Both the position numbers and the translations under genes were made by a program. Shown here in pieces: positions 1-64,000 of a DNA stretch of 64,000 bases (the first letter of the stretch is position 1; each line of letters begins with the position of its first letter). Under the pieces are notes generated by a model, which made no database searches, was not told where the DNA came from, and worked only from the letters and a program-made list of their open reading frames with translations. This DNA comes from Pyruvatibacter sp. HU-CL02332 (lineage in GTDB: Bacteria > Pseudomonadota > Alphaproteobacteria > CGMCC-115125). The stretch spans positions 1,713,501-1,777,500 of the forward strand of contig NZ_BAABWK010000001.1 in assembly GCF_040362765.1 (NCBI RefSeq), written 5' to 3'.

Positions 1-489
1 CCCCGCATCGGGATCAGCAAGGCGCGATAGCCGGAGTGAGCCCGCCCGCGCAATGCGCAGTGTCACCGCCTTGCGGCGGGCCGCAGCAATCTTGTCCAGA
101 GGCGCATCCCGCAGCATTTCTGCTCCATACCGGTCGGCGATCAAAAGTCCTGTTTCTGATGGCAGCTCACCCACCGGAAAGTCTTCAGGAACGGCGAAGA
201 AGAGCCGGTCGCAAAAGTCGTTATACTCCGGCCATTTATTGTCCGCGCGCAGGTCAGCAAGGCTGGTCTTGATCTCGATAATCAGAATTTCACCTGCCGA
301 ACCCAGCGCAATGACATCGGCGCGGCGGCCGGTCGCCAGTGTGAATTCCGTCAGTGGTGCCAAGCCAAGCCCCATCAAGTGGCGGCACACACCCCGCTGC
401 ACATCAAGTGCGCGCGCCGACTGGCGGCCATCCTCCGGCAGCGACAGATCCCGCCAGCTTTCACGTTGCTCATGCCCTTGTGTGCTCAT
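1..489 (-). CDS. mmcB: MmcB-family DNA repair protein (3' end cut by the window edge)
   Basis: Reading the minus strand from an ATG at 489 gives 163 open codons to the window edge with no stop, so at most a few C-terminal residues are missing (family length is about 150-170). The protein has a PD-(D/E)XK-like core: Asp58 in RRADVIAL, then Glu72-x-Lys74 in LIIEIKTS, followed by KWPEYNDFCDRLFFAVP, which is typical of the MmcB/DUF1052 family. MmcB is a putative nuclease linked to the alphaproteobacterial SOS (imuB/dnaE2) damage response. The motifs are seen directly; the repair role is family knowledge. No LexA box could be assigned with confidence upstream. Confidence 0.85.
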   Translation of the reverse strand, partial: MSTQGHEQRESWRDLSLPEDGRQSARALDVQRGVCRHLMGLGLAPLTEFTLATGRRADVIALGSAGEILIIEIKTSLADLRADNKWPEYNDFCDRLFFAVPEDFPVGELPSETGLLIADRYGAEMLRDAPLDKIAAARRKAVTLRIARAGSLRLSRLADPDAG

Positions 490-586
490 GCCGGAACGCT
501 AGTGCCAGCGTGAGAACAAAACAAGTCCATGCAGTGCCGGTGTTTGAGGGTTAACGGCCCACGCAAAGGATGGCAGGCAAAAGAAA

Positions 587-615
587 AGCGGCCCGCTGAA
601 CAACAGCGGGCCGCT
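587..615 (-). terminator. Rho-independent terminator of the diiron-protein gene
   Basis: Perfect 12-bp stem (AGCGGCCCGCTG with its complement) around a 5-nt loop. On the minus strand the stem is followed by a T-rich run (TTCTTTTG). It lies 31 bp past the stop of the minus-strand gene ending at 647. Confidence 0.85.
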
Positions 616-646
616 TCAAATGCTCGACACTTAGGTCAGGGTCGTC

Positions 647-1771
647 TTACTCAGCAGCTGAAACCTGCTGCAGAGCGTCTGTCCGGGTACCAAAGTTGAT
701 GGTCTGAAGGTACTTGATGCCTTCTTCCGCAATGTCGTCACCAATCATGTGATCGCCTTCGGACTTCAGCTCATCCATGTCCACGTAAGTGGCATAGAAG
801 GGCTTCGTGCGATCTGTGATGATGCCGGCCTTGAGGAGCGTCTTGATCAGGACACGGAAGATATCGGTACCTGACTTCATGCGTTCCTTGCGATCTTCGT
901 CGGTGAAGGCTTCAAGCATCTCTGCCTGAACCTGCTGCCAGTCGAGACCGAACTCTTCGTAGATGACTTTCTTCTGTTCCGGGTTCACCAGATTGAACAG
1001 CAGGGTCTGGAAGCACTCAGCGGCCCAGTCCTCGATGATGTGCTGTTCTTCTTCTGACAAGTTGGGAACCGTACGATCCGCCCAGATCTTGCCGAACTTG
1101 TGGTGGAACGCTTCGTCGGTCATCACCAGTTGTGTCAGGCGAACAAGAAGCGGGTCCTTCGAGTTCGTGTAGAGCGCAGCAAAAGCACCCATGGCGAGGC
1201 CTTCCACCAGCATCTGCATGCCGACGACCTTCTTGTAGACTTCCTTCGCGTTGACGATGTCGACGAGAAGGTTCTTCAGGGTGTCGCCGCAGGGCAGCGG
1301 TGTGCCCCAGCGTGCTTTCACATAGGCTGAAAAGCCGGTGACGTGGCGCGCTTCTTCGCGTGTCTGGTTGGCGGCGTATTCCTGTGCACCGGGGTCGCGC
1401 AGGATGTGGCAGAGCGAAGCGGACAGGCCAAGGGCGCCGGCTTCACCGTGCAGAATGGCAGACAGCATCCAGCGGGCATTCTGGCTTACAAAGCGAACGC
1501 GCTCTTTCTGGGTGAGCTTCTGGAAGCAGGGCAGCTGCAGCTCAGGAACCATGTCCTCAGGCAGCATCATTTCATTCTCCATATCGAACGGCTCGGAGAA
1601 ATCGATGTATTTTGTGTCCAGCGGATCCCAGAAATGGTCGTGGGTCGCGGAAATGATCTTGTCGAATGCGTCAGAGCGGGCACCGTAGCGGTCCACTTCA
1701 ATCATCGCGGCAAAATCGTCAGGGGCAACCGCATCATAGGCGGCGTCATGGGTAATCTGGCGCGTGGTCAT
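647..1771 (-). CDS. Ferritin-like diiron domain protein, function unknown
   Basis: 374 residues. The four-helix-bundle diiron ligand set can be read in order: Glu110 (LHGEAGAL), Glu140-x-x-His143 (TREEARHV), Glu190 (LVEGLAMG) and Glu220-x-x-His223 (MTDEAFHHKFG). This pattern matches the ferritin-like/RNR R2-like superfamily. Related bacterial diiron proteins oxidise or hydroxylate small molecules, but no substrate can be read here. No signal peptide or membrane span is visible, so it should be cytosolic. A GGAGGAG ribosome-binding site precedes the ATG, and a strong terminator follows. It is monocistronic and diverges from the RND exporter gene across an 886-bp gap. Superfamily assignment is confident; exact family and reaction are not. 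Confidence 0.8.
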   Translation of the reverse strand: MTTRQITHDAAYDAVAPDDFAAMIEVDRYGARSDAFDKIISATHDHFWDPLDTKYIDFSEPFDMENEMMLPEDMVPELQLPCFQKLTQKERVRFVSQNARWMLSAILHGEAGALGLSASLCHILRDPGAQEYAANQTREEARHVTGFSAYVKARWGTPLPCGDTLKNLLVDIVNAKEVYKKVVGMQMLVEGLAMGAFAALYTNSKDPLLVRLTQLVMTDEAFHHKFGKIWADRTVPNLSEEEQHIIEDWAAECFQTLLFNLVNPEQKKVIYEEFGLDWQQVQAEMLEAFTDEDRKERMKSGTDIFRVLIKTLLKAGIITDRTKPFYATYVDMDELKSEGDHMIGDDIAEEGIKYLQTINFGTRTDALQQVSAAE

Positions 1772-1971
1772 TGGTGAGTTGTCTCCTCCAAGAAACCTGA
1801 AAAGACCCCCTCACGAGCAGGGCCCAGGTCAAACAGCTCCAAAAGCAAATGTCGTATGCCGGTTTGCTCTAGCCCGAGCGTTGGCGGCACGTGCAACCGG
1901 GATGCGCGTATGAGCGCGCAATTTCAGCTACTGACAAAAAGGTAGGTGGCCGATCTGCTTGCGGCAAGGAA

Positions 1972-1993
1972 AAAGTGACACAGGCGTCACTTT
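1972..1993. promoter_or_regulatory. Dyad, possible operator
   Basis: Perfect inverted repeat AAAGTGAC-6 nt-GTCACTTT, 200 bp upstream of the diiron-protein start and 665 bp upstream of the exporter. There is no following T-run in either direction, so a protein-binding site is likelier than a terminator. The cognate regulator is unknown. Confidence 0.45.
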
Positions 1994-2360
1994 CCTGGTT
2001 CGACACTCCGACCGGCCCGCGTCAATCGCAGCATCACGCGCACTGGCTGTGGAGGGCTGTGATTAACTATGTTTGGCGGAAGTCGGGGGTGTTACCCACC
2101 TTCATGGTGGTACTGATGCCGCAAATTTGCTGATGTTTCTTTCATGTTTTTGTACCAACGATGCCTTTCCCGTGCTATCGGGAACGTTGGAGTTGCGAAA
2201 TGTGCGACAACAGGCACAGTAGCTTCGTCTAGAACAGAAGTCGGCAAACAAGCCGAACACAAAAAACTGGCGATGAACGCCGGACGAATACGGAGAAACC
2301 ATTGGGGAGGGGTGCATCCAGGTCGCTTGATCTGTGTGCCGCTGGTCACCGGGGGGCGAT

Positions 2361-2380
2361 GTATCTGGAAATCCAGATAC
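2361..2380. promoter_or_regulatory. Dyad, possible operator of the RND exporter
   Basis: Perfect inverted repeat GTATCTGG-AAAT-CCAGATAC, 8-bp arms with a 4-nt centre, 278 bp upstream of the exporter ATG. Size and symmetry suit a TetR-type operator, which often controls RND pumps, but no regulator gene is adjacent. Inference only. Confidence 0.45.
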
Positions 2381-2657
2381 GTTAAGTCGCGAAACGTGAC
2401 CTGCACGAAGACCCCTGACATTGGTGTGATGGATGACTGAGGCTTTGAGGCCCGCGCGGAGTTTCGCGAGGGTTTTGGGTTTCAGCCGGGGATGTTTTGC
2501 CGTTCGCGCGGCCGGTCACCTGATACGGGATGGCTTCAAAGCGCAGCACACGGGCGGCCTGTACACTCCCGGCAATCACAAATTGGGTTTGAGTGCGTGA
2601 CGGCGTTACCGGCCAATCGGTCAAGCGTTGCGCAGCGTGGAGTGAAACGGAACTAAC

Positions 2658-5012
2658 ATGATCAAGCTGCTGGAAAACATTCTGTTCGGCGCCAAGCCGC
2701 TCATTCTTGGGCTGTTCGCACTGATTACGATCTATTGCGCTTACTACGCCTTCCAGCTCCGGATGGATGCGGGCTTTGAAAAGCAGCTGCCAACGGGCCA
2801 CGAATACATTGAAACATTCCAGGAGTATCGCGATCGCCTCTTCGGCTCGAACCGCGTTGTTATCGTCCTCGCCCAGCGCGACGGCACGATCTGGAACGAA
2901 GACTTCTTCAAGACCTACAAGGAAGTCACCGACGAACTGTTCTACCTGCCAGGTGTTGACCGCCGTACGGTGACATCACTGTGGACGCCCAACACGCGAT
3001 ACCTCGAAATTACCGAGGAAGGCATCAACGCCGATGACGTGATCCCGGGCACTGTGACCGTCAACAACATGACACCCGAGGCGCTGGAGCGCATCGAGAA
3101 CAATGTGGTCCGAGGGAACTTCCTGGGCCGGCTTGTGGCGGAGGACTCCACCGCGGCCATGGTTGTCGCAGAGCTGCTGGAGATTGATCCACAAACGCAG
3201 GAACGCCTCGACTATTTTGACCTCGCTGACCAGCTTGAAGACAAGATTCGAGGGCAATACGAAGACGAAAACTACACCGTCCATATCATTGGCTTTGCCA
3301 AGCTGATTGGTGACATCGCCGATGGCGCGCAGACGGTTATCATCTTCTTCATTGTCGCCTTTATCCTCACCGCGTTGTCCGTGTTCCTGTATGCGCAATC
3401 ATGGTCGCTGACCGGTCTTGCGCTGTTCTGTTCACTGACCTCTTTGATCTGGCAATTCGGTGTGCTGCACATCCTTGGCTTCGGCTTGGATCCATTGGCG
3501 ATCCTTGTGCCCTTCCTGGTGTTTGCCATCGGGGTGAGTCACGGGGTGCAACAGATCAACCTCATAACCAAGGAAGTGACTTCCGGCGCCAACGGTGAAG
3601 AAGCCGCCCGTGCCAGCTTCCGCCTCCTGTTCATCCCAGGCTCCATGGCTCTCATCACTGACCTTGTGGGCTTTGGTACGCTGATCCTCATTCCGATCGG
3701 CATGATCCAGGAACTGGCCATCACCGCGTCTATTGGTGTGGCCCTCAAGATCGTGACCAACCTGGTGATGCTGCCAATTCTTGCCAGCTACATCACGTTC
3801 AACGAGAAGTTCGTGGACCGCGCCAACCGTGCCCGCGATTTCCGGATCCGCGTCATGACCCATGTGGGTCGTCTTGCGGAGCCGAAAGTGGCTGTGGTGA
3901 TCCTCTTCGCCAGTGTCATCCTGTTTGCCGTTGCCTTCTGGCAGAGCCTTGGTCGCCACGTGGGTGACCTGCACGCTGGTGCACCTGAGCTGCGCGAAGA
4001 TGCGCGCTACAATCAGGACAGTCGCTTCGTGGTGGACAAGTTCGCACTTGGCCTCAACCTGCTGACGGTTATCAACGAAACGCCGTCCGAAGCCTGTATC
4101 AATCACGACGTGATGAACTACCTCGCGCGTTTCTCCTGGTACATGTCGAACCGTGAAGGCGTGGCAGCTGTGATTTCTCTGCCGACTGCTGCCAAGGCGT
4201 CGTCTGCTGGCTGGAACGAAGGCAATCTGAAATATCAGACACTGCCGCGTAACAAGTTCGCACTCGTGCAGGCGGTGGGTCCGGTTCCAACGTCCTCCGG
4301 TCTTCTTGACGTGGACTGCACAACCTTGCCGCTCCAGATCTTCACAGATGACTCCAAGGCAACCACGATTGAAAACGTGATCGCCGGCGTGAAGACATGG
4401 CGTGAAGCCAACCCGCGCGATGACGTCAATATCCGCCTTGCTTCAGGCAATGTGGGTGTGATGGCAGCGACTAACGAGGAAATCGAAACCTCGGAACTGC
4501 CAATGATGCTCTACGTGTACGCGACCATCATTCTGCTGGTGTACCTCACCTATCGTGACTGGCGTGCAACGATCTGCTGTTGTGTGCCGCTGACGCTGGC
4601 GACCTTCCTGGGCTACTGGTTCATGGAAGAGCTGGAAATCGGCCTCAAGGTTGCGACCTTGCCGGTGATGGTGCTGGCTGTGGGTCTGGGCGTGGACTAC
4701 GCGTTCTACATCTACAACCGCCTGCAGTTCCACCTGGCTGAAGGCCTCGACATCACTGACAGCTTCAAGCAGTCAATGTTCGAGACCGGCATGGCCGTTG
4801 TGTTCACCGCCATTACCCTTGCGGTTGGCGTGAGCACCTGGACCTTCTCACCGCTGAAGTTCCAGGCTGACATGGGCCTGCTGCTCACCTTCATGTTCCT
4901 GACGAACATGATTATGGCCATCACGGTGCTGCCAGCCATCGCCGTGGTTCTGGACATGGTGTTCCCGCGCCGTGCGCCAATCAAAGCGCCTTCGGGCATC
5001 TTGGCTCACTAA
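2658..5012 (+). CDS. RND superfamily (MMPL-type) exporter
   Basis: 784 residues with the two-fold RND layout: an N-terminal membrane span, a first periplasmic domain (about residues 35-210), a block of five or six spans (about 220-370), a central span after 400, a second periplasmic domain (about 430-610) and a final block of spans (about 620-770). Such single-subunit MMPL/RND proteins move lipids or other hydrophobic compounds by proton antiport; the hopanoid exporter HpnN is one example, but I do not see evidence that this is HpnN. The ATG has only a weak ribosome-binding site. A TerB-like gene follows on the same strand after a hairpin. Substrate unknown. Confidence 0.85.
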   Translation: MIKLLENILFGAKPLILGLFALITIYCAYYAFQLRMDAGFEKQLPTGHEYIETFQEYRDRLFGSNRVVIVLAQRDGTIWNEDFFKTYKEVTDELFYLPGVDRRTVTSLWTPNTRYLEITEEGINADDVIPGTVTVNNMTPEALERIENNVVRGNFLGRLVAEDSTAAMVVAELLEIDPQTQERLDYFDLADQLEDKIRGQYEDENYTVHIIGFAKLIGDIADGAQTVIIFFIVAFILTALSVFLYAQSWSLTGLALFCSLTSLIWQFGVLHILGFGLDPLAILVPFLVFAIGVSHGVQQINLITKEVTSGANGEEAARASFRLLFIPGSMALITDLVGFGTLILIPIGMIQELAITASIGVALKIVTNLVMLPILASYITFNEKFVDRANRARDFRIRVMTHVGRLAEPKVAVVILFASVILFAVAFWQSLGRHVGDLHAGAPELREDARYNQDSRFVVDKFALGLNLLTVINETPSEACINHDVMNYLARFSWYMSNREGVAAVISLPTAAKASSAGWNEGNLKYQTLPRNKFALVQAVGPVPTSSGLLDVDCTTLPLQIFTDDSKATTIENVIAGVKTWREANPRDDVNIRLASGNVGVMAATNEEIETSELPMMLYVYATIILLVYLTYRDWRATICCCVPLTLATFLGYWFMEELEIGLKVATLPVMVLAVGLGVDYAFYIYNRLQFHLAEGLDITDSFKQSMFETGMAVVFTAITLAVGVSTWTFSPLKFQADMGLLLTFMFLTNMIMAITVLPAIAVVLDMVFPRRAPIKAPSGILAH

Positions 5013-5037
5013 CGCGAAACACAAAGTACTCGAGTAA

Positions 5038-5070
5038 GGGGTGTATCTGCCTCGCTGGCAGATACACCCC
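5038..5070. other. Long perfect hairpin between the exporter and TerB genes
   Basis: 14-bp perfect stem (GGGGTGTATCTGCC and its complement) with loop TCGCT, 26 bp after the exporter stop and 45 bp before the TerB-like start. No T-run follows on the plus strand, so it may be an mRNA-stabilising or processing element rather than an intrinsic terminator. Its arms share GTATCTG with the dyad at 2361-2380. Confidence 0.6.
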
Positions 5071-5114
5071 CCAAAGCACCCAACCAACGGTGCGCTCGCA
5101 AGGGGAAGCGAAAA

Positions 5115-5579
5115 ATGCTTGATCGAATTGTTGCCTTTCTTGAAAACCGCGCCGCTCCAGGCGGGGAATCTTCTGACCCGTTTTCTGTGAAACAGGTCGC
5201 CGCCGCCGCCCTCATGGTTGAAGGCGCGCGTCTCGACAGTGACTTTGACGACACCGAGCGTGCCGCCATGGAACGCATTGTCGGTGAGCGGTTCGGGCTG
5301 AGCGCCGAAGATGCTCAGACATTGATCGACATTGCCGCCGAGCGGCAGAAGTCGAACTACGACAACTGGCAGTTCACAAACGCTGTGTCGAAGAACTTCA
5401 GCGCCGAAGAGCAGATCGATATTCTCTCCATGATGTGGGAAGTCGCATATGCCGACGGTGAATTGCACCGCTTTGAAGTGCACCAGATCAAAACCGTCGC
5501 TGGCCAGCTTGGCCGTAGCGATGCGGATCTGGAAAAAGCCCGTAAGGACGCACAGGCACGCCTGGGTATCTCGGACTAA
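5115..5579 (+). CDS. TerB-family (tellurite-resistance/TerB-like) protein
   Basis: 154 residues with the all-helical TerB fold: two related halves carrying acidic turns, DSDFDDTERAAM near residue 41 and ADGELHRFEV near residue 117. This is the conserved acidic pattern thought to bind metal in TerB proteins. No signal peptide. In Alphaproteobacteria such stand-alone TerB proteins are common outside ter operons, so tellurite resistance should not be assumed. A GGGGA ribosome-binding site precedes the ATG, and a strong terminator follows. It is likely read with the RND exporter gene if the hairpin between them is permissive. Confidence 0.8.
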   Translation: MLDRIVAFLENRAAPGGESSDPFSVKQVAAAALMVEGARLDSDFDDTERAAMERIVGERFGLSAEDAQTLIDIAAERQKSNYDNWQFTNAVSKNFSAEEQIDILSMMWEVAYADGELHRFEVHQIKTVAGQLGRSDADLEKARKDAQARLGISD

Positions 5580-5603
5580 TTGCACCCCATCGCTAAAAAC
5601 AAC

Positions 5604-5633
5604 AAAGCCCCGGCATTGCTGCCGGGGCTTTTT
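5604..5633 (+). terminator. Bidirectional terminator
   Basis: AAAGCCCCGGCA-TTGC-TGCCGGGGCTTT followed by further Ts on the plus strand, with a T-rich tail on the minus strand too. It separates the convergent TerB-like and HAD hydrolase genes. Confidence 0.9.
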
Positions 5634-5654
5634 GCGTTTGAATGGTCCTGCGTC

Positions 5655-6299
5655 TTAACGAAGCGCGAACCCAACAATCTCTTCAAGGTCAGCAAGCGCC
5701 TGATCTGCGGTTGAGACCTTGATTGCCTTCATGCCGACCTGGTGGGCCGCCTTGCAATTGATTCCAAGGTCATCAAGGTAGACCGCATCAGCGGCCTCAA
5801 CGCCCAACTCTTCCAGAGCCATTTCATAGATTTTTGGGTGTGGCTTGCGAACGCCGGCCTTGCTGGACTCAATGATGAATTCGAACTCATCCATGATTTC
5901 CTGAACTGCCCTCGCCTTCTCACTGGTGCTCGCCATGCCGGCGCCTTCGCCCGCTGACACATTGTTTGTGATGCAGGATACCCGCAGGCCTTTAGCCTTG
6001 ATGGTCTTCAGGGCCGCCAGCATCTCCGGCCGGACATCGCCAGACAAAAGCGCAATGATTTCACGGCCACGCACCTCGTGGCCCAGAGCTTTTGCTTCCT
6101 GCGCAAACAGCTCGTCAAACTCATCCATGTCCACGTCGGAGCGTTCGAACTTTGCCCAGGCATTATCGAGATAGTTGGTCGAGTTGATTTTGCGGATCAG
6201 GTCCTCGGGCAAGCCGCGCTCGCGTTCAAAGCGCGCAAACGCTTCAAACGGGCTCGACGTAAAAACCCCACCGAAATCCCAGATAACAGCTTTGACCAT
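5655..6299 (-). CDS. HAD-superfamily (subfamily IA) hydrolase
   Basis: 214 residues. Motif I is IWDFGGV with nucleophile Asp8; the usual second Asp (DxD) is Gly10, as in the ACAD10/epoxide-hydrolase N-terminal branch of HAD-IA. Motif II is ITNN, motif III is the Lys of AGVRKPHPKIY, and motif IV is YLDDLGIN. All core elements for phosphoryl or related hydrolysis are present except the Asp+2 acid/base, which may mean a weak phosphatase or a dehalogenase-like or other activity. A GAGGG site precedes the ATG, only 5 bp after the bioA stop, so it is co-transcribed with bioA. Substrate unknown. Confidence 0.8.
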   Translation of the reverse strand: MVKAVIWDFGGVFTSSPFEAFARFERERGLPEDLIRKINSTNYLDNAWAKFERSDVDMDEFDELFAQEAKALGHEVRGREIIALLSGDVRPEMLAALKTIKAKGLRVSCITNNVSAGEGAGMASTSEKARAVQEIMDEFEFIIESSKAGVRKPHPKIYEMALEELGVEAADAVYLDDLGINCKAAHQVGMKAIKVSTADQALADLEEIVGFALR

Positions 6300-6304
6300 G
6301 TGCC

Positions 6305-7615
6305 CTAACCCTCTTCGTTTTTCTTGATGCCCCAGTCGCGCACAACCTTCACCATGGCGGAGGTAATTTGCGACAGGTCGCTGGATGAGATCACCAGCGG
6401 CGGCGTTGTATAGACAATATTGTTGAAAGGCCTGTTCCAGACGCCCCGCGCAATGAACTCGGCCTTCATCCAGTCGTGATCACCATGAGGCTCAAGCTCG
6501 ATGACACCAATCGCGCCCTTGACCCTGACATCCCTGACGCCTGCCAAGTGTCGGGCGGGCTCCAGCTCCTCGGCCAGCTGCTGCTCAATGCGCGCGACGC
6601 GTGGGCCCGGAGGATCGTTCTCAAACAGATCAAGCGCCGCATTTGCAGCGGCACACCCCATGGCATTGCCCATATAGGTTGGCCCATGCATCAGCGCGGT
6701 CTCTGCGCTGTCAGACAAAAACGCATCGAATACATGCGTGCGCGCCAGAGTGGCGGCCAGCGGCAAGGTCCCGCCGGTCAGCGCCTTGGACAATGTCATG
6801 ATGTCCGGCACGATATCGGCCTGTTCGCAGGCGAATAGCGTTCCGGTGCGCCCGAAGCCCGTGAATATCTCGTCCAGGATCAAGAGCACACCATGGCGGT
6901 CACAGGTCGCTCGAATGAAGCCGAGCGTCTCAGGCGAGTGCATGATCATACCGCCGGCGCCCTGGACTAATGGCTCCATCACAACAGCCGCAATGTCGCC
7001 AGTGCGTGAGGCAAGCAGGTCGTCAAAGGCGGTTTGTGTGGCAGGGTCAGTTGGTAGGTCTGTAATGATCTGCTGGGCCAGCAGCCCGGCAAACAACGAA
7101 TGCATGCCTTCTTCCGGGTCGCACACGGACATGGTGGCAAATGTGTCGCCGTGATAGCCGCCTGTAAAAGATACAAACTGAGAGCGGCCTTCAGCGCCCT
7201 TGTTGATCCAGTACTGCACAGCCATCTTCATGGCGATTTCGACGGAAACTGACCCGGATTCAGAAAAGAAAACCCGGGAGAGGTCGCCCGGCGCCATCTT
7301 CGCCAGGCGTGATGCCAGCGTGTAGGCCTGCTCATGGGCAAGCCCACCCAACATCACGTGGGGAAGAGTTTCCAGCTGCCGGGTCACGGCCTCACGAATA
7401 TGCGGATGATTGTAGCCATGCGCCGCCGTCCACCATGACGCAACGCCATCAATGAGTTCGCGCCCATCCGCCATAACCAGCTTGCAGCCTTCAGTGCGGG
7501 CAATTGGTGCGGGCAGGGGTGCGCCTTGCATCTGCGTGTAGGGCAACCAGATATGGTCAAACCCGTCCGTCAGCCATGCAGGCGGCGTGCTATTGGTCCC
7601 GGGCGTATCAGCCAT
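6305..7615 (-). CDS. bioA: Adenosylmethionine-8-amino-7-oxononanoate aminotransferase
   Basis: 436 residues, the usual BioA length. Transfers the amino group of S-adenosylmethionine to 8-amino-7-oxononanoate (KAPA), giving 7,8-diaminopelargonate in biotin synthesis. PLP enzyme of class III: Asp248-Glu249 in LILDEIFTGFGRTG, Schiff-base Lys277 in MTLSKALTGG, and WWTAAHGYNHP near residue 61, characteristic of BioA. It diverges from bioF-bioD across 108 bp, so the three biotin genes may share a control region; I found no BioR-type palindrome there. The HAD hydrolase gene follows almost directly. Confidence 0.95.
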   Translation of the reverse strand: MADTPGTNSTPPAWLTDGFDHIWLPYTQMQGAPLPAPIARTEGCKLVMADGRELIDGVASWWTAAHGYNHPHIREAVTRQLETLPHVMLGGLAHEQAYTLASRLAKMAPGDLSRVFFSESGSVSVEIAMKMAVQYWINKGAEGRSQFVSFTGGYHGDTFATMSVCDPEEGMHSLFAGLLAQQIITDLPTDPATQTAFDDLLASRTGDIAAVVMEPLVQGAGGMIMHSPETLGFIRATCDRHGVLLILDEIFTGFGRTGTLFACEQADIVPDIMTLSKALTGGTLPLAATLARTHVFDAFLSDSAETALMHGPTYMGNAMGCAAANAALDLFENDPPGPRVARIEQQLAEELEPARHLAGVRDVRVKGAIGVIELEPHGDHDWMKAEFIARGVWNRPFNNIVYTTPPLVISSSDLSQITSAMVKVVRDWGIKKNEEG

Positions 7616-7723
7616 GCGTATGTCGAGAAGTCCTTGAGGGGGAATAGGCGGCAGAGCATAGTGGCCCGCACCTGAGGAACAAGCCTAATCCCGTAAAAAC
7701 AAGCCATATAAGCAAGAGGGTTT

Positions 7724-8890
7724 ATGCCCAGCCTTGATGATTTCGCCAGTACCAAACTTGAAAGCCTCGCCGCACGTGGACAGCGCCGCGAGCTGACCGA
7801 CACTGCCCGTAAAGCAGCAGGAACGGCGCTTCGCAGCGACCGAAACGTGATTTCGTTTTGCTGCAACGATTATCTCAACCTGTCCCAGCACCATGCCGTC
7901 AAAAGAGCAGCCCAGGCCGCCGTTGAAGAATTCGGCGTCGGGTCAGGCGCGTCACGCCTTGTCACGGGCAACCATCCCCTGTTCGCCCAGCTCGAAGCGC
8001 GCCTTGCCCGCATCAAAGGCACGGACGCTGCTTTGGTTTTCGGGGCTGGCTACCTGGCCAACACCGGGATCATTCCAAGTCTCGTGGGCGCGGACGACGT
8101 AGTGTTTGCCGATGAGCTCTCTCACGCCTGTTTGATGTCCGGCGCACGCATGTCGGACGCGCAGGTGCTTGTCTTTCGACACAACGACATGGCCCATCTT
8201 GAAGACCTGCTGACGGCCCACCGCGCGTCCGCCCGCAACGCCCTGATGGTGACGGATGGTGTCTTCTCCATGGATGGTGACCTAGCGCCATTGCCTCAGA
8301 TGGTAGCTCTGGCCAGCGACCACGATACGTGGCTGATGACGGATGATGCCCATGGTCTGGGTGTCATTGGGGGCGGCCATGGCTCAGCGCGCGCCTTTGG
8401 TGATGTGCCCCTGGATATCCCGCTGCAAATGGGAACACTGTCCAAGGCCGTCGGCGGCTTTGGTGGATATGTATGTGCAAGCCAACCGGTGATTGATCTC
8501 CTCAAGAGCAGGGCCCGCACTTTTGTGTACTCAACTGGCCTGCCGCCGGCCAATGCAGCTGCAGCCGTTGCGGCCCTTGAGATAATCGAAAGCGACACGG
8601 ATCTGATCGAAATGCCTGTAAGCAATGCAGCGCAGTTCTGCCGAGAGGCAGGCTTGCCGGCCCCCCAAAGCCCTATTGTGCCCGTCATCATTGGGGACGA
8701 GCGCGACGCGCTGGCTGCATCCCACATGCTGCTGAATGAAGGTTATCTGGTCACAGCCATTCGTCCGCCAACCGTACCCGCAGGCACCGCCCGGCTGCGT
8801 CTGACATTCATGGCGGAACACGACCCTGAGGATATTTCAAGACTTGCGGAAATTGTCCGTGAACGGATTATAGGACGATCGGCGGCATGA
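7724..8890 (+). CDS. bioF: 8-amino-7-oxononanoate synthase
   Basis: 388 residues. PLP-dependent condensation of pimeloyl thioester with L-alanine, the first committed step of biotin ring assembly. Signature features: CCNDYLNL near residue 47, GSGASRLVTGNH near 73, Asp-Asp-Ala-His at 207-210, and the PLP Lys241 in MGTLSKAVGGFGGY. A GAGGG precedes the ATG at short spacing. Its stop overlaps the bioD start by four bases (ATGA), indicating translational coupling. bioB and a pimeloyl-forming gene are not in this window. Confidence 0.95.
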   Translation: MPSLDDFASTKLESLAARGQRRELTDTARKAAGTALRSDRNVISFCCNDYLNLSQHHAVKRAAQAAVEEFGVGSGASRLVTGNHPLFAQLEARLARIKGTDAALVFGAGYLANTGIIPSLVGADDVVFADELSHACLMSGARMSDAQVLVFRHNDMAHLEDLLTAHRASARNALMVTDGVFSMDGDLAPLPQMVALASDHDTWLMTDDAHGLGVIGGGHGSARAFGDVPLDIPLQMGTLSKAVGGFGGYVCASQPVIDLLKSRARTFVYSTGLPPANAAAAVAALEIIESDTDLIEMPVSNAAQFCREAGLPAPQSPIVPVIIGDERDALAASHMLLNEGYLVTAIRPPTVPAGTARLRLTFMAEHDPEDISRLAEIVRERIIGRSAA

Positions 8891-9567
8891 GTGGTTCCAC
8901 ATTTTTTGTGACGGCATCGGGCACAGACATAGGCAAGACATATGTCACCACCGGGCTGATCCGCGCCCTGTTGTCTGCGGACCGAAAGGTAGAGGCTCTC
9001 AAACCCCTGATCACGGATTTCACAGACGCCACCCAAAGCGGCAGCGACACCGTGCTTATTCTTCAGGCGTTGGGAAGAGAGCCGACAGAACAAGCAATCG
9101 AGCATGTATCTCCCTGGCGGTACACTGCTGCCCTTGCGCCGGACATGGCCGCCGCCAGAGAAGGGTTGGTTGTGCCCTATGACGACGTCATCGCTTACTG
9201 CCGCGATGCCCGTGCCGCATTGAGCGATGAAACAACCCTCATCGTTGAAGGCGCAGGCGGTGTGCTCGTTCCTGTGGACGACACCCACACCATGCGTGAT
9301 TTCATGACCGACCTGACTGCGACACCCATTCTGGTGGTCGGCAGTTACCTGGGCACCATCAGCCATACGCTGACAGCCCTCGAGGCACTGCAGAGCCATG
9401 GGCTGTCACCCGCCGCTATTGTGGTCAGTGAGAGTGAGGATGCGGGCATTCCGCTGGATGAGACCTGCGATGCCATTGAGCGGTTCATTGGTGATGTGCC
9501 ACTCGTCCCGGTGCCGCGGGGCGATCAGGATGCATTTTCGCGTCTCGCCGCACTGCTCTCCAGGTAA
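8887..9567 (+). CDS. bioD: Dethiobiotin synthetase
   Basis: 226 residues. ATP-dependent carboxylation and ring closure of 7,8-diaminopelargonate to dethiobiotin. The P-loop GTDIGKTYVT lies at residues 12-21, substrate-contact Lys in EALKPLITD near 38, and VEGAGGVLVPV near residue 119 is the conserved BioD second motif. The start overlaps bioF (ATGA) and the operon ends at the strong terminator at 9597. Confidence 0.94.
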   Translation: MSGSTFFVTASGTDIGKTYVTTGLIRALLSADRKVEALKPLITDFTDATQSGSDTVLILQALGREPTEQAIEHVSPWRYTAALAPDMAAAREGLVVPYDDVIAYCRDARAALSDETTLIVEGAGGVLVPVDDTHTMRDFMTDLTATPILVVGSYLGTISHTLTALEALQSHGLSPAAIVVSESEDAGIPLDETCDAIERFIGDVPLVPVPRGDQDAFSRLAALLSR

Positions 9568-9596
9568 ACCCGGCTCCAGGTCAGTTGAAATAAGAG

Positions 9597-9634
9597 AAAG
9601 GCAGACCTGCACTTGGCAGGTCTGCCTTTTCTTT
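9597..9634 (+). terminator. Terminator of bioF-bioD
   Basis: 14-bp perfect stem (AAAGGCAGACCTGC and its complement) with loop ACTTG, followed by TTTCTTT. Lies 30 bp after the bioD stop. Confidence 0.92.
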
Positions 9635-9661
9635 ACTGTTCTTTTTCCACAAGGATTGGTC

Positions 9662-9814
9662 CTAGTGGTGGGGATGCGCCTTGTAGAAGGCCATGCGACG
9701 CGAGAAAGACCGTTCGTCTTCAAGCGTATGGCCCGCATATGGATGGCGCGACTTGTGTTGCTCCCTCCGGGGTGTGATCCCGAAAGAGAGCCAATACATC
9801 ATATTCTTCAGCAT
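9662..9814 (-). CDS. Small basic hypothetical protein
   Basis: 50 residues from the ATG at 9814, which has a well-placed GGAG 8 nt upstream; an upstream ATG at 9847 would add 11 residues but lacks such a site. The sequence begins with a short hydrophobic patch (MMYWLSFGI) and is then polar and basic, ending in HPHH. I do not recognise a family. Support for reality is the ribosome-binding site and the position: it diverges from an XRE-type regulator across a region with two matching operator-like dyads. Could still be a chance frame. Confidence 0.4.
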   Translation of the reverse strand: MLKNMMYWLSFGITPRREQHKSRHPYAGHTLEDERSFSRRMAFYKAHPHH

Positions 9815-9905
9815 GGGTGGCTCTCCATTCTTATTGGTCTTAGACATTGCCGCCTGTCGGCTACCTGGCTAGAGGTGTCATAAAACCGTAATATGTATCC
9901 TATAT

Positions 9906-9920
9906 ACGCACCATGTGCGC
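9906..9920. promoter_or_regulatory. Operator-like dyad 1 upstream of the XRE regulator
   Basis: ACGCAC-CAT-GTGCGC, a near-perfect palindrome directly after an AT-rich, -10-like stretch (CCTATATA). Its complement reads GCGCAC-ATG-GTGCGT, so it is an inverted copy of dyad 2 apart from the 3-nt centre. Likely a binding site for the adjacent XRE protein. Confidence 0.6.
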
Positions 9921-9936
9921 AGACGTCAACAAAAAA

Positions 9937-9951
9937 GCGCACAGCGTGCGT
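9937..9951. promoter_or_regulatory. Operator-like dyad 2 upstream of the XRE regulator
   Basis: GCGCAC-AGC-GTGCGT, centred exactly 31 bp from dyad 1 (about three helical turns) and 42 bp upstream of the regulator ATG. The two sites on the same helix face suggest cooperative binding by a small helix-turn-helix dimer. Confidence 0.6.
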
Positions 9952-9992
9952 AAAGCAAGTCTTAAGAGCCCGCCAAGGGGAGTGCGACTGAC

Positions 9993-10205
9993 ATGGATGA
10001 GAAAGAATTCAAGCGCTGGAGAAAGTCTTTGGGCATGTCTCAGAAAGACGCTGCAAAAGCACTTGGTCTGAAGCCTCGTATCATTCAGTACTACGAGAAA
10101 GGAGAGCGTGACGGAGAGAAGGTAAAAGTGCCGCGCTCTATTCGACTCGCGTGCTATGCGCTCGCACAGGGGGTTACAGACTACAACGGACCAAATGAAG
10201 GCTAA
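9993..10205 (+). CDS. Small XRE/Cro-type helix-turn-helix regulator
   Basis: 70 residues, essentially one helix-turn-helix domain: RKSLGMSQKDAAKALGLKPR at about 10-29 with the recognition helix following, then YYEKGERDG, the usual XRE 'Y/E-x-G' end. AGGGGAG precedes the ATG. A single-domain regulator of this size usually binds DNA as a dimer; the paired dyads upstream make autoregulation and control of the divergent 50-residue ORF plausible. No toxin, phage or restriction partner is visible. DNA-binding is confident; target is inferred. Confidence 0.8.
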   Translation: MDEKEFKRWRKSLGMSQKDAAKALGLKPRIIQYYEKGERDGEKVKVPRSIRLACYALAQGVTDYNGPNEG

Positions 10206-10244
10206 GAAGTTAACGGATATTAACCAAGACTAGGACCGTCACAA

Positions 10245-10994
10245 TCAGGGTCTGACACAGTCTAAAAGTGGCCCCAACTGGCCAATTCTCTTGCGAACAA
10301 TAGCTGCCTGACGGGTGACATGACCTGTTGAAGCCGTCGCATGCAGCTCAATTGGGTTGGGCAGGATGACGGCCAGTCGGGCTGCCTCCCGTTGGGTCAG
10401 ATCCTTGGCCGACACACCAAAGTGATGCTGGGCTGCCGCCTCAATGCCAAAGACCCCCGGCCCCCACTCTGCAATATTCAAATAGACCTCGAAAATCCGC
10501 TCCTTGGGCCAGAGCGCGTCAATGAGCGTGGCCACGTACAGCTCCAGGCCTTTCCGAATGTAGCTGCGATGAGGCCACAGCATGAGATTGCGCGCGGTCT
10601 GCATGGTGAGCGTACTTGCACCACCTTGGCCGCCACCTTCAATCTCCGCAGTCATGGCTTGTCTCAAGGCCGCCCAGTCGACGCCCCCGTGGGAACAAAA
10701 GTTGTTGTCTTCGGACGCGATCACCGCATAGCGCACCGATGGCGCGATCTCTTCCAGGGGAACCCAGTCCCGGCTCAGGCCATATCCCTCAACAAGTCGA
10801 ATGGCCATCACGGTCGTAAGGGGTGGCGGCACAATCCGGTACAGCAGGATCAATCCCACCGGAAGGACCACGAAAAGCCCTACAAGTCCGACCAGGGCCC
10901 ACTCGAGAATGGACAGTTCACGGCGCCGCAGACGGCCGAAGAAGCCGTCAGAAATCGAGCTGTTCGTCGTTGAGGATGAGCGGCGGCGCGGCAC
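10245..10994 (-). CDS. mtgA: Monofunctional peptidoglycan glycosyltransferase
   Basis: GT51 enzyme that polymerises lipid II into glycan strands at the inner membrane. I take the GTG at 10994 (GGAG 9 nt upstream) as start, giving 249 residues, near the usual 230-250; an ATG at 11090 would add 32 residues that do not look like a family N-terminus. A basic segment precedes one membrane span (LVGLVGLFVVLPVGLILLY). Catalytic motif ASEDNNFCSHGGVDW with the first essential Glu, then GGASTLTMQ (second conserved motif), and KERIFEVYLNIAEWGPGVFG. No transpeptidase domain follows. Confidence 0.93.
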   Translation of the reverse strand: MPRRRSSSTTNSSISDGFFGRLRRRELSILEWALVGLVGLFVVLPVGLILLYRIVPPPLTTVMAIRLVEGYGLSRDWVPLEEIAPSVRYAVIASEDNNFCSHGGVDWAALRQAMTAEIEGGGQGGASTLTMQTARNLMLWPHRSYIRKGLELYVATLIDALWPKERIFEVYLNIAEWGPGVFGIEAAAQHHFGVSAKDLTQREAARLAVILPNPIELHATASTGHVTRQAAIVRKRIGQLGPLLDCVRP

Positions 10995-11101
10995 GCGATT
11001 GATCTCCAGAATGTTCGATGCGGCAAAGTCTATGCGCCAACCACAAACAAAGTGATAGCGGACTTTGCACTCTCCCGGACAAATGATCACCGAACAAACA
11101 A

Positions 11102-11135
11102 AAACCGGGACCAGCCAAAAGGCAGGTCCCGGTTT
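11102..11135 (-). terminator. Terminator of the soluble chemoreceptor gene
   Basis: On the minus strand: AAACCGGGACC plus a 3-bp inner extension with one mismatch, loop TTTT, then the complementary arm and TTGTTTGTT. It lies 36 bp after the stop at 11172. Confidence 0.88.
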
Positions 11136-11171
11136 CCAGCCCCATGGCCGGGGCGTGGCGTCTAAGGTGCT

Positions 11172-12545
11172 CTAAGCGGCGTTCATGTGCTGCAGGAAGC
11201 CCTCAATCTCAGTGCGCAGCTCAGCAGCATGCTCGGAGAGCTCGCCGGCGGCTGACAGAACTTCCTGAGCCGAAGCGCCTGTCTCACTCACAGACGAGGA
11301 TACACCGGCGATATTCGATGATACCTCCTGCGTGCCCTGCGCTGCTTCTTGAACATTGCGAGCAATCTCCTGCGTCGCGCTGCCCTGTTCTTCGACGGCA
11401 CTTGCGATGGCTGTCGAGATAGAAGAGATCTCGTCAATCGTCGACTGAATGGACGCGATGGCATCCACGGCGCTCGATGTCACATCCTGAATGGACGAGA
11501 TCTGTGTGCCGATATCTTCAGTGGCCTTGGCCGTCTGCGTTGCCAGCGCTTTGACTTCAGATGCCACAACCGCAAAGCCCTTGCCGGCTTCACCCGCACG
11601 CGCAGCTTCGATGGTAGCGTTGAGCGCCAGCAGGTTCGTCTGGCTTGCAATATCAGTAATGAGGCTCACCACATCACCAATACGGCCCGCTGCCTCTGCA
11701 AGGCTCTGCACGGTCTGGTTCGTCCGCGTGGCTTCGTCGACCGCGCGTCCTGCAATCTGCGATGACTGTGCGACCTGGCGACCGATCTCCTGAACCGAAC
11801 TGGCAAGCTCTTCAGCAGCGCCTGCAACAGTCTGGACGTTCGTCGATGCTTCTTCAGAAGCAGATGCCACTGTCGCGGAACGGCTGGTTGCTTCCTCAGC
11901 CGTGCCTGTCATGCCGCGTGCAGTCGCATCAAGTTCGGTTGACGCAGATGCAACAACATCAACGACGCCCTTCACTTTTTCAGCCATGGAAATCTGGGCT
12001 GTGACCAGGCTCCAGCTCACCATTGGACCGGCATAAGAGCCGTCCGGATTGGTGATGGCAGAAACATTGAGTTCGAGTTTCTCCGGCCCGACCTGAATCA
12101 ATGCCTTGTGCGGCAGGTTGGCAGGGTCGCCCAGCATCGTGCGCTGGTGCACCGGACTTTTGTGGAACACGTCAATGCATGCGCCTTCGACTTCGTCTGC
12201 GGTAATAGGCAGATGCTCTTCAATGGTCCGCAGCGTTTCGATACTCGTCTTGTTGACGTAGCGGATCTTGAAGTCTTCGGGATCGCACATCATGACGTTG
12301 ATGGGCATCTCGTCCACCATCTGTGAAAGCTGTGCAGCCTGGCGCATCTTGTCGGCGATTGTCGCAATCGCCTGCCATTGCGTGCCGGCATCGCCAGCTT
12401 CCGCCCCATCCGGCAAGCTGACAGGTTCGCCAGACGCGAGTGCCGTCAGCGCGGCCTCCACTGTGGCTTTCGGCGTCGAAGCGGCGCCCTTCTTAGGCTT
12501 TTCGCTTCCTTTGGTGCTCTTGGCACCGCGATCAAAAATGCTCAT
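11172..12545 (-). CDS. Soluble methyl-accepting chemotaxis protein with PAS domain
   Basis: 457 residues. No signal peptide or membrane span. A low-complexity lead (1-60) is followed by a PAS-like domain (about 75-185, with [14 protein letters not shown]) and a full coiled-coil signalling region. The kinase-contact hairpin tip is [35 protein letters not shown], quoted here only in parts: [16 protein letters not shown] and [13 protein letters not shown]. It should sense an intracellular signal and feed CheA through CheW. No che genes or flagellar genes are nearby, so it is an orphan receptor, closer to the cytoplasmic PAS-MCP class. C-terminus lacks a CheR-docking pentapeptide. Confidence 0.88.
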
Positions 12546-12702
12546 GAATTTCCCCTCTCATGGCCACCTGCCTCAAGCGGGTGTGTCGTGATTAGAGAGT
12601 AGGTCTGTAAAATAATCGTAAAAGTTGCACTATGTAGAGATGTACACGCAGCACGGCGTCAACCTGAAAGGGACTTTTCCTGCAACCAAAAGGCGAGTTT
12701 GT

Positions 12703-14187
12703 CTATCTCTTGATCGAACCCAGAATGCCCCGGATCAGCTCGCGCCCAAGGGTACGGCCCACCTGCCGCACCATGGATTTGATAAAGGCCTCTGTTGCCC
12801 CCTGGCGCCGTGAGGCCTTGGGGCGGGCGCGGGCTTCCGCTTTTTCGCGTTCCTTACGCTCCTTTTCAGCGGTGGCAGCTTTCTCTGCTTCAGCGCGCTC
12901 TGCTTCCAGTTCAGCGCGACGCTTCTGAAGAATTTCGTAGGCCGACTCCCGATCAATCGTGGTGTCATAGGTCCCGCCAACCGGACTGGAGGCAAGTGTT
13001 GCCTTGCGCTCTTCAGGCGTGGCCGGTCCAAGGCGGGAACTCGGCGGCCGTATCAGAGTGCGTTCCACAATGCCCGGCACGCCTTTTTCGCCAAGGGTAG
13101 ATGTCAGGGCTTCCCCCACACCCAGTTGCGTGATGACTTCCGCGGTCTTGAGATTTGGGTTTGCCCGAAAAGTATCCGCAGCAACGCGCACAGCCTTTTG
13201 GTCGCGCGGGGTAAAGGCGCGCAACGCATGCTGGATACGGTTGCCCAACTGGCCCAGCACCTCGTCGGGAACATCAAGCGGGTTCTGCGTGACAAAATAG
13301 ATGCCCACCCCTTTGGAGCGGATGAGTTTCACAACCTGTGCAATGCGGTCCACCAGATGTTTTGGTGCATCGTCAAAAAGCAGGTGGGCTTCATCAAAGA
13401 AGAAAACCAGCTTCGGTTTCTCCGGGTCGCCGACTTCTGGGAGTTCCTCAAACAACTCTGACATCAGCCACAACATGAAGGTGGCATAAAGCTGTGGCGC
13501 ACGAATGAGCTTGTCGGATGCAAGGATATTCACCTGACCCCGACCATCATAGGTGGTCCGCATTAAGTCCTGTAGGCGCAGGGCGGGCTCTCCGAAGAAC
13601 TTGTCACCACCCTGGGTTTCCAGGGTGAGCAAGCGTCGCTGGATTGCGCCAATGGACGCTGTGGTCACATTGCCGTAGCGCCCCGATATGTCCTTTGTGT
13701 TTTCAGACATGAAGGACAGCATTTCGCGCAGGTCCTTGAGGTCCAGCAGCAGCATACCGTCTTCGTCTGCTAGCCGGAACGCAATGGTCAGCACACCTTC
13801 CTGCGTGTCATTGAGCCCCAGCTGCCGGGACAGCAGGATCGGCCCCATCTCCGAGATTGTCGTGCGGACCGGGTGCCCCTGCTCGCCGAACACGTCCCAG
13901 AACACAACCGGGTACTGAGAATATTTGTAGTCGTCCAGCCCGATGGTAGCGGCGCGCTTCTCAAGAAAGTCCTTCGACACCCCCGCTTGCGACATACCGG
14001 ACAGATCGCCTTTGACGTCTGCCATGAAGACGGGAACACCGGCTTCTGAAAAGCCCTCTGCCAGGATCTGGAGGGATACGGTTTTGCCTGTACCCGTCGC
14101 ACCTGCGATCAGCCCATGGCGGTTGGCCAGTTTGAGAGACAGGTGCTGGTCAATGGCACCGCGGCCAAGAAAGAGCTGCTGAGACAT
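12703..14187 (-). CDS. HerA/YjgR-type ATPase (DUF853)
   Basis: 494 residues. Walker A GATGTGKT at 29-36, Walker B LVFFFDEAHLLF near 268-279, and FVTQNPLDVPDEVLGQLGNRIQHALRAF with the arginine-finger region, all typical of the DUF853 (YjgR) branch of HerA/FtsK-like ATPases. The C-terminus (about 410-460) is a charged Glu/Lys/Arg coiled coil followed by a basic tail. Cytosolic. The cellular function of this family is not established; a DNA-translocase or hexameric ATPase role is inferred from the fold. It lies 23 bp downstream of the alpha/beta hydrolase gene, so they probably share a transcript. Confidence 0.9.
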   Translation of the reverse strand: MSQQLFLGRGAIDQHLSLKLANRHGLIAGATGTGKTVSLQILAEGFSEAGVPVFMADVKGDLSGMSQAGVSKDFLEKRAATIGLDDYKYSQYPVVFWDVFGEQGHPVRTTISEMGPILLSRQLGLNDTQEGVLTIAFRLADEDGMLLLDLKDLREMLSFMSENTKDISGRYGNVTTASIGAIQRRLLTLETQGGDKFFGEPALRLQDLMRTTYDGRGQVNILASDKLIRAPQLYATFMLWLMSELFEELPEVGDPEKPKLVFFFDEAHLLFDDAPKHLVDRIAQVVKLIRSKGVGIYFVTQNPLDVPDEVLGQLGNRIQHALRAFTPRDQKAVRVAADTFRANPNLKTAEVITQLGVGEALTSTLGEKGVPGIVERTLIRPPSSRLGPATPEERKATLASSPVGGTYDTTIDRESAYEILQKRRAELEAERAEAEKAATAEKERKEREKAEARARPKASRRQGATEAFIKSMVRQVGRTLGRELIRGILGSIKR

Positions 14188-14210
14188 GTTATCCGTTCGT
14201 ATGCTGATGA

Positions 14211-15101
14211 TTAGTCTTTGAGGAAGTCGCGAGCAAGGCCCATGAACTCATCGAACTTGTCATGATGGACCCAGTGACCTGCGCCCTCCACATTCACCGC
14301 CTTGGCGTTCTTGAAGGCTTTGATCCGGCCGTCCTCAGTCGGGTCAGACGCCCAGCTGTCGGTGCCGCGCACCAGCATGACGGGAGCCTCAATGCGACCC
14401 CACAAGGCGCTGGTTTCCTCAGAGTCCCACCGGTCCGGCGGAAAGGCGCGGACGTAGTTGTCAAACTTCCAGGACCATGTCCCGTCTTCGTTTTGAATCA
14501 TGCCGTGCACGGTCAGGTGTCGTGAGTGTTCCGGGCTGAGATGCGGGTTTTCTTCCTGCATCCGCTTCACGGCGTCTTCCAGCTCTGGATATTTACGCGG
14601 TGAGCGCCCTGATAGGCCGCGCATCTGGTCGATCCAGCCTGACAGCCGTTCGTCCGCCGGCTTGCCTGCGCGCTGTGCTAGCATTTTCGGCGGTGGGCCA
14701 AGGCCCTCAATCGCAATCAGTTTCTCAACCGTCTCTGGGTAGATGCCTGTGTAGCGAAGCGAGATCGCACCGCCAAAGGAGTGCGCCAGGATCTTGAGAG
14801 GCGCCAGCTTCAACTGATGAATGAGCTGCGCAATATCATAGACATAGTCATTGATCATGTAGGTGCCGCCGACCATCCACTGACTGTCACCGTGCCCGCG
14901 CAGATCAGGCGCGATGATATGGTAGTCGTGGCGCAGCTCTTCGGCCACCCAGTCCCAGTTGCGGCAGTGGTCGCGCCCGCCATGCACCAGCAGCAGCGGT
15001 GGAGCATCCGGGTTTCCCCAGTCCACATAGTGAAGCCGCAGCCGTTGTGAGTAGTAGTTTCGGGACGCCGGCCCGACGATCAAATCAGTTTTATTGGTCA
15101 T
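14211..15101 (-). CDS. Alpha/beta-fold hydrolase
   Basis: 296 residues. Oxyanion-hole motif LLVHGGRDHCRNW near 38-49, nucleophile elbow AHSFGG with Ser108, acid near GTDSWASDP (Asp, about 249-251) and His in GAGHWVHHD near 277. No signal peptide. The family includes esterases, haloalkane dehalogenases (excluded here because the nucleophile is Ser) and AHL-degrading hydrolases. It diverges from the luxI-like gene across 183 bp, which makes a link to acyl-homoserine-lactone turnover conceivable but untested. Followed by the DUF853 ATPase gene. Confidence 0.85.
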   Translation of the reverse strand: MTNKTDLIVGPASRNYYSQRLRLHYVDWGNPDAPPLLLVHGGRDHCRNWDWVAEELRHDYHIIAPDLRGHGDSQWMVGGTYMINDYVYDIAQLIHQLKLAPLKILAHSFGGAISLRYTGIYPETVEKLIAIEGLGPPPKMLAQRAGKPADERLSGWIDQMRGLSGRSPRKYPELEDAVKRMQEENPHLSPEHSRHLTVHGMIQNEDGTWSWKFDNYVRAFPPDRWDSEETSALWGRIEAPVMLVRGTDSWASDPTEDGRIKAFKNAKAVNVEGAGHWVHHDKFDEFMGLARDFLKD

Positions 15102-15217
15102 GTCCGCACTTTACCCGCGCCATTGGGGTGAGGGAAAGGGCAGAAGAGAGCGCCTTTTTTTCTGAAAATTTTGCCCGTCAATCGCGGACATGCGCGAGTC
15201 CTGCGGGTCAACTCTCT

Positions 15218-15229
15218 ACCTACATAGGT
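15218..15229. promoter_or_regulatory. Short dyad upstream of luxI, possible lux-box half-like element
   Basis: ACCTA-CA-TAGGT, perfect symmetry, centred 61 bp before the luxI-like start. Outer ACCT/AGGT resemble lux-box ends but the element is shorter than the usual 18-20 bp box. Speculative. Confidence 0.25.
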
Positions 15230-15284
15230 GTGATGCTTCACAAAATCGATGGGAATGGAGCCTTCTAGTAAGCAGGAGGCTTAA

Positions 15285-15926
15285 ATGATTGAGTGCATGA
15301 CATTTTCGACTGCAAACGAGTTTGGGGACGCTCTGGTGGACTATCACCGCATGCGCTACCGGCTGTTCATAGAACGTGAAGGCTGGGACATTCCCCATTT
15401 CGACAACCTTGAGTATGACCAGTTTGATACGCCTGCGACGGTCTATCTGATCAAGCGTCGGCCCGAGACGGGCGAAGTGATGGGCGGCATGCGCCTTATT
15501 CCCACCACTCAGCCTTATCTGGCAGAGCACGTCTGGCCGAACATTATCCAGACCCGCCCGATTCCCAAGGACCCAAAGGTCTGGGAAGGCACACGGATGA
15601 GCGCCGCCCCGGAACTGTCCGTGGAAGAACGGCGTCAGACGCTGTCCGAGTTGGGCATCGGATTCGTTGAGTTCTTGCTGAGCGTCGGCGCCGACCGCGT
15701 CATCTTCGAGATGCCGCCCAAACTCCTCGAGTTCCAATCACGCGCGAACCCCGAATTCGTTGAGAGGCTGGGTGAGCCAATCACGCTCGACGACGGCACG
15801 CTACTCGTGGGTGGCTGGATACATCTGAGCGAAACCACTCTTGCGGCCTATCGCGCCGGAGCTGGTGTCACAGATGACATCGTGACCTATCCAAAAGCGA
15901 GCATCCCATATCGCAAGGCGGCCTGA
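15285..15926 (+). CDS. Acyl-homoserine-lactone synthase, LuxI family
   Basis: 213 residues, the family's normal length. Makes N-acyl-homoserine lactone signals from S-adenosylmethionine and an acyl-ACP or acyl-CoA. All the near-invariant LuxI residues are in register: Arg24, Phe28, Trp34, Asp45, Asp48, Arg70, Glu101 and Arg104 (segments MRYRLFIEREGWDI, YDQFDTPATVYLI, GGMRLIPT, WEGTRMSA). An excellent AGGAGG lies 5 nt before the ATG. No LuxR-type receptor is present anywhere in the window. A 34-bp palindrome/terminator follows. Acyl-chain specificity cannot be read. Confidence 0.94.
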   Translation: MIECMTFSTANEFGDALVDYHRMRYRLFIEREGWDIPHFDNLEYDQFDTPATVYLIKRRPETGEVMGGMRLIPTTQPYLAEHVWPNIIQTRPIPKDPKVWEGTRMSAAPELSVEERRQTLSELGIGFVEFLLSVGADRVIFEMPPKLLEFQSRANPEFVERLGEPITLDDGTLLVGGWIHLSETTLAAYRAGAGVTDDIVTYPKASIPYRKAA

Positions 15927-15959
15927 CGCCAGGACAAGATCCTGGTTGCCATGCCTATC

Positions 15960-15998
15960 ATTGACCCGAATGCACATGTGTATTCGGGTCAATTGCTT
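15960..15998 (+). terminator. Palindromic terminator after luxI
   Basis: 34-bp palindrome: arms ATTGACCCGAAT / ATTCGGGTCAAT around GCACATGTGT, in which CACATGTG is itself self-complementary. A short pyrimidine tail (TGCTTTT) follows. It works as a hairpin terminator, and its symmetry would also suit protein binding. Confidence 0.7.
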
Positions 15999-16161
15999 TT
16001 CAAAGACCAGCGAATTACTGAGCGCTTTCTCTACGAAAGGACTTGAGAACTGTCACTTTGCTTTGCGAAACTCCTATCAGAGCGGATGGGCGAATCCCTG
16101 CCGCATGAGTGCCCGACTGCGCATGACGCATTCAGGTGCCAAAGGAAGTGGAAAAGCGCTC

Positions 16162-16425
16162 ATGTTGGACGCCCGCGTCAAAGGTCTTTTTCAACAATGG
16201 CTGCAGGATGCAACGCCCGCCCCCTGGGGTGTGGCCCATGATCGCGACACTGACACCTACAAAATTGTGGCCCGAGACGATGATGGCCGCCCGCGCCTGG
16301 ATGCTGCGGGCGGTCAGATCACCATAGCCACAGGCATGACGCGCTCTGATGCTGCCATGCTGGTGCAGCTGCGCACGCTTCTGGATGAGGACGAAACCCC
16401 ATCTCGGGTGGTCAGTCTCTTCTAG
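16162..16425 (+). CDS. Conserved-looking small hypothetical protein
   Basis: 87 residues from ATG 16162, preceded by AAAGGAAGTGGA. In-frame ATGs at 16105 and 16123 lack good ribosome-binding sites. The composition is regular for a soluble protein: an N-terminal helix (DARVKGLFQQWL), a beta-rich middle (YKIVARDDDGRPRLDAAG) and a C-terminal helix with a repeat of Met and Leu residues. No family recognised. Its stop codon shares a CTAG with the stop of the convergent sulfatase-like gene, which supports this frame being real. Confidence 0.65.
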   Translation: MLDARVKGLFQQWLQDATPAPWGVAHDRDTDTYKIVARDDDGRPRLDAAGGQITIATGMTRSDAAMLVQLRTLLDEDETPSRVVSLF

Positions 16426-17753
16426 ACGTCATTCTCGCCGGCTTTGAGGCGTGACTCTCGCTCCGCCCAGCCAAAAATGCCCTTGGACATCAAAGACAGT
16501 TCTGCCTGCCGTCGCGCACCATAGATTTCAGCGCGAGCCGCATGCGCTTCCCGATTGTCCGGCTCTGCAAGGGCGGCGGATTCAACAAGATGGCAGGCCA
16601 GTCGCATGTCAGCCTCTACGCCAGTGCCAGCAAGGGTTTGCGCACGAGCAACCACAGGGCCGACGCCGCCCGCGAGCGATATCATTTCCTGAGCCAGAGC
16701 CGCATCCGGCGCCGGTTTCAGGCGCGATGGGTTGCCATCATACCAGCCGCCATAGAGCCGCCAGATATTGTGCAAAATGAATTCTGGTTCATCATACACG
16801 GGCTTGAGATAAGGCTTGTCCATGAAGTGAGACGGTAATTTGACCGAGTGCAACACCTCGTCAAACCGCGCGCCATTGTTCATCATCTCCAGCGACTGCT
16901 GTACCAGCAGTTCCAGCGCGGTAGCGATCGTGTCCAGCACCGAGGCGATACGCGCCTTGCCTTCAATCGGCAGCCCGTGTGCAGGAAGCAGCAACTCGGG
17001 CTCCTTGGCCGCCATGTCGCGTAGTGCCTTTGCCCATTCAAGCGGATACCGCTGCACTTTTTGTGGGTTCCCGGCATTGGGGAAAACCCACGTCACAAAA
17101 TCGCCGGAGCAAATGGCCTTGTGCTCGGGTATCCAGGCCCACAGATGATCATCTGTTTCGCCGATCGCATGGTTCAGCTGAAATGTCAGATCGCCCGCGC
17201 GCAACGTCATCGCATCGCGAAACGTCGTATCCGGATCAACCCAGGGGTCAGGTCCAAACCGACGTGGCTGCGGTGGTCCCCCTTCATTGCCGCTTCCGCC
17301 GCCCATCTTGAGTTCCGTAGCGGGAGCAAACTGTCGGGCATTGATAGTGAAGTTGTATCCATTGGTCAGCTCGTAGCGCCGGAAGCGCGGGCTCACATTT
17401 TCATGGGCAACAACCTGCGGGCGTGTATGACCGCGCTCACAGGCATCACACAAAATGGCACCGGTACCGCCCACATGGTCCGCATGGCCATGGGTGTAGC
17501 AAACATGCGTCACCGGCTCATCGGTCCAGCGCCGAAGCGACTTGACGACACCACCAGCAAAAGCATCGAGGCTAGTGTCGAAGAGCACCACGCCGTCACC
17601 GGACTTGAGGGCCACCACATGGCTGAAGGCTTCAATGATGGCAACGCCATCGCCGACCTCGGAAAGCTCTGTCGTCGGACGATTGATCAGCCCGGCACCT
17701 TCATACACCCCATCGTCAATGTAGTGCGCAGACTTCGCCAGAATGTCAGACAT
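16422..17753 (-). CDS. Metallo-beta-lactamase-fold hydrolase, alkylsulfatase-like
   Basis: 443 residues. Metal-binding HGHADH at 88-93 (THGHADHVGG), a further His in LNHAIGETDDH, Asp in ICSGDFV, and HGLPIEG near 251. The segment NIWRLYGGWYDGNPSRLKP near 327 is the alkylsulfatase dimerisation-domain signature, followed by a helical region. Best reading: a relative of SDS-hydrolysing alkyl sulfatases (SdsA1/BDS1 type) that cleave sulfate esters, although shorter than the roughly 650-residue classical enzymes and with no signal peptide or C-terminal SCP2-like domain. Substrate uncertain. Confidence 0.85.
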   Translation of the reverse strand: MSDILAKSAHYIDDGVYEGAGLINRPTTELSEVGDGVAIIEAFSHVVALKSGDGVVLFDTSLDAFAGGVVKSLRRWTDEPVTHVCYTHGHADHVGGTGAILCDACERGHTRPQVVAHENVSPRFRRYELTNGYNFTINARQFAPATELKMGGGSGNEGGPPQPRRFGPDPWVDPDTTFRDAMTLRAGDLTFQLNHAIGETDDHLWAWIPEHKAICSGDFVTWVFPNAGNPQKVQRYPLEWAKALRDMAAKEPELLLPAHGLPIEGKARIASVLDTIATALELLVQQSLEMMNNGARFDEVLHSVKLPSHFMDKPYLKPVYDEPEFILHNIWRLYGGWYDGNPSRLKPAPDAALAQEMISLAGGVGPVVARAQTLAGTGVEADMRLACHLVESAALAEPDNREAHAARAEIYGARRQAELSLMSKGIFGWAERESRLKAGENDV

Positions 17754-17877
17754 CGATGCTCTCCCCTCGTAAGGCCGTTTCTTGAAATCAATGCCGGACT
17801 ATAGCGGCCAATTTCAAATTAGAAACACCCATTAATGCGATCGGGAAGGGGGTTTTGCATGTGGGCCCTGAAAAGGC

Positions 17878-17906
17878 CGGGCCAGCCCCTTTTCAGGGCT
17901 GGCCCG
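17878..17906 (-). terminator. Terminator of the outer-membrane protein gene
   Basis: 11-bp stem (CGGGCCAGCCC and complement) with a 7-nt loop; on the minus strand it is followed by GCCTTTTC. Only 8 bp after the stop at 17915. Confidence 0.7.
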
Positions 17907-17914
17907 CATCCACC

Positions 17915-18649
17915 TTAGAAATCGACGGAGAGCCCGCTGCGCACAACAATCGAGTTGATATCATCTTCAAATGTGCCGCCGGCAGCGCCGGTCAGTGCGC
18001 GGCTGCCTGCGCGCCGAACGCTTCCAGCATCCACGGCCTGCCGGAAGCCGACATCCACAAAGGTCGACAGCTGTTCAGACAGCGCATAGTTGACGCCGCC
18101 TGTCACATGCCAGGCAAACACGGTGTCACCATCATCATTGAGGTTCAGTCCACCGGCACCGTACAGCAGGTTGTGGCTGACAATATTGATGCCCGCGCCA
18201 CCGCCGATATAGGGCGTGAGGTCATTGCTGATGACATTTGGCAGGTCGAAAAAGACGTTGCCATAGATGCCGACATTTGAAATCTGGCTGCCGTCCGCAA
18301 CCACTTCGTTGCCTGCGCCATTGCCGGAGAAGTCGATGGTGTCGACGTCATTTTCTGTGTAGCTGACCTCAAGCTCCGTACGCGGAACGAAGCCGCCAAA
18401 ATTGTAGTCGGTCCACCGGTACCCGACGGCGCCGCCAAACGTGAAGCCGGTATCGAAGTCCGTTTCAACGGTGTTTGTGCCGTTGGTGAACTCCACGTCA
18501 TCAGTGTGAATGCTAGCGCCACCATTGAGAGACAGATACCAGTCATGGTCATTGTCTTCGGCGTACGCGGCCGTCGTGACGACGGAAGCAAGGGCGGCAA
18601 TAGCCGTGGCACGCGCAGAGCGCGTGAGGAAGGTGTGAGAATTCTGCAT
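17915..18649 (-). CDS. Small outer-membrane beta-barrel protein
   Basis: 244 residues from the ATG at 18649. Signal peptide MQNSHTFLTRSARATAIAAL... ends at an AYA-ED cleavage site near residue 30; an ATG 63 bp further upstream would add residues before it. The mature part alternates hydrophobic and polar residues in strands ending with aromatics (FTFGGAVGYRW, LEVSYTEND, LTPYIGGGAGINI, FAWHVTGGVNYAL, LSTFVDVGFRQA) and ends SVDF, a good BAM-recognition beta-signal. This suits an 8-stranded OmpA/OmpW-like barrel with acidic loops. Function unknown. It is the last gene of the minus-strand FecR-CHASE2-OMP run. Confidence 0.82.
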   Translation of the reverse strand: MQNSHTFLTRSARATAIAALASVVTTAAYAEDNDHDWYLSLNGGASIHTDDVEFTNGTNTVETDFDTGFTFGGAVGYRWTDYNFGGFVPRTELEVSYTENDVDTIDFSGNGAGNEVVADGSQISNVGIYGNVFFDLPNVISNDLTPYIGGGAGINIVSHNLLYGAGGLNLNDDGDTVFAWHVTGGVNYALSEQLSTFVDVGFRQAVDAGSVRRAGSRALTGAAGGTFEDDINSIVVRSGLSVDF

Positions 18650-18819
18650 GTGTTGGTCCAGCCTTGAAGTGTGTTTTCTGAGCGCCCCCGCCCAACCGCA
18701 ATCCACGGTCACGTTGAAAACATTTGTGCGCCGAACCGCCGATCACCTGCCAATCACATGCAGGAGATTTGCATTACAAACATGTCAGACCCGGTGAAAT
18801 CCCGCGCTGCCTACGATGA

Positions 18820-21045
18820 CTATTCAGCAGCACTGGCAGCGTGAGATGCAACCCTTCGGGACGCGGGGAAGACTAGGCGGACTGTTGTTCCTTCTCCGAC
18901 CGAGCTGTCTATCTCAATGGTGCCCTCGTGCAGCTTCATGAAGGCGGCAACGACGGTCAGCCCCAGACCGACACCGTCTGAGGTTCGGTGTGCAAACGCC
19001 TTGACCTGCTGAAATGGCATCAGGATGGATGAAAGCATGTCTGCAGGAATGCCATCGCCCTGGTCTTCAACCTCAACGATCGGCTGGCCGCCTTGGTTAG
19101 TGCGTGTGCGAACGGTGATGGGTGCGTCCGGAGGTGAGTAACAGGCGGCATTCTTGATGAGATTGCCGATGGCGCGTTGAATGCGGGGGCCGTCAGCCAG
19201 AACCTCTCCGACGTCAAAATCAAACTCGGTCCGAATGACGTGAGCGCAGGAATCGGTATCTCCGCGCGCTGCGTGGATGGCACCCTCGGCAATTTCAGCA
19301 AGACAAACTGCATCGTCCGCAAGCTGCACATCGCCCATTTCAGCGCGCGTTACATCCATGATGTCATTGACGATACTAAGCAAATGACGCCCGCTGCCGC
19401 TGATATGCGCCGCATATTCCTGATAATCGGGCGACCCGAGAGGACCTAGCGCCTGCTGCTCCATCAACTCCGCAAACCCGATAACCGAGTTGAGCGGAGT
19501 GCGTAACTCATGGCTCATATTGGCGATGAAATCTGTCTTCGCACGGTTGGCCCGTTCCGCCTGCTCCCGTGCTTCGCGTTGCGCTGTCACGGCGCGAATG
19601 CTGTCGGTCACATCGCGGATCGTAAGGCCCAGTACATGCCGATACATCTTTCCGTTTGGCAACGGAGTATCAACAGGGACCTCGCTGCGGTTGAGCCTTA
19701 TCTCCAGATGGTGTTCGGTCCCCTCCCTGACAACGCGGCCTAGTACCGGCTCACCTAGCGGTACGTTGTGCCAGCCTCCCGCAGGCCTGTCGCGATCAAG
19801 CGACAGATTCTCGACCAGGTAGTCAAGGTTGGCTGCAGTGCCTGTATGCGGCGCGTTGCACAGGTCAAATGTCTGTTTGTTGGCTTGTTCAATGCAGCCA
19901 TTGGCATCAAGGATCGCAATCCCATCGAAGCTGTCCGAGACGACACGGTCCAGGAGAATACGTTGATGAGAGGCAATCCGCTTCTGTCGAGCCGCATTGC
20001 GCCTTTGCAGATCTGACATGAGTACAAGCTGAAGGCCAAACAGCAGCATCAGAGCAAACAGGGCAGGTAGTATATCGAGACTAATGGCCGCGAAATGCTG
20101 AAGCAGTCCAGAGACTGCGAGCAAACCGACAACTGCAACCGCTACAATGGCCGCATGCCCGATCCAGCCTCGTTGTTGAGGCATGCACAAAGCGCCTGCC
20201 AGAACCAGGATAACGAGAAGAACAACACCAATTGGTCCGGTCCGGTGTATTTCGCGACCCTGATGAAGTGTCTCAAATCCCATTGCCTGGACCATCGGCC
20301 CTGACATGACGCCATAGCGCGGCACAGCAAAATGGTCACCGAGTTCAACCGCGGTGCCGCCGATGATGACGCGTTTGCCATTCACAACATTGACGTCGAA
20401 CCGTCCGTCCATCACATCCACAAAAGAGATGCGGGGGATCGTGCGCACATCTATGCCGTAGTCGACGTAGAACGGTTCCGGCTTTGGCTTTGCCTTACCT
20501 GCAAGCAGCGCAAACATGGAGTATCGAAACGCGCCATCCGCATTCCACATGCCGTGCATCAGTTGACGTAGACGACCATCTTTGTCCGGAACAACATTGA
20601 CGCTGCCAAGCCAGGCATGGGGAGTGAGTTCAGGTGTCGGTTCAGCGTCGATAAGATTTCCGTCATACACGCCGGGTTGCGCCAGCTGCGTGAAGGCCGG
20701 GAGGATCACATGACCGCCTGCATCTTCAAGCGCGCGCGCGAGTGCGGCCGTCTCGTTCTCATTGGTCCGGGCGCTCATGTCCACATCAATGGCAATTTCA
20801 TCCGCACCTGCAGCGACCAGTGACCGGACTACAAAGGCATATGTATTGCGTGGTAACGGCCATTGGCCCAATTCCTGGACGGACCGGGCATCAATCTGGA
20901 CGGCGACGACTTCTCCGGATGCAGATCGATCAAGAAGACTGAAGCGAGATTCCAGCAGCGCGAGCTCAAGGGTTTCCAGCGCGCCGAACGCAAAAGCGCC
21001 CATGGCGATGAAAAACACAGCACATCCCTGAACAAGCCGCTGCAT
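18820..21045 (-). CDS. CHASE2-domain sensor histidine kinase with PAS domain
   Basis: About 741 residues. I take the ATG at 21045 (GGAGG upstream) over a GTG at 21063. N-terminal span, extracytoplasmic CHASE2 domain (about 30-265, including AVQIDARSVQELGQWPLPR and RVIIGGTAVELGD), three closely spaced membrane spans (about 270-345) as usual for CHASE2 proteins, a PAS-like domain (about 365-485), then HisKA with phospho-acceptor His512 in NMSHELRTPLNSVIGFAELM, and an HATPase with N box (RAIGNLIKNAACYS), GDGIPADM and VGLGLTVV. No response regulator is adjacent. Its neighbours are a FecR-domain protein and a divergent TpsB, a recurring genomic association for CHASE2 sensors. Confidence 0.92.
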   Translation of the reverse strand: MQRLVQGCAVFFIAMGAFAFGALETLELALLESRFSLLDRSASGEVVAVQIDARSVQELGQWPLPRNTYAFVVRSLVAAGADEIAIDVDMSARTNENETAALARALEDAGGHVILPAFTQLAQPGVYDGNLIDAEPTPELTPHAWLGSVNVVPDKDGRLRQLMHGMWNADGAFRYSMFALLAGKAKPKPEPFYVDYGIDVRTIPRISFVDVMDGRFDVNVVNGKRVIIGGTAVELGDHFAVPRYGVMSGPMVQAMGFETLHQGREIHRTGPIGVVLLVILVLAGALCMPQQRGWIGHAAIVAVAVVGLLAVSGLLQHFAAISLDILPALFALMLLFGLQLVLMSDLQRRNAARQKRIASHQRILLDRVVSDSFDGIAILDANGCIEQANKQTFDLCNAPHTGTAANLDYLVENLSLDRDRPAGGWHNVPLGEPVLGRVVREGTEHHLEIRLNRSEVPVDTPLPNGKMYRHVLGLTIRDVTDSIRAVTAQREAREQAERANRAKTDFIANMSHELRTPLNSVIGFAELMEQQALGPLGSPDYQEYAAHISGSGRHLLSIVNDIMDVTRAEMGDVQLADDAVCLAEIAEGAIHAARGDTDSCAHVIRTEFDFDVGEVLADGPRIQRAIGNLIKNAACYSPPDAPITVRTRTNQGGQPIVEVEDQGDGIPADMLSSILMPFQQVKAFAHRTSDGVGLGLTVVAAFMKLHEGTIEIDSSVGEGTTVRLVFPASRRVASHAASAAE

Positions 21046-21070
21046 GTCCTGCGGCACCTCCACATAGAAA

Positions 21071-21100
21071 ATCAGCCGGGCAGTTGCCTGCCCGGCTGAT
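21071..21100 (-). terminator. Hairpin terminator between the FecR and CHASE2 genes
   Basis: 13-bp perfect stem (ATCAGCCGGGCAG and complement) with a 4-nt loop, followed on the minus strand by TTTTCTATG. It lies 36 bp after the FecR-gene stop and immediately before the CHASE2 ribosome-binding site, so the kinase is either read through at reduced level or has a promoter within the hairpin region. Confidence 0.8.
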
Positions 21101-21136
21101 GAGTATGCGGTATCAGGGGATTAGCGACGGTTAACG

Positions 21137-22531
<1,395 letters not shown>

Positions 22532-22770
22532 AATTGTTCTCTCCATGTCGGGCTTATCCGACCCCAACCGAAGTCTGGCATATGTCTAAAATTTTGAAAC
22601 AAGGCATTGGAAGTAAAGGAAAGAATCACTTAACCCGAAGGGGTGTATTTGAGTGAGTAGGTAATTCTTAAGCTTCGGGATGGCAGCACTCATTGGTTGC
22701 AGCCAGCACTTGTCCCAAAGCGGGATCGCTAAAATGTTTGTCGGCAACCAGGACTCAATGCTCAACGAAA

Positions 22771-24489
22771 ATGGCTCTCCTGCATTTCCACACCCTGGAC
22801 CGCATACCGCATGTTGTGATGCTCGCGGTGACCGTGCCTGCCCTGTGCGCAACGATGTGGATACAGGACGCTCACTCTCAGGCCTCGCAGGAAGCAGACC
22901 CCAGCCGCATTGAAGACCAGCTCATTGAGCGTGAAGCGCCTTCGCGCAAGCCGACCGCTGATGACCTCAGCCTCGGTATTGCCGGTGCGGGTACCGACGA
23001 CATCAACGTTCCACCTTTCATTCTAAGCGGTGTGACTGTTGAAGGGGCTACGGCCTTTTCTGGCGAAGAGATCGCCGCAACATATGCTTCGCTCCTCGCA
23101 ACCCAAATTGGGTCGGCCGAACTTGAAGCTATTGCCGGTCGCATCACAGCGCTCTATCGCGACGCAGGCTATGTGCTGTCACGCGCCATACTTCCGCCTC
23201 AGGACGTTACAACCGGAATAATCCGTATTCAGATTATTGAAGGGTATGTAAGCCATGTAACGACAGATGGCACGGTGCCGGAGTACGCCATCAAAGGTTA
23301 TGCGGCGCGCATTACAGAAGAGCGCCCACTTACCCTCAATACGCTTGAGCGCAACATGTTGCTCATCAATGACATGCCTGGCGTCACGCTCAATGATGCA
23401 GTTCTGTCTGAAGATGACGCGGTGCCAGGCGCGCATACCCTTGCACTTGAAATAGGCCTCGACCGTATTGGCGGTTCATTCTTTGTGGACAATCGTGGTT
23501 CAGCAGAAGTCGGGCCCGTTCAGGCCGGCGCAAGTGTCGAGCTGCGAAATACAATCGGCTTTGGTGATGCCGTGTCCGTTGCGGGCTTTACTGTGCCAAG
23601 CCAGCCACGCGAACTGAAACTTATCCGCATTGGTTACGCGATGCCCATCGGCTCCAGTGGATTGCAGATGAGCGTGTCGGGAACAGCAAGCTGGATTGAC
23701 GCCGGCGGTACCCTCGATGCTGTGGGCGATGAGAGTAATCTCAAGTCAGTGTCGGCAAGCTTGGCCTATCCAGTTGTGCGCGCGCGGGATGCAAACATCT
23801 GGCTCAATGCCAGCCTTGATGTCAGAAGTGCGGAAGAACGTACGGACTTCGGTACCGTCTTCGATGAAGATCTTGTGGTTCTGCGCGGCAGTGTGTCGGG
23901 CATGACTGCGGATGGTTGGGGTGGCCGCAGTTACGTCACGTTCCGGGCATCCAAGGGTGTTCGCCTTATGAATGCTGCCAAGCGAGGCGATCCGCTGTTG
24001 TCGAGGACCGATGCTGACCCACAGGCCGCCACACTGACCGTGGATGTATCCCGCTATCAGCAGCTTGTTGGTGATCTGCTTTCTTTGACGCTGGCAGGCA
24101 GAGCGCAAAGGGCGACTGACGCGCTTGTTTCCTCGGAAGAGTTCAGTCTTGGAGGGGCCCGGTTCGGTCGAGGCTTTGAATATGGCGAGCTGACCGGTGA
24201 TGACGGGATTGCGGGTTCAGTCGAGTTCACGATCGCTCCTGACATCGAACTGGCCTGGGTGTCCCGCCCGCAGATTTATGCGTTCTACGACACAGGCGCT
24301 GTATGGAACAGAAACGTGGTCTTTGGTGACGCCCGGCAGTCCTTGTCGTCCGCCGGGGCCGGCATCCGGCTGACCTTTGCGGACGATTTCAACGCCGGTT
24401 TTGAGTTGGCCAAGCCGTTGGACCGCGACTCAAGCCGCACCAACACAGATGAATGGCAGGCGCTCTTCTTCCTATCCGGGCAGCTTTAA
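22771..24489 (+). CDS. ShlB/FhaC/HecB-type two-partner-secretion transporter (TpsB)
   Basis: About 572 residues from ATG 22771; signal peptide with hydrophobic stretch VVMLAVTVPALCATM and a DAHSQA-like end, start not certain (upstream in-frame starts exist). A POTRA region follows (FILSGVTVEGATAFS near 82, then LPPQDVTTGIIRIQIIEGYV), then a 16-strand barrel pattern ending in SGQL. The conserved TpsB/Omp85 motif is present as FSLGGARFGRGFEYGEL, and the barrel part includes FVDNRGSAEVGPVQAG. TpsB proteins sit in the outer membrane and export TpsA adhesins or haemolysins. No TpsA gene is in the window, so this is an orphan. It diverges from the FecR-repeat gene. Confidence 0.9.
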   Translation: MALLHFHTLDRIPHVVMLAVTVPALCATMWIQDAHSQASQEADPSRIEDQLIEREAPSRKPTADDLSLGIAGAGTDDINVPPFILSGVTVEGATAFSGEEIAATYASLLATQIGSAELEAIAGRITALYRDAGYVLSRAILPPQDVTTGIIRIQIIEGYVSHVTTDGTVPEYAIKGYAARITEERPLTLNTLERNMLLINDMPGVTLNDAVLSEDDAVPGAHTLALEIGLDRIGGSFFVDNRGSAEVGPVQAGASVELRNTIGFGDAVSVAGFTVPSQPRELKLIRIGYAMPIGSSGLQMSVSGTASWIDAGGTLDAVGDESNLKSVSASLAYPVVRARDANIWLNASLDVRSAEERTDFGTVFDEDLVVLRGSVSGMTADGWGGRSYVTFRASKGVRLMNAAKRGDPLLSRTDADPQAATLTVDVSRYQQLVGDLLSLTLAGRAQRATDALVSSEEFSLGGARFGRGFEYGELTGDDGIAGSVEFTIAPDIELAWVSRPQIYAFYDTGAVWNRNVVFGDARQSLSSAGAGIRLTFADDFNAGFELAKPLDRDSSRTNTDEWQALFFLSGQL

Positions 24490-24565
24490 GCGCCGGAACG
24501 CCAACGCCAATTTTCCTGAGGCAATAAAGGCCTCGTAAGATTTCAGGTCTCAAAAAGCGGGGAAG

Positions 24566-24642
24566 TGGCGCGCCGGGGAAGATTCGAACTCCCGACCCCC
24601 AGATTCGTAGTCTGGTGCTCTATCCAGCTGAGCTACCGGCGC
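24566..24642 (-). tRNA. tRNA-Arg (anticodon ACG)
   Basis: 77 nt on the minus strand including encoded CCA. Acceptor GCGCCGG pairs with CCGGCGC; D arm GCTC...GAGC, anticodon stem CCAGA/TCTGG around CTACGAA with anticodon ACG (position 34 A is read as inosine), T loop TTCGAAT, discriminator G. No integrase or duplicated 3' end is seen nearby, so there is no sign of use as an attachment site. Confidence 0.97.
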
Positions 24643-25187
24643 AGGTTTCACGGGATGGATGGGCTCCAAGGGTGGAGCCTTGCGATAGACGCAAAGTGCA
24701 GGGGATATGTGCCCTGCCCGCGAAGGCGTGAAGCTCTAATGCACCACGCATCCAAGCGCAAGAGGCAATCAGCGCGTCGTCGGTGATTCTTGCGGCGGCC
24801 CGGCCAAAAACGGGTTCGGCGGCATATTCTGAGTTGCTTGAGACGCCGCGCTGACCCGAATTGCCAAAAAACAGCCTGATTCACCATAAAAGCCGCGCTT
24901 GTGGGGGGATTCCGCATTGGTTAGAGTGACTTCGCTTTCGCGCTGCACTATTAGATGCAGAGCAGACATCCATTTCGCCGGAAAGACGGGAAGGGGCCAG
25001 GGGGCTTCGCGCGTCAACATCCGGTATCCGTAATCAGTCGGGCGCTTGCCATCAGGGCGGCGTGTCCGTTTTCAGGGGGCCAGTCTTCTCAAGGGTTTTG
25101 GCGATATGTGCCGGACATCTGTTCGGGCCAAGACTTGGTTGGAAGCACCGTCTCTCTGCAAGAAACAAAGGGTAACAAGAGCGCGCG
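24643..25187. other. Intergenic region upstream of the lipoprotein gene
   Basis: 545 bp between the tRNA and the lipoprotein gene. It holds short open frames with no credible start and a small 7-bp hairpin (GGCTCCA-AGGG-TGGAGCC, 24662-24679) without a T-run. The promoters of the tRNA (minus) and lipoprotein (plus) must lie here, but I could not place them convincingly. Confidence 0.5.
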
Positions 25188-26339
25188 ATGACCACCCCTC
25201 AGATTGTAAATGCACCCCGCGCCCACTCCCTCAAACTGTCCACGCTGACCCTCGCGGTCGGTGCGGCCCTTCTTTTGAGCGGCTGCGCAGCGTTTGAGAA
25301 CTCGGATCTGTTCGGCAATTCAGGCCGCAGCACAACATCCGCATCTAACGCCGCGGGCACAACCGGCGTTGCAACCGACGTTGGCGTCGCTGCACGCAGC
25401 TTTGAAGCTCTTAGCGTCACAGCCGGCAGCAACACGGGCACCACTGTTGGCGCCAAGATTGAAGGCCTGCGCGAAGAACTCCGCGGCCTGCAGAGCACCA
25501 TGGTGACGCAGACGGATCGGGTGAATACTGCCCGCGCCCGTGCCACGGCCAATTCGCGTGACTACCACGAGACCAAGGGCGCCATCGCCTCGCGTCTTCA
25601 GCGCGGCACGACACCGGGCAACCCGGAACTGGTGACCCAGTGGAACTCAGCCCAGGCTGAACTCGATTCCATCTCAGCAGACATCAACACCATGTCTGGT
25701 CTCTCCACTGAGATCGCGACAAACGCATCCACAGCCAACTATCTTCTGGAAGCCACACAGGCGACATTCTCGCTCTCCGGTGCAATCGAGGAAGATCATC
25801 GTCAGCTGCGCATCCTTCAGGATGAAACGCGCCAGACAACTGTTCTGATCGAACGTCTGCTCACCGAACTGCGTGACGACATCGCCCGCCAGACGACCTA
25901 CGTCGCCAATGAGCGGTCAAGCCTCACAACACTCGCCAACGCCATCAAGACCGGCGAACTGTTCGGGTCCGGCCTCGCGGTGTCGAACATTGCACCGCCT
26001 GCGGCTACATCCGCATCACGCCCGGCCCCTGCAGCAGGTACGCCTGCCTTGGTGACGATCCGCTTTGATCGCCCGAATGTGCAGTATCAGCAGGCGCTTT
26101 ACACAGCGCTGAGCCGTGCGCTGGAAGTACGTCCCGCCGCGCAGTTTGACGTGGTAGCCGTCAGCCCATCAGCTGGCAGCCCGGATCGTGTGCAGCTTGG
26201 TCAGAGCCAGTCTCGCCGCAACGCTGAATCAGTGGTGCGCACCATGAACGAGATGGGCCTGCCCGCAGATCGCATCCGCCTCTCAGCCACGACACGTGGC
26301 GATGTGGCCGCCAATGAAGTGCGCGTCTACGTTCGTTAG
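25188..26339 (+). CDS. Outer-membrane or periplasmic lipoprotein with coiled-coil region
   Basis: 383 residues. Type II signal peptide with lipobox LLSGC, acylated Cys near residue 32; the following AAF gives no Asp at +2, so outer-membrane sorting is expected. A Ser/Thr/Ala-rich linker is followed by a long helical region (about 85-265, e.g. KIEGLREELRGLQSTMVTQ and EEDHRQLRILQDETRQTTVL) and a C-terminal alpha/beta domain (about 285-383) with FDVVAVSPSAG and RTMNEMGLPADRIRLSA, reminiscent of the OmpA-like peptidoglycan-binding fold or an SPOR-like domain. Its exact family is not recognised. Nothing links it firmly to the transporter gene that follows 19 bp later. Confidence 0.75.
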   Translation: MTTPQIVNAPRAHSLKLSTLTLAVGAALLLSGCAAFENSDLFGNSGRSTTSASNAAGTTGVATDVGVAARSFEALSVTAGSNTGTTVGAKIEGLREELRGLQSTMVTQTDRVNTARARATANSRDYHETKGAIASRLQRGTTPGNPELVTQWNSAQAELDSISADINTMSGLSTEIATNASTANYLLEATQATFSLSGAIEEDHRQLRILQDETRQTTVLIERLLTELRDDIARQTTYVANERSSLTTLANAIKTGELFGSGLAVSNIAPPAATSASRPAPAAGTPALVTIRFDRPNVQYQQALYTALSRALEVRPAAQFDVVAVSPSAGSPDRVQLGQSQSRRNAESVVRTMNEMGLPADRIRLSATTRGDVAANEVRVYVR

Positions 26340-26358
26340 CATGTGAGGCCGTTTGCGG

Positions 26359-27942
26359 ATGGCTGACCAAGGCAACACTCCCTCCGGATCGTCGAAAGAC
26401 GAGATGGCACCGCACGTTCTGGCAGCGGCGGATAGAGCCGGTCGACCGCAGCACCACCATCGATTGCTGGGCCTGGTCAGTGGAGCGGCGAGCTTCGGGA
26501 TCCTGATGTTGATCGGCGCGCCCGCGGGCATGCCGGACGCCGCGTGGGCAACATTGGCCGTTGCCTCGCTGATGGCAATCTGGTGGGCCACCGAAGCGCT
26601 TCCACTTGCTGCGACAGCTCTTGTGCCCTTGGTGGCCTTTCCCCTTTTGGGCATCCAGCCCATTCGCCCGACAGCAGCCTCTTACGGGCACCCTCTCATC
26701 TTCCTGTTCATGGGCGGCTTTCTGGTGGCCCAGGGCATGCAGCGCTGGAACTTGCACCGGCGCATTGCGCTTTCCATCGCCGTGCGTGCAGGAGCGTCAC
26801 CAACGCGGCTGATAGCGGGCTTCATGGTGGCCACGGCTTTTTTGAGCATGTGGGTATCCAACACGGCGACCACCATCATGATGTTGCCCATCGCAGCGTC
26901 CGTCGTATCCGTGGTGATCCTCAACAGCCCCAATGCCAGTCACGAGGATGCACAGCGTTTTGGCCTCGCAACCATGCTGGCCATTGCCTACAGCGCCAGC
27001 ATCGGTGGCATCGCCACCCTCGTCGGCACACCGCCCAACGCCCTGTTCGCCGCCTTCTTTGCACAGGAGTTTGGCTTTGAAGTTTCGTTTGCAGGATGGA
27101 TGATTCTGGCCATGCCGCTGGTCATCATTATGTTGCCGACCGTGTGGCTGGTCCTGACACGAATTGTCTATCGGTTTGATCTTGGCGCAAGCGACGCGGA
27201 CGTCGCCCATGGTCAGGAAGAAGTGCGGTCCCAGCTTCATGCACTGGGGCACATGTCCGCGCCGGAGAGCCGTGTCGCAATTGTGTTTGCCTCCATGGCC
27301 ATTCTCTGGCTGTTCCGACCTTTGCTTGATGACATCCCGCTGCTCAGCGGCCTCTCTGACCCGGGCATTGCCATAGCCGGGGCTCTGGCCCTGTTTTTGA
27401 TTCCCGCGGGCAACAAAGTGTCACCAGGTGACGCCTTAGAGCCCGAAAACGCCCGGCTCCTTGACTGGGCACACGCAAAAAACATCTCGTGGGACGTGCT
27501 CATACTCTTCGGTGGTGGGCTTGCTCTCGCAGGTGCCTTCTCCAGCACGGGTCTTGCTGCCGCATTGGGAGACGGCATGGGCGTTCTTGCATGGCTGCCG
27601 CTGCTGGTATTCGTCCTCGCCATTGCCACCATGGTGATTTTCCTGACGGAACTCACCAGCAACACAGCAACTGTTGCAGCGCTGCTGCCGGTGGTCGCTG
27701 CGATAGCTGAAGCAACCGGCCATTCGCCGGTTGTGCTTTCGGTCGCGGCCGTCATGGCAGCTTCATGCGCCTTCATGTTGCCCGTGGCGACGCCGCCCAA
27801 CGCCATCGTGTTTGCGTCCGGCTACGTGACTGTGCCGCAGATGATGCGTGCGGGTTTTGCCTTGAACATCATTGGAATTGTGCTGATCGCCGGACTGGCG
27901 ACATTTGTCGCCCCGCTCATCTTTGGCGTTTCGCCTAGCTAA
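26359..27942 (+). CDS. DASS (SLC13)-family sodium-coupled anion symporter
   Basis: 527 residues from the ATG at 26359 (GAGG upstream). Multi-span membrane protein with the two DASS signature loops: SNTATTIMMLPIA near 170 and TPPNALFAAFF, then SNTATVAALLPV and TPPNAIVFASGYVTVPQM in the second half, the inverted-repeat ion and substrate sites. Family members import dicarboxylates (succinate, malate), citrate or sulfate with Na+; carboxylate is likeliest given the SNT motifs, but the substrate is inference. Its stop overlaps the end of the convergent P1 peptidase gene by 8 bp. Confidence 0.92.
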   Translation: MADQGNTPSGSSKDEMAPHVLAAADRAGRPQHHHRLLGLVSGAASFGILMLIGAPAGMPDAAWATLAVASLMAIWWATEALPLAATALVPLVAFPLLGIQPIRPTAASYGHPLIFLFMGGFLVAQGMQRWNLHRRIALSIAVRAGASPTRLIAGFMVATAFLSMWVSNTATTIMMLPIAASVVSVVILNSPNASHEDAQRFGLATMLAIAYSASIGGIATLVGTPPNALFAAFFAQEFGFEVSFAGWMILAMPLVIIMLPTVWLVLTRIVYRFDLGASDADVAHGQEEVRSQLHALGHMSAPESRVAIVFASMAILWLFRPLLDDIPLLSGLSDPGIAIAGALALFLIPAGNKVSPGDALEPENARLLDWAHAKNISWDVLILFGGGLALAGAFSSTGLAAALGDGMGVLAWLPLLVFVLAIATMVIFLTELTSNTATVAALLPVVAAIAEATGHSPVVLSVAAVMAASCAFMLPVATPPNAIVFASGYVTVPQMMRAGFALNIIGIVLIAGLATFVAPLIFGVSPS

Positions 27943-28972
27943 GCAGGAACGCCTCGCGGTAGCTCACGCTGTCAGCCAGTGTCTCCGCCTCATACACACC
28001 ACGCGCTACTGCGCGGGCCAGCGTGTCAGCAGCCAGGGCTCCCAGCATGGCCACCATGGCAGGACGGGCAGCATCATCGGGCAGCGCGCGTGTGCCGGTC
28101 GCCATGGCAAACACGACGTCCCCGTCAAACGGCGTGTGAACCGGCCGCACGGAACGCGCATAGCCATCCTGCGCCATCATGGCGACGCGACGTGTCTCTG
28201 ACGGGGTGAGCGCAGCGTCGGTCGCAACAACACCGATGGTGGTGTTCATACCCGGCGACGCGCCAATCTTACTGTCTGCATAAGGATCATCGGGAAGGGA
28301 GTCAGGGGCTGGGTGTTGTCCTTGGTCGCCAAGTTCAGACGCTTTTTCAAAGGGTGCAGCCCAGAAGCGGGCGCTACCTGGCATCACCGTTGATCCAAAT
28401 GGATTGCTCGCAGCAATGGCACCAACCGTAAACCCGGCAGGTGCCAATACAGATGCACTGCCGATGCCGCCCTTCAGTGCACCGGCACGGGCCCCAAGCC
28501 CGGCACCCTTGTTGCCCAGCCCAAAGGTGTCACCGGCAGCAGCGACAGCGTCCATGCCCAGCGCACGATAGGGGGGCATCTCGCCCCAGTCCTTGTCGCC
28601 GCCATTTGTCAGGTCAAACAGGATGGCTTGCGGCACAATGGGTGCAACCAGATGCGTAGTCTGAAACGTAAAGCCACGCCCCCGCGCCCCAAGCCACGCT
28701 GCCACCCCTGACGCCGCTTCGAGTCCGTAAACCGATCCGCCGGACAGGACGATGGCGTCGACCGCATCCACCAGACAATCAGCGGACAACAAGTCCGTCT
28801 CACGTGTGCCCGGTCCGCCGCCGCGCACGTCAACAGCTGCGATTGTATGATCAGCAGGAAGCACCACGGTGACACCTGTGCGGGCTGCCAGATCTTCTGA
28901 CTGGCCGACACTGATTCCTTCCACATCTGTAATCAGATTGCGGGGGCCGGGTGAGAAAGGCGTTGCACTCAT
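27935..28972 (-). CDS. P1-family (S58) peptidase, DmpA/L-aminopeptidase-like
   Basis: 345 residues from ATG 28972 (GAGGA upstream); a start 87 bp further upstream is less likely. Ntn-hydrolase-like fold of the DmpA/BapA group, which self-cleave into two chains. The predicted cleavage and nucleophile site is GMNTTIGVVATDAALT (between Asn and Thr), Thr standing where DmpA has Ser250. Other conserved segments: ISVGQSEDLAARTGVTVVL, GGGPGTRETDLL, LSGGSVYGLEAASGVAAWL and NKGAGLGAR. It would release N-terminal residues from short or beta-peptides. No signal peptide. Sits between a DASS transporter and a gamma-glutamyltransferase. Confidence 0.9.
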   Translation of the reverse strand: MSATPFSPGPRNLITDVEGISVGQSEDLAARTGVTVVLPADHTIAAVDVRGGGPGTRETDLLSADCLVDAVDAIVLSGGSVYGLEAASGVAAWLGARGRGFTFQTTHLVAPIVPQAILFDLTNGGDKDWGEMPPYRALGMDAVAAAGDTFGLGNKGAGLGARAGALKGGIGSASVLAPAGFTVGAIAASNPFGSTVMPGSARFWAAPFEKASELGDQGQHPAPDSLPDDPYADSKIGASPGMNTTIGVVATDAALTPSETRRVAMMAQDGYARSVRPVHTPFDGDVVFAMATGTRALPDDAARPAMVAMLGALAADTLARAVARGVYEAETLADSVSYREAFLLS

Positions 28973-29170
28973 GGTGTGTCCTCGCGGGGAACAGAAGGTG
29001 GCGGAGTATGCGCGAAGGCGTGCACGTGGTGCAAAGGGTGCGAGGCGCCAGTCTGACATGCGTAAATGGCGTAAATCGCGAGACCTGTTCTTGCACGAGA
29101 AGTGTCAAGTCTGGTTTTTGCCGTCCATGCCTCGCTATGCTGTGCGCCCACCACGACAAAAGGCCGTTCA

Positions 29171-30901
29171 ATGGCGCGCGCGAAACTGTTCTTCACCCTC
29201 ATGGCATCCCTGGTCGGCTTCGCGGCCGTAGGCTATTTGATGAGCGCGGTTCTGACACCGCAACCAAAACACATGGTCAGCGCTGCGCACCCTCTGGCAA
29301 GTGCCGCCGGACTTGAAATGCTGGAGCGGGGCGGGTCCGCTGTCGATGCGGCGGTTGCGGTGCAACTGGTGCTCACTTTGGTGGAGCCACAATCAAGCGG
29401 CATCGGCGGTGGCGCATTCCTGGTCTATTGGAATGAGGACACGCGCAAGGTCGAGACGTGGGACGGACGCGAAACCGCACCGGCTTCGGTGACGCCACAG
29501 CATTTCCTCAAAGAGGACGGCACACCCATGAGCTTCTTCGAAGCGGTGGTGGGTGGTCATGCGGTTGGCGTCCCTGGCGTTGTCGCCATGCTGGCGGATG
29601 CCCATGAGGAGCAGGGCCGGTTGCCGTGGGCTGATCTGTTCGCACCTGCCATTCGTCTGGCCGAAGATGGGTTTGAGGTCACGCCACGGCTCAATAAGCT
29701 CATCAACTGGTCGCCCGCTCTGCCGCGCATGCCGGTGGTCAATGAGTACTTCTTCAAGCCGGGTGAAAAAGACGAAGATGGAAATCCAGTGCCGCTGGAT
29801 GTGGGCATGGTTCTGGCAAATCCGGCCTATGCGAAAACTCTCCGTATACTGGCAGAGCAGGGCCCTCGTGCTTTCTATGAAGGCGAGATAGCCAAGGAGA
29901 TTTTGGCTGCGGTCAATAACGCGCCGGTAAATCCCGGCGGTATGACAGCGGCGGATCTTGCGTCCTACAAACCGATAAAGCGCGAGCCGGTGTGTGCGCC
30001 ATACCGCATCTACACGGTGTGTGGAGCACCGCCTCCGACATCTGGCGGCACGACGGTGCTGCAGATTTTGGGATTGCTGGAAAGCTTCTACATGCAAAAC
30101 GCAGAGCCCCAGTCCGCTGATGCAATCCATTTGATCTCCGAGGCAAGCCGTCTCGCTTACGCGGATAGAAACCTGTATCTCGCCGACCCTGATTTTGTGG
30201 ACGTCCCACTGGAAGGCCTGTTGGACCGGTCTTATCTGCGTCTGCGCAGTCGCCAGATACACCCTGACCAGACATCGTCCAAGGACCCTCTCCCGGCTGG
30301 CCGTCCGGCCGGGTCGTCAGCGTCCTATGTGGCGGCTGACCCCAAGCCAGCGCATTCAACATCCCATTTTGTCGTGCGCGATGACTGGGGACATGTCGTC
30401 TCCATGACCACGTCGATCGAGGCGCCGTTCGGCAGTCACATGATGGCTGGCGGGTTCCTGCTCAATAACCAGCTTACGGATTTCTCATTCCGTCCGGCGC
30501 GTGATGGCAAGCCCATTGCCAATCGGCCTGAGGCCGGCAAGCGCCCGCGCTCATCCATGTCACCCATGATTGTGCTTGATGAGAACGGAGATTTTTACGC
30601 CGCCATTGGTTCGCCCGGCGGCAGCCGCATCATTGCCTTTGTGGCGCAAAGCCTGATTGGCATTCTCGACTGGGACATGAGCGTGCAGGACGCAATCGAC
30701 ATGCCGCGCCACGTCCATCGCAACACGACGCTCGAACTGGAGGAAAACACCTTTATCAGCACGCTGGCAGATGGCCTGCGGGCACGGGGCCATACAGTCG
30801 AGGTGAAAGAGATCACCAGCGGACTGCATGGCCTGCGTATGGTTGGGGACGACCTTGAAGGCGGGGCAGACCCTCGTCGTGAAGGTGTCGTGCTGGACTA
30901 G
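29171..30901 (+). CDS. ggt: Gamma-glutamyltransferase
   Basis: 576 residues from ATG 29171 (AAGG site upstream). An N-terminal hydrophobic segment (LFFTLMASLVGFAAVGYLM) acts as signal peptide or anchor, so it is periplasmic. Precursor self-cleaves before the catalytic Thr of STSHFVV (about residue 397 of this start) into large and small subunits. Gamma-glutamyl-binding regions SGIGGGAFLVYW and RSSMSPMIV with GSPGGSRII are present. It removes gamma-glutamyl groups from glutathione and related compounds. The stop shares CTAG with that of glk. Confidence 0.93.
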   Translation: MARAKLFFTLMASLVGFAAVGYLMSAVLTPQPKHMVSAAHPLASAAGLEMLERGGSAVDAAVAVQLVLTLVEPQSSGIGGGAFLVYWNEDTRKVETWDGRETAPASVTPQHFLKEDGTPMSFFEAVVGGHAVGVPGVVAMLADAHEEQGRLPWADLFAPAIRLAEDGFEVTPRLNKLINWSPALPRMPVVNEYFFKPGEKDEDGNPVPLDVGMVLANPAYAKTLRILAEQGPRAFYEGEIAKEILAAVNNAPVNPGGMTAADLASYKPIKREPVCAPYRIYTVCGAPPPTSGGTTVLQILGLLESFYMQNAEPQSADAIHLISEASRLAYADRNLYLADPDFVDVPLEGLLDRSYLRLRSRQIHPDQTSSKDPLPAGRPAGSSASYVAADPKPAHSTSHFVVRDDWGHVVSMTTSIEAPFGSHMMAGGFLLNNQLTDFSFRPARDGKPIANRPEAGKRPRSSMSPMIVLDENGDFYAAIGSPGGSRIIAFVAQSLIGILDWDMSVQDAIDMPRHVHRNTTLELEENTFISTLADGLRARGHTVEVKEITSGLHGLRMVGDDLEGGADPRREGVVLD

Positions 30902-31881
30902 CTGCGCCGCGCCAGTGACGTGAGGCCGATCAGGGCCACATCCGGTGCTGTGATCAGGTAAAGTGGAATCTCTGCGAGATAGCTCTTGAAGCGCCCTTTC
31001 GCCTCAAATCGGTGGCGCAGCAGCCGATGGTTCAGCAAGTCGCCCCAGCGCGGAAGAATGCCACCCGCCAGATAGACACCGCCTTGCGCACCCAGTGTGA
31101 GCGCAAGGTCGCCAGCGGCCGAGCCAAGCAGGCCCGTGAAAACCTCGACGGTTTCCTGTGCAAGAGGTGACGAGCCATCCTGCGCCATGCGGGCGATGTC
31201 AGCCGCCGTGGGCTTTCCCGTCTCTGACGACCCATCCAGGGCGCCAAGGGCTGCATACAGCGTCTCCATGCCGGGGCCGCACAGCACACGTTCCGCTGAT
31301 ACATGGCCATAGGTCTGCATCAACTGAAACAGAAGTGAGATTTCCCGTTCATTGCCCGGCGCAAGCGAGACGTGTCCCCCCTCACCGGAGAGAGCCGTAA
31401 ACTCGCCGTCTGAGTGCGGCACCAACCCTGAAACACCAAGCCCTGTTCCCGGGCCAAGCACACCTATTGGTGCGCCGGCCTGTCCCTTGTTGCCTCCAAT
31501 CTGAACCACATCTTCGTCTTCAAGATGCGGAAGCGAGACAGCCACAGCGGTGAAGTCATTGACCAGAATGGGAGCGTCGACATCGGTTGCAGCAGCAATG
31601 GCATCTGCGCTGACAACCCATGGGCAGTTGGTCATTTCAACATAGGCTTCACGGCCCGAGGCCTGAACGGGTCCGGCGGCGCAGATCGCGACGCCGCCAA
31701 TGTCCGGGTTGCCTGTCTCATCAAGAAACGTCTTGAGGGCGTCTTCCAGTGTCGGATACAGCGCTGTCATCAGCACTGTTGGCATATCAGGCTTTGTTTC
31801 GCCCGGCTGCGCCAGCGAGAAGCGCGCGTTTGTTCCGCCAATATCCGCAACAAGGACGGGATTGGTGGTGCGCGCAGGCAT
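30898..31881 (-). CDS. glk: Glucokinase
   Basis: 327 residues, group of E. coli-type Glk (non-ROK). N-terminal phosphate-binding LVADIGGTNARFSL, glucose-site segments TNCPW and LVNDFTAVAVSLP, catalytic Asp in NDF, GPGTGLGVSGLV, SGEGGHVSLAP and AGGILPR. Phosphorylates glucose with ATP. Its ATG directly abuts the otsA stop (TGAATG), so it is translationally coupled as the third gene of GH15-otsA-glk. Plausible role: capture of glucose released from trehalose or glucan. Confidence 0.94.
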   Translation of the reverse strand: MPARTTNPVLVADIGGTNARFSLAQPGETKPDMPTVLMTALYPTLEDALKTFLDETGNPDIGGVAICAAGPVQASGREAYVEMTNCPWVVSADAIAAATDVDAPILVNDFTAVAVSLPHLEDEDVVQIGGNKGQAGAPIGVLGPGTGLGVSGLVPHSDGEFTALSGEGGHVSLAPGNEREISLLFQLMQTYGHVSAERVLCGPGMETLYAALGALDGSSETGKPTAADIARMAQDGSSPLAQETVEVFTGLLGSAAGDLALTLGAQGGVYLAGGILPRWGDLLNHRLLRHRFEAKGRFKSYLAEIPLYLITAPDVALIGLTSLARRS

Positions 31882-33315
31882 TCAGGCTGCTGACCCGTTG
31901 GAGGTCCCCGACCGATCAGCATGAATGCTGCCGCCCGTAACGCCGGAATCCTCAACGCTGGTCAACGCATCCATAAAGGTCGTACGCCAATGACTGATGT
32001 CTTCTTCCGACACATTCTTCAGCAGTGCCTGATGACGCTGCTTGCGCTCCTCCAGGGGCATATCAAGGGCGCGGGCCAATGCATCAGACATGCCCTGCAC
32101 ATCATAAGGATTGATGATGACGGCATCGCGCATCTGCTTCGCAGCACCTGCAAAACGCGACAGCACGAGCACGCCGGGGTCTTCCGGGTCCTGCGCCGCC
32201 ACATATTCCTTGGCCACAAGATTCATCCCATCGCGCAGAGGTGTAATCAGTCCCACATGGCTGGCACGATAGAGACCCGCCAGGGCCTGCCGGGCAAACG
32301 ACCTGTTGAGATAGCGGATCGGTGTCCAGTTGAACTCGGCAAACCGCCCGTTGATGTGACCGGCCATGCCTTCAAGTTCCAGCCGCAAATCCTGATACTC
32401 AGTCACATCTGACCGGGACGGCGGAGCTACCTGCAGCAGGCTCGTCTGACCCCGCTTGTCTGGATGGTCTTCAAGCATGCGCTCAAAGGCATTGAAGCGC
32501 TCCGGCAGGCCCTTTGTGTAATCCAGGCGGTCGACACCAATGATCTGCTTTCGGCCCCGCAGCATGTCGCGCATGGACGTGAACTGTTTCTGGCCTTCTT
32601 CGGACTCCGCAAATTCCACGAAATTGTCAGCATCGATCCCGATGGGGAAATGGCGGGCCGTCACAGTGCGCCCGAAGCAACGCGCCTTGTCGCCCAGAAT
32701 GCTGCCGCCGGCCTCCATGCGCACATAGTCAAAGAACCGGTCGCGGTCATGTTCGGTCTGGAAGCCCAGAATGTCGAATGCGAACAGGGCTTGTACCAGT
32801 TGTTCATGGTGCGGCAGCGTCGTTAGCAGTTCGCGTGGTGGGAAGGGAATGTGCAGGAAGTGGCCGATAGGCCGCGTGCAGCCAAGCTTGCGGAGTTCTT
32901 CTGCGAATAGCAGGAAGTGATAGTCATGCACCCAGATCAGATCGTCCGGCTGGATAAGCGGTAGGAGCGACTTGGCAAAGCTCGCATTGACCCGTTCATA
33001 GCCTGCAAAGTTCTGTCGGTCGTATTGAACAAGCCCGGTGCGAAAATGAAACAGCGGCCATAGGGAGCGATTGGCAAACCCGTTGTAATAGTCTTCGTGA
33101 TCCGCCTCGGAGAGATCAACTGTCGCCAGAGTCAGCGGCCCGGCGGATTCCAGCTTGAGCCGACTGTCAGGCTCCTCGGTGGTTTCACCGGTCCAGCCAA
33201 ACCAGATGCCGCCGGATGTCTTGAGCGCTTCCACCAGCGCGATGGCCAGACCGCCAGCACGCTTTGCGTCGCCAATAGGCCCGACACGGTTAGACACAAC
33301 AACGAGCCGGCTCAT
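31882..33315 (-). CDS. otsA: Trehalose-6-phosphate synthase
   Basis: 477 residues, matching E. coli OtsA. GT20 retaining enzyme joining UDP-glucose and glucose-6-phosphate. Seen: [20 protein letters not shown] at the N-terminus, [43 protein letters not shown] (UDP-glucose/G6P binding), and [17 protein letters not shown] with [14 protein letters not shown]. The start overlaps the GH15 stop (ATGA) and the stop abuts glk. No trehalose-phosphate phosphatase (otsB) gene is present. Confidence 0.96.
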
Positions 33316-35105
33316 ACTTCGTCCTCCCAGGGACGCGACAGGCGCATTGCCGCATTGATGATGCCCACAAGTGAATATGTCTGCGGGTAGTTACCCCACA
33401 ACTCGCCGGTTTTGACGTCTGTGTCCTCGGACAACAATCCCAGAGGGTTACGGGCACTCAGCATCTCTTCAAAGATGTCACGCGCTTCGTCTTCCCGGCC
33501 AACACGGGCCAGAGCATCAATGTACCAGAACGTGCAGATATTGAAGGCCGTCTCCGGTTCTCCGAAGTCGTCAGCTTCTGCATAGCGGTACATATGCTTG
33601 CCACGCTTCAGCGTGCGCTCGACGGCATCAAGCGTCTTTTGAAAGCGTTCGTCATCTGGCTTGAGGAACCCGACTTCCGCCATCAGTAGCAGGCCGGCTT
33701 CTACACCTTTGCCGCCGAAGCTCTCGGCGAAAGATTCCATGTCTTCATTCCACGCTTCAGACGTGATGGTGGAATGAATGATATCCGCCCGCTCCTGCCA
33801 GTACATCGCCCGGTCCGTGAAATCCATATGCCGCGCAATTTTCGCAAGCCGGTCACAGGCTGCCCAGCACATGAGGCTTGAGGATGTGTGCACGCGTGCG
33901 CGGGTGCGCAGCTCCCACATGCCCGCATCAGGCTGGTTGTACGTCTTGAACGCCAGCTCGCCCATATGTTCCAGGCGGCTGAAGTTTTCTTCTGTGCCTG
34001 GTTTGAACAGGCGCTGATCCAGGAACGATTGCGATGCTGCAAGCACCACATTGCCATACACGTCATGCTGAAAATGCTCGTAGGCCTGATTGCCGACCCG
34101 CACAGGTCCCATGCCACGATAGCCGGACAGGCTGGTGATCTCATTCTCCACCAATGCGCCTTCTCGGCTGATGCCCCAGACAGGCTGCAAGTGATCGTTG
34201 GCTTCACCCACGATGTTATGCAGGTAGCGCAAATAGTGTTCCATGGTCTCAACTTCCGACAGGGAGTTGAGAGCACGCACCACAAAGAAAGCGTCCCGAA
34301 GCCAGCAGTAGCGGTAGTCCCAGTTGCGCTGGGTATGGGCGGCTTCTGGAACGGACGTGGTCATGGCGGCAATGATGGCGCCGGTTTCTTCATAGGTGCA
34401 CAGCTTGAGCGTAATGGCGGCGCGTATGACCGCATCCTGCCACTCAAGCGGCAGTGCCAGCCGACGCACCCAGGTCCGCCAGTAGTCCGCTGTGCGTTCC
34501 TCGAAGGTGTTTGCGGTTTCGCGCAGATTGCCCGCCAGTGGTTCGTCAGGCCCCAGCATCATGTCCACAGGCTCTTCCAGCAGGAAGGGCACCTCATCCA
34601 ACACATAAGTTAGCGGTGCGTTGGTATTGAGCCGCAGGGTCTGACCGGTATGAAAAAACCGCACGTGGTTTGTGCCTCGGCTGACGTCCGGCACCCGCGC
34701 ACCCCAGTTGAACCTGGGGCGCAATCGTATCGTGATCCGTGGTGTTCCGGTCAGCGGGGCAACTCGGCGCATGATTGTGACGGGCCGGAACATGCGCCCG
34801 TGGTTGAGGTAGCGCGGCGCAAAGTCCGTCAGCTCAACTGCGTTGCCCTGTTTGTCATAAAGACGTGTTTTGAGAATGGCCGTATTGGGTTCGTAGTTCT
34901 GTTCACTTCGATCGAAGTCTGCGAGATCAATCTCCCAGAACCCAAAGTTGCCGCCATCGACCGCGTTGTCGCCGCCATTCAGAAGGTCACAGAAAACCGG
35001 GTCCCCATCGAAACGCGGCAGGCAGGACCACACGATGCGGCCCTGAGGATTAATAAGTGCGCCATAGCTGCTGTTGCCGATGACACCAAGATCAAGAGTG
35101 GACAT
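33312..35105 (-). CDS. Glycoside hydrolase family 15 protein (trehalase or glucoamylase-like)
   Basis: 597 residues. N-terminal beta-sandwich (about 1-240), then an (alpha/alpha)6 barrel with GH15 signature RNWDYRYCWLRDAFF near 263-277, the general-acid region GYRGMGPVRVGNQA and a terminal segment GELWGNYPQTYSLVG carrying a conserved catalytic-type Glu/Asn region. No signal peptide, so cytosolic. Bacterial proteins of this type next to otsA often hydrolyse trehalose or malto-oligosaccharides; trehalase is the likelier reading but not proven. First gene of the GH15-otsA-glk operon. Confidence 0.9.
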   Translation of the reverse strand: MSTLDLGVIGNSSYGALINPQGRIVWSCLPRFDGDPVFCDLLNGGDNAVDGGNFGFWEIDLADFDRSEQNYEPNTAILKTRLYDKQGNAVELTDFAPRYLNHGRMFRPVTIMRRVAPLTGTPRITIRLRPRFNWGARVPDVSRGTNHVRFFHTGQTLRLNTNAPLTYVLDEVPFLLEEPVDMMLGPDEPLAGNLRETANTFEERTADYWRTWVRRLALPLEWQDAVIRAAITLKLCTYEETGAIIAAMTTSVPEAAHTQRNWDYRYCWLRDAFFVVRALNSLSEVETMEHYLRYLHNIVGEANDHLQPVWGISREGALVENEITSLSGYRGMGPVRVGNQAYEHFQHDVYGNVVLAASQSFLDQRLFKPGTEENFSRLEHMGELAFKTYNQPDAGMWELRTRARVHTSSSLMCWAACDRLAKIARHMDFTDRAMYWQERADIIHSTITSEAWNEDMESFAESFGGKGVEAGLLLMAEVGFLKPDDERFQKTLDAVERTLKRGKHMYRYAEADDFGEPETAFNICTFWYIDALARVGREDEARDIFEEMLSARNPLGLLSEDTDVKTGELWGNYPQTYSLVGIINAAMRLSRPWEDEV

Positions 35106-35219
35106 AGAACCCTTGGAACCAAGTTACACACACGTAGGGTTAAAGGGTGGCACTGGTCGGCTTTGGTTGCAATGCACCATAACCGGGTTCTGCCATGCAG
35201 ACGGACGACAGTGTGCGCG

Positions 35220-35984
35220 CTAGTGCTTTTGCGCCACAATAAAGATCCGCTTGAAGGCAAACAGCGTTGAGCCATCCGCCTCCGGAGGATATGCCGCCGC
35301 CAGCTTCTGGCGGTAGTTGCCTATAAAGCGGTCACATTCTGCACCCTCAAGTACTGACATGAACGGCACGAGAGCCGTGCCGCTTGTCCATGCCAGAACA
35401 GCGTCTTCCCCGGTCAGGACCTGCAGGTAGGTTGTTTCCCAGATATCCACCGAAGCGGCATGTGGCGTGAGAATGCGGTGATAGATATCGGGGTCCGCAA
35501 CGGGGTTATCACGCAGCAACGCAATGAGATTAGGATTGCCGGTTTCCTCAACTGTTTCATGCAGCAGCGTATGACTGGGTGCATCGAAGTTGCGCGGCAT
35601 CTGGATCGCCAGCGTGCCACCAGGAGCAACATTGTTCATCAGTGAGGGAAACAGGCGGTGATGGTCGCCAAGCCAATGCAGTGCTGCGTTGGTGAACAAC
35701 ACATCCACCGGTTCAGAGCTCTGCCATGCTGCGATGTCTGCACAGGTCCATGTGGCGGGTATGTCCGTTGACGCGGCTTTGTCGAGCATCTCCTGCGAAC
35801 TGTCGACACCGGCGATCTTTGCCTGTGGCCAGCGCGCTGCCAGCAATGCGGTTGAATTGCCCGGTCCGCATCCAAGATCAACAACGTTTTGTGGGTGATC
35901 AGCGGGTACGCGGCCAAGGAGTTCTGCAGCAGGCCGTGTGCGCTTGTCGTCAAACTTAAGATATATCGAAGGATCCCAGCTCAT
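35220..35984 (-). CDS. tam: Trans-aconitate 2-methyltransferase-like enzyme
   Basis: 254 residues, the usual Tam length. Class I SAM methyltransferase: motif I VVDLGCGPGNSTALL near 34-48, acidic end of beta2 GVDSSQEML, motif for beta4 VDVLFTNAALHWLGDH, then GGTLAIQMPRNFDAPSH. Residue stretches MSWDPSIYLKF at the start and QMPRNFDAPSH are typical of Tam. It esterifies trans-aconitate, which inhibits the TCA cycle. 114 bp separate it from the GH15 start. Confidence 0.9.
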   Translation of the reverse strand: MSWDPSIYLKFDDKRTRPAAELLGRVPADHPQNVVDLGCGPGNSTALLAARWPQAKIAGVDSSQEMLDKAASTDIPATWTCADIAAWQSSEPVDVLFTNAALHWLGDHHRLFPSLMNNVAPGGTLAIQMPRNFDAPSHTLLHETVEETGNPNLIALLRDNPVADPDIYHRILTPHAASVDIWETTYLQVLTGEDAVLAWTSGTALVPFMSVLEGAECDRFIGNYRQKLAAAYPPEADGSTLFAFKRIFIVAQKH

Positions 35985-36002
35985 GGGGCGGGATGTAGCA
36001 TC

Positions 36003-37499
36003 CTACTGAGCCGCTGCACTAGTGGCTGCCGGCGCAATGCTGCCATCCGGGTCTGGCAGGTAGATATGAAAGACAGTCCGGCCGGGCCTTGTTTCATAAA
36101 GCTCAATGCGGCCGCCATGAGCGCGTACCAAGTCCGCCGCGATGGCCATGCCAAGGCCTGTGCCACCCTTACGGGCACTTCCGACAAAGGGCTCAAACAT
36201 ATGGTCGCGAGCATCTTCAGGCAGGCCGGGGCCTGTGTCTGCGACCACAAGGCGACCGCCCCCTTCAGTCATTTCGCAGGCAACAGTAAGTGTGCCGGCG
36301 CCATCGGCGTCTTCCATGGCCTGAACGGCATTGCGTGCAAGATTGAGGAGAATGCGAAACAGCTGATCCGCATCCGCATACACTTGTTCTTCTTCATCAA
36401 TGCGAATGTCGGCACGAATGTGAGTCTCGTCCACAGGTAGAACAGCTTCAACAACTTCTGTGGCAAGGTCCGCAAGCGGCACATATTGTTTTCGGGTGGG
36501 TGCCTCTTCCGCCTTGCCGAACTTCATGGTGTCGGTCGCCAGCGCGATGGCGCGGTCAATGGAGGTGAAGAGCCGTGGAGCCAGTTTTTGCACTTGCGGG
36601 TCATCGACGCCCGCCAGGCGATCCGAAATCAACTGAGCGCTTGCAAGAATGTTCCGCAGATCATGATTGATCTTGCTGACCGCTGTTCCAAGCGCCGCGA
36701 GGCGAGTTTTCTGTCGCAGCGCCTGGCGTAACTCACCTTGCATGTCTGCCAGTTCGCGTTCGGCGGTCCCTATCTCATCCCGCCGGTCAGACGGAACCAT
36801 CACCCGTGAAATATCCTCAGGGTACTGACGGAACCGAACCATGTTGGCTGTGATGCGCATCATCGGCTGAACAAGCGCGCGGTTGAGGGCAAGAAAGACA
36901 AGAGCCGCCGTAAATATAGAAATTGCAATCGACAGCAAAAGGATGTTGCCAGAAAACGCGATCATGTCCTGGCGTAAAGGTGTGTCGTCGATAACGATCT
37001 CGATAAACTCACCACCACCGAAACGAGGTTCGCCGGCCACAGCGACAGTGCGCCCGCCGCCAAAAAACAGAACTTCGAAGGCGTCGTAGCACAGCGCCAA
37101 TATGCTTGCATTGCGCAGGTCATACCGCGCCGCGATCATGTCTTGCATGGGACTTGCCAAAAGCAGCTCGCGCCGGTTGTCCCGCTTCAGGGCGACAGCT
37201 TTGACTTCAGCGTTCTTGAGCAATTCTGCTTCAAGGTCCGGCATCACGCCACGCTCTGCCGCTGCCACAACGGCAAGCGTGGCCAGTTGTGCCGCATTGA
37301 TCCGGTCCATCAGCCAGGTCTCGCGATAGTTTGCGATCGACGGTACATAGATGAAGACCTCAGCCAGCATGACAAAGGCGACGGTCAGGACGAGAAGCTG
37401 AGCCGACAGGCTGCGGGCCAGGCGTGCGGGCAACAGCGATTGCAGGCTTGAGCGGTGCTCAGGCCTAGTATCGTGGTCTGTATGCTCTTCCTGGCCCAT
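36003..37499 (-). CDS. Membrane sensor histidine kinase (HAMP-like, orphan)
   Basis: 498 residues. Spans at about 33-53 and 184-206 bracket a 130-residue periplasmic domain; a HAMP-like linker follows (MRITANMVRFRQYPEDISR). The phospho-acceptor box is VSKINHDLRNILASAQLI with His279; the usual HE-LRT is HDLRN here, as in the HDLRNILA-type kinases of Alphaproteobacteria. N box LLNLARNAVQAMEDAD, then VADTGPGLPEDA and GGTGLGMAIAADL complete the ATPase. No response regulator lies next to it. Input unknown. Confidence 0.9.
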   Translation of the reverse strand: MGQEEHTDHDTRPEHRSSLQSLLPARLARSLSAQLLVLTVAFVMLAEVFIYVPSIANYRETWLMDRINAAQLATLAVVAAAERGVMPDLEAELLKNAEVKAVALKRDNRRELLLASPMQDMIAARYDLRNASILALCYDAFEVLFFGGGRTVAVAGEPRFGGGEFIEIVIDDTPLRQDMIAFSGNILLLSIAISIFTAALVFLALNRALVQPMMRITANMVRFRQYPEDISRVMVPSDRRDEIGTAERELADMQGELRQALRQKTRLAALGTAVSKINHDLRNILASAQLISDRLAGVDDPQVQKLAPRLFTSIDRAIALATDTMKFGKAEEAPTRKQYVPLADLATEVVEAVLPVDETHIRADIRIDEEEQVYADADQLFRILLNLARNAVQAMEDADGAGTLTVACEMTEGGGRLVVADTGPGLPEDARDHMFEPFVGSARKGGTGLGMAIAADLVRAHGGRIELYETRPGRTVFHIYLPDPDGSIAPAATSAAAQ

Positions 37500-37515
37500 G
37501 TCCCGTCCGCTGCCA

Positions 37516-37536
37516 GGCCCGGTTGGTGTCCGGGCC
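37516..37536. other. Weak hairpin downstream of the flavoprotein gene
   Basis: GGCCCGG-7 nt-CCGGGCC in the 48-bp gap between the MerA-like gene and the histidine kinase. No T-run, so only a weak terminator candidate. Confidence 0.3.
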
Positions 37537-37547
37537 GTGCTGCGTCC

Positions 37548-38975
37548 TTACCCGAAAATCCGCATTAGTGATTTCACCACAAACCGGACCCGCGAACTAT
37601 AGAGCGTCTCTGTGTAGAAAGATCCCGCTGCGCGTTTGGAGACCTCAGTCATGGTCGGGTAGGGCGCGATGAACTGCGCCATGGTGCCGATCTTCTGCTT
37701 CTGGCCAACAGCCAGAATCCACGGAGCAAGCAGGTCACCTGCGCCCGCGCCGGCAATGGACGCGCCCAGAACAACGCCCTTCTTGTCGACCATCACCTTG
37801 ATGACGCCTTCGGTGCGACGCTCGGCCTGCGCACGATCATTCTCGTGGAACTCCCAGCGCAGTACTTTCATGCTGTCGCCATGGGCGTCACGTGCCTGCT
37901 GTTCGGTAAGGCCCACATGCGCCATTTCCGGGTCCGTATACGTGACCCAGGGCACAGCGGAGTGATCAGCTTTGGCAGGCATCTTGAACAGCGCATTCCG
38001 AATGACGATGCCTGCGTGATAGCCAGCCACATGGGTGAACTGCAGGCCACCCGCAACATCGCCAATGGCAAAGACTTTCTTGTTTGTCGTGCGCAGGCGC
38101 TCATCCGTCTTGATGCCGCGATTGGTGTACTCAATACCGGCGTTCTCGAGATCAAGCTTGTCCACATTGGGTTTGCGTCCAACGGCAAGGAGCAGATGCG
38201 AGCCTTCGACGCTTTGTTCGGTGCCGTCTTTTTCAAACACAACACGCACACCAGCATCGGTCTTTTCAATGCGCTGAACCATGGCCTCTTCGCGCAGATC
38301 AATGCCTTCTTCGACGAGACGCTTTTTGACGATCGCTGTCAGTTCAGGATCGTCCTTGCCAAGTGCCTTGCCGCCCTCAAGCGTCGTGACCTTCGCGCCA
38401 AGCCGCCGATGCGCCTGGCTCATCTCCATGCCGATGGGGCCGCCCCCGATGACGATCAGGTGCTCCGGCAGAACATCATTGTCGAAGATATTTTCATTGG
38501 TGAAGAACGACACATTTTCCAGGCCCGGGATTGGCGGTTCGAACGGGCTTGAGCCGGTGGCGATTACAATGCGCTTTGCAGTGATCTCCGTATCGCCTGC
38601 GATGACGGTACGCGCGTCCTTGAAGCGACCAAACTCGCGAATGACCGTGACGCCAAGTCCTTCAAATCGTTCCTGGCTGTCGATGGGAGCAATCGTCGCG
38701 ATCACATCCTTGACGTGTGCATTGACCTTCTTGAAGTCGACCTGAGGCACGGCGGCAGCGATGCCGAACTCTTCTGAGTGTCCAAACATGTGGGCGTGCT
38801 TGCCGGCAGCGAGCAGCGCCTTTGACGGGACGCACCCATAATTCAGGCAATCACCGCCCATCTCGCCTGCTTCAAGCAGCACCACTTTCGCGCCCATCTG
38901 GACCGCGCCTGCTGCAACCGACAGGCCGCCGGATCCACCACCAATGACGCAGATGTCTGTAGAGATCTTTTTCAT
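37548..38975 (-). CDS. MerA/Lpd-like FAD-dependent pyridine-nucleotide-disulfide oxidoreductase
   Basis: 475 residues. N-terminal GGGSGGL FAD motif at 12-18, redox pair Cys43/Cys48 in GGDCLNYGCVPSKAL, NAD(P)-binding VIGGGPIGMEMSQAHRRLG near 177, and AIGDVAGG near 310. In the C-terminal interface domain the canonical His of HPT...E is Tyr439 (APYPTMTEVSKRAAG), while the Glu remains. This variant is typical of the oxidoreductases paired with TVP38/TMEM64 membrane proteins rather than of mercuric reductase or lipoamide dehydrogenase; mercury resistance should not be inferred. Follows the TVP38 gene by 12 bp. Confidence 0.9.
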   Translation of the reverse strand: MKKISTDICVIGGGSGGLSVAAGAVQMGAKVVLLEAGEMGGDCLNYGCVPSKALLAAGKHAHMFGHSEEFGIAAAVPQVDFKKVNAHVKDVIATIAPIDSQERFEGLGVTVIREFGRFKDARTVIAGDTEITAKRIVIATGSSPFEPPIPGLENVSFFTNENIFDNDVLPEHLIVIGGGPIGMEMSQAHRRLGAKVTTLEGGKALGKDDPELTAIVKKRLVEEGIDLREEAMVQRIEKTDAGVRVVFEKDGTEQSVEGSHLLLAVGRKPNVDKLDLENAGIEYTNRGIKTDERLRTTNKKVFAIGDVAGGLQFTHVAGYHAGIVIRNALFKMPAKADHSAVPWVTYTDPEMAHVGLTEQQARDAHGDSMKVLRWEFHENDRAQAERRTEGVIKVMVDKKGVVLGASIAGAGAGDLLAPWILAVGQKQKIGTMAQFIAPYPTMTEVSKRAAGSFYTETLYSSRVRFVVKSLMRIFG

Positions 38976-38987
38976 GATTGTGTTCCT

Positions 38988-39791
38988 TTAGGCAGCCGAC
39001 TTGCGGTCGCGAATACGACGAATGACAACAGGAATGAGCGCGACCACACCGAGCGCGGCAAAGGCGATGAGAATTTCAGGCGTCAGAAGAGAGCCGGGAT
39101 CAAGAGCGAATGTGCATCCACCATCTGCCCCCTTTTCGGCAACACAGGCATCAAATGATGTCTGCTGCGCCTCAATGATGGAGTCGAGCCCCGCACCAAC
39201 AAAAGCGAATGCGAAGGTGCCAGGAATGATGCCCAGGAAAGTGCCGATGGCATATGTCGTGAGGCCCACTCCAAGAACGGCTGGCGCAAGATTGACCAGC
39301 CAGAAAGGAAAGGCAGGAACCAGGCGCAGGAACAGCAGGTAGGACAGCGCGTCCTTCTGGAAGCCGTCGCGCAGTTTCTCAAGCCAGGGGCCTGCCCGCG
39401 CTGCGAGTGGCTCACCAAAGGACGTCTTGGCAATGAGGAAGATGATCGTGGCGCCGATGGTTGCACCGACCACAGCCACTAGGCCCCCAAGCAACGGTCC
39501 AAACAAGAACCCGCTTGTGATGGTCATGAGTGCGCCGCCAGGAAGTGACAGCGCGACCACCACCACATAGATCGCAATGAATGCTGCGATGGCGACAACG
39601 ATATTGGATTCAACAAAGCCGGTCAGGGCTTCACGGTTTTCAGCCACGGTCTGCAACGAAAGGTATGTATGCAGATCAAAATAGAAGGCCGCCCCAATGA
39701 GCCCTGCCAGAATGATGAGAGGAAGTGATTTTTTGAGGCTGAACCCCTGCTCATCACTTTTGGTGTTTTCGGTCTTGTTGTCGTCAGTCAT
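38988..39791 (-). CDS. TVP38/TMEM64-family (DedA-like VTT domain) membrane protein
   Basis: 267 residues from ATG 39791 with GGGGGA upstream. Basic-polar N-terminus, then five or six spans. The VTT/SNARE-associated core is clear: SLPGGALMTITSGFLFGPLLGG, then a re-entrant-helix region with FLRLVPAFPFWLVNLAPAVLGV and GTFLGIIPGTFAFAFVGAGL. The family is thought to scramble or transport lipids. The middle of a three-gene operon with DUF547 upstream and the MerA-like flavoprotein downstream. Confidence 0.9.
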   Translation of the reverse strand: MTDDNKTENTKSDEQGFSLKKSLPLIILAGLIGAAFYFDLHTYLSLQTVAENREALTGFVESNIVVAIAAFIAIYVVVVALSLPGGALMTITSGFLFGPLLGGLVAVVGATIGATIIFLIAKTSFGEPLAARAGPWLEKLRDGFQKDALSYLLFLRLVPAFPFWLVNLAPAVLGVGLTTYAIGTFLGIIPGTFAFAFVGAGLDSIIEAQQTSFDACVAEKGADGGCTFALDPGSLLTPEILIAFAALGVVALIPVVIRRIRDRKSAA

Positions 39792-39836
39792 CGCGCATGT
39801 CCCCCGCGAGTGCATGAAAGTCTGAAAAGGTGTGGT

Positions 39837-40742
39837 TTAGCTGCCGTCCGGCCCATTGGCCGTATCGTTGAGCAGCCAGTTGTAGTCGTAAGACACACGG
39901 CCCGAATGTGCCTTCAGTTTGTCAGCCAGGACCGGGTCAGCATGCTTGGCAATGCTCTTGAGCTGTGCAGCTTTTGTTGCCCCAAAATCCTTGCCGTACC
40001 AGTCGTAGATCTTTGAAAGGGTAAGCTTATTGCCATCGAAGCTGACGCCGCGTGAATGGTTCACGTAGTCCTTGCCGGCTTTTTCAAGCTGGGCTTCCAG
40101 CTTTTTGCCGGTGAACGGTTCAAGCGCCAGATTGGGGCAGCCATAGGACGCGCAGTTGACCGCATAGTGCACCCGCGGCTCATCCCAGTTTGCGCGCATG
40201 ATGTCGTGCTCAACATTGTCCAGCGACAGTTCTTCGCCTTCCACGGTCACAAGCTTCTTGCCCCAGGGGCCTGTTGAAAACAGTCCAGGTGAAATTGAAA
40301 TATCTCGGATGGACCGCACCGGATAGTGCTCAAGGATCACTTCCACGGTGACGGCGTTGTAGAGGTTGGCCCAAAATGCGAACTGCTCATCCTGGTTCAG
40401 GCCGGAGACCTTGGTTTCCTGAAGCAGATCGATATAGGCACCAAGTTTCTCCACATCGGCAGCGTTGTTGCCGAGTGCCGCATAATCCACCCGCGTGATG
40501 CCGTCATTTCCAAGGGAAACGTATGTGGTCAGAAGGCTGGCCCACTGGCTGTGGTCAACGGTCTTGGTGCTCATCGGGTCATGCTCTTCAAAAATCTCCG
40601 CAAGGTCAGCAGCCTGTGCCGGTTGGATTGGTGTCACAAGGGAAAAGCCAAGTGCAACAGCCGCGCTCAGCAGGGCGGCGGACAGAAATCCGCGCCGCGC
40701 TTGTAGGTCATTTGAGGTCTGGGCGCTTGGCATATGGAGCAT
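39837..40742 (-). CDS. DUF547-domain protein with Tat-type signal peptide
   Basis: 301 residues from ATG 40742 (GGGA about 8 nt upstream); longer in-frame starts run back over the rpmH promoter and are unlikely. The N-terminus QARRGFLSAALL has a twin-arginine motif and a hydrophobic stretch ending at AQA-AD, so it should be exported folded. The DUF547 core contains DYAALGNN, FAFWANLYNAVTVEVIL (catalytic-looking Asn-Tyr), VHYAVNCASYGCPNL with two Cys, and TLSKIYDWYGKDF. Papain-like fold has been proposed for the family. First gene of the operon DUF547-TVP38-flavoprotein. Confidence 0.88.
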   Translation of the reverse strand: MLHMPSAQTSNDLQARRGFLSAALLSAAVALGFSLVTPIQPAQAADLAEIFEEHDPMSTKTVDHSQWASLLTTYVSLGNDGITRVDYAALGNNAADVEKLGAYIDLLQETKVSGLNQDEQFAFWANLYNAVTVEVILEHYPVRSIRDISISPGLFSTGPWGKKLVTVEGEELSLDNVEHDIMRANWDEPRVHYAVNCASYGCPNLALEPFTGKKLEAQLEKAGKDYVNHSRGVSFDGNKLTLSKIYDWYGKDFGATKAAQLKSIAKHADPVLADKLKAHSGRVSYDYNWLLNDTANGPDGS

Positions 40743-41066
40743 GGTACGTTCCCACAGGTCGATTGGGTCATCTTGTTGGGCCCTAAGTGGCCTATTGGGC
40801 TCCAAGGTGAAAGACCGGCTCCCGGGCTTGTGAACGGGTGTTTTTGGGTGTGAGCAGGCGTGTTGATGATGGGCGGGGGCTGCAGCAAACCGCCAATTGA
40901 CAAGCAAACCCTGCTTGCTTACAACCCGCGGCTCTGGCGTCGCAGGTTTTAGCTTGCGCGAGACCTTAGGCTTTTGCCAACCGGAACCGCGCACCACCTG
41001 CCAGACGCTGACCAGATATTTGCATGTTTTCCCCGGTTTTCCGGGGCCAGACCCGGAGTTTGTGCC
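40743..41066. other. Divergent promoter region DUF547 / rpmH
   Basis: 324 bp without a gene. It contains the rpmH promoter (40897-40925) and must hold that of the DUF547 operon. No DnaA-box cluster or other origin signature is apparent despite the rpmH neighbourhood. Confidence 0.6.
40897..40925 (+). promoter_or_regulatory. Sigma-70-type promoter of rpmH-rnpA-yidC
   Basis: TTGACA (40897-40902), a 17-nt spacer and TACAAC (40920-40925), 141 bp before rpmH. The spacer carries a 6-5-6 dyad, CAAGCA-AACCC-TGCTTG (40901-40917), which could bind a regulator. Confidence 0.6.
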
Positions 41067-41201
41067 GTGAAACGGACATTTCAGCCAAGCCGCCTCGTGC
41101 GTAAGCGCCGTCACGGCTTCCGCGCACGCCTTGCCACCAAAAATGGCCGCAAGGTGCTTCAGCGCCGTCGCGCCAAGGGCCGCAAGAGCCTGTCTGCGTA
41201 G
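41067..41201 (+). CDS. rpmH: Ribosomal protein bL34
   Basis: 44 residues: begins MKRTFQPS (GTG start at 41067), then [16 protein letters not shown] and ends KGRKSLSA, matching L34 along its whole length. Component of the large ribosomal subunit. Starts with GTG, with no in-frame ATG at the right place. First gene of the conserved rpmH-rnpA-yidC group; rnpA starts 48 bp later. Confidence 0.97.
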
Positions 41202-41249
41202 TAACAGGCGGCCTTGATTGGCGGAATTCCGCCAAATTCGGACATCAGC

Positions 41250-41669
41250 ATGATCGAACGCCTGAAAAAGCGGGCGGATTTTTTGCAGGCCGCACGTGGC
41301 AAACGTGCGGCAATGCCCGGTCTTGTGCTGCAGATGCGCCCGTACCTCGAAAAAGACAGCGATTCCTCTTTCAGAGTCGGCTTTACGGTCACAAAAAAGG
41401 TCGGAAATGCGGTTGTTCGCAACCGCGCCAAGCGCCGCCTGCGTGCCGCGGCAGAAGCAATGCTTCCCCGCTATGGCCTTCCGGGCCGCGATTATGTAGT
41501 TATCGGGCGCGCTGGCACGCTAAGCCGTCCATTCGCACTGTTGTTGGGCGACCTGGAAAGGGCACTGGCAAAAGTGCATGGCCGCGCCCACCTGTCGCCT
41601 AGCGATCCTTCCATCCCTGGTTCTGCCGTGAGTGAGACGCACCCCGACGATGACCGACGAAAATCGTAA
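41250..41669 (+). CDS. rnpA: Ribonuclease P protein component
   Basis: 139 residues from ATG 41250 (MIERLKKRADF). Basic protein that binds RNase P RNA to mature tRNA 5' ends. Signature FTVTKKVGNAVVRNRAKRRLRAAAEAM near residues 47-73 contains the RNR motif (given in parts: KKVGNAVVRNRAKRRLR). The C-terminus extends past the typical fold (HLSPSDPSIPGSAV...) and overlaps the start of yidC by 20 bp. Confidence 0.96.
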   Translation: MIERLKKRADFLQAARGKRAAMPGLVLQMRPYLEKDSDSSFRVGFTVTKKVGNAVVRNRAKRRLRAAAEAMLPRYGLPGRDYVVIGRAGTLSRPFALLLGDLERALAKVHGRAHLSPSDPSIPGSAVSETHPDDDRRKS

Positions 41670-43494
41670 CTTTATCCTCGCCGCCGTTTTGTGTGTCGCC
41701 GTCCTTGTGGGCTGGCAGTACTTCTTCGTCACGCCGCCTGAGCCGGTTGCGTCGACAGGCACTGAGCAGACCGTCCAGGCCGATGCAGCAGGCACCCCGG
41801 CACCAGCGGATGGATCAGGCCTCGCACCCGTGCCCGACACCACAGGCAAGCCACAGGTTGATGAGCAGCTTGGTGGGGCCGGCCTCCCGGCAGCAGCCAG
41901 TGCGGTTCTGCCGCGCGCCATTGCCTTGGAACAGTCGCCACGCGTGACACTCGATAGCCCAAGCGTTGACGGGTCTATCTCTCTCACCGGCGCTCGCATT
42001 GATGACCTGCAGCTCAAGAACTACCACCAGACGGTGGATCCAACGAGCCCTGAAATCATCCTGCTGTCACCGCGTGGTTCTGAGAACCCGTACTACGCAG
42101 AATTCGGCTGGACGGCTCCTGCCTCCGCCAATGTAAGCCTGCCGGGCGCCAACACAGTCTGGACCCAGGACACACCGGGCATGCTGACGCCCGCAACACC
42201 GATCACGCTGAGCTACGACAATGGTGCGGGCCTAACCTTCCGCAAGACCATTTCGCTCGACGAAGACTACATGTTCACGATCGAGCAAAGCGTCGACAAC
42301 GCGACGGCCGCCGCCGTGACGTTGTATCCCTATGGTCTTGTGGCGCGCACCGGCACACCTGAGATCGAAGGCATCTGGATTTTGCATGAAGGCCTGATTG
42401 GCTATTTTCCGGATACGGACGGCCTCCAGGAACTCGATTATGATGATCTGCAGGAAACCGGTTCTGTGCGCGCCCGCACGTCAGGCGGCTGGCTGGGTAT
42501 CACCGACAAATACTGGATGACGGCGCTGATCCCTGATCAGTCGACGGAAAGCCGCATGTCATTCTCCGACACGCCCGTGCGCGGTCAGGATGTTTATCAG
42601 GCAGACTATCTGCGTGATCCGGTTGTCGTCCCTGCTGGTGGCTCCACGTCAACAACGGACCGACTGTTTGCCGGCGCCAAGGTCGTCAACATCATTGATG
42701 GCTATGAAGGCCAGCTTGGCATTGAGAGCTTCGAACTCGCCATCGACTGGGGCTGGTTCTACTTCTTCACCAAGCCACTCTTCCTCGCTCTGCTCTACAT
42801 TCAGGGCATGATCGGCAACTTTGGTGTTGCCATTATCATCCTGACTGTCCTCATCAAACTTGCCTTCTTCCCGCTCGCGAACACGTCCTACGTGGCCATG
42901 AGCAAGATGAAGAAAGTGCAGCCGGAGATGATGAAGCTGCGGGAGCGTTTTGCCGACGACAAGCAGCGCCAGCAGCAGGAATTGATGGAACTGTACAAGC
43001 GCGAGAAGGTGAATCCTCTCGCCGGGTGTCTGCCGATTGTCATCCAGATCCCGGTCTTCTTCGCGCTCTATAAGGTGTTGTTCGTTACCATTGAAATGCG
43101 CCACGCGCCGTTCTTTGGCTGGATCAATGACCTGTCCGCGCAGGACCCCACATCGGTCTTCAATCTGTTCGGGCTCATTCCATTCGACCCGCCGTCATTC
43201 CTCCTGATCGGCGTCTGGCCGATCCTGATGGGCATCACGATGTATCTTCAGATGAAGATGAACCCGGCGCCGACGGACGAAATCCAGCAGCAGATTTTCC
43301 GCTGGATGCCAATCATCTTTACTTTCGTCCTGGCAACCTTCCCGGCTGGCCTGGTGATCTACTGGACGTTCAACAACGGCTTCTCGATCCTCCAGCAGTG
43401 GGTGATCATGCGCCGTCAGGGCGTGTCGCCGGAGTGGGGTCAGGATTTCCAGTGGCTCACCAAGCGCTTTAAATCCGACAACGACGCGTCGTAG
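41650..43494 (+). CDS. yidC: Membrane protein insertase YidC
   Basis: 614 residues from ATG 41650. Inserts and folds inner-membrane proteins alone or with SecYEG. N-terminal span FILAAVLCVAVLVGW, large periplasmic beta domain (about 60-370), then five spans with GNFGVAIIILTVLIKLAFFPLA (hydrophilic-groove Lys/Arg region), MQELMELYKREKVNPLAGCLPI in two pieces, and YWTFNNGFSILQQWVIMRR. No yidD gene lies between rnpA and yidC. engB follows 20 bp on. Confidence 0.96.
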   Translation: MTDENRNFILAAVLCVAVLVGWQYFFVTPPEPVASTGTEQTVQADAAGTPAPADGSGLAPVPDTTGKPQVDEQLGGAGLPAAASAVLPRAIALEQSPRVTLDSPSVDGSISLTGARIDDLQLKNYHQTVDPTSPEIILLSPRGSENPYYAEFGWTAPASANVSLPGANTVWTQDTPGMLTPATPITLSYDNGAGLTFRKTISLDEDYMFTIEQSVDNATAAAVTLYPYGLVARTGTPEIEGIWILHEGLIGYFPDTDGLQELDYDDLQETGSVRARTSGGWLGITDKYWMTALIPDQSTESRMSFSDTPVRGQDVYQADYLRDPVVVPAGGSTSTTDRLFAGAKVVNIIDGYEGQLGIESFELAIDWGWFYFFTKPLFLALLYIQGMIGNFGVAIIILTVLIKLAFFPLANTSYVAMSKMKKVQPEMMKLRERFADDKQRQQQELMELYKREKVNPLAGCLPIVIQIPVFFALYKVLFVTIEMRHAPFFGWINDLSAQDPTSVFNLFGLIPFDPPSFLLIGVWPILMGITMYLQMKMNPAPTDEIQQQIFRWMPIIFTFVLATFPAGLVIYWTFNNGFSILQQWVIMRRQGVSPEWGQDFQWLTKRFKSDNDAS

Positions 43495-43514
43495 CGTCCA
43501 AAGCAGGTCATGCA

Positions 43515-44174
43515 ATGTCAGATCGCGATGAGCAGGAACGCGCCGCGCTCGTAGAAGCCGGGCGATTGCTCTTCTCCCGTCCGACTGAGTTTCTCAAAGG
43601 CGTGGTGAACGTGGATGGGCTGCCGCCTGGTGGCCGCCCGGAATTTGCGTTTGCCGGTCGCTCCAATGTGGGCAAGTCCAGCCTCATCAATGCCCTGACG
43701 CGGCACAACAATCTGGCGCGCACGTCCAACACGCCTGGCCGCACCCAGGAGATCAACTTTTTCGGTCTCCCGGCAGGTGACCCTGACGGCGTCTACCTGG
43801 TGGATCTTCCCGGCTACGGCTATGCGCGTGAAAGCAAGTCCAAGGTCCGCACCTGGACCAATCTCATCACCAAATATCTCGCAGGCCGTGCCGCCCTGCG
43901 CCGCGTCTTCGTGCTGGTGGACAGCCGCCACGGCGTAAAAGCCAATGACGAAGAGATTTTCGATCTGATGGACACAGCCGCCGTCTCCTATCAGGTGGTT
44001 CTGACCAAGGCCGACAAGCCCAAGAAAGACGAACTGGCCAAAGTCATTGCCAGCACCGAGGCCGCCATGCGGCGTCATGTGGCGGCCCACCCTCAGGTGC
44101 TCGTTACCGCGTCCAAAACCGGGCTCGGTCTTGAAGATGTGCGGGCCGAAGTCGCCTTCCTGCGCGATTACTGA
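43515..44174 (+). CDS. engB: Ribosome-biogenesis GTPase YihA/EngB
   Basis: 219 residues. TRAFAC GTPase for large-subunit assembly. G1 GRSNVGKSSLIN near residues 48-59, G2 NTPGRTQEINFF, G3 DLPGYGYA, G4 TKADK and G5 SKTG, all in order. Follows yidC and precedes argB, a conserved alphaproteobacterial order. Confidence 0.95.
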   Translation: MSDRDEQERAALVEAGRLLFSRPTEFLKGVVNVDGLPPGGRPEFAFAGRSNVGKSSLINALTRHNNLARTSNTPGRTQEINFFGLPAGDPDGVYLVDLPGYGYARESKSKVRTWTNLITKYLAGRAALRRVFVLVDSRHGVKANDEEIFDLMDTAAVSYQVVLTKADKPKKDELAKVIASTEAAMRRHVAAHPQVLVTASKTGLGLEDVRAEVAFLRDY

Positions 44175-44296
44175 TCTAGATTAATCTCGTACAACGACAC
44201 GTTCTGGCCGTAGACGGACCTTTTGGGTATAGATCATGTCAGCAATGAGCTGCGCCGGTGGCTCGATAACAAGATCAGACTCCAAATAGACAAGAC

Positions 44297-45208
44297 ATGG
44301 CGGACATCCGCGCGATGACAGACAAGACAGCTGAAGCATGGCTGGAGAAGGCCCACATCCTCTCTGAGGCGTTGCCCTATATGCAGCGCTATGAAGACAA
44401 GGTCGTGGTCGTAAAATATGGCGGCCATGCCATGGGCGACGACAAGCTGGCGGCCCAGTTCGCGCGCGATATCGTCCTGCTCAAGCAGGTCGGCATCAAT
44501 GTCATCATTGTGCACGGCGGTGGCCCGCAGATTGGGTCCATGCTCAAACGCCTCGCAATCGAAAGCGAGTTTCAGGAAGGCCTGCGTGTTACCGACGAAG
44601 CGACGGTTGAAGTCGTGGAAATGGTACTGTCCGGCAAGATCAACGGTGAAGTCGTCACGGCCATCAATCAAGCCGGCGGCAAGGCAGTGGGTCTGTCAGG
44701 AAAAGACGGCAGCCTCATCGTCGCCAAAAAGATGCAAAAGACCGTTCAGGACAGCGACAGCAATATTGAGCGCGTGCTGGATCTTGGATTTGTGGGCGAG
44801 CCTGAAGAAATCAATCCGGATGTCCTTAAAGTCTTGATCGGGTCCGATCTCATTCCTGTCATCGCGCCCATTGGTGTGTCCAAGGATGGTCATACCTACA
44901 ACATCAATGCAGACACAGCAGCCGGTGCCATTGCAGGTGCTCTGGATGCAAAACGTCTCTTGATGCTGACGGACGTCCGCGGCGTGTTGAACAAGGATGG
45001 TGATCTGCTCACCAACATCACGCCGGAAGACGCCAAAGGATTAATTGCCGACGGGACAATCTCCGGAGGCATGATTCCGAAAATCGAAACCTGCCTTGAA
45101 GCGCGTGCCGCCGGCACCGAAGCGGCGGTAATTCTGGATGGTCGGGTGCCACACGCAGTGCTGCTCGAACTCTTTACCGAACACGGGGCGGGTTCTCTCA
45201 TTGGCTAA
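44297..45208 (+). CDS. argB: Acetylglutamate kinase
   Basis: 303 residues. Second step of arginine synthesis: phosphorylates N-acetylglutamate. Seen: [11 protein letters not shown] near 33-43 (phosphate-binding Lys), [13 protein letters not shown] (substrate GGG), [15 protein letters not shown], and AGGMIP-like segment [17 protein letters not shown], then [12 protein letters not shown]. An N-terminal helix of about 25 residues before the core is the type found in hexameric, arginine-inhibited enzymes. Start ATG 44297 has a weak site; ATG 44315 is an alternative. Confidence 0.95.
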
Positions 45209-45212
45209 TGCG

Positions 45213-46211
45213 ATGAAGCTCATGATTGCCGTGGGCAGTGCCCTGGTTGCGGTGCTGCTGATGGCGGCACCCGCCAATGCGGCACTGGAGTTCTGCAATC
45301 GCTCAAGCTACCTGCTTGATGCCGCCTCAGCCCATGAGGTTGATGAAGGGTATCTCGTCCAGGGTTGGTTCAAGCTCAATCCGGGCGAATGCAAAACTGT
45401 AGTGGCGGAAAATCTGGGGGAGGGAGAGTACTATGCTTTTGCCCGTACCCGGCCTGCCCATGGTGCCAGCAGGCGGCTGACATCCGGTGACCGGATGTTG
45501 TGCATCGACACGACGGACTTCAGCTTCGTCAGTGCCAATGGCTGCACCGATCGCGGTCTCCAGAAAGTGGAATTCGCGCGCATAACGACGGACGGCCGCA
45601 AGGACTGGACGGCCACGTTTTCTGAAAGTGGCAACTACGACAACAAGCGCGCCCGCATCGCGGGCACGCAGCGCCTGCTGCGCGAGCTTGGATATGAACC
45701 TGGGTCTGTTGATGGTTTCTCTGGTGGTCGTACCACACGCGCCATCAAGGACTTTCAGAAGGCCAATGGTCTGAAGAGCGATGGCGCTGTTACGCCCAAG
45801 CTGTTTGCAGCGCTCGAAGCCGCAGGCGAACAGCGCCAGCGCCGCTCGGGTTTTCATTTCTGCAATGACACGCAGCTGCTTGTCTGGGCAGCCATAGGCT
45901 ACCGCCAGTCTGACGAGTGGCGGTCTTCAGGGTGGATACGCGTGCCCGCCGGCAACTGTGCGCCCGCCATGACAAGCGCATTGGATGAGCCGATCTACTA
46001 TGCCTATGCGGAAGCTGTCACGGATGGCGGTGATGTGGCCACACGCAATGATGTGCCCATGGTGTGGGGTGGCGACAGATCATTCTGCACAAAGCCAACA
46101 CGTTTCTTCATTCGCGGACGTACCAATTGTGCGGCGCGCGGATATGATGAAGTGCCATTTCAGGAAGTAGATGTGTCGGGTCAGGAAACCCACACAATGC
46201 GCTTGCGATAG
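45213..46211 (+). CDS. DUF1036 - peptidoglycan-binding - DUF1036 exported protein
   Basis: 332 residues from ATG 45213, 4 bp after the argB stop, so likely coupled. Signal peptide MKLMIAVGSALVAVLLMAAPANA. Two Cys-containing DUF1036 modules: LEFCNRSSYLLDAAS...GWFKLNPGECKTV near 26-60, and FHFCNDTQLLVWAAIG...GWIRVPAGNCAP near 210-250. Between them sits a PG_binding_1 helical repeat (QRLLRELGYEPGSVDGF, TTRAIKDFQKANGL). Periplasmic cell-wall binding is inferred from the middle domain. DUF1036 has no established function. Confidence 0.88.
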   Translation: MKLMIAVGSALVAVLLMAAPANAALEFCNRSSYLLDAASAHEVDEGYLVQGWFKLNPGECKTVVAENLGEGEYYAFARTRPAHGASRRLTSGDRMLCIDTTDFSFVSANGCTDRGLQKVEFARITTDGRKDWTATFSESGNYDNKRARIAGTQRLLRELGYEPGSVDGFSGGRTTRAIKDFQKANGLKSDGAVTPKLFAALEAAGEQRQRRSGFHFCNDTQLLVWAAIGYRQSDEWRSSGWIRVPAGNCAPAMTSALDEPIYYAYAEAVTDGGDVATRNDVPMVWGGDRSFCTKPTRFFIRGRTNCAARGYDEVPFQEVDVSGQETHTMRLR

Positions 46212-46258
46212 GGCACTTGCGTTAGGGTGCCTGCGTCAGGGCCTTTGTGCGTAGGCGT

Positions 46259-47521
46259 TTAGGCGGCCAGCCCAAAGTAATCGAGCAGGCGAACCATCTC
46301 TTCTTCAGTCAGTGGAAACTCGCTGCCGCCGCGTGCAGGGAGCAATTCCGATGACTTCAGGTGCATGACATGTGTCTGAATAAGGACGGATACCCGCATC
46401 GACAGACGTGCGCGCCACACAAGAGCGGTAATCGCCTTGCCGTTGCGAGACGTCAGAATCCGTTGCACTTCGGGTGCCTTGAGGCCGGACAGCATGCTGA
46501 GGGCATACGTCACCTGCTCCGTGTACCCGGCTTCAGCAGCGTCTGAAATGAACCCGCCATCAAGGCGGCCCTGCTCACGCGCATTCTGAACAATCTTCAG
46601 CGCACTGGCTGCTGTGTCTGGCACCGGCGTTTCATCCAGTCGATCATGGAGCCGCCCGGACAAGAGCCGCCGCGTGTCGTCATCGAGGCCCAGTCTGTCC
46701 GCCATCCCGTAAAGGAGGTCGCGGCCAACAAACTGCGCAATGCGCCTCACAGCGCGTATGGAGAGGTCCGGCCGCATGGAGATCGGTCCATGCCACTGAG
46801 AAACCTCTTCGGCATTCTTCACGATCTCTTCCATCGTGCTGGCGCGAATTTGCGCGCTGGTATTTGCCAGAAGAGTAGCGACAGCAGGAATATCCAGCGA
46901 GGCCACCACTTCGTCGGATACGTCCGCGCTCAACGCTTCACGTCCCGCGATGGCCTCAATGACGCCTGTCACTTGTGTCGTTGCAATCAGCTCAATGAGA
47001 TCAGCGTCACTCAGCAACGGTGAATATCGCAGAATTGGTCCGCATACAGATATTTCAGTATCGCGCGCCAGAGCCTGAACCACGTTTTGCGGCGCAAAGG
47101 TGGAGTTCTTTATTTCTTCAGCCAGAATTTCCCGGACGCGGGGTTCCTGGTCGCGCGCCAGCTTCTCAATCAACTCAATGGTTTGCTCACGCAACGCGTC
47201 CGTTTCGCGCTGGGACAGGTCAGGCAGGAGGCGGGCAATCTTGCCCGTCAGTTCCTCACGCACCGACCTGTCTTCATCATCGGCCAGTGCGACATTGGCC
47301 TGATGTGGTGTCGCCGGGTTGGCAGCTACAAGCGCCCGCGTTGGCGTGTCATCGTCGCCGGCGAGGTAGTAGAGCATTTCCGGCTCAAGGTCAGTCCGTG
47401 AGGCAAGCGTGCGGCGGGCATCAGTGTTTTGAGATTCAAGGAGCGAACGCGCTTCTTCATAGGCCAGCGCCTCGCGTGAGGCCTTGTCCTGCCCTGCCAG
47501 CTTTTGAATGAATTTCAGCAT
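46259..47521 (-). CDS. DUF2336 helical-repeat protein
   Basis: 420 residues from ATG 47521 (GGGAC site). All-alpha, with repeated HEAT-like stretches (RTLASRTDLEPEMLYYLAGDD, ALVAANPATPHQANVALADD, VREELTGKIARLLPDLS, ILRYSPLLSDADLIELI) characteristic of DUF2336, a family nearly confined to Alphaproteobacteria. No signal peptide, span or catalytic motif. Function unknown; protein-binding scaffold inferred from the repeat. Confidence 0.85.
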   Translation of the reverse strand: MLKFIQKLAGQDKASREALAYEEARSLLESQNTDARRTLASRTDLEPEMLYYLAGDDDTPTRALVAANPATPHQANVALADDEDRSVREELTGKIARLLPDLSQRETDALREQTIELIEKLARDQEPRVREILAEEIKNSTFAPQNVVQALARDTEISVCGPILRYSPLLSDADLIELIATTQVTGVIEAIAGREALSADVSDEVVASLDIPAVATLLANTSAQIRASTMEEIVKNAEEVSQWHGPISMRPDLSIRAVRRIAQFVGRDLLYGMADRLGLDDDTRRLLSGRLHDRLDETPVPDTAASALKIVQNAREQGRLDGGFISDAAEAGYTEQVTYALSMLSGLKAPEVQRILTSRNGKAITALVWRARLSMRVSVLIQTHVMHLKSSELLPARGGSEFPLTEEEMVRLLDYFGLAA

Positions 47522-47707
47522 CACGTGTCCCAGGCCGCAAAATGCACTCTAAGCCCCCAAGTTCGTCGGGGTTTCATGGGGCAAAGTCTAAAGGCACGCA
47601 CCTAATGGGAAATTAACCGCCTTTTGAGGAGGGCGAACGCGATGGAAATGGCAGGTATCCGCCCATTGCAGTTGCCAATCAGGGGGCATCGGCCCACATT
47701 CCGATCC

Positions 47708-48415
47708 ATGACAGACAGCCTGGAAAATGCCGCACGCAAGCCTATCCGGCATCCACAGTTCGACCATGTGGATACATGGATATTCGACCTCGACAACACG
47801 CTTTACCCTGCTCACTGCAACCTGTTTGCACAGATTGATGAGCGCATGGGGTCGTTCATTGCCAATGAACTGGATGTTGACCGCGTCGAGGCACGCCGTA
47901 TTCAAAAGAAGTTCTATGTGGAGCACGGGACAACACTGGCTGGCCTGATGTCTGAGCACGGGATGGCGCCGGGACCCTTCCTCGACTACGTGCACGATAT
48001 TGACCTGGCAGTTGTGGACCCAAGCGAGGCGCTGGACGCAGCCTTGGCGCGTCTGCCGGGCAAGCGCTTCATTTTTACCAATGGCTCCCACAGGCACGCG
48101 GAGAATGTGGCGGGAAAACTGGGCGTGCTGGACCGCTTTGACGGGATAATTGATATCGCGGCCTGCAATTTCGTCCCCAAACCGCACCCGGACGCGTTCA
48201 CCCATTTTCTGGGCCATTCCCGTGCAGATGCAGGGCGGGCTGCGATGTTTGAGGACATTGCCCGCAATCTGGAGGTGCCGCACCAGTTGGGCATGCGCAC
48301 GGTCTGGATTCAGACCCATGAGGACTGGGCCACTGAAAAAGCCCACCACGGCAAGGATGGCGAGCACGTCCACCATGTGACCGATGATCTGGTGGGTTTC
48401 CTCGATACGCTCTAG
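47708..48415 (+). CDS. Pyrimidine 5'-nucleotidase-type HAD hydrolase
   Basis: 235 residues from ATG 47708 (no strong ribosome-binding site; two further in-frame starts lie upstream). HAD motif I WIFDLDNTLYP has both Asp residues, then FTNGSHRHAENV (motif II), KPHPDAF (motif III Lys) and MFEDIARNL (motif IV). DLDNTLY is diagnostic of the SDT1/pyrimidine 5'-nucleotidase branch, which dephosphorylates UMP/CMP or related compounds. Monocistronic or read with dapD. Confidence 0.88.
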   Translation: MTDSLENAARKPIRHPQFDHVDTWIFDLDNTLYPAHCNLFAQIDERMGSFIANELDVDRVEARRIQKKFYVEHGTTLAGLMSEHGMAPGPFLDYVHDIDLAVVDPSEALDAALARLPGKRFIFTNGSHRHAENVAGKLGVLDRFDGIIDIAACNFVPKPHPDAFTHFLGHSRADAGRAAMFEDIARNLEVPHQLGMRTVWIQTHEDWATEKAHHGKDGEHVHHVTDDLVGFLDTL

Positions 48416-48462
48416 GAGTGGGCCGAGGCGTCGATAGCGGCTATTTGCCAGAGCTAATCTTG

Positions 48463-48490
48463 TTGACTGGTGGGGGGCTAAGGCTATCGT
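48463..48490 (+). promoter_or_regulatory. Candidate promoter of dapD-dapE
   Basis: TTGACT (48463-48468), 16-nt spacer, TATCGT (48485-48490), 62 bp before the dapD ATG. Good -35, moderate -10. Confidence 0.45.
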
Positions 48491-48551
48491 GCGCCTCAAA
48501 TCGTCAATCGATCAGATTTCAACCCGACTTCCAGACCGACAAGAGACAAAA

Positions 48552-49397
48552 ATGAGCTTTGCTGACCTCGCCGCCACCATTGAAACCGCGTTCGACAATC
48601 GCGACAGCGTGTCCACCTCCACCACGGGTGAGGTTCGCGATGCGGTGGACACAGCCCTTGGCGCGCTGGATTCCGGTGAGGTGCGCGTCGCGGAAAAAGA
48701 CGGCGACACCTGGAAGGTCAACCAATGGGCCAAGAAGGCCGTTCTTCTGTCATTCCGGCTGAACGACATGGCGCCGATTGAAGGCGGTCCGGGCGACAAC
48801 ACAACATGGTGGGACAAGGTGCCCAGCAAGTTTGAAGGCTGGGGTGACAATCAGTGGCGCTCAGCCGGCTTCCGCGCTGTCCCCAACTGCATCGTTCGCC
48901 GCTCTGCGTACATCGCGCCGGGCGTGGTTCTCATGCCGTCCTTCGTCAACCTTGGCGCTTACGTGGACAGCGGCGCCATGGTGGACACATGGGCGACGGT
49001 TGGCTCCTGCGCCCAGATCGGCAAGGACGTGCACATTTCAGGTGGTGCCGGTATTGGCGGTGTGCTTGAGCCGTTGCAGGCAAACCCTGTTGTCATCGAA
49101 GACAATTGCTTCATCGGTGCGCGGTCGGAAGTAGCTGAAGGTGTCATCGTGCGCGAAGGCTCGGTCCTGTCCATGGGCGTCTTCCTTGGTCAGTCCACCA
49201 AGATCATTGACCGCGCGACCGGTGAAATCTTCATGGGCGAGGTTCCCGCTTATTCCGTGGTCGTCCCCGGCTCACTGCCCGGCAAGCCGCTGCCAGACGG
49301 GACACCTGGCCCGAGCCTGTACTGTGCCGTCATCGTCAAGCGTGTTGATGCCCAGACCCGCTCCAAGACCTCAATCAACGAATTGCTGCGAGACTAA
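48552..49397 (+). CDS. dapD: Tetrahydrodipicolinate N-succinyltransferase
   Basis: 281 residues from ATG 48552 (expected length about 275-285). Left-handed beta-helix acyltransferase of lysine/meso-diaminopimelate synthesis. Seen: [57 protein letters not shown] and [12 protein letters not shown] hexapeptide repeats (read in pieces), and PGSLPGK. Directly followed by dapE: the TAA is adjacent to a GTG start. Confidence 0.96.
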
Positions 49398-50606
49398 GTG
49401 ACAGACACCTCCACCAGTATTGACCCCGTTGCCTTTGCCGCTGAGCTGATCCGCTGCCCAAGCGTGACACCCGCAGAAGGTGGCGCGCTTGATCTGTTGG
49501 AAACGCGTCTGGCAGCGCTGGGCTTCACCTGTCACCGGCTGCCGTTCGAGGAACCCGGTGAAGACCGTGTGGACAATCTCTACGCGCGCATCGGAACAAC
49601 AGCACCCCACCTTTGCTTTGCCGGACACACCGACGTAGTGCCCACAGGCAATACGCGCGACTGGCAGGTGGGACCGTTCGAAGGCAAAATCGAAGACGGC
49701 GTGCTGTGGGGCCGTGGCGCCTCCGACATGAAGGGCTCCATTGCCTCTTTCGCTGCTGCTGCGGCAGACCATATCGCAGCCAACGGCACCGACGCCGGGT
49801 CCATCAGTTTTTTGATTACCGGCGACGAGGAAGGTCCGGCGGTCAACGGCACCATCAAGATGCTGGAGTGGCTGGAGCGGCACAACGAACAGATTGATCA
49901 CTGCATTGTGGGTGAGCCTAGCAACCCCCATGAGCTGGGCGAGATGATTAAGATTGGTCGCCGTGGCAGCGTCAATATGGTCATCACGGCTCAGGGCAAG
50001 CAGGGCCATGTAGCCTATCCCCATCTGGCGGACAATCCAGTGCCCCCTCTTGTGGCGGCACTGGCGGCTCTCGACGCGCTTGTGCTTGATCAGGGGACGG
50101 AGCATTTTCAGCCGTCCAATCTTGAGATCACGACTGTTGATGTCGCCAACGAAGCAACCAACGTCATTCCCGCCACAGCACGCGCCCGCATCAACATCCG
50201 GTTCAACGACACGCATACGGGTGCAAGCCTGATTGAGCTTGTTGAAAAGACCGTCGCCAACATTGCCGCAGCACGTAGCGCAACCATCTCAGTGTCCGCA
50301 AAGATTTCCGGTGAGAGCTTCGTCACGCAGCCAGGGCAATTTGTGGAGCTGGTGGCAAAGTCAGTAGAGACGGTCGTCGGCCGGAGGCCGGAGCTGTCCA
50401 CCACCGGCGGCACATCTGATGCCCGGTTCATCAAGAACCACTGTCCCGTGCTGGAATTCGGCCTCGTGGGCGAGACAATGCACAAGGTGGACGAGCGCGT
50501 GTCCGTGCAGGACGTTGAAATGCTGGCGTCGGTCTATGCAACTGTCATAGAGGGCTATTTCGCCAAAGCATCGGACTTTGCCGCTGAGCGGCAAGGGCGG
50601 CAATAA
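49398..50606 (+). CDS. dapE: Succinyl-diaminopimelate desuccinylase
   Basis: 402 residues from a GTG start immediately after the dapD stop. M20-type dizinc hydrolase that removes succinate from N-succinyl-LL-diaminopimelate. Metal ligands: His in CFAGHTDVVPTG near 74, Asp in WGRGASDMKGSIAS near 107, Glu-Glu in ITGDEEGPAVNGT near 140, Glu in IVGEPSNP and a final His near the C-terminus (GETMHKVDERV). Slightly longer than average owing to a C-terminal tail. Confidence 0.95.
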   Translation: MTDTSTSIDPVAFAAELIRCPSVTPAEGGALDLLETRLAALGFTCHRLPFEEPGEDRVDNLYARIGTTAPHLCFAGHTDVVPTGNTRDWQVGPFEGKIEDGVLWGRGASDMKGSIASFAAAAADHIAANGTDAGSISFLITGDEEGPAVNGTIKMLEWLERHNEQIDHCIVGEPSNPHELGEMIKIGRRGSVNMVITAQGKQGHVAYPHLADNPVPPLVAALAALDALVLDQGTEHFQPSNLEITTVDVANEATNVIPATARARINIRFNDTHTGASLIELVEKTVANIAAARSATISVSAKISGESFVTQPGQFVELVAKSVETVVGRRPELSTTGGTSDARFIKNHCPVLEFGLVGETMHKVDERVSVQDVEMLASVYATVIEGYFAKASDFAAERQGRQ

Positions 50607-50608
50607 TT

Positions 50609-51211
50609 ATGCCGAGCCTCTCTGAAGCGCTCCGCGCCATTGAAGGCTCTGTTGCCATTGCCAGGCGTGATCCTGACGCAAGCCGCTTCTTTGACCTGTC
50701 AGCGGATGCCTTCTGGCGATCCTTTGCGGTGGTCATTTTTCTGGTGCCGCTCTACTTCATCGTGTCGGCTGCGGAAACCCGCATGCTGTTCGAGATGCGT
50801 GACCAGATCACTGGCACGCCACCGGGCTACTGGGATCTGTTGATCTCCAACCTGACAACGCTGGGGATCGAGTGGTTTGCCTATCCGATAGCCATCCTCT
50901 TCATCGCCCCGCTCTTTAGCGTCGGGCAGCGCGTGTCGCCCTACATCATCGTCTACAACTGGTCCTCACTGATGATCTCGCTGGTGATGCTGCCCAACTT
51001 CGTGCTGTACCTGATTGGTGTTTTTCCGATTGCAATGGCGGTGCTGGTAAACTTTGGTCTCGTGCTTGCGGTCGTCTGGTACCGCTTCCTGCTCGCCCGT
51101 GAAGTTCTTGGTGCCCCCATAGGAACCGCTATTGGATTTGTTGCGCTTGATGTGGTTCTGAGCTTGTTCATCAGTTCTGCCATTGAGTACGCGATCATCG
51201 GGCCGCTTTAG
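50609..51211 (+). CDS. Uncharacterised multi-span membrane protein
   Basis: 200 residues, starting 2 bp after dapE. About five spans: SFAVVIFLVPLYFIVSA, WFAYPIAILFIAPLF, LMISLVMLPNFVLYLIGVF, AMAVLVNFGLVLAVVWYRF and AIGFVALDVVLSLFISSAI. The N-terminal 35 residues are polar and cytosolic-looking. A broadly Yip1-like layout is possible, but no family is recognised. Its location between dapE and murI suggests a cell-envelope connection; this is inference from context only. Confidence 0.75.
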   Translation: MPSLSEALRAIEGSVAIARRDPDASRFFDLSADAFWRSFAVVIFLVPLYFIVSAAETRMLFEMRDQITGTPPGYWDLLISNLTTLGIEWFAYPIAILFIAPLFSVGQRVSPYIIVYNWSSLMISLVMLPNFVLYLIGVFPIAMAVLVNFGLVLAVVWYRFLLAREVLGAPIGTAIGFVALDVVLSLFISSAIEYAIIGPL

Positions 51212-51213
51212 CC

Positions 51214-52023
51214 ATGAGTGATCCAAGACCCATTGGCGTTTTTGACAGTGGTGTCGGTGGCATCACGGTGCTGAAAGCGATCCACGATCTCCTGCCGAAC
51301 GAAGATCTCGTCTATCTCGGCGATACGGCGCGCCTCCCCTACGGGACCAAGAGTGCAGACACGGTAGTGCGATATGCCACGCAGGCTGCAGATGCCCTGA
51401 TCGCCCGTGACATCAAGCTCCTCGTCATTGCATGCAACACGGCAAGTGCTGTGGGCACCCCATTGCTGGCTGAAAAGTTTGCTCCAGTTCCGGTCATCGG
51501 AGTGGTTGAACCCGGTGCGGAGGCTGCCATCGCAGCAAGCCAATCCGGTCGCATCGCAATCATCGCCACCGAGGGAACCGTGCGCGGCGAGGCATATCCC
51601 AAAGCCATTCATGAGCGCGCACCCAACGCGCAGGTAACGCAGGCATCCGCCACAGTGTTTGTGGCCCTTGCCGAAGAAGGTTGGACGTCATCAGCGGCAA
51701 CCAGCGAGGCTGCCCGCACCTATCTTCAGCCCTTGTTCGCCGATGACACCCGTCCTGACACACTGGTTCTTGGGTGCACGCATTTTCCGGTTCTGGCGGA
51801 CGCGATCCGCAAGGAATTGCCGCAAGGCGTGGCGGTGGTGGATTCCGCGACCACAACAGCTCAGGCAGTGGCCCAGGCATTGGGCGGCATTGCAGCGTCA
51901 AAGGATCAAAAGGGCGCGGTGCGGTTTCTGGCAACAGATGGTGCCGAGCGGTTTGCGCGCGTAGGCCGAATTTTCTTTGGCAGTGAAATTGACGAGCGGG
52001 CTGTCGAGATCATCGATCTTTGA
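51214..52023 (+). CDS. murI: Glutamate racemase
   Basis: 269 residues. Cofactor-independent conversion of L- to D-glutamate for peptidoglycan. Two catalytic Cys are in place: IACNTASAV near residue 74 and LGCTHFPVL near 188; GVFDSGVGGITVLKAI near 8 and GDTARLPYG near 37 give the aspartate/glutamate racemase fold. Starts 2 bp after the membrane-protein stop. Confidence 0.95.
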   Translation: MSDPRPIGVFDSGVGGITVLKAIHDLLPNEDLVYLGDTARLPYGTKSADTVVRYATQAADALIARDIKLLVIACNTASAVGTPLLAEKFAPVPVIGVVEPGAEAAIAASQSGRIAIIATEGTVRGEAYPKAIHERAPNAQVTQASATVFVALAEEGWTSSAATSEAARTYLQPLFADDTRPDTLVLGCTHFPVLADAIRKELPQGVAVVDSATTTAQAVAQALGGIAASKDQKGAVRFLATDGAERFARVGRIFFGSEIDERAVEIIDL

Positions 52024-52026
52024 CAC

Positions 52027-52770
52027 TCAGCTGTAGTCAACCCGCATCAAATAGAGCCCGTCCGGCGGCGCCACCGGCCCGCATTTCGAACGGTCCCGTG
52101 CTTCAAGCGCCGCCCGCACATCATCCACGCTCATTTTGCCTTCGCCGACGGATTTCAGCGTACCGGCAAAAGACCTGATCTGGTTGTGCAGGAAGGAGCG
52201 TGCGCGCGCGGTTATGACAATCGCCTCACCCTCGCGCCGCACATCCAGCGCATCCAGCGTCTTGACCGGCGAGGCAGCCTGACACTGGGCCGCACGGAAG
52301 GTCGTAAAGTCATGCTTCCCGACCAATATCTGCGCGGCTTCGTCCATAAGCCGTGCATCCAGCGGCACGGGCACCTGCCATGCCCGTTGCCGATCAACCG
52401 TCAGCGGCGCACGCCGGTTTGTGATGCGATACAGATAGTGCCGTTTGATCGCTGAAAAACGCGCGTCGAACTCTCCGCTGACCGCTTCGGCCTCAAGGAT
52501 GGAAATAGGCTGAGGCTTGAGATGGAAGTTGATCGCGTCTCGCACAGTGTCTGCATCTGTTTCGCGTTCAATGTCGATATGGGCGACCTGCCCCAGAGCA
52601 TGGACGCCGGTATCTGTCCGGCCAGCACCGGCGACGGTCACACGCTCTCCGCAAAAGCCCGCAATGGCATCGGCAATGGCGTCCTGCACACCGCGCCCAT
52701 TGTCCTGCTTCTGCCAGCCGACAAAGGGCGTGCCGTCGTATTCAATGGTGAGCTTGTAGCGCTGCGTCAC
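52027..52770 (-). CDS. truA: tRNA pseudouridine(38-40) synthase
   Basis: 247 residues from GTG 52770, which overlaps the fmt stop (GTGA). [17 protein letters not shown] at the N-terminus, and catalytic Asp in [14 protein letters not shown] near 52, are typical of TruA; the C-terminal [15 protein letters not shown] is the second conserved region. Modifies the anticodon stem-loop. Confidence 0.96.
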
Positions 52771-53699
52771 GACAGGACCGTTCCGGCGGGCACCGCAAAG
52801 CCGCGCAAAAATTCGTCCGCTTGCTGAACGCCTTTGCCTGCACGCTGTACCTGATGAAGTCTCAGGGCACCATCGCCGCACGCAATAGTCAGGGCATCGT
52901 CAAGGGCCGTGCCCGCCTTGCCGGAGTGGGGCACTGGCTCAGCGCGCAACACTTTTACCCGCTGCGTCTTGCCGTCTTTCTCCATTTCGCACCAGGCGCC
53001 GGGGAAGGGCGCGAGGCCACGAATATGGCAGTCCAGTTCCTGCGCAGACTGTGTCCAGTCAATGCGGGCCTCGGCCTTGTCGATTTTCGCTGCGTACGTC
53101 ACGCCGTCATCGGGCTGTGGGGTGGATTCGAGCGAATCGCGTTCAAGGGCGGCTAGCGCCCGCACCATTAGACCTGCACCAATGAGCGACAGCCGATCGT
53201 GCAGTTCGCCCGCCGTTTCCGTTGGGCCAATCTGTGTGCGCTCGGCCAGCAGCACAGGACCCGTATCAAGTCCTGCTTCCATCTGCATGATGGCAACGCC
53301 GGTTTCCTTGTCCCCCGCCATGATGGCCCGTTGTATCGGGGCGGCCCCGCGCCAGCGCGGCAACAGCGAAGCATGGATGTTCAGGCACCCAAGTCGGGGC
53401 GCATCCAGAATGGCCTGCGGCAGGATCAACCCATAGGCGGCCACAATCGCCACATCCAGATCAAGATCACGGAATGCCTGATGCTCTTCCGGGCTCTTCA
53501 GTTTTTCAGGTGTGCGGACCTCAATGCCTTGTGCTGCCGCAAAGGCATGCACAGGCGTTGGCGTCTGGGTCATGCCACGGCCGGATTTGCGCGGAGGCTG
53601 CGAATACACCGCGACAACGTCATGTCCGGCTGCAATCAACTCCGACAGTGCAGGAACAGAAAAGTCCGGCGTACCCATAAAGGCGATGCGCAGCGTCAT
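52767..53699 (-). CDS. fmt: Methionyl-tRNA formyltransferase
   Basis: 310 residues. Adds a formyl group from 10-formyl-THF to initiator Met-tRNA. N-terminal [18 protein letters not shown], catalytic block [21 protein letters not shown] near 107-127 (Asn-His with the SLLPRYRG-type loop), and the C-terminal OB domain with [11 protein letters not shown]. Upstream def is 33 bp away; truA follows with overlap: a conserved def-fmt-truA operon. Confidence 0.96.
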
Positions 53700-53732
53700 G
53701 CCGGTCTCCGGTCTTCTTTGTTAGTGTGACAA

Positions 53733-54251
53733 CTAGGCGGTGGCGGCGAGTTTTTTCGCCTTTTGCAGCTTCTTCAGCATCATGGAGCGTTTCATGCGCG
53801 ACAGATGGTCAATGAAGAGAATGCCTTCCAGATGATCCATTTCATGCTGGATGCAGGTCGCAAGCAGGCCGTCGCAGTCAATTTCGCGCAATTCGTTCTG
53901 ATAGTCCAAATAGCGCAGGCGACATGTGGCCGGCCGCTCTACCTCTTCGTAAAGCTCGGGCACTGACAGGCAGCCTTCTTCGTAGGGCGCAGTCTCATCG
54001 GCCTTCTCGATGATTTCCGGGTTGGCGAAATACATGGGCTCCGCGGGGGCATCATCGCGCGAGATATCAATCACGATCACGCGCTTGGGCACACCAATCT
54101 GAATGGCGGCAAGGCCAATGCCCGGCGCGTCATACATGGTGTCCAGCATGTCATCCATCAGCGCGCGGATCTCATCATCCACCTTTTCGACGGGTTCAGA
54201 GATCTGCTTGAGGAGCGGATCGGGAGCGGTAATGATCTTGCGTATGGCCAT
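53733..54251 (-). CDS. def: Peptide deformylase
   Basis: 172 residues. Fe/Zn hydrolase removing the N-terminal formyl group. All three motifs: GIGLAAIQIG near 45, EGCLSVP near 92 and QHEMDHLEGILF near 137. First gene of def-fmt-truA, divergent from rmuC. Confidence 0.96.
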   Translation of the reverse strand: MAIRKIITAPDPLLKQISEPVEKVDDEIRALMDDMLDTMYDAPGIGLAAIQIGVPKRVIVIDISRDDAPAEPMYFANPEIIEKADETAPYEEGCLSVPELYEEVERPATCRLRYLDYQNELREIDCDGLLATCIQHEMDHLEGILFIDHLSRMKRSMMLKKLQKAKKLAATA

Positions 54252-54355
54252 AACCGGTCAGATAAGCGAGCAGACATGCCGCGTCAACTTGCCAGTGATG
54301 GGTATACTGTCGGCCACAAGCGTCGATTCTCTCAGGTTTTCTAGGGTTTTTGCCC

Positions 54356-55495
54356 ATGGATATGGTTTTTGTCATCGCAGCCGCTGTTCTGGCCGCCCTT
54401 GCAGGGGCAGGCATTGCGGCATTTGTGATGCGAAAACCCGTGGATACCTCCGCTCAGGAGCGGGCAGACAGGGCGGCAGAAGCCCAGGAAAAGGCTCTGG
54501 CGAGCCTGATGGATGCCCAATCTCAGCTGTCTGGTCGGTTGGCGGCCATGTCGGACGCTCAGGCCAAGCGCGAAGCTGAACTTTCCCGGACCCTGAATGA
54601 GCGTCTGGACCATGTGTCCAAGCGCCTGGGCGACGGCCTTGAGGACAACACCAAGAAAACCGGTGAAACCCTGACGCAATTGCACACCCGCTTGGCGCTC
54701 ATTGATGAAGCCCAAAAGAAGCTCGGAGAGCTGTCCGGCCAGATGGTCGGTTTGCAGGATATTCTGGCCAACAAGCAGGCCCGTGGCGCCTTTGGTGAAA
54801 TTCAGCTCCAGGATCTGGTGACCGCCGCGTTGCCACCATCCGCTTATGCCTTTCAGGAAACCCTGTCGAACAGGGCACGGGCAGACTGCGTTATCAAGCT
54901 GCCAAACCCGCCGGGCTCGATTGCTGTCGATTCGAAATTCCCTCTGGAATCCTACCGGGCACTGGTGGACGCCAAGACCGAGGACGAAAGCACCAAGGCC
55001 AAACGCTTTTTCCGCGACAGCATGCTCAAGCACGTGAACGATATCTCGTCCAAATACATCATTCCGGGCGAAACAGCGGATTCGGCTCTGATGTTCCTGC
55101 CGTCTGAAGCAGTCTATGCGGAGTTACACGCGAATTTCCCAGCGACTGTTGAAGCAAGCTTCAAGGCAAAAGTCTGGATCGTGTCGCCCACCACTTTGAT
55201 GGCAACGCTCAATACGGTGCGCGCTATTCTGAAGGACGCACAGATGCGCGAGCAGGCGCATTTGATTCAGGCAGAAGTCGAAAAGATGCTGACGGATGTG
55301 ATGCGCCTTGATGACAGGGTCTCCAAGCTGTCGCGCCACTTTGGGCAGACGCAGGAAGACATTCGCCAGATCGGCGTTTCTACAGATAAGATCACGAAGC
55401 GTGGGGAGCGCATCGTCGGTCTGGAGATTGGCGAAGAAGAAACGGGTTCACTCGTGCCGCCGGAAGGGCAGCGCGATCTTTTAGCGGGGGAATAA
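54356..55495 (+). CDS. rmuC: DNA recombination protein RmuC
   Basis: 379 residues from ATG 54356 (AGGG 9 nt upstream). N-terminal span (FVIAAAVLAALAGAGIAAFV), long coiled coil (about 30-140), then the RmuC nuclease-like core: ARGAFGEIQLQDLV, RADCVIKLP, IAVDSKFPLESYRAL and DSALMFLPSEAVYAEL, ending with a second helical part. Proposed to limit inverted-repeat rearrangement. The symporter gene starts 3 bp after its stop. Confidence 0.92.
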   Translation: MDMVFVIAAAVLAALAGAGIAAFVMRKPVDTSAQERADRAAEAQEKALASLMDAQSQLSGRLAAMSDAQAKREAELSRTLNERLDHVSKRLGDGLEDNTKKTGETLTQLHTRLALIDEAQKKLGELSGQMVGLQDILANKQARGAFGEIQLQDLVTAALPPSAYAFQETLSNRARADCVIKLPNPPGSIAVDSKFPLESYRALVDAKTEDESTKAKRFFRDSMLKHVNDISSKYIIPGETADSALMFLPSEAVYAELHANFPATVEASFKAKVWIVSPTTLMATLNTVRAILKDAQMREQAHLIQAEVEKMLTDVMRLDDRVSKLSRHFGQTQEDIRQIGVSTDKITKRGERIVGLEIGEEETGSLVPPEGQRDLLAGE

Positions 55496-55498
55496 GAC

Positions 55499-56842
55499 AT
55501 GGAGACCTTGGCAACACTTGTTGGCGATGTGAATTCAATCGTCTGGGGCGTGCCGATGCTTGTGCTGATTGCAGCAACAGGCGTTTTTCTGATGGCAGGC
55601 CTGTTGTTCATGCCACTTCGGAAATTGTTTCATGCGTTCGGCTTGCTCATGTCGCCGCAGCGGCTGGGTGAGGGTGACATTCCTCCCCACAAGGCGCTGG
55701 CAACGGCGCTGGCGGCAACAGTGGGCACCGGTAACATTGCCGGCGTTGCTACCGCTATCTTCCTCGGCGGTCCCGGCGCACTCTTCTACATGTGGGTCAT
55801 TGCCCTCATCGGCATGGCAACCAAATATGCTGAAGCCGTCGCTGCGGTGAGCTATCGCGAAGTTGATGGCCGGGGCATGCATGTGGGTGGCCCCATGTAC
55901 TACTTGCGAGATGGTGTCGGCGCCCGCTTTCCAGCCATCGGCAAAATTCTGGCGTTTGCCTTCGCGCTGTTTGCAGCCATCGCCGCCTTTGGCATTGGCA
56001 ATGGCGTGCAATCCAACTCGGTTGCCCATGCCCTTGAATCAAGTTTTGGCATTGAGCCTCTTGTCACCGGCCTGGTGATGATGGTGGTTGTCGGTCTGGT
56101 TCTCATCGGTGGCATCAAGCGCATCGCTGATGTGGCCGGTGCGCTGGTCCCCATCATGATCCTTCTGTATGTCGGTGCAGCGGCCGTTATTCTGGTCATC
56201 AACGCAGCTGAGATCCCCGCTGCATTCGGCCTCATCTTCAAATACGCGTTTGAGCCAGTGGCCGCAGCGGGTGGCTTTGCCGGTGCAGCGGTTGCAGCCG
56301 CGATTCGCTTTGGCGTCGCGCGCGGCGTGTTCTCCAACGAAGCAGGTCTTGGGTCAGCAGCCATTGCACATGCCGCAGCAAAGACGGACAGCCCGGTTAC
56401 TCAGGGGCACGTCGCCATGTTGGGGACTTTCATCGACACAATCATCGTCTGCACCATGACCGGTCTGGTGATCATCACCTCCGGCTTGTGGACATCAGGT
56501 GAGACAGGTGCAGCGCTTACCAGCGCGGGCTTTGCATCCGCGTTGCCTTTGGGTGCCGAGATTGTGGCTGTGGCTTTGGCAGTGTTTGCCTTCACCACGG
56601 TGTTGGGCTGGAGTTACTACGGCGAACGCAGCGTTCAGTTTCTGCTGGGCGAAAAGGCCATCTGGCCATACCGGCTGGTGTGGATATTGGCCATTCCTGT
56701 GGGCGCCCTGTTTGACCTTGGGCTCATCTGGCTCATCGCCGACACGCTGAACGCAATGATGGCCATTCCAAACCTGATCGGCCTCCTGATCCTTGGTCCC
56801 ATGATCTTTGCAAAGACCAAAGAGTACTGGGACAAGCGATAG
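55499..56842 (+). CDS. Sodium:alanine symporter, AGCS family
   Basis: 447 residues with about eleven spans. Family signatures: ATVGTGNIAGVATAIFLGGPGALFYMW (in pieces: TVGTGNIAGVA, GGPGALFYMW), EVDGRGMHVGGPMYYL, and VARGVFSNEAGLGSAAIAHAA. Imports alanine or glycine with Na+ or H+. Followed by a strong terminator. Confidence 0.93.
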   Translation: METLATLVGDVNSIVWGVPMLVLIAATGVFLMAGLLFMPLRKLFHAFGLLMSPQRLGEGDIPPHKALATALAATVGTGNIAGVATAIFLGGPGALFYMWVIALIGMATKYAEAVAAVSYREVDGRGMHVGGPMYYLRDGVGARFPAIGKILAFAFALFAAIAAFGIGNGVQSNSVAHALESSFGIEPLVTGLVMMVVVGLVLIGGIKRIADVAGALVPIMILLYVGAAAVILVINAAEIPAAFGLIFKYAFEPVAAAGGFAGAAVAAAIRFGVARGVFSNEAGLGSAAIAHAAAKTDSPVTQGHVAMLGTFIDTIIVCTMTGLVIITSGLWTSGETGAALTSAGFASALPLGAEIVAVALAVFAFTTVLGWSYYGERSVQFLLGEKAIWPYRLVWILAIPVGALFDLGLIWLIADTLNAMMAIPNLIGLLILGPMIFAKTKEYWDKR

Positions 56843-56880
56843 GACCAGTCATTTAGATCGCATGGAATGTGAGTAAGAAG

Positions 56881-56912
56881 CGGGCGGGCAACATGGGTTG
56901 CTCGCCCGTTTT
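56881..56912 (+). terminator. Terminator of rmuC-symporter operon
   Basis: 12-bp stem CGGGCGGGCAAC/GTTGCTCGCCCG (one G-U pair), loop ATGG, followed by TTTTATT. The T-run overlaps the stop of the convergent PNPOx-like gene. Confidence 0.9.
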
Positions 56913-57471
56913 ATTCTGCCTCGCTGGCAGCCCAAGTCGGCAGGCCGTCAATGCTCTTTGCGTTCTTCTTGGCGCGATAGGCACGCATGTCGTCTGGCGA
57001 CCTGTCTTGGGCCCACTTGGTAAGTGTGTCCCGCTCACTCTCATAAGCAAAATGTGGAACGCCATAGCCACATGACGTTTGCACCAGATCAAACTGCAGA
57101 CGGACGATCTGCCGGGCACCTGCAGGCTCGCGACCATCGAAGTATTTTGTCTTGAGGGCCGCATAGTCTGCGTGCGTATAGGGGATCACATCCCCTTTGC
57201 CATAGAGCCGCAGGATCATGGGCGCCGCATCAAACGAACACATCATGATTGTCATCCGCCCGTCAGCAGGCAGGTGCGCAGCCGTTTCATTGCCGCTGCC
57301 GGTCTGGTCCAGATAAAGGGCGGTGTTGTCGTCAATCGCGCGAAACCACTCGGTACTGCGCGGTGACACGTTGATGCGCGTACCTTCAGCGGCCGTCGCT
57401 GTGAAGAAGATATGCTGCGCGGCAATGACCTTGTGCAGCCGTTCGTCGAGCTTGTCATATTGCTGCGCCAT
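56911..57471 (-). CDS. Pyridoxamine-5'-phosphate-oxidase-like (FMN split-barrel) protein
   Basis: 186 residues. N-terminal split-barrel core with IFFTATAAEGTRINVSPR near 21-38, YLDQTGSGNETAAHLPADGRMTIMM (in part), and RLYGKG near 88. C-terminal helical tail has DRSPDDMRAYRAKKNAKSID. Members bind FMN, F420 or haem; this subset (MSMEG-like PNPOx) is uncharacterised. No signal peptide. Confidence 0.83.
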   Translation of the reverse strand: MAQQYDKLDERLHKVIAAQHIFFTATAAEGTRINVSPRSTEWFRAIDDNTALYLDQTGSGNETAAHLPADGRMTIMMCSFDAAPMILRLYGKGDVIPYTHADYAALKTKYFDGREPAGARQIVRLQFDLVQTSCGYGVPHFAYESERDTLTKWAQDRSPDDMRAYRAKKNAKSIDGLPTWAASEAE

Positions 57472-57513
57472 CTTGGTGCTCCTAGATTTGCTGTCCTAGA
57501 TGAACATGGTGTC

Positions 57514-58119
57514 TTAGAAAGGTCGCCGCGCCTTCATGGCTGCGGCCAGTGTGCCGTCATCGAGATAGTCCAGCTCGCCGCCAACAGGCACGCCATGGGC
57601 AACCTGGCTGACATTCGCGCCAGAGCCTTCCAACTGGTCCATGATGTAATGAGCGGTGGCCTGCCCATCAACGGTGGCGTTGACCGCAAGCACCACTTCC
57701 TTGATGTCGCCGCCCATGGTGCGGTTCACAAGGCCCGCGATATTGAGATCGTCCGGCCCCACACCATCAAGGGCGGACAGCGTGCCGCCAAGCACGTGAT
57801 ACTGGCCTGAGTTTGCTCCCGCGCGTTCAAGCGCCCACAAATCTGCAACATGCTCCACAACGCAGATCACGCTGGCATCGCGTCGTGTGTCGACGCAGAT
57901 CGAACACGGGTCCTGCGTATCAAGATTGCCGCAGGTCGTGCATGTCAGCACATGGTCTGCAGCTTCGCTGATCGCATCCGCCAAGGGCCGCATCAGCGTT
58001 TCTTTTTTGGAGAGCAGCTGCAGTGCGGCACGGCGTGCAGATCGAGGGCCCAGCCCCGGCAATCGCGCCAGGAGCTGAATCAGCTGCTCAATTTCAGTTC
58101 CTGCTGAGTGCCCTGCCAT
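57514..58119 (-). CDS. recR: Recombination protein RecR
   Basis: 201 residues. Works with RecO/RecF in gap repair. Zinc finger [16 protein letters not shown] near 56-71, Toprim domain [17 protein letters not shown] near 81, and helix-hairpin-helix [17 protein letters not shown] near 18. Last gene of dnaX-ybaB-recR, 15 bp after ybaB. Confidence 0.96.
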
Positions 58120-58134
58120 GCTTCGACAAAGGCC

Positions 58135-58452
58135 TTAAAGAGAAAAGCCCGGTGGCAATGGCATGCCACCCGTGACTGATTTCATCTCTTCCTGCAATTT
58201 GTCATCCAGCCGTGCCTTGGCATCAGCGTGGGCAGCAACCAGCAGATCTTCGAGAATTTCCACTTCGTCGGCAACCATCAGGCTTGGGTCGACCTTGACG
58301 CCTTTGAGTTCGCCCTTGCCCCGAAGCGTCACGGTCACAAGGCCTGCGCCTGACGTGCCTTCTACTTCAAGAGCAGCCACGCGCTCCTGCATCTCGCCCA
58401 TGCGGGCCTGAATTTCCTGGGCCTGCTTCATCAGACCTGTGAGGTTCTTCAT
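58135..58452 (-). CDS. YbaB/EbfC nucleoid-associated protein
   Basis: 105 residues, DNA-binding dimer of the YbaB/EbfC family. N-terminal helix MKNLTGLMKQAQEIQARM, central sheet VTVTLRGKGELKGVKVDPSL, then ILEDLLVAAHADAKARLDDKL and a Met/Gly/Pro-rich end (GGMPLPPGF). Start overlaps the dnaX stop by one base. Confidence 0.95.
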   Translation of the reverse strand: MKNLTGLMKQAQEIQARMGEMQERVAALEVEGTSGAGLVTVTLRGKGELKGVKVDPSLMVADEVEILEDLLVAAHADAKARLDDKLQEEMKSVTGGMPLPPGFSL

Positions 58453-60374
58453 CAGATAAAATCCTCTGTATTCGGCGCATCGTCATCCATGACATCGTCA
58501 CGCTCGACGGGTGCGGGCGTATTGGCCGCTTCAGCGGCGGCATCCGCTCCAAGGTCTCGGACCTCAACGATTTCAGCGCCGGGAAAGGCCTCCAGGGCAG
58601 CCTTCACAAGCGGCTCCTGCCGGATGGCCTGCATCTGGGCTTCGCGGGCGTTCTTTTTGGTTTCGCCGATTGTGGGCTGAACGGGCTCGGCGTCGCGCTT
58701 GGCCTGTGTCACAAACCAGCGTTCATTCGTCCATGAGGAGAGTTTGCGTGACAGCTCCTGAATGATGTCGCCGCTGCCGCGCAGAACGGCAAGTTCAATG
58801 CGCCCCGGGGCGAAGTTAACGAGCTGAACATCGTGCTCAAGCGCGTTTTGCAGCATCACGTCGCGCTTTTGCTCTGCCATCGCGACGACGTCTTCAAACC
58901 GCTGCATTTGAATGGCGGGGGCGCTGTCCACCGCAGGCGCTGCCTGCGCCATGGTTGGGCCCGACTGTGGTGCCGACGGAACCGACCGAACCGGCCCGGA
59001 AGATGCCCCTGCCGACATGGCTGCTGAACTGCCGCCACCACTTGCAGGCGCACCTGCTGGCGGCGCAGTGCCTGTAGCCGGCGCTGGTGTGTTCTGCAAC
59101 TTCTTGATGAGTTCTTCCGGCGTTGGAAGGTCCGCTGCATAGGCAAGGCGGACCAGCACCATTTCAGCCGCTGCAAGAGGCCAGGGTGCCCGTTCGACTT
59201 CGCCAAGACCCTTGAGGAGCATCTGCCAGGTGCGCGCCAATGATTTGACGGAAAGCTTGGCAACCATCTCAAGGCCGCGCGTGCGATCCATGTCGGACAC
59301 TGTCTTGTCGTCAGCGGCCTTCTCGACCAGCTTCAGGCGCGTAAGCCAATGGGTGAGCTCGGCCATGTCTGAAATGACAACAGCCGGGTCTGCACCATCG
59401 TGGTACTGCGCTGCGAGCTCAGTCAGTGCGGTGGCCACATCGCCCTTCATCACATGCTCAAACAGGTCAAAGACGCGGCCACGGTCAGCCAGGCCAAGCA
59501 TGGCCCTTACGCCGTCCGCAGAAATCGTTTCGCCCTGTGTGCCGTGCGCAATGGCCTGATCCAGCAGCGACAGCCCGTCACGCACGGAGCCTTCCGCCGC
59601 GCGACCGATGAGCGCCAGAGCGCCCTCGTCGACCGTCACGCCTTCCTTGCTGGCGATGTTTGCCAGATGCGCGCTCATGGCATCTGTATCAAGCCGCCGC
59701 AGATCAAACCGCTGACAGCGAGACAGCACCGTCACGGGCACCTTGCGAATTTCTGTCGTCGCAAAAATGAACTTCACATGCGCAGGCGGTTCCTCGAGCG
59801 TCTTCAACAGCCCGTTGAAGGCAGCGTTCGACAGCATGTGGACTTCGTCGATGATGTAGACTTTGTAGCGTGCCGACGTCGGCGCGTAGCGGACGCTTTC
59901 AATGATCTCGCGGATGTCGCCGATGCCGGTACGTGAGGCAGCGTCCATCTCCATCACGTCCTGATGGCGCGAATCCATGATCTCCTGGCAGTTGATGCCA
60001 AGCTTGGGCATGTCGATGGTAGGACCATCAATGCCGTCACCGTCATAGTTGAGCGCACGCGCAAGAATGCGGGCGGTGGTGGTTTTGCCGATGCCGCGAA
60101 CACCGGTGAGAATAAAGGCATGGGCAATACGGTTGGTCGCAAAGGCATTGCCCAGCGTCCGAACCATTGCTTCCTGACCGACGAGATCGTCAAAGGTCTG
60201 GGGGCGGTATTTGCGGGCCAGCACCTGATATTCAGCAGGCTTGGCTGGCTCTGTCGCCTCACCGCCCATGAGATCAAATCCCGCGTCATCTGCCGTCATG
60301 CCCAGATTGGGGGCATCTTCTTCAAGAGCACCTGAATCTGTGTCGCCAGGCCCTGTGTCAGATGGAGCCGTCAT
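58452..60374 (-). CDS. dnaX: DNA polymerase III subunits gamma/tau
   Basis: 640 residues from ATG 60374. A 60-residue acidic N-terminal extension precedes the AAA+ clamp-loader core: Walker A ILTGVRGIGKTTTARI, Walker B YIIDEVHMLSNAAFN, sensor I FATTEIRKVP, SRC-box LSRCQRFDLRR. The four-Cys zinc module of classical DnaX is reduced: only one Cys remains (LGINCQEIMDSRH). A Pro/Ala/Ser-rich linker (about 435-520) leads to a tau-type C-terminal domain, with no frameshift signal seen. Upstream lies the 4.5S RNA gene. Confidence 0.95.
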   Translation of the reverse strand: MTAPSDTGPGDTDSGALEEDAPNLGMTADDAGFDLMGGEATEPAKPAEYQVLARKYRPQTFDDLVGQEAMVRTLGNAFATNRIAHAFILTGVRGIGKTTTARILARALNYDGDGIDGPTIDMPKLGINCQEIMDSRHQDVMEMDAASRTGIGDIREIIESVRYAPTSARYKVYIIDEVHMLSNAAFNGLLKTLEEPPAHVKFIFATTEIRKVPVTVLSRCQRFDLRRLDTDAMSAHLANIASKEGVTVDEGALALIGRAAEGSVRDGLSLLDQAIAHGTQGETISADGVRAMLGLADRGRVFDLFEHVMKGDVATALTELAAQYHDGADPAVVISDMAELTHWLTRLKLVEKAADDKTVSDMDRTRGLEMVAKLSVKSLARTWQMLLKGLGEVERAPWPLAAAEMVLVRLAYAADLPTPEELIKKLQNTPAPATGTAPPAGAPASGGGSSAAMSAGASSGPVRSVPSAPQSGPTMAQAAPAVDSAPAIQMQRFEDVVAMAEQKRDVMLQNALEHDVQLVNFAPGRIELAVLRGSGDIIQELSRKLSSWTNERWFVTQAKRDAEPVQPTIGETKKNAREAQMQAIRQEPLVKAALEAFPGAEIVEVRDLGADAAAEAANTPAPVERDDVMDDDAPNTEDFI

Positions 60375-60417
60375 GAGATCGCGCGGTACTCCGGCATATC
60401 GGCGGTGAGATGAAGGT

Positions 60418-60514
60418 GGGAGGCTGGACAAACGACCCAGGTCGAATTCGTTACGGCTGCTTCCTTCCGGATCTGACCGGGTTGGCGAGTGGACCTGTCC
60501 GCCGCCAACCTCCC
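60418..60514 (-). ncRNA. ffs: Signal recognition particle (4.5S) RNA
   Basis: 97 nt, minus strand. The 5' end GGGAGGTTGG pairs with CCAGCCTCCC at the 3' end. The Ffh-binding domain is complete: GGTCAGATCCGGAAGGAAGC followed by AGCC, including the GGAAG tetraloop region. It sits 44 bp before the dnaX ATG, as in many Alphaproteobacteria. The RNA targets membrane proteins to SecYEG with Ffh. Confidence 0.95.
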
Positions 60515-60520
60515 GAAGGC

Positions 60521-60551
60521 ACTATATCAGATTGAGGGGCCCATTAGGCAA
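60521..60551 (-). promoter_or_regulatory. ffs: Promoter of the 4.5S RNA gene
   Basis: On the minus strand TTGCCT (60551-60546), 19-nt spacer, TATAGT (60526-60521), then six bases before the RNA 5' end at 60514. The -10 to start distance is ideal; the spacer is long. Confidence 0.55.
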
Positions 60552-60670
60552 GCCACCGGGTGCGAATTGGCGCGCAAACCACCTTTCAAATTGGAAAGTT
60601 TGCCCGCAATTCCCAGCCGTGGCAGGTTTCCGCCCGAAACAGACGCATTCAATCCAAGAAGAGGCCGAAA

Positions 60671-61612
60671 ATGGCGCTTGAACCCAATCCAAACATATTT
60701 GCCAACAACCCACTCGACCGTGTCAGCGACAAGCGGAACGACGAAGAGTGGCTGAAAGGCAAGATGGAGGACCCGGAAAGCCGGTATGTGCCTTTCTATA
60801 AATTGATGCCTTTCGTGTTGCCCGAAGCAGCACCCAGCGAAGGTAAGGACATTGCCTGGATGCCACCTGAGATGGTGAAGCCGCTGATGAACCCGGCATC
60901 CACAACTGTGCTTTTGGGCATCAACAAGCGCGGCCGGGCCCTCTTCGCCACGGATGTGACCTTCGGAGAAAACCCCGAGAACGGTCCCCTCAAGGGCATG
61001 GGTGAATTTGAGGACCTGCGCGGCCTCGCCATGAAAGGTGAAATCACATCCGGTGAGCTGGCCATCATGGCGCAGGGCAAAAGTATGATCGACTGGCACC
61101 TGCGCCACGGCTACTGCTCCGCCTGTGGTCACCCCAGCCGCATGGCCGAAGCGGGCTACAAGCGCGTCTGCCCGGAATGCGGTGCCGAGCATTTTCCGCG
61201 CACAGACCCCGTTGCCATCATGCTCGCCACCCGCGGCGACATGGCATTGCTGGGTCGTCAGCCCATGTTCCCCAAGGGAATGTTCTCATCACTCGCAGGC
61301 TTCATCGAGCCCGGCGAGTCGATTGAAGAGGCGGTGGCCCGTGAGATGATGGAAGAAGCAGGCGTTGCCGTACACAATGTGCGCTACCACTCAACGCAGC
61401 CCTGGCCATATCCCTCACAGCTGATGATCGGCTGTCATTGCGAAGCTGAGACCGAAGAAATCACGGTCGATGGCATCGAACTTGATGAAGCCCGCTGGTT
61501 CTCTCGCGATGATTTGCGGGCCGTGCTTGCAGGTGAAGACAAAGGCTTCTGGGTGCCGCCACCTTTCGCCATTGCGCATCAGCTCATCAAGAGCTGGGTC
61601 GCTGAAGGCTAG
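60671..61612 (+). CDS. nudC: NADH pyrophosphatase (Nudix)
   Basis: 313 residues from ATG 60671, with AGAGG six bases upstream. Zinc ribbon CSACGHPSRMAEAGYKRVCPECG (pairs CSAC and CPEC) near 152-174, then the Nudix box GFIEPGESIEEAVAREMMEEAGV (key GX5EX7REUXEEXGU residues present) and SQPWPYPSQLM, the NudC-specific motif just after the box. Hydrolyses NADH and de-caps NAD-RNA. The stop shares CTAG with the pheA stop. Confidence 0.94.
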   Translation: MALEPNPNIFANNPLDRVSDKRNDEEWLKGKMEDPESRYVPFYKLMPFVLPEAAPSEGKDIAWMPPEMVKPLMNPASTTVLLGINKRGRALFATDVTFGENPENGPLKGMGEFEDLRGLAMKGEITSGELAIMAQGKSMIDWHLRHGYCSACGHPSRMAEAGYKRVCPECGAEHFPRTDPVAIMLATRGDMALLGRQPMFPKGMFSSLAGFIEPGESIEEAVAREMMEEAGVAVHNVRYHSTQPWPYPSQLMIGCHCEAETEEITVDGIELDEARWFSRDDLRAVLAGEDKGFWVPPPFAIAHQLIKSWVAEG

Positions 61613-62463
61613 TTGCCGGCAATTTCGGCGCGATACTCGCTCGCCGGATAAATGCCCAGAATCTTGAGCTCGCTGCAGAAGAACTGCAGCTCTTCCAGTG
61701 CCAGCCTGACATTGCGGCGATCGGGGTGTCCTTCAATGTCCGCGTAAAACTGCGTGGCGTTGAAGGAGCCGGCAACCTGATAGCTTTCCAGCTTCGTCAT
61801 GTTGACGCCGTTGGTCGCAAAGCCGCCCATGGCCTTGTAGAGCGCGGCGGGAACGTTCCGTACACGGAAAATGAAGCTGGTGATCACCGGCTCTTCTTCC
61901 GGTGTAGCATCGTCAGGTTCAGCTGCCATGATGACAAAGCGCGTGGTGTTGTGGTCCGCGTCTTCCATGTCCGTCTTGAGAATATCAAGACCATAAATGT
62001 CAGCGGCTTCCGGCGTGGCCAGCGCGGCATGGGTGACGTCGCCAAGCTCTGCGACTTCGCGTGCAGAGCCTGCAGTATCGGCAGCCACCTGACCAAGAAT
62101 ACCAAGTGAGTTCATGGTCTTGCGGCACTGCCCCAGTGCCATCACGTGGCTTTGGGCGGTCTTGATGTTTTCAAGCTTCGCCCCCTTGGGCGCCATCAAC
62201 GCGAAGCGTATCCGCAGGAAGTGCTCGCCGATGATGTAGAGGCCGGACTCCGGCATCAGGTGATGAATGTCCGCAACGCGCCCGGCAAGTGAGTTCTCGA
62301 TCGGGATCATGCCCAGCCGGGCTTCACCGTCACTGATGGCCGCGAACGCTTCTTCAAAGGTCGCGCAAGCCCGTGGTGTCATGCCCGGATACACTTCCTG
62401 GCAGGCAATTTGTGAGTTGGCTCCCGGTTCGCCCTGATAGACGATGGTGTTTTCAGCGCTCAT
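61609..62463 (-). CDS. pheA: Prephenate dehydratase
   Basis: 284 residues, monofunctional. Converts prephenate to phenylpyruvate. N-terminal YQGEPGANSQIA, catalytic DHNTTRFVI near 169-177 (Thr essential in TRF), and a C-terminal ACT domain with NMTKLESYQVAGSF, where the common ESRP is ESYQ, suggesting altered phenylalanine sensing, though this also occurs in relatives. Overlaps kdsB by four bases (ATGA). Confidence 0.94.
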   Translation of the reverse strand: MSAENTIVYQGEPGANSQIACQEVYPGMTPRACATFEEAFAAISDGEARLGMIPIENSLAGRVADIHHLMPESGLYIIGEHFLRIRFALMAPKGAKLENIKTAQSHVMALGQCRKTMNSLGILGQVAADTAGSAREVAELGDVTHAALATPEAADIYGLDILKTDMEDADHNTTRFVIMAAEPDDATPEEEPVITSFIFRVRNVPAALYKAMGGFATNGVNMTKLESYQVAGSFNATQFYADIEGHPDRRNVRLALEELQFFCSELKILGIYPASEYRAEIAGN

Positions 62464-63242
62464 GACTTGTTCTCGTTGTTGAAGTAGGCCCGGACCCGCT
62501 CAAGATCCTCCGGGCTGTCCACGCCGATGCGGGTGCCCTGGGGAACGATTGCAGCATCCATACGCATACCATGTTCAAGGGCGCGCAGCTGTTCCAGCTT
62601 CTCGCGGATTTCCAGCGGCGATGGTGCAAGCGCGACGAAGCGCTTCAAGGCATCGCGCCGGAACGCATAAATGCCCACATGGTGATACAGCGGACCATCG
62701 CCAGTCGGGGCTGTGGCGCGTGTGAAGTACAGCGCCCGGGCGATAGGTGTGTCCGGGTCTGGAAAGCTCGGTACCAGTTTGACGACATTCGGATTGTCGC
62801 GCTCATGCTCATCAATGATGACGGACGAGAGCGTCGCGATGTCCACGGCCGGATCGCTCAGGGGCGTCAACACGGCAGTAAGAATGTCCGCATCAAACAC
62901 CGGCTGATCGCCTTGCAGGTTGACCACCACATTGAATTTTTGGTCCGGGTCCAGTGTTTCGGCAGCTGCCCAGCACCGGTCTGTGCCCGATGGCAGGTCC
63001 GGGTCGGTCATGACCGCGTCGCCGCCGGCAGCCTTCACGGCGTCCACAATTTCCTGATCTCCGGCTGCCACCAGAACCTGTGCCCCTTCGCGCTTGGCGG
63101 CCCAGTCGCGTGCAATCTCCCAGACGCGCACGATCATCGGCTTGCCCGCGATGTCAGCCAGCGGCTTTCCGGGCAGTCGGGCCGCAGCCATCCGGGCCGG
63201 GATCACCAGGAGGGGGCGCAGTGACGTAGATGTGGAGGTCAT
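62460..63242 (-). CDS. kdsB: 3-deoxy-manno-octulosonate cytidylyltransferase
   Basis: 260 residues. Activates Kdo as CMP-Kdo for lipopolysaccharide. N-terminal VIPARMAAARLPGKPLADIAGKPM (in part IPARMAAARLPGKPL) nucleotide loop, NLQGDQP near 109, YFTRATAP and YHHVGIYAFRRDAL. The first 9 residues are a Ser/Thr-rich leader. Coupled to pheA downstream. Confidence 0.95.
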   Translation of the reverse strand: MTSTSTSLRPLLVIPARMAAARLPGKPLADIAGKPMIVRVWEIARDWAAKREGAQVLVAAGDQEIVDAVKAAGGDAVMTDPDLPSGTDRCWAAAETLDPDQKFNVVVNLQGDQPVFDADILTAVLTPLSDPAVDIATLSSVIIDEHERDNPNVVKLVPSFPDPDTPIARALYFTRATAPTGDGPLYHHVGIYAFRRDALKRFVALAPSPLEIREKLEQLRALEHGMRMDAAIVPQGTRIGVDSPEDLERVRAYFNNENKS

Positions 63243-63540
63243 GGACTCGGCAACATTCTGGAATGGAAGTCAGGGCAGCAGACGGCAGAATAGGGGCGTT
63301 CACGCACCATGGAAGCACCTAATGCGACGCTTCGCCGCGCTTTTGGGAGCGCGAATGGCCAAATGTGCGCATCTGACCCGTATTTCCGGCGCTTATACGT
63401 CTTGCCCGGCAAAACCGGAAGCGGGTAGTCTGCGGCTCTCCGCGCGGGACGTGTACATTTCTCGCAATGCGGCTCTGATTCCCGCCTGAGCGTCATGCGC
63501 CTCATACGTCACACAAGATAAACACCGGACACGCAGCATC
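63243..63540. other. Divergent promoter region kdsB / cytochrome c
   Basis: 298 bp. No convincing gene; one short plus frame (63319-63489) has no ribosome-binding site or recognisable sequence. Must contain both promoters. Confidence 0.5.
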
Positions 63541-64000
63541 ATGGACAGTTTTGAATTCAACAAGGTTGCAGGCGCCGTTCTGGCATCGCTCCTGATACTG
63601 CTGGGCGTTGGCATGTTCCTGGTCCCATCGCTTTATGCGCCAACCGAGCCTGAACAAAAGGCATTCATTGTCGAAGGCGTTGAGGAAGAAGGCGCGGCCG
63701 GCGCTGGCGCTGCAGAAGCACCCGTCGAGCAGCCGATTGAAGCACTGATTGCCGTTGCAACGGCGGATCGCGGCGAGCGCGTGGCGCGCCGCTGCGTTGC
63801 CTGTCACAGCTTTGATGATGGCGGCGACAACAAGATCGGCCCAAATCTCTGGAACGTCATGGGCGGCAAGAAGGCCCATCTGGACAACTTCAACTATTCA
63901 GCCGCCATGGCCAGTTCGCCGGGCGAGTGGACTTGGGACTCAATGAATGCATTCCTGAAGAAGCCAAGCGACTATATCCCTGGCACCATCATGTCCTTTG
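63541..64000 (+). CDS. Membrane-anchored c-type cytochrome (3' end cut by the window edge)
   Basis: 153 codons to the edge. N-terminal anchor VLASLLILLGVGMFLVP, an acidic Glu/Ala-rich linker (about 38-65), then a haem site RRCVACHSFDDGGDNKIGPNLW with CxxCH at about residues 84-88 and a distal Met region GTIMSF, in the layout of CycM/cytochrome c552 that shuttles electrons from the bc1 complex to the cytochrome c oxidase. Class I fold. Missing residues probably few. Confidence 0.92.
   Translation, partial: MDSFEFNKVAGAVLASLLILLGVGMFLVPSLYAPTEPEQKAFIVEGVEEEGAAGAGAAEAPVEQPIEALIAVATADRGERVARRCVACHSFDDGGDNKIGPNLWNVMGGKKAHLDNFNYSAAMASSPGEWTWDSMNAFLKKPSDYIPGTIMSF

Follow-up and report, generated by a model that had tools for sequence, protein, structure and literature searches.

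luxI-1 as a LuxI solo with a candidate distant receptor and a conserved lux-type element

The AHL synthase gene luxI-1, which lies within the 64-kb stretch of DNA analysed here (the window), has no luxR beside it and is best read as a LuxI solo, an already known kind of gene, with its receptor encoded elsewhere in the genome, most likely as the unpaired LuxR protein SoloA (we put the probability of this reading, made from sequence comparison, at roughly 0.6). LuxI solos tend to be catalogued as genes for a signal whose listener is not known, and here luxI-1 is probably wired to a distant LuxR, the link being a shared candidate element. The features concerned are:

15285..15926, + strand: luxI-1, LuxI-type AHL synthase, 213 amino acids, F84 replaced by W
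15209..15231, + strand: conserved lux-box-like element, 23 bp, upstream of luxI-1
G000:C1:875714-876610, - strand: soloA, unpaired LuxR protein

In a profile search the luxI-1 product matched PF00765 with E=3e-15 and 56.7 bits, exceeding the curated cut-off of 24, and its best relatives among solved structures were AHL synthases (3p2f, E=7e-22; LasI 1ro5, E=1e-14), bearing out the LuxI-type synthase that the earlier note had placed at this locus. That note had also found all hallmark LuxI residues present, which holds for eight of the nine positions that we take to be the hallmarks (R24, F28, W34, D45, D48, R70, E101 and R104) but not for F84, which is W. The same W84 is found in 11 of the 33 aligned LuxIs, eight from this genus together with L016, L021 and L023. 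By these comparisons luxI-1 is an intact LuxI-family AHL synthase gene, whose product is predicted to make AHL. Both luxI-1 and a second synthase gene, luxI-2, are present in all four genomes of the genus (G000 to G003). Relatives of LuxI-1 outside the genus are 41% identical at best; a scan of genome contigs returned a single relative, the G003 contig (L007), no close relatives were found in the viral contigs scanned, and each of the 524 plasmid records with a match fell below 60% identity.

A genome-wide search for Autoind_bind (PF03472) gave four matches, all of them outside the window, in agreement with the earlier note, and no luxR was found at the luxI-1 locus in the other genomes of the genus (stretches of 19 kb in both G001 and G002, and a 10.8-kb contig in G003). 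Outside the genus a LuxR-like ORF lies within about 1.5 kb of luxI at 24 of 26 loci in the class, and so the genus is the exception at this locus. While luxI-1 is of the same LuxI family as the synthases of canonical luxR-luxI pairs (luxI-2, also in this genome, and loci L017-L020 of the f40 family), the adjacent luxR of those pairs is absent from it. Solos of this kind have been described before, with 17 luxI solos lacking a linked luxR counted in the Roseobacter clade (PMC3907830, in the portions available). Among them SscI of Ruegeria sp. KLH11 resembles LuxI-1 in being an AHL synthase without a linked luxR in an alphaproteobacterium with paired luxR-luxI genes elsewhere in its genome; sscI was reported there not to be under SsaR or SsbR regulation, whereas the conserved element before luxI-1 suggests control by a distant LuxR. 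The LuxI solos of Sphingobium likewise keep the conserved residues without an intact adjoining luxR, but in strains IP26 and KK2 a truncated LuxR-like gene adjoins the solo (PMC4288048, in the portions available). Beside luxI-1 we noticed no LuxR-like remnant; its neighbours are other genes.

A genome search for LuxR solos, as the earlier note had proposed, yielded soloA and two other unpaired LuxR types, and scans for their lux boxes yielded lux-box-like elements. Elsewhere the genome holds one ordinary luxR-luxI pair (luxR-2/luxI-2), adjoined by a small HTH-like gene, and three further LuxR-like genes, soloA among them. Both soloA and luxR-2 occur in 4/4 genomes of the genus and the other two LuxR types in 2/4 each, counts on which the 81% completeness of G003 bears. 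Taking the AHL-binding positions of LuxR to be W57, Y61, D70, P71, W85 and G113, LuxR-2 has all six and SoloA keeps five (W57, Y61, D70, W85 and G113, with P71 replaced by V), and the remaining unpaired LuxR types have two each. In G000, luxI-1 and soloA lie about 0.85 Mb apart. The deep branching of the LuxR and LuxI trees was unresolved, with long branches, and co-descent of luxI-1 and soloA was neither supported nor refuted by them.

A lux box is a 20-bp dyad with ACCT...AGGT-like ends that stands before its target. The core of the luxI-1 element is 20 bp long (15210-15229, AACTCT-N8-ATAGGT), with an exact right arm and a degenerate left arm, and the element sits some 54-76 bp upstream of the luxI-1 start; its geometry appears to be that of a lux box with one weak arm. 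With this single intact arm it did not match the strict dyad CCTAT-N8-ATAGKT, which returned 3, 1, 3 and 4 rows in the four genomes of the genus compared to 1, 0, 0 and 0 for a reversed control. The full dyad is found at the soloA site in G000, G001 and G003, where the element stands after soloA and not before it (nothing similar was found in the region before soloA), and at the site before the HTH-like gene beside luxI-2 in G000, G002 and G003; this last, sister element is present in 4/4 genomes. When the regions ahead of luxI and luxR genes were scanned for palindromes, the f40-family boxes showed up (CCCTAC-N8-GTAGGT, some 82 bp ahead of luxI in L018-L020), but the scan did not on its own single out the luxI-1 element in the window.

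PWM scans were made on a pool of 0.92 of the 3.45 Mb of G000, with loci L070-L074, which carry the short core ACCTNCNTAGGT, kept separate. The top non-self match of the luxI-1-site PWM in this pool was the soloA element, with a score of 22.8, compared to a top score of 21.5 in L070-L074. In the reverse search the soloA-site PWM returned the luxI-1 element first and then the element before the HTH-like gene, and the HTH-site PWM returned the soloA element but ranked the luxI-1 element only 15th and 25th. With 60 column-permuted PWMs per site set, none scored as high in the quorum-sensing loci as the real one, for any of the three sets. In G002 the match beside soloA is weaker (15.8, a score reached by 6 of 838 null segments, the null including L070-L074), and in that genome no conservation of the ORF after soloA was seen. 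The core ACCTNCNTAGGT itself was dropped as evidence because its counts were not above those of the reversed control (6 vs 6, 2 vs 12, 3 vs 18 and 1 vs 8 in G000 to G003); it occurs at six places in G000, of which only the one at luxI-1 falls outside called ORFs.

From these sequences we infer AHL production, DNA binding, the identity of the binding LuxR and the sign of regulation alike. LuxI-1 would be an AHL synthase whose most likely partner is SoloA; a LuxR would bind the lux-type element before the luxI-1 start, and the same LuxR would control luxI-1 and the genes with sister elements, namely the ORF after soloA and the HTH-like gene beside luxR-2/luxI-2. Extended to the genus, this could amount to a split quorum sensing system, in which an unlinked LuxI, an unlinked LuxR and a small stand-alone HTH-like protein encoded at the luxR-2/luxI-2 locus are joined by one lux-type element into a hierarchy of two synthases and two receptors, which we offer tentatively and as a possibility somewhat short of even odds.

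The binder might instead be LuxR-2, which has the full set of ligand residues and beside whose pair the sister element is kept throughout the genus; LuxI-1 would then feed or obey LuxR-2, with two synthases sharing one receptor and SoloA peripheral. We regard this as rather unlikely, as the luxI-1 element resembles the soloA element more than the HTH one, which scored 10.8 at best with the luxI-1-site PWM, and the other genomes of the genus do not keep the palindrome that precedes luxR-2 in G000. That LuxI-1 is a signal donor without a receptor in its own cell, or a synthase of the same fold making something other than AHL, such as an N-acyl amino acid, is very improbable: the missing local luxR, the F84W change and a weak match to the FeeM profile (22.3 bits, not reaching the cut-off of 27) would fit it, but the other hallmark positions are kept, the upstream element is conserved and W84 is also borne by luxI-2, L016, L021 and L023, each with a LuxR-like ORF near.

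An idea of a different kind, raised in the earlier note, was a make-and-degrade cassette in which the genes flanking luxI-1 turn over its AHL. The neighbouring features are:

12703..14187, - strand: HerA-like ATPase (PF05872), listed for context; same strand as the hydrolase and 23 bp downstream of it
14211..15101, - strand: alpha/beta hydrolase, 296 amino acids, divergent from luxI-1
16162..16425, + strand: small gene, 87 amino acids counted from an in-frame ATG, co-directional with luxI-1
16422..17753, - strand: metallo-beta-lactamase-fold protein, 443 amino acids, with an Alkyl_sulf_dimr domain

The two folds are those the note had named, and both include AHL-degrading enzymes. The arrangement is kept in the four genomes of the genus, though these are close relatives, and hydrolase and LuxI co-occur by genome above chance outside the genus (a LuxI match in 10 of 35 hydrolase-bearing genomes against an expected 4.0; Fisher p=0.002 with a total of 236 assumed). 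Against this, a LuxI match is lacking in 25 of those 35 genomes, the metallo-hydrolase converges on luxI-1 and the hydrolase is transcribed away from it, and at 27 loci outside the genus the hydrolase shows 59-69% identity, compared with a maximum of 41% for LuxI. Relatives occur there in 35/240 (hydrolase) and 14/240 (metallo-hydrolase) class genomes, and none of 27 hydrolase and 17 metallo-hydrolase loci had luxI or luxR within some 1.5 kb, or within a shorter distance where a contig ended. The best solved matches of the metallo-hydrolase are the alkylsulfatases PSdsA, SdsA1 and YjcS, as the note had suspected, with none of 21 named an AHL lactonase; of the 30 solved matches of the alpha/beta hydrolase to E=1e-10 none is named AHL-degrading, several being named just "hydrolase". 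Because relatives of both flanking genes lie away from luxI in the class, the cassette is unsupported, and despite the co-occurrence by genome we rejected it on gene neighbourhoods as the best reading and hold it to be highly improbable; the flanking hydrolases probably lie beside luxI-1 by chance and have no part in the signal.

The small gene between luxI-1 and the metallo-hydrolase was overlooked in the earlier note. Counted at first, second and third codon positions, its substitutions number 4/3/21, 5/6/40 and 7/3/45 in the three pairs among three genomes, and on this pattern it is a real gene. Among 289 class genomes it had matches in G000, G001 and G002 and a weak one in G004 (E=7e-4), and it is also present on the G003 contig L007; no Pfam family matched 16126-16422 up to E=1.

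A partial look at the open-licence literature turned up no description of AHL quorum sensing for the genus, most likely Candidatus Phaeomarinobacter. A 2014 genome paper on the genus makes no mention of quorum, homoserine, LuxI, LuxR or lactonase, and in the available part of a 2024 paper on the related Parvibaculaceae, quorum sensing comes up only in connection with transporters and with LuxR-family domains, which are abundant. The sequence supplies candidates for both the receptor and the control element of a LuxI solo, and thus the listener of such a solo becomes a testable question in a marine, algae-associated type of bacterium.

The LuxI-type synthase gene of the window, luxI-1, was indeed found between two hydrolase genes, as the earlier note had described, and a small gene lies on its downstream side:

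14211-15101, - strand: alpha/beta hydrolase
15285-15926, + strand: luxI-1, LuxI-type AHL synthase
16162-16425, + strand: small gene between luxI-1 and the metallo-hydrolase, with a codon-position substitution pattern
16422-17753, - strand: alkylsulfatase-like metallo-hydrolase

The luxI-1 gene looks functional, because the encoded protein matches PF00765 (E=3e-15, profile search), its best solved relatives in a structure-database comparison are AHL synthases, and 8 of 9 hallmark positions are standard, and an AHL would be its putative product; the claim that all hallmark LuxI residues are present thus stands at eight positions and fails at F84, which is W. Tryptophan occupies position 84 in 11 of 33 aligned LuxIs (eight of this genus plus those of loci L016, L021 and L023), and the closest LuxIs outside the genus, from five genomes, share 39-41% identity with LuxI-1. 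The small gene was called real because substitutions concentrate by codon position (4/3/21, 5/6/40 and 7/3/45 for three pairs among three genomes); across 289 class genomes it matched only in the source genome, G000, and its congeners G001 and G002, plus weakly in G004, another class genome (E=7e-4), and it is also on L007, the contig of the remaining congener, G003. Elsewhere in the window, a FecR-domain protein gene (21137-22567, - strand) contains 6.7 copies of a 48-bp tandem repeat (21240-21556), which encode GGLALGASN-type repeats; its neighbours code for a CHASE2 histidine kinase (18820-21063) and a ShlB/POTRA secretion protein (22693-24489).

It had been proposed that signal synthesis and degradation might be paired here, with the second hydrolase looking more like an alkylsulfatase. 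The latter impression was borne out, as the best solved relatives of the metallo-hydrolase are SdsA1-type alkylsulfatases. Of 240 class genomes, 38 have a match to the hydrolase (35 of these lie outside the genus; 59-69% identity in 27 loci fetched there) and 17 have one to the metallo-hydrolase (14 outside; 31-73% identity across 17 loci). In none of these 27 and 17 loci was luxI or luxR found within ~1.5 kb, or within the shorter stretch left where a contig ends, which argues against a make-and-degrade arrangement and for ordinary-looking neighbours; nor did a HerA gene adjoin the hydrolase in any of the 27 loci outside the genus. In favour of such an arrangement, the gene arrangement is kept in the four genus genomes, though these are close relatives, and 10 of 35 hydrolase-bearing genomes also have a LuxI match against 4.0 expected (Fisher p=0.002; genome lists copied from match tables, total of 236 assumed), a co-occurrence for which lineage or genome size could account.

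The G000 genome (3.45 Mb, 3 contigs), in which the window spans C1:1713501-1777500, encodes two LuxIs and four Autoind_bind proteins. The other synthase gene, luxI-2, sits directly after a LuxR gene, and the genome search for LuxR solos that the earlier note had suggested found three unpaired LuxR-like proteins, including:

G000 C1:875714-876610, - strand: soloA, LuxR-like, unpaired

Among 26 class luxI loci outside the genus (L016-L041, the best matches fetched, a subset of class LuxI matches), 24 had a LuxR-like ORF within ~1.5 kb, detected with a four-seed HMM; L034 had none within that distance and the L036 locus is cut by a contig end. The unpaired luxI-1 therefore sets the genus apart as an exception in the class. 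SoloA is present in 4/4 genus genomes and the remaining two unpaired types in 2/4 each (G003 being 81% complete). At the ligand-residue positions of TraR, soloA keeps 5 of 6 usual residues (P71 is V) and LuxR-2, encoded beside luxI-2, keeps 6/6; in the other unpaired types 2/6 remain, W57, W85 and G113 being among those lost. By elimination, soloA is likely to be the free receptor and a candidate partner of luxI-1. In the LuxR-like product of contig C2, two GerE stretches accompany a weak match to an AHL-binding domain; the gene for this product adjoins two tandem phosphofructokinase genes (L069:3689-5979, - strand).

The region 5' of luxI-1 has diverged among the four genomes apart from a few blocks, one around GTCAACTCTCTACCTACATAGGTG and another at the ribosome-binding end. 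When shared 18-mers were compared between this region (three of the four genomes) and the stretch after soloA (four genomes), the GTCAACTCTCTACCTACATAGGTG block came out on top in 7 of 12 pairs. When a PWM built on the four luxI-1 sites was scanned over 0.92 Mb of G000 (the window, 40 spread 20-kb stretches and the four LuxR loci), its top non-self match was the soloA element (22.8; next 20.7). In the same pool the soloA-site PWM returned luxI-1 as its top non-self match (22.3), followed by a site (20.5; next 18.4) that precedes a neighbouring gene of luxI-2 by 121 bp:

L067:10512-10865 = G000:C1:2177011-2177364, - strand: 118-aa HTH-like protein, 4/4 genus genomes

The PWM of this HTH-side site, itself present in 4/4 genus genomes, returned the soloA element (24.2; next 18.3) and ranked luxI-1 15th and 25th. 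Within the quorum-sensing loci (stretches of our own choosing around LuxR and LuxI genes), no column-permuted PWM (60 per set) scored as high as the real one, and these loci stood above the rest of the pool in 1 of 180 permuted matrices. The HTH label is our own reading of the sequence; Pfam yields just a weak Sigma70_r4_2 match (E=0.06) and nothing below that. In G003 this gene lies directly before luxR-2.

Searched for in the four genomes, the full dyad CCTAT-N8-ATAGKT gave 3, 1, 3 and 4 rows (in the third genome, two rows stem from a single palindromic site counted once per strand), and its reversed pattern gave 1, 0, 0 and 0. Of the 10 distinct sites, 6 are those of soloA or the HTH-like gene; the luxI-1 element is absent from the set. 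The element's geometry and ends, which we take to be like those of classical lux boxes, resemble those of the luxI box CCCTAC-N8-GTAGGT of the f40-family, a group of loci including canonical luxR-luxI pairs. In two genomes of that family a second small protein lies directly before the luxI-adjacent LuxR (L045:10920-11564, - strand, with no Pfam match; L047:7629-8273, + strand). No Pfam family matches the ORF after soloA; DNA alignment showed it to be conserved among G000, G001 and G003 and detected no such conservation in G002. Lux-box-like dyads also occur at G003:C226:2779-2797, ~30 bp before a small ORF, and G003:C601:311-329 (L080 and L083), and are possible extra targets.

As a LuxI solo, luxI-1 is of a type already known: 17 are counted in roseobacters, with sscI of KLH11 reported to lack regulation by SsaR or SsbR (PMC3907830), and LuxI solos are known in Sphingobium from a paper which also states that the SscI protein makes AHLs (PMC4288048). 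A word search of the Phaeomarinobacter genome paper (PMC4110880) found no mention of quorum, homoserine, LuxI, LuxR or lactonase. From the element we infer that the receptor for luxI-1 can likely be named, and the interest of luxI-1 would lie in this element held in common, which points to the likely receptor.
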